NCBI GenBank assembly: GCA_001304015.1
Contig: LJUY01000054.1
Location: 1 to 19,563, forward strand
Length of the DNA: 19,563 nt
Source of the DNA: a candidate division Zixibacteria bacterium SM23_81
GTDB lineage: Bacteria; SM23-81
Direction of reading: 5' to 3'
Translations under genes and position numbers: made by a program
Part shown: positions 1-19,563 of the stretch, in pieces
Layout of the letters: the number at the start of each line of letters is the position of its first letter
Numbering within the stretch: position 1 is the first letter of the stretch
The notes under the pieces: model-generated
Told to the model about the DNA's origin: nothing
The model's database searches: none
What the model saw: only the letters and a program-made list of their open reading frames with translations

Positions 1-558
1 GTATCAGGCATCGGGGTGGCTCCATTTGAGGACGGGCTATTTTTCGTGGGGGGAGGCGGATATTTGTATGTGCACCCAGACGTGCGGGTGGGACTGGTGG
101 GAGCCGGCTCTCATAAAGAGCGCCAGGGATCCCTGGGAACGTCCACCAATGAGGTGCAGTTCAGCCTCTGGTTTATGGGGGGAACGGCCGAATATGTTTT
201 CTCTTTCATGAAGGGCGATGTGGCGGTGGGAACGCTTCTGGGCTGGGGCCACTCAGAGATCAAGATCCGGCAGGTTTCAACAGAACCGATACCTTGGGAT
301 ACAATCTGGGACGATTACCAGACCGCAGGTACCATGGAGAACTTCGGGACCATCCTCAAGGGAAATTTCTTCGCCTACCAACCATTTCTCAGGCTCAAAT
401 ACAAGCTCACTAACTGGCTCTCCCTGCAGGGAAGTGTGGGTTACCTGGGAGCTCAAGTGGGTACCTGGAAGCAATGGGGAGATGTGGAAATAGAAAAAGA
501 GCCGTCCCTGGATGTGGGAGGACTCATCGTGACTCTAGGACCTCACCTGGGATTCTGA
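1..558 (+). CDS. Outer-membrane beta-barrel-like protein, 3' part
   Basis: The reading frame is open from the first base of the window, so the 5' end lies outside and the visible part is about 185 residues. The internal GTG at 16 is not a convincing start. The protein is rich in glycine, aromatic residues and alternating polar/hydrophobic stretches (for example GGGGYLYVHPDVRVGLVGAG and FLRLKYKLTNWLSLQGSVGY), which reads like successive amphipathic beta strands. It ends in LGPHLGF with a terminal Phe, the usual end of an outer-membrane barrel recognised by the Bam machinery. I infer an outer-membrane or surface-exposed barrel, but no specific family is recognised. It is the only plus-strand gene here and converges on the minus-strand Fe-S scaffold group. 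An intrinsic terminator follows 17 bases after the stop. Confidence 0.7.
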   Translation, partial: VSGIGVAPFEDGLFFVGGGGYLYVHPDVRVGLVGAGSHKERQGSLGTSTNEVQFSLWFMGGTAEYVFSFMKGDVAVGTLLGWGHSEIKIRQVSTEPIPWDTIWDDYQTAGTMENFGTILKGNFFAYQPFLRLKYKLTNWLSLQGSVGYLGAQVGTWKQWGDVEIEKEPSLDVGGLIVTLGPHLGF

Positions 559-575
559 TGGCAACTCGATATGAA

Positions 576-606
576 AGCCCTAGCCGTAAAGGCTAGGGCT
601 TTTTTT
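576..606 (+). terminator. Intrinsic terminator of the plus-strand gene
   Basis: A perfect 10-bp stem (AGCCCTAGCC at 576-585, GGCTAGGGCT at 591-600) has a 5-base loop GTAAA and is followed by an uninterrupted run of T through 606. It lies just after the stop at 558. On the minus strand the hairpin lacks a good U tract, so it is mainly a plus-strand terminator. Confidence 0.92.
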
Positions 607-652
607 ATATTCGGGTGCTGCTGCTGAGCGAGGGGAACTCTCCCACGGCCCT

Positions 653-871
653 TTACGTATTCCATCGGGCACTGAGGTCTTCTATCAGTTTCCTGCGCAA
701 TTCTTCATCTGCTTTGAGACCCTTAATCGCCTTCCAGGCCTGAGAACAGTTCTTGTAATCCACATCCACCAGTCGGTGCAGAACTCGGTCCAGCTCCTTT
801 TTATTCTCCTGGGTGACCTGGATGCCCACCTCGGCGAAGATATCCCCTATATGACGAAAATAACAGGACAT
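653..871 (-). CDS. Small conserved hypothetical protein
   Basis: A 72-residue cytoplasmic protein with no known function that I can name. It begins MSCYFRHIGDIFAEVGIQVT and is mostly helical and charged, with a VDYKNCSQAWKAIKGL segment containing a second Cys. From memory, small proteins with an MSCY[FM]RH start and a conserved 'YKNC' segment recur in several anaerobic bacteria; I could not check this. The frame stays open upstream to an ATG at 937, giving 94 residues. I prefer 871 because GGAAGG lies 8 bases upstream of it and because the longer form would overlap the Nfu gene by 23 bases. It is the last gene of the NifU-Nfu group, so an Fe-S or metal-related role is possible but is only guilt by association. 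Confidence 0.7.
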   Translation of the reverse strand: MSCYFRHIGDIFAEVGIQVTQENKKELDRVLHRLVDVDYKNCSQAWKAIKGLKADEELRRKLIEDLSARWNT

Positions 872-914
872 ATGAAGGCCTTCCGATCGGTTATGGCACC
901 ATAGAGAGATGAAA

Positions 915-1136
915 TTAGGGCACAGCCTGCACTTCACTGACTTCGGGGATTTGCTCCTTCAAAAACTTCTCGATGCCCATCTTGAGGGTCAGCTGAGACA
1001 TGGGGCAACCCTTGCAGGAACCCTGAAGCCTCACCTTGACGATCCCCTCCTCCACATCCACCAGCTCCACATCCCCACCGTCCGCCTGCAACTTCGGACG
1101 AATCTTATCCAGCGCCTCCTGGACTTTCTCCTTCAT
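915..1136 (-). CDS. Nfu-type Fe-S cluster scaffold/carrier (NifU C-terminal domain)
   Basis: This is a 73-residue stand-alone NifU C-terminal (Nfu) domain. The signature is [15 protein letters not shown] near residues 12-26, followed by the cluster-ligating CKGC (Cys41, Cys44) inside [16 protein letters not shown]. Family knowledge: two monomers bind a 4Fe-4S cluster between their CxxC motifs and deliver it to apo-proteins in the cytoplasm. The length matches single-domain Nfu proteins. The start ATG at 1136 lies 8-9 bases after GGAGG; an in-frame GTG two codons earlier (1142) would be only 2 bases from it. It begins 27 bases after the IscU-type gene and is probably co-transcribed with it. 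In NifU proper both domains sit in one chain; here they are separate genes. Confidence 0.93.
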
Positions 1137-1163
1137 GCTCACATCCTCCTTCCGTCCGATGGA

Positions 1164-1619
1164 TTACTCTTCTTTGACGTGTGCTTTCTCGCCCTCGCCC
1201 ATATGCAGGTGCGCGTCTGGCTTGATTTTCACCGGAGAAGGCAATCCCCTGCGTTTAAAGTAATCGTCGATGGCCGAGTGCAGGGCTTGCTCGGCCAGCA
1301 CTGAACAATGCATCTTCATGGGTGGGAGGCCATCCAGAGCCTCTGCGACGGCCTTGTTGGAGATTTTCAGGGCCTCCTCCAGGCTCTTGCCCTTGACCAT
1401 GTCCGTGACCATACTGGAGGTGGCGATGGCAGCTCCACAGCCAAAGGTTTTGAACTTGGCGTCGGTGATCACGTCATCCTTGACTTTGATGTATAGCTCC
1501 ATGATGTCCCCACACACCGGATTGCCCACATATCCGATTCCATCCGCATCCTTAATCTGGCCCACGTTGTGCGGATTGGCAAAATGTTCCATCACTTTGG
1601 TGCTGTATTTCATGCTCAT
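1164..1619 (-). CDS. IscU/NifU N-terminal Fe-S cluster assembly scaffold
   Basis: This 151-residue protein is the cytoplasmic scaffold on which 2Fe-2S clusters are assembled with sulfur from a cysteine desulfurase. The three cluster ligands are visible: Cys36 in NPVCGD (with the adjacent Asp38 that controls cluster release), Cys61 in FGCGAA and Cys105 in MHCSVL. LPPMKMHC resembles the LPPVK chaperone (HscA)-binding motif. After the usual end of IscU (about 125) there is a tail with His, Glu and Lys (DAHLHMGEGEKAHVKEE) that could bind metal. I take ATG 1619 because GGGGG lies 5 bases before it; ATG 1613 is also possible, and an upstream in-frame ATG at 1646 has no ribosome site. No cysteine desulfurase (NifS/IscS) is present in the window, so the sulfur donor must be elsewhere. 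Confidence 0.95.
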   Translation of the reverse strand: MSMKYSTKVMEHFANPHNVGQIKDADGIGYVGNPVCGDIMELYIKVKDDVITDAKFKTFGCGAAIATSSMVTDMVKGKSLEEALKISNKAVAEALDGLPPMKMHCSVLAEQALHSAIDDYFKRRGLPSPVKIKPDAHLHMGEGEKAHVKEE

Positions 1620-1696
1620 GATTTCCCCCTTTATATGTGATGCCACCGCTGAGGGAAAGAGGCTCTGACGCCTCCAAAATTCAAAGATCTGAAAAG

Positions 1697-1702
1697 ATTA
1701 TA
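1697..1702 (-). promoter_or_regulatory. Possible -10 box upstream of the Fe-S scaffold group
   Basis: The minus strand reads TATAAT, an exact sigma70 -10 hexamer, in the 125-base gap between the half-ferritin/DUF4177 gene and the IscU-type gene. It would place a start site near 1690 and a leader of about 70 bases. No good -35 box sits 16-18 bases upstream (the best candidate is ATGGTC). Treat it as a weak or activator-dependent promoter candidate. Confidence 0.35.
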
Positions 1703-1744
1703 AGGACAGAAGGGCAAGGGACCATTGTGGTGGTCTCTGCCACC

Positions 1745-2260
1745 TCAACTCATCACCTTACGCCTCCAAGTACAGATTAAGCGATCTCGGCGATAATCCA
1801 GCTGGACCAGCTCCCAGCCCTGGGCGCCTCTTGTATTCAGAATGGACTTAAGCACCTCGACATTGGTGTCCGGTGCGTCATCGAAAAAACAGACCCCCTG
1901 GGCATCACAGATGATCGCCCGCTCCATCTCATCAGAACCCGCTGGCCCGAAACCCATTCTCTCCCTGATGGCCATCATCTCAGCCACGGTGTGAATGGTT
2001 ATATCGTGCTCCCAATGGTGCCCGGCCTTGGGACTTTCCTTCTCAGGCTCCAGGACCAGAGGTTCGCCCTTCAGGAGCTGATACCTCTCCATGAGGATCC
2101 TCTCGTGCTCCATCTCGTCATCAACCAACCTCAGAAATGTCTCCTTCACCTCCGCATCCTCGGCCAGGCTCGCACCTCTGGAGTAGACTTCCTGGAAATG
2201 TCTCTCCGATTGGACCGCTTCCATCAAAATTTCCAGTACCTGACTCCTCGATTCCGTCAT
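1745..2260 (-). CDS. Half-ferritin (rubrerythrin-like) protein with DUF4177-like C-terminus
   Basis: This 171-residue cytoplasmic protein appears to have two parts. Residues 5-65 form two helices with ferritin-like diiron ligands: Glu19 in helix 1 and Glu49-x-x-His52 in helix 2 (DDEMEHERIL). A full ferritin/rubrerythrin site needs two such sets, so this would have to dimerise. A middle segment (75-125) has HHWEHDITIHTV with four His and is of unknown role. Residues 130-171 contain GAQGWELVQLDYRRDRLICTWRR, resembling the C-terminal half of DUF4177. The start has GGGAGG 6 bases upstream. It is the last gene of the phosphatase-hydrolase cluster, 32 bases after the HD gene. The helices are clearly homologous to the N-terminus of the phosphatase at 2949-3944. 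Function is unknown; iron or peroxide sensing is inference. Confidence 0.85.
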   Translation of the reverse strand: MTESRSQVLEILMEAVQSERHFQEVYSRGASLAEDAEVKETFLRLVDDEMEHERILMERYQLLKGEPLVLEPEKESPKAGHHWEHDITIHTVAEMMAIRERMGFGPAGSDEMERAIICDAQGVCFFDDAPDTNVEVLKSILNTRGAQGWELVQLDYRRDRLICTWRRKVMS

Positions 2261-2292
2261 GTTTGCCTCCCCAGCTCAGGAATTCTGGCCTT

Positions 2293-2952
2293 TCACACGA
2301 TCTTGGTACCGTTAATCACCAGCTCAAAGGAACAGCCCAAAAACTCCGCCGCCCTCCGAGACATCAGCATGCGCGACATGAAGATCTCGAAATACTCCAT
2401 CACCGGGGAGATCTCTGTGTCAATCTCCAAGGCCAGAGTGATAATCTTATTGGCCCTGTCGATGTTCAAGGTCGACTTCTTGGCCCCGTAGTTCACCCGA
2501 TCGTGGATGTCGAACTTGATGAATTTGGGGTTGCGCACTCTGCTGCTATGTACGTCCGCCTTATCGCTGAGGATCAGGGCTGCGGAGATGCGGCTCACAG
2601 GACTGCCGTCTTCTTCGTGGTGATTGCCGATGGCCGCCATAATTTCCGCCAGATCCGCCGAATCCATTCCCATACGGGAGAGAATTCCATGGGCCAGAAG
2701 GGCTCCTGTTTGAGCCTGGGCTTCCCGGTTGATCACGTTGCCGATATCGTGCAGATATCCGGCGATGGTGGCCAAATTGATCTCTCTCTCGGAATATCCC
2801 AGTTCCTGCAGAATCCTCCCCGCCACCTTCCCCACCCTCTGGGCGTGGCGGTCTCCATGTTCGGTATAGCCGATGACTTCCATGGCCTGATCGGCCATGC
2901 TAATGTAAGACTTCACTTCGGTATTCTGACGAACGTCCTGCCACGTGATCAT
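2293..2952 (-). CDS. HD domain (HD-GYP-like) metal-dependent phosphohydrolase
   Basis: A 219-residue protein with the HD superfamily ligand pattern: His36 (HGDRHAQRV), His68-Asp69 (YLHDIGN), His88, His111-His112 (GNHHEEDG) and Asp130 (ILSDKAD). The HHEEDGS segment and following helix resemble HD-GYP enzymes, which hydrolyse cyclic-di-GMP, but the diagnostic GYP tripeptide is replaced by SPV. The substrate is therefore uncertain (a nucleotide or other phosphoester). The C-terminal 75 residues (from about 145) form a mixed alpha/beta region not assigned to a family. Its ATG overlaps the stop of the phosphatase gene by ATGA, with GAGGT just upstream, so translation is probably coupled and the two proteins are made in a fixed ratio. 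Confidence 0.9.
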   Translation of the reverse strand: MITWQDVRQNTEVKSYISMADQAMEVIGYTEHGDRHAQRVGKVAGRILQELGYSEREINLATIAGYLHDIGNVINREAQAQTGALLAHGILSRMGMDSADLAEIMAAIGNHHEEDGSPVSRISAALILSDKADVHSSRVRNPKFIKFDIHDRVNYGAKKSTLNIDRANKIITLALEIDTEISPVMEYFEIFMSRMLMSRRAAEFLGCSFELVINGTKIV

Positions 2953-3944
2953 CTGCCTACCTCTTTTAACTTAGCCACCGCCAAAGTGGCTTCATCTGTA
3001 AGCGCTTCATTCTTTAAAAAGTCATCAAGAGCACCGAAAACCGACTTGACAATGCCTCTGGCGTCTTGGGATCGGCTCTCGATCAGGCTCTCCACCAGCC
3101 GTTGACGACCAAACTCCTCTTCCCGTGGATTGAAGGCCTCCATGATACCGTCACTGAACAGGACAATCATGTCGCCGGCCCTGAGTGAAGCCCTCTCAAG
3201 GCTGTATTTTTGATCTCGATCCAACCCGATGAGCAGTTGGTTCCCTTCCAGGGGACGCTCTTGACCCTGTGCAGAGTCGATGAGCACCGGCAGCTCGTGT
3301 CCCGCTGAGACATAACTCATCTCACCCCGTTGGAGATCTAACAGCACATAACATAGTGTCACAAAGCCTGCGGCTTTCTGACACAGTGGGTGAAGATTTC
3401 GATTTAAGCTCTCTACCAGCCTGTCGGCCTGCGACAGCCGCTCCCAGTCATCATCGGCGATCTCGCCGAGCACCTGCCGCACCCCGGCCTTCAGCGAGAC
3501 CGCCTCCATACCATGGCCCATGACATCAGATAACAGAAGGCCCAACTGACCATCTGCTCCCTCAGGGAGATGCACAGGATAGCTCTCCACGTAATCGCCA
3601 CTTATGAAGTGAGTGGGCAACGAGACGGCGGCCAGATCGATCCCGGGCACTGTTCTGACACGTTGAAATGGCAACTCCGCGGGGAGATGATATCGGATGC
3701 GGTTTGCCTCCAGCAATGAATCGTCTTGCTCCTGCGAATCGGGGGAGAGCAGCTTTTTCACGTTGGCGAATTCTTGCACTAGAATTCGCCGATGTTTCCT
3801 CTCCTCCTCGGCCAGCTGGCGCAGGAGAGCTGAAGTCTCCGGATAAGGCGACTGTTTGCTCGCGTCGGAATAATACCTGAACGCTTCCGTCTCCCGGCGG
3901 ATGGCGCCCAGAATGATATCCAGAATCACATCGTCCTTACTCAT
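2949..3944 (-). CDS. Half-ferritin / SpoIIE-type PP2C phosphatase fusion
   Basis: This 331-residue protein combines two domains. Residues 5-65 are two ferritin-like helices with Glu18/Glu20 in helix 1 and Glu48-x-x-His51 (EEERKHRRIL) in helix 2, only half of a normal diiron bundle. Residues 95-328 are a SpoIIE/RsbU-type PP2C phosphatase. Its metal-binding acidic residues are Asp117 (SGDY), Asp140 (SDVMGHG), Asp265 (FSDGIMEAF) and Asp317 (TDEATL), and YVSAGHELPVL is also typical. Family knowledge: such phosphatases dephosphorylate anti-sigma-factor antagonists (STAS proteins) in partner-switching pathways. No STAS or anti-sigma kinase gene is in the window. I infer that the ferritin-like part is the sensory input, through iron or oxygen. 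The start lacks a strong ribosome site. The stop overlaps the HD gene. Confidence 0.92.
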   Translation of the reverse strand: MSKDDVILDIILGAIRRETEAFRYYSDASKQSPYPETSALLRQLAEEERKHRRILVQEFANVKKLLSPDSQEQDDSLLEANRIRYHLPAELPFQRVRTVPGIDLAAVSLPTHFISGDYVESYPVHLPEGADGQLGLLLSDVMGHGMEAVSLKAGVRQVLGEIADDDWERLSQADRLVESLNRNLHPLCQKAAGFVTLCYVLLDLQRGEMSYVSAGHELPVLIDSAQGQERPLEGNQLLIGLDRDQKYSLERASLRAGDMIVLFSDGIMEAFNPREEEFGRQRLVESLIESRSQDARGIVKSVFGALDDFLKNEALTDEATLAVAKLKEVGR

Positions 3945-3984
3945 TGTTCAATTCCACAACCAAGGATCGAAGGGAGTCGACTCG

Positions 3985-4008
3985 AAAAAAGAAGGGGATA
4001 TTATCCCC
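3985..4008 (-). terminator. Probable intrinsic terminator after the rubredoxin-like gene
   Basis: On the minus strand GGGGATAATATCCCC (3994-4008) is a perfect dyad, followed by TTCTTTTTTC. It lies 52 bases after the rubredoxin-like stop. The short stem (5-7 bp) suggests partial termination, which would let the downstream phosphatase gene be expressed at a lower level from the same promoter. Confidence 0.55.
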
Positions 4009-4060
4009 AACACTGAATGAACGCAATGCTCCAAGGAGAACCGAGCAGATTCGATTCCTC

Positions 4061-4171
4061 TTAAGCCTCTTTTTTAAATCCATCTTTGGGTGCGCCACAA
4101 GCTGGGCATTCTTTCGGGCGGCAGCGCCCCTCTTCTTTATAACCGCACTTGGAGCAAATCCATTTCGGCAT
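4061..4171 (-). CDS. Rubredoxin-like zinc/iron ribbon miniprotein (36 aa)
   Basis: A 36-residue protein starting MPKWICSKCGYKEEG and continuing with ECPACGAPKDGF. Four cysteines, Cys6-x2-Cys9 and Cys22-x2-Cys25, form the two knuckles of a rubredoxin or zinc ribbon. The second knuckle, CPxCGAPK, is the one seen in rubredoxin-like tails of rubrerythrins. It is shorter than classical rubredoxin (about 52 residues) and matches small rubredoxin-like domains that occur alone or fused to rubrerythrin. The ATG is preceded by AGGAGAGG at good spacing. It has a consensus-like promoter at 4262-4290 and its own terminator. As a neighbour of two half-ferritin proteins it could be the electron-transfer partner that a rubrerythrin would normally carry in the same chain; this is inference. 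It is easily missed because of its size. Confidence 0.88.
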   Translation of the reverse strand: MPKWICSKCGYKEEGRCRPKECPACGAPKDGFKKEA

Positions 4172-4261
4172 GATAGTCCTCTCCTGGAAAAGAGCTTCAA
4201 TGAGAGATAGGTTGGACTCAACCGTTATCGGTGATGCTGACTAGCCAACTTGGTTATCTTA

Positions 4262-4290
4262 TTTATAACTAAAAAAGTAGGTTTTGTCAA
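4262..4290 (-). promoter_or_regulatory. Sigma70-type promoter for the rubredoxin-like gene
   Basis: The minus strand reads TTGACA (4285-4290) and TATAAA (4262-4267) with a 17-base spacer containing a T6 run. A start site near 4254 would give a leader of about 80 bases before ATG 4171. A small dyad GGTTG-AGTC-CAACC lies in the leader. It is one of the two best promoters in the window and probably also feeds the phosphatase-HD-ferritin genes downstream. Confidence 0.78.
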
Positions 4291-4347
4291 GCGAAAACGC
4301 AATGGTGGTGAATACCGAGAAAAAGATCAGGACCATGACAGGAATAG

Positions 4348-4379
4348 AAAAAAAGAGCAGAGGCTAACCTCTGCTCTTT
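4348..4379 (-). terminator. Intrinsic terminator of the HU gene
   Basis: A perfect 12-bp stem (AAAGAGCAGAGG / CCTCTGCTCTTT) with tetraloop begins 23 bases after the HU stop and runs on the minus strand into seven T residues. It insulates HU from the rubredoxin-like promoter that follows. Confidence 0.93.
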
Positions 4380-4402
4380 AAAGTCACTATCTCTGTCCGA
4401 AG

Positions 4403-4675
4403 CTACCTGACAGCGCTCTTCAGCTTGCTGCCCGGCTTGAACCGTGGAACTCTGGCAGCAGGAATTTGGATCATCGCTCCGGTCCTGGGATTGCGGCCCT
4501 TACGAGCTGCCCTATGAGCCACCTGGAAAGTTCCGAAGCCCACAAAGGTCACCTTTTCACCTCTTTTGAGAGACTTGGTAACCCCGTCTAGAACGGTAGC
4601 CAGCGCCCTGGCTGCCTTGGCCTTGGAAATGCCAACATCACCAGCGATCTTGCCAACCATGTCTTCCTTAGTCAT
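4403..4675 (-). CDS. HU-family nucleoid DNA-binding protein
   Basis: A 90-residue histone-like protein that bends and compacts DNA as a dimer. The N-terminal helices (MTKEDMVGKIAGDVGISK) are followed by the conserved VTFVGFGTFQV, then RKGRNPRTGAMIQIPAARVPRFKPGSKLK, the DNA-inserting beta arm with the RNPxTG and IPA signature. Length is standard for HU/IHF. Two ATG codons are adjacent; AAGGAGG lies 7 bases before the second (4675) and 4 before the first (4678), so I choose the second, giving MTKED. The gene is a monocistronic unit with its own promoter (4718-4746) and terminator (4348-4379), consistent with high, independent expression. Confidence 0.97.
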   Translation of the reverse strand: MTKEDMVGKIAGDVGISKAKAARALATVLDGVTKSLKRGEKVTFVGFGTFQVAHRAARKGRNPRTGAMIQIPAARVPRFKPGSKLKSAVR

Positions 4676-4717
4676 CATCTCACCTCCTTTTCGGTTTAAG
4701 TCCTACTCACGTGTGTG

Positions 4718-4746
4718 AAAGTATGATAGAAAAGCTTGTTTGTCAA
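4718..4746 (-). promoter_or_regulatory. Sigma70-type promoter of the HU gene with A/T-rich upstream tract
   Basis: The minus strand reads TTGACA (4741-4746); 15-17 bases on are CATACT or TACTTT as the -10 box. Upstream at about 4762-4777 the palindromic A6T6 tract (GAAAAAATTTTTTC) occupies the place of an UP element for the RNA polymerase alpha subunit. The start site would be near 4711, giving a short leader to the strong ribosome site AAGGAGGTGAG. Confidence 0.65.
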
Positions 4747-4818
4747 CAGTTTTCTCAACATTTTGAAAAAATTTTTTCGCGCCCCAGCTACGTTTACAGA
4801 CGATTTTTTTCTAATTAT

Positions 4819-7800
4819 CTAAAAACTAATACCCTTAGCGCGTTCCAGCTTAATTTCCGGAATGGCCTTAATATTCACGCGAACGTAGTATCCCTCTCGG
4901 ATTCCCGTGGGTTCCCACACGAACCGAGCCTCCCAGCAGTGCAAATCTCGATAGAGCTCAACCCTCTGAGAGACAAATCTTCTCTCCTCCAGATCATATC
5001 GGCCGGAGTAATCGACTCGCCAGTGAGTCGTGAGATTGAAGCTCAAGCCTGCGTTCAGCCACGATGACTTCCGTATTCCTCCGGTGGAGCGCGTCTCGGA
5101 ATAACGATGGGAGAGGTTAAACTGCCAACCCTTGGTGGCCTGAGGTGGTTCGGCTTGGCCGCCTATGCTCGATCCCCGAAGCGTCAGGCGTGTGTCGATG
5201 CTAAAAGAAAGCAATCTTGGGTGCAACAGCCGTAACTTATTGGCGTCGGCCTCGTAGAAGTCGTGGCGAGCTCCGATGGTGATATGAAAACGCGAGGATG
5301 GATGTACCCGTAGCGAGGAGACCAAATTGGCCAGCTTTCTGGTCTCTGCCCGGAAGTTATAGCCGGTGCGAAAATTCAGATCGGCGAGGTTGTATTTATA
5401 TTCCTTATCGCCCTTTTTGACCTTGGCCTGAAACTGGTTGGTCAATCCTATGCCCAGCGTTTTTTGCGGACCGCCTACCGAGTGAACAAAGGGAACGGAA
5501 AAATAGTCGCCTCGGTTTTTAAACTCCGGTCGCCAGGAAAAGCTCAGGCTGGGCTTAAGAACGTGTCGGATGGCGATAAGGGGACCCAGCTGAGGACTCA
5601 CCAGTCCGTAGAGGGTCGTTGTGGCGCCCACGCTGGCGTCATAATCGCCCCGGCGCACGTATTTCGTCCCGGTTTTGTCCCTGTCGAACCATGTCTCCCG
5701 GTAAGTCGCAGAGGGGGTCAAGGCCAGGTGGCCGAAAAGATTAAGGGGCACTCTGAGTCCCAAGGTCTGGTCGAGAGCCTGGTGCTCTTCGTGCTTATCA
5801 ACCCTTTCCCCATCGGTCTGTTCACTCCAATCCTTGAGGAAGTTGATGAAACGCGCCGAATAGCGATAATAAAGGGAGCTATACCAAGGGTTTTTCTTAT
5901 CTGGCTGCAACCGGCCTTTCTTTTTCCCTCCCAAGATGGGCGCCTCAAACCTTTGATAGGAAATGGTCGGAAGATACATGGTGGTCGCATCGGCGCCTAA
6001 ATCCCAGCGTTGATCCAGCGCAACGTTCATTTGAGCACCGGACCACGATTTGTCCAGGCTCAGATACGAGTGGAGATCCTTCCTCATTCTCTCATAGGGA
6101 TCGTCGCTGATATCCTGATAATAGGATCTATCATCCTCACCGACCAGAGTGCCGTTGGCCCTCAACGTCACGGTGGGGGAAATGTTATGAGTATGTTGGA
6201 CGCGAAGTTCCCAACGCCTTCTTTCCTGCAACACGCTGCCCACATATCTTTCATCCCATTTATAGGATCCTGAAAGACCACCACTCAGCAGATATCGGAT
6301 GGCGTATTGACCGTCGAGACGCAATAGCCATCCTGTGCGCTCATACAGGTCCATTGATAAGGTGGCATCCCAATATTGGCTGGGAGCCAGATAGTAGCCC
6401 ACATTTTTCAGATAGCGCCCTTCCAGGTTGGTACTTCCGTAGCGGGGAATCAGAAAGCCGGAATGTCTCCCGGGCTTGTTCGGGAAGACGTAAAATGGAA
6501 GGATCATCACGGGTATGCGATAGATATAGAGGACGACCGGCTTGGCGATGACCTTATCCTTGAGGACGATCTTCATACGGCGGCTGTAGAAATGATAGTG
6601 CGGATTTTCCGCAAGATCACAGGTCGTGAAGGTGCCGTGATCGGCCTTGAGGGTATTCTCATGAACCTTTCGAATGGATGTCCCCCTGTAATAACCCTTC
6701 TCAAACTCCGTATGGCCCTCTATGACCTTTCCCCTCCTGGTCCTCAGGTGGTAAACCATGTAGGACCCCACCAGCTCCCTGTCGCCTTCTTTCAGGACTG
6801 GCCAGCCCTTCCCCACCCGGTCCTCCTCCTCAGAGACGTCTTGTCCCTGAGCGGTCAGCATCTCCGTTTGGGCATTATAAACGATCTCTGAGGCGTTGAG
6901 GGAAATCTGCCCATAATCTAAAAAGGCCTCTTCCTCCAGAGATATTTCCTCACGAGACAGCACATAGTAAATTTTTTGGGCGCCATACTTCAGCGTATCG
7001 GCTTTTCCTTCCTCTTGCTCCGGAGGCACATAATAACCAAGAGCTCCGCCCTCTACCGCAGCTCGCTCCACTTTTCCCTGGGACATGAAGATCTCCAGGC
7101 CATCGCCGCTGATTTGATTCTCTCCACGCCGGGGCTCCTCTTGCCCCGAAGGGAGGTAAACGCTGGTGGCATTCCCCTGTGCGGTGATCTTGTCCACCTG
7201 CTCCCCGGCCAGATGGAAGGTTATCTTCTGGGCGGTCACCCGATGGCGGCTAAGCTGCTGGCCGGCGGAATCGGCTGCCTGCACGTATATCCCATGGGCC
7301 TCGCCCTCCACCTGGATGCCCTTCACTTTATCCTCCTCAAGGAGCAGGACCATCTTGTGACCCTGCAAACTGCTGTAGCCCTCTTTGGCCACGGGATTCT
7401 CCTCCAGGACGATTCGATCCTCGAGATCCAGATATACCGCCTGACCACACCGAGCTTCTAGTTCTCCTCGAGTGATGACCACTTGGTCCGTTACCACAGC
7501 TCGTCTCTCAATGGAAAAAAGCTCCATGTGACGTCCCCGGATGACTACCGGCTCAGACCCATCCTTGCGCAAGATGACCAAGCGGGGCTGCTGGTCAGCT
7601 CGGGCAATTCTCTGGTCCCGCTCATATTCCACGTGTCCTGCGGTGAGCTCCAGATGGGAGTTGGTGTCTGAGACGGTCACCTGGCCATCGGCCAGAGCTT
7701 TTCTTTCCTCTTGCAGGTAGGTGAGCCTATCGGCCCACAACATCTGAGCGGTGTCCACCAAACTTACCTGACCCTCGAAGACCACCATCCCCTCATCCTG

Positions 7801-8031
7801 GTGCCAGGTGGCTCGATCACTCTTAAGCGTCATATTCCCACTGACAAACTCCACATGACCCTCTAAAATGGTGACGACTTTCCCATAGCGCCAATGAGAC
7901 TCGCCGTGGTCGGCGTGCTTCAGGATGATGGGCTCATCCTGGCCGCAGATCGAGGATGCCCCGAGCAGGATCATAGAAAAGAGTATGATGATGTGATATT
8001 TGGTAAACATGATCACTTCATGCCGGAACAT
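4819..8031 (-). CDS. lptD: LPS-assembly outer-membrane protein LptD
   Basis: This 1070-residue protein inserts lipopolysaccharide into the outer leaflet of the outer membrane. A Sec signal peptide occupies the N-terminus (hydrophobic core IIILFSMILLGASS, cleavage near ICGQ). Residues 35-450 are an unusually long series of OstA/LptA-type jelly-roll repeats (GHVEFVSGNMTL, ARADQQPRLV, ITAQGNATSVYL and similar). Next comes the conserved segment FTTCDLAENPHYHFYSRRMK (Cys471), then PVVLYIYRIPVMILPFYVFP and GRHSGFLIPRYG, both diagnostic of LptD. Residues 530-1070 are the large beta barrel ending in Phe. E. coli LptD is about 784 residues, so the periplasmic part is expanded. The ATG at 8031 is only 1-2 bases from GGAG; an in-frame ATG at 8010 (MFTKYHI) also gives a good signal peptide. 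It follows the sugar kinase gene by 71 bases. Confidence 0.96.
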   Translation of the reverse strand: MFRHEVIMFTKYHIIILFSMILLGASSICGQDEPIILKHADHGESHWRYGKVVTILEGHVEFVSGNMTLKSDRATWHQDEGMVVFEGQVSLVDTAQMLWADRLTYLQEERKALADGQVTVSDTNSHLELTAGHVEYERDQRIARADQQPRLVILRKDGSEPVVIRGRHMELFSIERRAVVTDQVVITRGELEARCGQAVYLDLEDRIVLEENPVAKEGYSSLQGHKMVLLLEEDKVKGIQVEGEAHGIYVQAADSAGQQLSRHRVTAQKITFHLAGEQVDKITAQGNATSVYLPSGQEEPRRGENQISGDGLEIFMSQGKVERAAVEGGALGYYVPPEQEEGKADTLKYGAQKIYYVLSREEISLEEEAFLDYGQISLNASEIVYNAQTEMLTAQGQDVSEEEDRVGKGWPVLKEGDRELVGSYMVYHLRTRRGKVIEGHTEFEKGYYRGTSIRKVHENTLKADHGTFTTCDLAENPHYHFYSRRMKIVLKDKVIAKPVVLYIYRIPVMILPFYVFPNKPGRHSGFLIPRYGSTNLEGRYLKNVGYYLAPSQYWDATLSMDLYERTGWLLRLDGQYAIRYLLSGGLSGSYKWDERYVGSVLQERRRWELRVQHTHNISPTVTLRANGTLVGEDDRSYYQDISDDPYERMRKDLHSYLSLDKSWSGAQMNVALDQRWDLGADATTMYLPTISYQRFEAPILGGKKKGRLQPDKKNPWYSSLYYRYSARFINFLKDWSEQTDGERVDKHEEHQALDQTLGLRVPLNLFGHLALTPSATYRETWFDRDKTGTKYVRRGDYDASVGATTTLYGLVSPQLGPLIAIRHVLKPSLSFSWRPEFKNRGDYFSVPFVHSVGGPQKTLGIGLTNQFQAKVKKGDKEYKYNLADLNFRTGYNFRAETRKLANLVSSLRVHPSSRFHITIGARHDFYEADANKLRLLHPRLLSFSIDTRLTLRGSSIGGQAEPPQATKGWQFNLSHRYSETRSTGGIRKSSWLNAGLSFNLTTHWRVDYSGRYDLEERRFVSQRVELYRDLHCWEARFVWEPTGIREGYYVRVNIKAIPEIKLERAKGISF

Positions 8032-8102
8032 ACTCCTTGGCTATGGACCAAAATGGTCGCACAAAGAAGTCACCCGGCTTTGTGTTGATGAAAGGTTCCC
8101 AA

Positions 8103-9026
8103 CTAGTGACCGGAGAGGAATTCCTCTGTCTGCACAAGTGTGGGGATCCCAACCTGGCCTCCCATCTTCCCGCACTTGATGGCCGCCACCGCACTGGCGA
8201 ACCTCACGGTGCGCCGAAGTTTCCAATCCCGCAAAAGGCCATAGAGGAAGGCGCCGTGAAAGACGTCGCCCGCGCCCGTGGTATCCACCACCGGAACGGT
8301 AAAAGCCCTTTGGCGAAATAGCCCTTCCCGGGATAGGCAAACGGAGCCCTTGTGGCCCAAGGTCACCACCACCACCTTGGGACCAAATCCAAACAGGAAC
8401 CGGGCTGCCGCCTCTTCGGCTGCGGTCTCGCCAAACTGAAGGGCGAAGCTCTCCGACACCACCAGGTAATCCGTGAGGCCAAGCAATTGCTCCATTTTAT
8501 CCCGCCGGCTGCCCACATCGAGGACCACCTCCGCCCCGGACTGGCGGGACCACCTGGCAGCCCTCAGGGCAGCTTCCGTCTCCTTCCCGTCGATAAGCAG
8601 ATAGCGCCCAGAGGCGATAAGATCCTGGGATATCTCCTTGGGCTGCAAATTTCTCAAACCGGTCCTGTCGGCAGAAATAGACCTCAATCCCGAGGACCCG
8701 TCTATCCACACAAAGGCTCTGGGAGTTCTGTCACCAGAGCTGACCACCAGACCGTGGGAATCCACCCCCTCCCGTTCCAGGGACTCTTTCACGAACCGAC
8801 CTCCTTCGTCGTCGCCCACCTTGCCCAAGTAGCTCACTTTGGCTCCCAGCCTGGCCAGGGTCACAAGGGCGGTGGGCACGGGGCCCCCGCCCTGCATGGA
8901 GAACTCCGTCAGCTCTGTTTTCTCGTCCAGGTGAGGGTAATGGGGCAGTCGACAAAGATAATCCACGGCGCAGATGCCCAAGCCGACCACATCATATGGG
9001 AATTTATGGATTTTTGCCTTCCTCAC
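8103..9026 (-). CDS. PfkB/ribokinase-family carbohydrate kinase
   Basis: This 307-residue cytoplasmic kinase transfers phosphate from ATP to a sugar or nucleoside. The N-terminal substrate-binding signature QGGGPVPTALVTLARLG (45-61) and the C-terminal signature VVDTTGAGDVFHGAF (246-260), with catalytic base Asp254 and the anion hole GAGD, are both intact. FVKESLEREGVD and VVSESFA fit the ribokinase fold. The GGGP-xxTALVTLARLG form is closest, from memory, to YihV-like kinases, but the substrate cannot be read from the sequence. The start is GTG, with AAAGGAG 12 bases upstream inside the end of the deacetylase gene. The gap to that gene is 9 bases, so they are co-transcribed. Confidence 0.93.
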   Translation of the reverse strand: MRKAKIHKFPYDVVGLGICAVDYLCRLPHYPHLDEKTELTEFSMQGGGPVPTALVTLARLGAKVSYLGKVGDDEGGRFVKESLEREGVDSHGLVVSSGDRTPRAFVWIDGSSGLRSISADRTGLRNLQPKEISQDLIASGRYLLIDGKETEAALRAARWSRQSGAEVVLDVGSRRDKMEQLLGLTDYLVVSESFALQFGETAAEEAAARFLFGFGPKVVVVTLGHKGSVCLSREGLFRQRAFTVPVVDTTGAGDVFHGAFLYGLLRDWKLRRTVRFASAVAAIKCGKMGGQVGIPTLVQTEEFLSGH

Positions 9027-9035
9027 AGGAAAGTC

Positions 9036-9986
9036 TCACTCCTTTGTGTCCATGAGGGTGGCGATGTGTCTGTGGGCACATCGAGCCAGCGCGGGAAGCT
9101 GGTAACCTCCCTCAAGCGCTGAGACCAAGCGGCCTTGGCAACATTTGCCGGCGATTTGCATGACAATCCGGGTCATCTCTTCATAGGTTTCATCGCTGAG
9201 CTGTATAGCCGAGAGAGGATCCTCGCGATGGGCATCGAACCCCGCTGAGACCAGCACGAATTTCGGGCTAAATCGCAGGGCCTCCGGCAGCAGTTGCTCC
9301 CTGAAAACCCTCACATAGTCCTCATGGGTGCTGCCAGCGGGCATAGGGGCATTCAGGGTGCTGCCCTCCCCCCGGCCGGTGCCCTTTTCGGCTCGGGAAC
9401 CCGTGCCGGGATAGTGGGGAAACTGATGGATGCTGAAGTAGAACACCCTTGGGTCGTCCTCAAAGGCATGCTGCGTGCCATTCCCGTGGTGCACATCCCA
9501 ATCGACGATGAGAACCTTGGAGAGCTTGTGCTTTTGTTGGAGATGTCGGGCGGCTATGGCCACGTTGTTAAAAAGGCAAAAGCCCATGGCGTGAGAACAT
9601 TCGGCATGATGACCTGGCGGTCGGATGGCACAAAAGGCGTTGTCCAACTTTCCCGCCATCACGGCGTCCACGGCGGTCAGAAGGCCCCCTACGGCCAGCA
9701 AAGCCACGCGATAGGATTCAGAGCTCACGGGGGTGTCCCCCGAGTCCAACAATCCCGGCCCGCGCTGGCACACCTCTCTGACATGATCGATATATTCCTG
9801 AGCGTGATTCCGCGCCACCGCCTGGAGGGGCGCCGGTTGGGGCTCCAGAGACAAAAGATGATCAAACAGGGAGCTTTCCCGCAAGCGCTCCAGTATCACC
9901 TCCAGTCTGGCTGGTCGCTCGGGATGGCCAGGGCCGGTGTCGTGTTTCAGATAATCGGGGTGATAGATCAGACCGGTTTTAAACAT
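9036..9986 (-). CDS. Histone deacetylase-family (acetylpolyamine/acetoin-type) zinc deacylase
   Basis: A 316-residue member of the arginase/deacetylase fold. Visible catalytic features are the tandem His126-His127 in RPPGHHAECS, the zinc ligands Asp164 and His166 in IVDWDVHHGNGTQ, and Asp251 in SAGFDAHREDPL. Further family marks are DPRVFYFSIHQFPHYPGTG and LEGGY near the C-terminus. Family knowledge: bacterial members remove acetyl groups from polyamines, small amides or protein lysines; the substrate here is open. The start ATG 9986 has AGGAGGT six bases upstream and falls one base after the stop of the membrane protease gene; an in-frame ATG at 10034 would add 16 residues overlapping that gene and has no support. 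Translation is probably coupled to its upstream neighbour. Confidence 0.95.
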   Translation of the reverse strand: MFKTGLIYHPDYLKHDTGPGHPERPARLEVILERLRESSLFDHLLSLEPQPAPLQAVARNHAQEYIDHVREVCQRGPGLLDSGDTPVSSESYRVALLAVGGLLTAVDAVMAGKLDNAFCAIRPPGHHAECSHAMGFCLFNNVAIAARHLQQKHKLSKVLIVDWDVHHGNGTQHAFEDDPRVFYFSIHQFPHYPGTGSRAEKGTGRGEGSTLNAPMPAGSTHEDYVRVFREQLLPEALRFSPKFVLVSAGFDAHREDPLSAIQLSDETYEEMTRIVMQIAGKCCQGRLVSALEGGYQLPALARCAHRHIATLMDTKE

Positions 9987-9987
9987 G

Positions 9988-11541
9988 TCAGACCTCCTGG
10001 GCGGACATTTCCTCCACCGCCAAATCTCTGGCACCTCTTCTCATGATCACCAGGGCGTAAGCCAGGATGCCCAGGTCGAATGCTGCCACCGAGAGTTCCA
10101 ATGCCGCGGGGCTCAGGAGGTGTTGATGAAACAGGATGACAGAATAGTTGCCCAGGGAGTGAAGAAGGGTGGCCAGAAGGTAGTAGCGAAGGCTAGACCT
10201 TTTCCAAATACCCCAGGCTACGATGCTGCCGACCGCTCCGTGGAACAGGATGGCAAAGGCTCTCTCGAAGATAGCCCAAGGGGAGACGATTCCCAAAGCC
10301 AGAGCTTTACCGGTCAGCAGAATGGCCTCCAGAAGCCCAAAACCAATGCCGACGGCCGCCCCCAGAGCCATGGACTTTCGATGATCCAGGGCCGGAGAGG
10401 TGAATCTAAGCCTGAAGAAAACCGGCAGGAACTTAAATAGCTCCTGCAGGATCCCGCTGAGGGCCACGGTGCCGATACCCCAGAGCAGAGCCGAGATGCC
10501 TTGCTGCATCCTGGGCATAACCGCCCATTTTAGGTATGCCCTCTGTAGGGGAACCTGGAGTCCCAGGGCTACAGGGAAGATGATGCCGCCGACGACCAGA
10601 AGCATCCAGAGATCCCAACGCCCCATGCGGCCCGCGCTCAAGATGGCCAGCCAGGCCAGGGCCACAAGCAGGTAGATTAGATAGCCGACCGCTCTATTGA
10701 GGAGAGTTCTCAAAAAAAAACCATGCTCCGAGGATTCCGCCGGGGCCATTTCGCCCTCGGGCGACACCAGGGTGACGACCAGGCTTTGCTTCTTATCCTC
10801 CAGCCTCACAAGTCTGCCGCTTCGGGTTATCCAGCAAATCTCTCCGATGGGAGCAATCTGGCAGATATAGGCTTGTTCTTGGGAGCCATTTACCTGAACG
10901 GTTTCCTCGCCGGTCACCTCCACCAAAATATCCATCTCCATCAGAGCCTGAGGCACGAAGATCTTCTGCGGAATCTCCTGACCCACCTTCAAGGGGAGCA
11001 GACCCAGCATGAAACCCCATTGACCAATCATGTTATTATCCACCACGAAGATGTCCGGACTATAGGGCACGCTGTGCTGCGAGGTCCGGCCTCCCTTGGT
11101 CACCGCGGCCAGCACCGTGTCCTCGGTGAAGGTGGCCGTCAATTTCTGCTTCTCTTCGTCGAAGGAGACCTCCAGCCCGTAAGACAGAGGCACGCCCTCT
11201 GAGCTGAGAGCTAACTCTCCCTCCATCTGCATCCTGGTGGGCTGGCCTACGGCGCTCAAATCCAGGTCCAATTTGAAGTTCAACTCGTAAGTGAGACCCG
11301 AATCCGCTTCTGCCTGCACCACAAGCTGGTTCCACTGCCGGCCTACTTGCTGCCCGGCGATTCGAAAGAGATATTCTCTCACCTCACCCCGTGGCCAGAC
11401 CGCCTCCACGGACGAGATCTCATTCGTAGTGGCCGAGGACACGTGCTCGATGGGGGCTGGCGATTCCTGGCCAAGGGAACTTGACGGAACCAAACAGCCA
11501 CAGATGGTTGCCACTATTGCGAGACACACCGCCCTTCTCAT
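9988..11541 (-). CDS. Periplasmic DUF3108-like domain fused to a YhfC/PrsW-type intramembrane protease
   Basis: A 517-residue membrane protein. Residues 1-25 are a Sec signal (MRRAVCLAIVATICGC...), so residues 26-275 should be periplasmic. This part is beta-rich (EYLFRIAGQQVGRQWNQLVV; VTGEETVQVNGSQEQAYICQI) and resembles the DUF3108 type of lipoprotein-like sheet. From about 278 there are seven or eight hydrophobic segments. Within them lie QELFKFLP (Glu367), GIGFGLLEAILL (Glu405), FERAFAILFHGAVG (Glu426, His434) and LLHSLGNY (His461), the pattern of the YhfC/PrsW glutamic-type intramembrane protease clan. I infer membrane proteolysis with a fused periplasmic sensing or substrate-binding domain. 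The start has a ribosome site matching the full anti-SD (11544-11554). It is one base from the deacetylase gene. Confidence 0.8.
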   Translation of the reverse strand: MRRAVCLAIVATICGCLVPSSSLGQESPAPIEHVSSATTNEISSVEAVWPRGEVREYLFRIAGQQVGRQWNQLVVQAEADSGLTYELNFKLDLDLSAVGQPTRMQMEGELALSSEGVPLSYGLEVSFDEEKQKLTATFTEDTVLAAVTKGGRTSQHSVPYSPDIFVVDNNMIGQWGFMLGLLPLKVGQEIPQKIFVPQALMEMDILVEVTGEETVQVNGSQEQAYICQIAPIGEICWITRSGRLVRLEDKKQSLVVTLVSPEGEMAPAESSEHGFFLRTLLNRAVGYLIYLLVALAWLAILSAGRMGRWDLWMLLVVGGIIFPVALGLQVPLQRAYLKWAVMPRMQQGISALLWGIGTVALSGILQELFKFLPVFFRLRFTSPALDHRKSMALGAAVGIGFGLLEAILLTGKALALGIVSPWAIFERAFAILFHGAVGSIVAWGIWKRSSLRYYLLATLLHSLGNYSVILFHQHLLSPAALELSVAAFDLGILAYALVIMRRGARDLAVEEMSAQEV

Positions 11542-11543
11542 TT

Positions 11544-11554
11544 GATCACCTCCT
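11544..11554 (-). promoter_or_regulatory. Full-length Shine-Dalgarno site of the membrane protease gene
   Basis: The minus strand reads AGGAGGTGATC, an 11-base exact complement of the usual 3' end of 16S rRNA. Two bases separate the end of this match from the ATG at 11541. It fixes the start codon and suggests strong translation. Confidence 0.85.
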
Positions 11555-11586
11555 CCCTGTAGATTGGCAATCTTGTTCTATAAAAC

Positions 11587-12474
11587 CTAAAAAACAACAA
11601 GTTGTTCGTTCACCACATAGGCATACGACATAGACTGGCTGTTGAAGCCGTAAGCCACATTTCCCTTGCGATCCATGGCGATAAGGCCGCCGGTGCATCC
11701 ATATTGTGAGGCCTGTTGAATGGCCCGATCCACTGCCATCTGGGCGGGCAGTTTCTCCATGAAGTCCGCCGTTCTGAAGGCCCACATGAGCTTGATGATC
11801 TCCTCTCCGTGTCCGGTGGCCAGCACCCCGCCTCGTTCATCGGCGTAGGTGCCGGTTCCGAAGACCGGCGTGTCTCCCACCCGTCCCGGAAGGTGGAGCA
11901 GGATACCCCCCGTGGAGGCAGCCACGGCAATCCTGCCCCGCCGATCCATGGCTATGGCGCCCACGGTGTCGCCGTTGTCCTTGTCTATAAAGGAGGCCAA
12001 CTTGTCAAAATACCGCAGTTTGTGGCCGGATTTGAGCCTTTGAATCAGCTCCGCCCGCTGCTTTTTCCTGTGTTCTGTGATGGGATCGTATGACTCAAAT
12101 CCCATCCACCGGGCGAACTTGACCGCCTCAGGACCCACCAGGAGCACGTGATCGGTCTGCTCCATCACCTGCCGAGCGACCAGCACGGGATTCTTAACCC
12201 TCTCGATGGCCGCTACCGCTCCACAGCTGCGGTCATCGAGCATCACCGCGGCGTCCATCTCGGCGCGCCCATCCAGAGACAATGCGGATCCTGTGCCGCA
12301 ATTGAATGTGGGATCGTCCTCCATGGTCACCACTGCCTTCACCACGGCGTCCAGAGCCGAATCCCCATCTTGCAGAATGGCATGCCCAACCCTGACCGCT
12401 CTGCGAACTCCTGTGCGGTGGCCCTCCTGGTCGGTGATCCGCCCGGCCCCCCCATGAACGATGATACGAATCAT
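11587..12474 (-). CDS. Isoaspartyl peptidase / L-asparaginase (N-terminal nucleophile hydrolase)
   Basis: A 295-residue precursor of the plant-type asparaginase family. Such proteins cleave themselves before a threonine, which becomes the N-terminal nucleophile of the beta chain. Here the site is NGD-Thr170 in NGDTVGAIAMDRRGRIA. Other family marks are VHGGAG at 6-11, NCGTGSAL at 58-65, STGG, the substrate-loop GRVGDTP, and GTGTYADERGGVLATGHGE. The expected alpha (about 169 aa) and beta (about 126 aa) chains match known sizes. The enzyme removes isoaspartyl residues from damaged peptides or hydrolyses asparagine; it lacks a signal peptide, so it is cytoplasmic. The ATG has AAAGGA six bases upstream. 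It lies downstream of a repeat-rich spacer and 45 bases before the protease gene. Confidence 0.95.
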   Translation of the reverse strand: MIRIIVHGGAGRITDQEGHRTGVRRAVRVGHAILQDGDSALDAVVKAVVTMEDDPTFNCGTGSALSLDGRAEMDAAVMLDDRSCGAVAAIERVKNPVLVARQVMEQTDHVLLVGPEAVKFARWMGFESYDPITEHRKKQRAELIQRLKSGHKLRYFDKLASFIDKDNGDTVGAIAMDRRGRIAVAASTGGILLHLPGRVGDTPVFGTGTYADERGGVLATGHGEEIIKLMWAFRTADFMEKLPAQMAVDRAIQQASQYGCTGGLIAMDRKGNVAYGFNSQSMSYAYVVNEQLVVF

Positions 12475-12514
12475 AAAATTCCTTTAGAAAAAAGGAAACT
12501 CGTTTATCGTTATT

Positions 12515-12652
12515 GAAGCTGGTATGGAAGCTAGAAACTGGATGATCGAAGCTGGATGACAAACACTTCTAGTTAAGTGCCCAACTAGCCTCCAGTATCC
12601 AGCTTCTGGCTTCATTACGAGCTTCAAAACCCCTAACCCAGCCTCGAGCTTC
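12515..12652 (-). repeat. Intergenic GAAGCTGG repeat cluster with nested inverted repeats
   Basis: The gap between the transporter and isoaspartyl peptidase genes holds GAAGCTGG at 12515-12522, GAAGCTAG at 12527-12534 and GAAGCTGG at 12548-12555. Opposed copies include CCAGCTTC at 12599-12606 and GAGCTTC near 12619 and 12645. Arms GAAGCTGGAT (12548-12557) and ATCCAGCTTC (12597-12606) are a perfect 10-bp inverted repeat. Inside it CTAGTT (12569-12574) pairs with AACTAG (12583-12588). The transcript could fold into a cruciform or stem, but there is no U tract, so it is not a standard terminator. Confidence 0.7.
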
Positions 12653-12657
12653 CTTCA

Positions 12658-13530
12658 CTACGCCAATCCAATAATAGCCACTCCAACACAAATAAGCACC
12701 GCGGCCAACAACCGGAGTTTCCCCTGCCGCTCCCCGAGGAGCAATATGCCCAATAGCACGCCGATGACCACGCTCACCTGCCGGGCGGAGATGACATAGC
12801 TCACCTGGCTCAGGCTCATGGCCAAAAGGACGAGCGCATACGAGGGCAGACCCACAACTCCAAGCACCAAAAGCCGCTTCCTGCTGCGGTACCACTGGAT
12901 GAAGAGAGCCTTTGCGGTGCATCTTTTGGCCACCTGAAAGGAAAAGAACAGGGCCACGATATCGAAAAATAGAACGGCATAGAGAAAGGGATCAACGACG
13001 CTGACCCCCACTTTATCGATCAACGACCCGAAGGAAAGAAATAGGGCACCGGCTAGGGCCAGCCGTGACGATCTCTTGCTCCAGGAACGCAGCACAACCC
13101 CAAAGCCCTTCACAGAACCATCATGAAGCTGCAGCAGAAAATTGCCTCCCAGGACTATGGCAATCCCGGCTGCCCCCAGAGCGGTAAATCGCTCTCCCAG
13201 AAGCAAAACCGCCCACAGCACTAGAAAGACGGGAGCGGAACGAATCAAGGGATAGACTATGGACAGGTCCCCTTCGTCATATGCTCTGGTTAGACAAATC
13301 AAATAGACCACATGGGCCAGGCCCGAGCCCAAAAGACAGACCCAGCCCTTGAGGGGAATGGGCCCCCATCCAGGTCTCAGCGGCAGCCACAACAAGGTGA
13401 GAAAGGCTGTGGAAATCACCAGCACCCACCACATGAAGGTCAGTTTGTCCACCGACCTTTTTAGATGGAAATTCCACAGGGCATGCCCGAAAGCCGAGAG
13501 CAGGACCAGAGAAAGAGCGAGTCCACTCAC
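12658..13530 (-). CDS. EamA-type drug/metabolite transporter (DMT superfamily)
   Basis: A 290-residue inner-membrane protein with about ten hydrophobic segments arranged as two EamA halves. The first half includes ALSLVLLSAFGHALWNFHLK and VYPLIRSAPVFLVLWAVLLLGERF; the second includes SYVISARQVSVVIGVLLGILLLGERQGKLRL. The repeated '...GxLLLGER' helix ends are a hallmark of DMT proteins. Substrate is unknown: members export amino acids, nucleotide sugars or other small metabolites. I choose the GTG at 13530 because GGGAGG lies 5 bases before it and the hydrophobic sequence begins there. The frame is open to an ATG at 13599, but those extra 23 residues are arginine-rich and untypical. It follows coaC by 84 bases and may share its transcript. 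Confidence 0.9.
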   Translation of the reverse strand: MSGLALSLVLLSAFGHALWNFHLKRSVDKLTFMWWVLVISTAFLTLLWLPLRPGWGPIPLKGWVCLLGSGLAHVVYLICLTRAYDEGDLSIVYPLIRSAPVFLVLWAVLLLGERFTALGAAGIAIVLGGNFLLQLHDGSVKGFGVVLRSWSKRSSRLALAGALFLSFGSLIDKVGVSVVDPFLYAVLFFDIVALFFSFQVAKRCTAKALFIQWYRSRKRLLVLGVVGLPSYALVLLAMSLSQVSYVISARQVSVVIGVLLGILLLGERQGKLRLLAAVLICVGVAIIGLA

Positions 13531-13614
13531 CCTATCCTCCCTGGGAACGATTTCTCTGAGACGAGAGCGCCGGTCTCCAGCGACGATTCCAGGCGTCACC
13601 CGCTTTGCTCCGGC

Positions 13615-14166
13615 TCATTTCTCCCCACCGATGACCTGCACCACTTTGTCCACAATATCCTCAATCTCGGCCAGCCGGCCCATGCCCACTTCGCGGCGGG
13701 CCAATTTCCCCTCCACGGGACCCACGAAATGGTAACCCAACTCTTTAAGGCGAGCGATCTTCTCCTGGACGATGGGATTCTGGTACATCTGCGCGTGCAT
13801 GGCAGGTGCAAAGATCACCTGTCCCTGTGCGGCCATGATGGTGGTCGAAAGCATGTCGTCCGCGATGCCCGCCGCCACCTTCCCGATGATGTTGGCCGTC
13901 GCTGGAGCTATTACCAAGACGTCGGCCTTCTGACCCAAAGAGATATGCTCGGCCACCTCCCCGGTGGTGGGCGGAAACATGTCCACATAGACCGAATGTC
14001 CGGAAAGGGTTTGCAGGGTCAGGGGGGTGATGAATTGTGTGGCGTTGTGGGTCATGACAACCACAACTTGGGCTCCGGCGTCCCTGAGTTTGCTGACCAA
14101 GATGGCCGCTTTGTACGCCGCGATGCCGCCGGTGATCCCCACCAGAACGGTCTTGCCTCGAAGCAT
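13615..14166 (-). CDS. coaC: Phosphopantothenoylcysteine decarboxylase (CoaC), stand-alone
   Basis: A 183-residue flavoprotein that decarboxylates 4'-phosphopantothenoylcysteine in coenzyme A synthesis. It shows the HFCD fold: VLVGITGGIAAYKA (7-20) for FMN binding, the catalytic His74 in AEHISLG, and PATANIIGK (88-96). Two key sites are non-canonical. The PxMNxxM motif is PAMHAQM (His124 in place of Asn). The flap motif LACGxxGxGRM reads LARREVGMGRL, with Arg157 where E. coli-type enzymes have the Cys that completes reduction. Similar PAMH variants occur, as I recall, in actinobacterial CoaBC, so activity is not excluded. The start ATG abuts the CoaB stop with no gap (TAG-ATG), so translation is coupled. 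Confidence 0.92.
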   Translation of the reverse strand: MLRGKTVLVGITGGIAAYKAAILVSKLRDAGAQVVVVMTHNATQFITPLTLQTLSGHSVYVDMFPPTTGEVAEHISLGQKADVLVIAPATANIIGKVAAGIADDMLSTTIMAAQGQVIFAPAMHAQMYQNPIVQEKIARLKELGYHFVGPVEGKLARREVGMGRLAEIEDIVDKVVQVIGGEK

Positions 14167-14883
14167 CTATTTCCCCCCTTTCAGATGAGCGGCGATGAGA
14201 TCCATGAGGCCGCGGGCGATGTGTTCCTTTCCCCTCAGGGTGGCCTCCACCTTTCCCTGCGGGTTGACGATGATAGCCTGATGCTCTCCTCTCCTGATGG
14301 TGTTCAAGTCATTGGCCACCACCAGGTCAGCCCCGCTCTCCTCTGCGCAGCGGCGAGCTGCCAGAATCAAACCCTGCTGGCTAACCCCCGCTTCTAGCTT
14401 GAATCCCACCAAATAGATATTGGGATTCCACCTTTTGACCATCTGGATCAGCTTGGGAGTGGGCACCAGTTTAAGGGTCCACTCGTGCTTTCCCGACGGG
14501 ACCTTATCGGCTTGACTCTTTGCGGGAACGTAGTCTAAAACGGCCATGGCGTGAATGACCACCTGGTGGTTCTGGGTGCTCAGCTCCTGGCTAAAGACCT
14601 TCATGACGTCATCGTAGGTGACCACCGGTCGTTCCGTAAAACGATTCTCGCCAGAGGACTCCAGCTCTCCCGGCTGTGGCCGAGCGCTTCCCTCTCCGAA
14701 GATAAAGGTCACCTGAGCCCCTCGCCCGAGGGCCTCCTGGGCGAGCAGGCTGCCTAACTGCCCCGTGGATGTGCTGGAGATGTATCGCACGGCATCGATG
14801 GGCCCCCGAATGGGCCCGGAGGTGATGAGGAATTTCTTGCCGGTAAAAACTTGGGATTGTTTCGTATCTTTCTTTGTGGCCAT
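14167..14883 (-). CDS. coaB: Phosphopantothenate-cysteine ligase (CoaB), stand-alone
   Basis: This 238-residue enzyme joins cysteine to 4'-phosphopantothenate, the step before CoaC. It shows LITSGPIRGPIDAVRYIS (19-36) and STSTGQLGSLLAQEALGRGA (37-56), matching the nucleotide-binding 'T(A/S)GPTREPIDPVRYISNxSSGxMG' pattern. AMAVLDYVP (112-120) replaces the AAVADYxP motif, LKLVPTPKLIQM (137-148) aligns with LxLxPTPDIL, and VGFKLEA and VVANDL follow. In most bacteria CoaC and CoaB are one polypeptide with CoaC first; here they are two genes with CoaB first. A charged N-terminal extension of about 15 residues (MATKKDTKQSQVFTG) precedes the core. The ATG has GGGAG six bases upstream. It is the first gene after the repeat island. 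Confidence 0.92.
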   Translation of the reverse strand: MATKKDTKQSQVFTGKKFLITSGPIRGPIDAVRYISSTSTGQLGSLLAQEALGRGAQVTFIFGEGSARPQPGELESSGENRFTERPVVTYDDVMKVFSQELSTQNHQVVIHAMAVLDYVPAKSQADKVPSGKHEWTLKLVPTPKLIQMVKRWNPNIYLVGFKLEAGVSQQGLILAARRCAEESGADLVVANDLNTIRRGEHQAIIVNPQGKVEATLRGKEHIARGLMDLIAAHLKGGK

Positions 14884-14985
14884 AGCTTACTCCCTCGATG
14901 TTGTATCTCTTGCTTTGTAGATAACTGGAAGAATCCTTGAATTACGTCCATAATCCGCATTCGTGAGAAATATCTACTCTTCTAT

Positions 14986-15180
14986 TTGTTATTCTGAGGA
15001 GCACAACAACATTTGTCATTCTGAGGAGCGCAACAACACTTGTCATTCTGAGGAGCGAAGCGACGAAGAATCTCAGGCAAATGGACTAAAGGAGTCCGCA
15101 AGAATCCTTCGCAACCATCAGAACAACAGGCCTGTGATCATCATCAAAACCAATCTCTGGCCAGATCCCTCCACGTTGGA
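14986..15180 (+). repeat. Repeat copy A of the 'TTGTCATTCTGAGG' family
   Basis: It begins with three tandem 27-bp units (starts 14986, 15013, 15040) of the form TTGTCATTCTGAGGAGCGCA + ACAACAC. The third runs into the core GAGCGAAGCGACGAAGAATC + TCAGG. The tail (15079-15180) includes AGAATCCTTCGCAACCATCA and continues into the last codons of the GIY-YIG gene. Copies C and D repeat the same order of segments. CTGAG (15048-15052) and CTCAG (15072-15076) form a short inverted repeat around the core. Confidence 0.9.
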
Positions 15181-15428
15181 TTCATGGACCTCACCAAGGA
15201 CTTTTTCTTTTCACGCAGCCAACCCTTGATCTGCTTTTCTCTGCGAATGGCCTCTTTCACGTCTCTCGTTTCCTCGTAATAGACCAATTTGGTGACTTCG
15301 TACCTGTCTGTGAAGCCTTTAATGAGATGATGCTTGTGTTCATATACTCGGCGCCTCAAATCGTTGGTCACTCCAATATACAATACCTTTGATTTGCTGG
15401 CCATGATGTAAACATAGTAGAGCTTCAT
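15144..15428 (-). CDS. GIY-YIG domain nuclease, small single-domain type
   Basis: A 94-residue protein made of one GIY-YIG domain. YYVYIMASKSKVLYIGVTND carries the two beta strands of the signature (YVY...YIG), with RRRVYEHKHHLIKGFT supplying the catalytic Arg/His/Tyr region and REKQIKGWLREKKKSLV the basic helix. The conserved Glu in YYEETRDVKEAIRREKQ is the likely metal ligand. It ends NPTWRDLARDWF. Family knowledge: the UPF0213/YhbQ-like group cuts DNA in vitro, but its biological role is poorly known. The start ATG has only a weak ribosome site (AAGG 11 bases upstream). Its 3' end is part of the island's repeat unit: copy C keeps the last ten codons and stop. Nothing suggests co-transcription with coaB. 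Confidence 0.92.
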   Translation of the reverse strand: MKLYYVYIMASKSKVLYIGVTNDLRRRVYEHKHHLIKGFTDRYEVTKLVYYEETRDVKEAIRREKQIKGWLREKKKSLVRSMNPTWRDLARDWF

Positions 15429-15549
15429 CCCAGCTGGCCTTGGTAAGAATCGGTTATTTTAGCTTCTGATGGAGTATTATTTATTCCGTTTTGAGATAAA
15501 TACAACTACATACGAATCGCGTCCCTTACATTCGTGCTTCTATAATCCT

Positions 15550-15667
15550 GTCGCCTGAGATTCTTCGCTTCGCTTTGTTGAAATCCCCTCGCTGAAGTTC
15601 CTGTTCCATCGCCGCCCATGAATGCAATTCGGGAAAAGCGCTTCTTCTCGCTCAGAATGACAAAATT
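15550..15667 (-). repeat. Repeat copy B, inverted and interrupted
   Basis: In opposite orientation to A, C and D. CGCCTGAGATTCTTCGCTTC (15552-15571) is the reverse of the core 'GAAGAATCTCAGGC', and CGCTCAGAATGACAA (15650-15664) is the reverse of 'TTGTCATTCTGAG'. About 75 bases that do not match the other copies separate these halves. With copy A it brackets the GIY-YIG gene as inverted flanks. Confidence 0.75.
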
Positions 15668-15794
15668 GAATTAATTCGCAGCCATGATATCTGCTGCACT
15701 AAGATTTCCAGCGATCGCCGGCCAATTGTCATCATTCTAAAGGCACATTGTGAGCCCTGCATGGATTTCATAATGACTGAAGATACAGCAATAT

Positions 15795-15988
15795 CTGCCA
15801 CTCTGAAGAGCACAAAAACATTTGTCATTCTGAGGAGCATATCAAAACTTGTCATTCTGAGGAGCAAAGCGACGAAGAATCTCAGGCAAATGAAACAACG
15901 GAGCCTGGTAGAACCCTTCGCAACCATCAGAACAATAAGCTTGTGAGCATCATCAAAACCACTCTCTAGCCAGATCCCTCCAAGTTGA
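15795..15988 (+). repeat. Repeat copy C
   Basis: Three 27-bp units (starts 15795, 15822, 15849), then the core AGCGACGAAGAATCTCAGGC (15868-15887) and the tail CCTTCGCAACCATCAGAACA through CTCTAGCCAGATCCCTCCAA. It follows copy A nearly segment for segment over about 195 bases but is more diverged in the first unit (CTGCCACTCTGAAGAGC). Confidence 0.88.
15953..15985 (-). pseudogene. Remnant of a second GIY-YIG gene: last ten codons and stop
   Basis: The minus strand reads TWRDLAREWF followed by TGA, against TWRDLARDWF plus TGA at the end of the intact GIY-YIG gene (15144-15173). Upstream of the Thr codon the similarity ends and no further GIY-YIG sequence follows. The remnant sits at the same place relative to copy C as the gene's end does to copy A. 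Confidence 0.75.
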
Positions 15989-16005
15989 GAAATACCTTGC
16001 CCTAT

Positions 16006-16137
16006 CTGTCATTCCGAGGAGCACAACAACACTTGTCATTCTGAGGAGCGCAGCGACGAAGAATCTCAGGCGAATGGACTAAAGGAGTCCGGAAGAATCC
16101 TCTACAGCCATTAGGACAACAGGTTTGTGATTATCAT
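16006..16137 (+). repeat. Repeat copy D
   Basis: Two 27-bp units (starts 16006 and 16033), then the core GCGCAGCGACGAAGAATCTC and the tail GGACTAAAGGAGTCCGGAAG, matching copy A closely up to GTGATTATCAT at 16127-16137, where similarity stops before the GIY-YIG remnant region. From 16138 to the YigZ stop at 16357 I see no gene, repeat or convincing terminator. Confidence 0.85.
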
Positions 16138-16356
16138 GGAGCGAGGTTCTCCAGACCCACACCATTCCTCGCAACAACACCCATTTTCTACGGCAGAGCA
16201 AGGGAGACATATCCCCTTTGATGCTCCCTTAACTCACATTCCTCACCTTCACCTCTCCTCGTAATGACACATGTTCCTTAAGAAAGAGGAAGAGGGCGTG
16301 AAAATGTGACCCACGGGCACATTAGGCGGAGTGGATTTCTCCCTCCCCAAGAAAAA

Positions 16357-17034
16357 TTAATCTTTAGATGTCCTGATATCGCCAAGCTTTACCTTTCCCT
16401 TACCCAAAACAGCCAGCGCTTCCCGAAATCTCTCGCTCCTGCTTTTCCGAACCCTGACGGTCAGGCTTGTTCTCTGACCATATTCCTCGCTCAGGACCCG
16501 AGCATCATATTTGCCCAGAAGCTGCCGAACCTCTTTGGTGAGACCATAGGGGAAGCTCAGGGCGAAATCGTCTGTGAGAAAGGCTGTGATCAACCCAACC
16601 TTATCCAAGACCGCCACCGCGCTCTCTTTATACGCCCTAACCAGGCCCCCTGTGCCCAGCTTGGTTCCTCCGAAATAACGACTCACCACCACGACCACGT
16701 TGGTCAGGTCGCGACTCTCAATGGCCTCCAGAATAGGCCGCCCAGCGGTGCCGAAAGGCTCTCCGGCGTCGCTGAATCGGAAAATGGCTCCATCCCCGTG
16801 GCCCACCCGATAGGCGTAGCAGTTGTGCGTGGCGTCGAAATACTTGCGGGAGATTTCCTCGACGAACCTTTTGGCCTTCTCCTCAGAGTCTATGGGCGCC
16901 ACCGAGGCGATGAACCGGGAGCCCTTGACCTTGATTTCGTGGCTCCCTCGGCCTTTGGCTGTGTGATATTCATCTGATACGGCCACTTCATACTCTGATG
17001 CTGTTGGTGAACCTTTTTTGAATAAAGCTCCCAA
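16357..17034 (-). CDS. YigZ/IMPACT family protein
   Basis: A 225-residue cytoplasmic protein of the UPF0029/IMPACT family. The N-terminal domain (about 30-145) carries KGSRFIASVAPIDSEEKAK, DATHNCYAYRVG and the family signature SDAGEPFGTAGRPILEAI (88-105), followed by VVVSRYFGGTKLGTGGLVRA (116-135). The C-terminal part (about 150-220) corresponds to the DUF1949 ferredoxin-like domain. Family knowledge: related eukaryotic IMPACT acts in translation control through GCN1; the bacterial role is unsettled, with suggested links to ribosomes. Length is normal. The start appears to be TTG at 17034, with AAGGAG ten bases upstream; no ATG occurs before the conserved region. It lies 39 bases downstream of the secreted Asp-box gene. 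Confidence 0.92.
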   Translation of the reverse strand: MGALFKKGSPTASEYEVAVSDEYHTAKGRGSHEIKVKGSRFIASVAPIDSEEKAKRFVEEISRKYFDATHNCYAYRVGHGDGAIFRFSDAGEPFGTAGRPILEAIESRDLTNVVVVVSRYFGGTKLGTGGLVRAYKESAVAVLDKVGLITAFLTDDFALSFPYGLTKEVRQLLGKYDARVLSEEYGQRTSLTVRVRKSRSERFREALAVLGKGKVKLGDIRTSKD

Positions 17035-17073
17035 AGCTCAGATACTCCTTGGCTCTGAATCTTGTGACCCGGA

Positions 17074-18606
17074 TCAACGCAATAACAGCAGTTTTTTCAC
17101 AGCTGAGGCATTTGGGGTCTCCAGCTTACTGAAATAAACACCACTGGATACTAAATCCCCCGCACCGTTCTTACCATCCCAAACAACCTGATGTCTCCCA
17201 TGTGGCACAGAAGCTTTGATTAATGTCCGAACTTTTTCTCCAAGGGTGTTATAAATATTCAGAGTCACAAAACTCTCAGCAGGAAGACTATATTCAATTG
17301 TCGTTTGGGCGTTGAATGGGTTGGGATAATTTTGACTCAACCAAAAGTTATCTGGCAATGGTCGGTCACGCTCGTTTTCCTCCACTTCAGTAGGTGAAAT
17401 TGTAGCGCTGGTCACAAAGAGGTTATACTCCCCGAGGCGATTGTCAATAAAGGCAATATACAGACGTCCAGAATCATCTATCGCTATTCCTCCCACAGCT
17501 TGCTTATAGGATTGAGAAATCGAATCCACCGGCGATATCCTCTCTCCAAAACTTGTCCCACCATCCACTGACCGTGCTATAAAGATGTCAGAACTATCAA
17601 TTCCAACCTGATAAAGCACGAACAGCCCATAGAGTCGATGGTATGCTATCTTTGGCCTAAGGTGGCTCTGCCCAGTTATTTGGTTTACTCTTACTTCCTC
17701 TGAAAAACTCACTCCCCCATTAAATGATTTGGCAAGGTAAATATCACGATCCCCCGTCCTATCGTCAGACCAGACCACATAAATAGTATTCAATTCATCC
17801 ACGGTGATGGCTGGATCCATCACACCATAATGTCCCATTAAGGGCGCCTCAGATACCAGGATTGGTTCAGCGAAGGTAGTGCCTGCATCGGTTGATTGAG
17901 AAAAGTAGAGAAGATCCGGTTGGCTGTAATCCGATGAATCAGCCCGAAAAACAACATAAAGTGTGTCACGCCCAACAGCCTTGAAATCAGGAAACCAACC
18001 GGATCGAAGACTCGGTGGTTCCACTAATGTTTCGTAGCGCTGAGAATAATCGCCACCATACAAAACAATACAGTGCAGACCTGGCCACACCAGAGAGGGT
18101 GTATACACCGTGCCATTTTCATCTATGGCTAATGTCTGTCGTTGTGTCGCGTCCCACCCAGCAAATCCTATAATATGACTCGATTCGAAGTGTAATCCAC
18201 CATCAAGCGATTGGGAAATGTGAATGAAAGCCTCTTTTATTGATTCCCAGATATAGTACTGCCATACCACCCAGGGATTGTCTTGGGGATCAAAGGCTAA
18301 CGCGGGACAATCGCGTGTATCTCCCCAATGCTGAAGTGGTGAAGCGCAGACCACCGTCTTCTGCCATGATTGCCCCACGTCGTTTGATTTTGCAAAATTA
18401 ACAATATCATTGTCAGGAGCCAGACTAATCCATGTCACTCCAACATTACTATCGCTATCTAAGGCAATGTCGGCGTATCTGAGCCCCCATCTTGCTACTG
18501 TACTGGTATCCACCAGCACGTCAGGACCAAAGGTCTGTGCTCTTGCCGGAGAAACTGCGATCATATTTAGAAGAATTAAAAATGGCAAAATAAGCGTACT
18601 TCTCAT
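17074..18606 (-). CDS. Secreted Asp-box (sialidase-like propeller) protein with C-terminal sorting domain
   Basis: A 510-residue exported protein. A signal peptide (LILPFLILLNMIAVSPARAQ) is followed by a propeller-like region (25-400). This holds at least five Asp-box motifs SxDxGxxF/W or close variants: SNDVGQSW, SLDGGLHF, STDAGTTF, SFNGGVSF and SVDGGTSF. The C-terminus (about 415-510) is a FlgD/T9SS type-A-like domain with LSQNYPNPFNAQTTIEYSLP, TLNIYNTLGEKVRTLI and the closing SSGVYFSKLET...VKKLLLLR. In Bacteroidetes and allied phyla this domain directs proteins across the outer membrane by type IX secretion. Catalytic sialidase residues cannot be confirmed, so I do not call it an enzyme. 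The gene is visibly richer in A+T than its neighbours. A dyad at 18624-18643 precedes it. Confidence 0.9.
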   Translation of the reverse strand: MRSTLILPFLILLNMIAVSPARAQTFGPDVLVDTSTVARWGLRYADIALDSDSNVGVTWISLAPDNDIVNFAKSNDVGQSWQKTVVCASPLQHWGDTRDCPALAFDPQDNPWVVWQYYIWESIKEAFIHISQSLDGGLHFESSHIIGFAGWDATQRQTLAIDENGTVYTPSLVWPGLHCIVLYGGDYSQRYETLVEPPSLRSGWFPDFKAVGRDTLYVVFRADSSDYSQPDLLYFSQSTDAGTTFAEPILVSEAPLMGHYGVMDPAITVDELNTIYVVWSDDRTGDRDIYLAKSFNGGVSFSEEVRVNQITGQSHLRPKIAYHRLYGLFVLYQVGIDSSDIFIARSVDGGTSFGERISPVDSISQSYKQAVGGIAIDDSGRLYIAFIDNRLGEYNLFVTSATISPTEVEENERDRPLPDNFWLSQNYPNPFNAQTTIEYSLPAESFVTLNIYNTLGEKVRTLIKASVPHGRHQVVWDGKNGAGDLVSSGVYFSKLETPNASAVKKLLLLR

Positions 18607-18623
18607 TTTACATGAAACCTCAG

Positions 18624-18643
18624 ATATCTATTCTTCTAGATAT
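18624..18643. promoter_or_regulatory. Perfect dyad upstream of the secreted Asp-box gene
   Basis: ATATCTA and TAGATAT (7 bp each) flank a 6-base spacer TTCTTC, 18 bases before the start codon and 28 bases after the bshA stop. Its position fits an operator or an mRNA hairpin near the ribosome site; no T tract follows, so termination is unlikely. Confidence 0.4.
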
Positions 18644-18670
18644 AAAGAACTCCTGCTCCAATGCGAGTTT

Positions 18671-19563
18671 TCACTCCCCCACCACCTGCCGATAAAACTC
18701 CTCATACTGGGGAACGATGAGCTTCGCATCGAAGGTCTCAAGAACGCGCTGGCGGGCGTTTTCTCCCATCTCTTTTCTCAAATCATCGTCGGTCAAGATC
18801 TTCAGGGCACACTGCGACATGGCCTCCACGTCCCCCACAGGGGCCAGATATCCCGTCTGACCGTGAAGGACAACCTCGGGCAGCCCTCCCTTTTGACAGC
18901 CGATGACCGGCACGCCGCAGCTCATGGCCTCCAGCGCCCCCAAGCCGAAGCTCTCCCCGTCGGTGGGCAACAGGAACAGGTCGGCCTGGCCCAAAAGCTG
19001 CTCCACTCCAACCTGATTCCCTAAAAAATGTACTTCCCCTCCCAGTTTGAGCTCGTCCGCCAGAGCCTCGGCGGAAGCTCGCTCTGGCCCATCCCCGATC
19101 ATGACCAGCTTGGCGGAAAGGGCTTTGCGCATATTGGCGAAGATGCGCACGATATCCCCAATCCTTTTGACGGGCCGGAAATTGGAGATGTGCATGAGAA
19201 TTTTTCCATCCCCAAATGAATTTTCTCTCTTGCCCTGAAGGGGACGAAATCGCTGGGTGTCCACGAAATTGTAGATCACTTGGATGGGGCGCGCTACCTG
19301 AAACTTCTTGCGCGTCTCCTCTTTGAGATAGCTCGAGACGGCCGTGACCCCATCGCTGGCCTCGGTGGTGAACTTGATAATCCCGTAAAAAGACTGGTCG
19401 GCACCCACCAAGGTGATGTCCGTGCCGTGAAGGGTGGTGATCACCTTGGGGGCAGGAGAGACCATCTGCCGAGCCATGAATGCCGCCGTGGCGTGGGGAA
19501 TGGCGTAGTGGGCATGGAGTAGATCGAGGCCCTCTCGAGAGGCCACCTCCGCCATTTTAGTGG
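18671..19563 (-). CDS. bshA: N-acetylglucosaminyl-malate synthase BshA (bacillithiol pathway), 3' part
   Basis: A GT4-family glycosyltransferase cut by the window edge: the frame is open to the last base, and about 80-90 N-terminal residues are missing compared with BshA. The first step of bacillithiol synthesis is transfer of GlcNAc from UDP-GlcNAc to L-malate. BshA-specific stretches are LLHAHYAIPHATAAFMARQM, ITTLHGTDITLVG, GVTAVSSYLKEET, IYNFVDTQRF and MHISNFRPVKRI. The GT4 nucleotide-sugar motif ESFGLGALEAMSCGVPVIG with GGLPEVV follows, and its first Glu is the usual donor-binding residue. An internal ATG at 19555 is not the real start because the residues before it continue the family alignment. 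The stop is 64 bases before the secreted Asp-box gene. Other bacillithiol genes (bshB, bshC) are not in the window. Confidence 0.93.
   Translation of the reverse strand, partial: TKMAEVASREGLDLLHAHYAIPHATAAFMARQMVSPAPKVITTLHGTDITLVGADQSFYGIIKFTTEASDGVTAVSSYLKEETRKKFQVARPIQVIYNFVDTQRFRPLQGKRENSFGDGKILMHISNFRPVKRIGDIVRIFANMRKALSAKLVMIGDGPERASAEALADELKLGGEVHFLGNQVGVEQLLGQADLFLLPTDGESFGLGALEAMSCGVPVIGCQKGGLPEVVLHGQTGYLAPVGDVEAMSQCALKILTDDDLRKEMGENARQRVLETFDAKLIVPQYEEFYRQVVGE

Follow-up and report, generated by a model that had tools for sequence, protein, structure and literature searches.

An EncFtn-like half-ferritin joined to a SpoIIE-type PP2C phosphatase in a Zixibacteria genome: a candidate iron/oxygen-responsive sensor phosphatase

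The window, by which we mean the whole stretch of 19,563 nucleotides analysed here (candidate division Zixibacteria bacterium SM23_81, contig LJUY01000054.1), carries the four-gene row given in a preliminary description, all on the minus strand: genes for a rubredoxin-like miniprotein, a half-ferritin/SpoIIE phosphatase, an HD-domain hydrolase and a second half-ferritin protein with a DUF4177-like domain. The row runs on downstream past the last of these, first into an IscU-like and then into an Nfu-like gene on the same strand. The features are as follows.

4290-4262, minus strand: promoter TTGACA-17-TATAAA, exact pattern
4171-4061, minus strand: RCKP-type rubredoxin-like miniprotein, 36 aa, four Cys (NCBIfam NF045720, Pfam RUBY_RBDX)
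4008-3994, minus strand: terminator-like hairpin (GGGGATAATATCCCC + TTCTTTTTT) with a T run, between the miniprotein and phosphatase genes
3944-2949, minus strand: half-ferritin/SpoIIE (PP2C) phosphatase, 331 aa (PF07228 E=1.4e-39, PF02915 E=5.5e-8)
3944-3747, minus strand: predicted EncFtn-like half-ferritin sensor domain of the phosphatase, residues 1-66, ligands E18, Y25, E48 and H51
3650-2952, minus strand: PP2C/SpoIIE catalytic domain of the phosphatase, residues 99-331, with invariant D117, D140, D265 and D317
2952-2293, minus strand: HD-domain hydrolase, 219 aa (PF01966 E=1.2e-8), ATGA overlap with the phosphatase gene
2260-1745, minus strand: half-ferritin/DUF4177-like protein, 171 aa, half-ferritin in residues 1-65, DUF4177-like domain in residues 108-171
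1646-1164, minus strand: IscU/NifU_N scaffold gene (PF01592 E=4.8e-50), directly downstream of the second half-ferritin gene
1142-915, minus strand: Nfu-type protein, C-terminal NifU domain (PF01106 E=2.5e-32)

The good promoter previously assigned to the row was borne out, since its pattern had no match in 200 shuffles and is kept in a genome of the same family (G001), where it lies directly 5' of the HD gene. The miniprotein belongs to the RCKP group, scoring 49.5 bits against NCBIfam rubredox_RCKP (NF045720; cut-off 45) and E=1.5e-8 against Pfam RUBY_RBDX. The overlap of the HD gene start (2952) with the phosphatase stop (2949) was likewise found as described. Promoter and row thus stand, but the hairpin and T run at 4008-3994 mean that one common transcript is not assured; such hairpins were frequent in shuffles, and their density in the region was not higher than in shuffled sequence. 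No Rfam elements were found within the window.

As judged from its sequence, the window phosphatase is a two-helix half-ferritin with an E...Y...ExxH diiron set, followed by a short variable linker and an intact SpoIIE-type PP2C domain, and the fusion proposed for it was thereby confirmed. PF07228 matched at 136.5 bits (cut-off 25) and is also matched by the relatives, placing the protein among the SpoIIE-type PP2C (PPM) phosphatases, while the PF02915 match spans only positions 2-61 of 137. Neither a rubredoxin domain (Pfam) nor a complete four-helix bundle is present in the chain, which is thus not a rubrerythrin. The ligand spacing of +7/+30/+3 is that of E32/Y39/E62/H65 in EncFtn (PMC5012862). 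A model of the sensor made with no alignment consists of two helices (3-31 and 35-66) with a pLDDT of about 80-88 over most of its length, and the matches listed by Foldseek for it were nearly all EncFtn, EncB or EncC; the phosphatase half of the window-protein model, also made without an alignment, was unusable. A second fold comparison also returned unrelated helical hairpins at Z close to that of the EncFtn-type matches, so that support for the fold comes from the order of the Foldseek matches and from an independent profile search, in which the sensor profile found EncFtn (5n5e, E=1.1e-6) and also EncB in the PDB. The domain therefore has both the two-helix fold and the E-(x6)-Y and ExxH ligands of an EncFtn-like half-ferritin, ligands that are also common to rubrerythrins. 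The E-Y-ExxH spacing occurs in many ordinary rubrerythrin-like proteins as well, and so marks the superfamily and not EncFtn alone. Such a two-helix domain would be unable to form a diiron site by itself, so two protomers presumably pair.

Together with seven further full-length relatives, at 32-37% identity to it, the window phosphatase makes up a set of eight members spanning three phyla, which form one clade (support 100/98) in a tree of the PP2C domain only; on this evidence the half-ferritin phosphatases are one old, rare family in three bacterial phyla. E18, Y25, E48 and H51 are invariant in all eight, as are D117, D140, D265 and D317, the four aspartates that we take, from general knowledge of the family, to be the PP2C metal ligands. 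In one genus-level group the stretch between the helices is a single residue longer. Several other candidates were set aside: Rhizobium plasmid SpoIIE proteins aligned over nearly their whole length, and the one tested (L159) fell outside the PP2C clade; Bacteroidota and Streptomyces matches (L013 inspected) aligned to the phosphatase domain only or mostly; and three long half-ferritin-matching frames (G258, G028, G178) were ordinary rubrerythrin-like proteins with a spurious upstream reading frame. Conservation was 49.5% in the sensor (64% in helix 2), 41% in the phosphatase domain and 25.5% in the linker. That the ferritin-like half is more conserved than the remainder would suit a protein that is mainly an iron-handling enzyme, a rubrerythrin-type ferroxidase or peroxidase, with the PP2C domain as a secondary passenger; however, the aspartates are invariant in every member, hence the catalytic site has been kept too, and we consider such an enzyme extremely unlikely.

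The half-ferritin phosphatase probably reports iron or oxygen stress. The oxygen/iron role proposed earlier is backed by the cluster around one relative (G002), a large oxygen-stress/iron cluster with genes for Fur, MutM, a thioredoxin-like protein, flavin reductase, rubrerythrin, peroxiredoxin, hybrid-cluster protein, desulfoferrodoxin and ferritin. An oxidative-stress neighbourhood was found at only this one of the seven other loci; two relatives (G058 and G386) have unrelated neighbours, and another (G243) is flanked by BLUF and LMW-PTP genes. The latter pair suggests that other inputs are possible, and RsbU itself dimerises through a helical N-terminal domain and binds a partner. The half-ferritin could accordingly be a constitutive dimer platform to which a partner protein gives the signal (cf. 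RsbT-RsbU), the metal being structural or vestigial. Against this, the diiron ligands are among the few invariant positions of the sensor, no RsbU_N match was obtained in the window phosphatase with Pfam at E<=0.1, the half-ferritin standing in its place, and there is no gene neighbour common to all members, so we give such a platform a low probability. STAS and RsbW-type proteins, which are common proteins, are encoded in all eight genomes with a half-ferritin phosphatase; no cognate STAS/RsbW pair adjoins the window phosphatase gene.

A conserved four-gene system is not supported. The HD protein matches PF01966 above the cut-off and HD_5 below it, and it lacks a GYP motif, its sequence reading HHEEDGSPVS; the HD assignment of the preliminary description was confirmed and its HD-GYP-like part rejected. 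The gene contexts of its family, present in 38 of the 290 sampled genomes and often beside tgt-yajC-secDF, purM or priA genes, are of housekeeping type, and the action on a second messenger that had been envisaged for it is left without support, since the protein is not an HD-GYP enzyme. Outside the window genome, a gene of this HD family was never found adjoining a half-ferritin phosphatase gene. G001 has the order LptD-HU-promoter-HD, without a phosphatase between HU and HD, whereas in the window the phosphatase and miniprotein genes stand between the promoter and the HD gene. Genes for the HD protein, a DUF4177-type half-ferritin or an RCKP protein are absent from all seven of the other loci with a half-ferritin phosphatase. 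The view that phosphatase, HD second-messenger enzyme, half-ferritin and rubredoxin-like electron donor make up one iron/oxygen signalling system draws on the shared strand, the one strong promoter and the ATGA overlap, and on half-ferritin genes elsewhere that adjoin HD-type dGTPase genes (G066, G207) or a rubredoxin gene (G230). It is nevertheless very unlikely, because the four genes co-occur at no other locus and the HD gene is widespread, follows this promoter on its own in G001 and does not encode an HD-GYP protein. The neighbours do not stay together in relatives, an outcome that the preliminary description had itself named as telling against its proposal; this holds where the module is concerned and does not extend to the phosphatase. 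The accompanying idea of a split rubrerythrin received slight backing from G230, where a small half-ferritin gene is directly followed by the rubredoxin gene.

The second half-ferritin protein scored 22.8 bits with PF02915, which is at the cut-off, and 19.5 bits with DUF4177, below the cut-off, and its ligand set is E19, Y26, E49 and H52. A structure model made without an alignment (pLDDT 45) was too poor for use. Relatives of the DUF4177-like C-terminal domain adjoin ferritin genes in two genomes (G105 and G123). The gene may belong with the downstream Fe-S assembly genes, with IscU as its possible true partner; the protein would more likely serve these genes, or could pair with the phosphatase sensor. 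In the latter case, mixed pairs of the sensor and the half-ferritin/DUF4177 protein would control the phosphatase, the second protein acting as a titrating subunit or an Fe-S-linked iron donor. Both proteins carry the E-Y-ExxH set and lie in one gene row, the second half-ferritin gene directly precedes the IscU and Nfu genes, and the IscS gene that precedes IscU in G090 overlaps with one for a small half-ferritin, all of which fits such pairs. The partner gene, however, is found at no other half-ferritin phosphatase locus, and full-length relatives of the protein occur in none of the other genomes among the 290 sampled, which makes control by mixed pairs unlikely.

Our best explanation, held with moderate confidence, is a sensor phosphatase in which the EncFtn-like half-ferritin serves as an iron/oxygen-responsive pairing switch. 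Ferrous iron would pair two half-ferritins and form the diiron site, as in EncFtn, the assembly of which is driven by Fe2+ (PMC5012862). Pairing would determine how the helical linker is arranged, and hence the PP2C dimer, in the manner of RsbU-type switching, dimerisation of PP2C phosphatases being driven by the linker (PMC12143880). Oxygen, peroxide or iron loss would convert the iron-assembled state to the other state, and iron binding could either activate or inhibit the phosphatase. The phosphatase would dephosphorylate an anti-anti-sigma (STAS) protein, and a sigma factor or regulator would be freed from an RsbW-type kinase, giving an oxygen/iron stress response. Somewhat more tentatively, one dimerisation may build both the diiron site and the active PP2C dimer, and the iron/oxygen status would thereby feed a partner-switching sigma-factor cascade. 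If true, this is a simple physical mechanism, in which the metal site exists only upon protomer pairing, the very kind of event believed to switch PP2C phosphatases of the RsbU type. Such a ferritin-fold switch would work without heme, an Fe-S cluster or a Fur-type protein, predicts that phosphatase activity depends on iron and oxygen, and would show how little-studied bacteria may couple their sigma factors to stress from iron or oxygen.

The half-ferritin-PP2C fusion is apparently undescribed, as no publication on ferritin-fold or rubrerythrin control of a SpoIIE/PP2C phosphatase was found in the open-access literature. The resemblance to rubrerythrins lies in the PF02915 match and in the rubredoxin-like protein encoded by the adjoining gene. 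The Vibrio O2-sensing stressosome also feeds an oxygen signal into a STAS/kinase partner switch; its sensor is the heme protein RsbR, and it is not known to include a half-ferritin phosphatase. EncFtn, EncB and EncC, the best structural matches, share the two-helix half-ferritin and the E, Y and ExxH ligands, but EncFtn is a separate enzyme and the cargo of an encapsulin, whereas the window half-ferritin is fused to a signalling phosphatase. The diiron O2/redox sensors with signalling outputs that we found described have the hemerythrin fold. Bacterial hemerythrin sensors (DcrH, Bhr-DGC, Bhr-HD-GYP) resemble the proposed switch in that a diiron four-helix bundle senses O2 or redox state for a signalling output (PMC9388753); they differ in fold, in that a single chain supplies a His-rich set of ligands, and in their outputs, which are MCP, c-di-GMP enzymes or an ATPase and not PP2C. 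With RsbU, RsbP and RsbZ, which are SpoIIE-type PPM phosphatases, the window protein has in common an N-terminal sensor, a short linker, a C-terminal PP2C domain and STAS/RsbW partners encoded in the genome. The inputs described for RsbU-type phosphatases are RsbU_N, PAS, GAF, response-receiver or HAMP domains (PMC12143880), whereas the input of the window phosphatase is a half-ferritin, which, if the proposal is true, would be a new sensor class for these phosphatases.

The window, a complete contig of a 3.07-Mb genome, carries the following features on its minus strand:

4290-4262, minus strand: promoter TTGACA-17-TATAAA, ahead of the gene row listed below
4171-4061, minus strand: RCKP rubredoxin-like protein, 36 aa
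4008-3994, minus strand: hairpin and T run between the RCKP miniprotein and phosphatase genes; shuffled sequence has such sites equally often
3944-2949, minus strand: half-ferritin/SpoIIE protein, 331 aa
2952-2293, minus strand: HD protein, 219 aa, with an ATGA overlap with the half-ferritin/SpoIIE gene
2260-1745, minus strand: half-ferritin/DUF4177-like protein, 171 aa
1646-1164, minus strand: IscU-like gene, after the half-ferritin/DUF4177-like gene
1142-915, minus strand: Nfu-like gene, after the IscU-like gene

The preliminary description had correctly recognized the rubredoxin-like miniprotein, both half-ferritin proteins, their strand and the promoter; its HD-GYP-like label has to be replaced, the HD protein having no GYP motif and matching the plain HD family. 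A 94-aa reading frame at 653-937 (minus strand), which overlaps the end of the Nfu gene and has no Pfam match, may be a genuine small gene of the Fe-S cluster.

Residues 1-66 of the phosphatase were modelled (AlphaFold2, no alignment) as two antiparallel helices, most of which reach a pLDDT of about 80-88, the model being usable for these residues only. Nearly all the Foldseek matches shown were encapsulated ferritins or EncB/EncC; a second structural comparison again placed EncB on top, yet listed unrelated hairpins at similar Z. Independently of the structural matches, the sensor sequence profile hit the Pyrococcus furiosus rubrerythrin-like protein 2fzf (E=8.4e-10), EncFtn 5n5e (E=1.1e-6) and EncB (E=2.3e-4) in the PDB. 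The EncFtn iron ligands E32, Y39, E62 and H65, contributed by two chains (PMC5012862), recur at the same spacing as E18, Y25, E48 and H51 in the phosphatase and as E19, Y26, E49 and H52 in the second half-ferritin. Because rubrerythrins share this pattern, it marks a diiron half-bundle rather than encapsulin cargo specifically. Both sequence and model thus assign the sensor to the half-ferritins, of the predicted diiron half-bundle type.

Relatives were sought with a profile built from two sequences, first in the window's phylum (only four genomes in the search set), next in a sample of 386 genomes, and then in the phyla of new matches. Seven more full-length proteins were found, 32-37% identical to the window phosphatase: one in the same phylum (G002), two in a second (G058, G386) and four in a third (G243, G396, G399, G407). 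A further search of 318 genomes, overlapping the 386-genome set, yielded no additional member, so the family is rare. The sensor residues E18, Y25, E48 and H51 and the phosphatase-domain residues D117, D140, D265 and D317 are invariant across the eight proteins, with mean pairwise identities of 49.5% for the sensor (64% in helix 2), 41% for the phosphatase and 25.5% for the linker. In a tree of phosphatase domains only, they form one clade (support 100/98), outside which the other SpoIIE proteins included from the same and other genomes fall. By these comparisons the half-ferritin phosphatases are a real family, and the clade is most simply explained by a single old fusion maintained by selection, not by chance assembly.

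The four-gene signalling module proposed earlier is not supported. The seven other phosphatase loci all lack genes for the RCKP protein, the HD protein and the DUF4177-type half-ferritin. The HD family is present in 38 of 290 sampled genomes, often beside tgt, yajC and secDF, or purM, or priA, and never beside a half-ferritin phosphatase in the 43 stretches examined. In a same-family genome (G001), LptD is followed by HU, then by a TTGACA-17-TATAAA promoter closely similar to that of the window and by HD, with no RCKP or phosphatase gene between promoter and HD. These two genes of the window therefore stand between that promoter and HD, either inserted in the window lineage or lost in G001.

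An oxygen/iron role of the phosphatase is best supported by the G002 cluster (L018 590-9748, G002:C42), a large same-strand oxygen-defence and iron cluster. Headed by a Fur-family gene, it continues with MutM, RseC-like, a double thioredoxin-like protein, the phosphatase, TrmO-like, flavin reductase, rubrerythrin-like, peroxiredoxin, rubrerythrin, hybrid-cluster (prismane) protein, desulfoferrodoxin, ferritin and another rubrerythrin-like gene. A BLUF blue-light sensor gene (L035 8451-8882) lies directly upstream of the G243 phosphatase, and a low-molecular-weight phosphatase (LMW-PTP) gene overlaps downstream; the neighbours in G058, G386, G399 and G407 are other, unrelated genes. STAS proteins and RsbW-type kinases are encoded in all eight genomes; the window genome has, on a different contig, a GAF-SpoIIE gene with an RsbW-type gene after it, and STAS genes elsewhere.

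The second half-ferritin, for which 290 genomes yielded no full-length relative, may be part of the iron supply for the following IscU/Nfu genes. Its N-terminal half resembles small half-ferritins of 77-84 aa, whose genes overlap IscS before IscU (G090), lie beside dGTPase (G066, G207) or just precede rubredoxin (G230); these stand-alone half-ferritins are encoded at L097 6433-6675, L098 6425-6676, L099 6285-6539 and L096 6371-6604. Its C-terminal part resembles small DUF4177-like proteins with the motif LN..G..GWELV, encoded beside ferritin genes in two genomes other than that of the window (G105 and G123; L095 6742-6984, L100 6323-6553). A 318-aa protein (L156 2973-3929, G273:C260) joins a two-repeat rubrerythrin domain (PF02915, E=6.7e-14) to an NLI/FCP1-type HAD phosphatase (PF03031, E=1.9e-16), a different kind of ferritin-fold/phosphatase fusion from the PP2C type of the window.

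In RsbU-type phosphatases, ordering of a helical linker drives dimerisation of the phosphatase domain, which is the switch (PMC12143880). A half-ferritin fits such a switch well, because its diiron site forms only when two copies pair; Fe2+ supply leads to EncFtn assembly (PMC5012862). We therefore propose iron-dependent pairing as the control: pairing, changed by oxidation, would set the PP2C dimer, whose state would determine dephosphorylation of a STAS protein. Sequence analysis shows the domain architecture, the conserved ligands and the clade; iron binding, the response to redox state, the direction of control and the substrate are inferred. A literature search of open-access papers found no published description of a ferritin-fold PP2C sensor, and this sensor phosphatase deserves a bench test. 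The inputs named for RsbU-type phosphatases are RsbU_N, PAS, GAF, receiver and HAMP domains (PMC12143880), whereas that of the window phosphatase is a half-ferritin. Hemerythrin domains, whose fold differs from the half-ferritin, are known to couple diiron O2/redox sensing to signalling outputs (PMC9388753).
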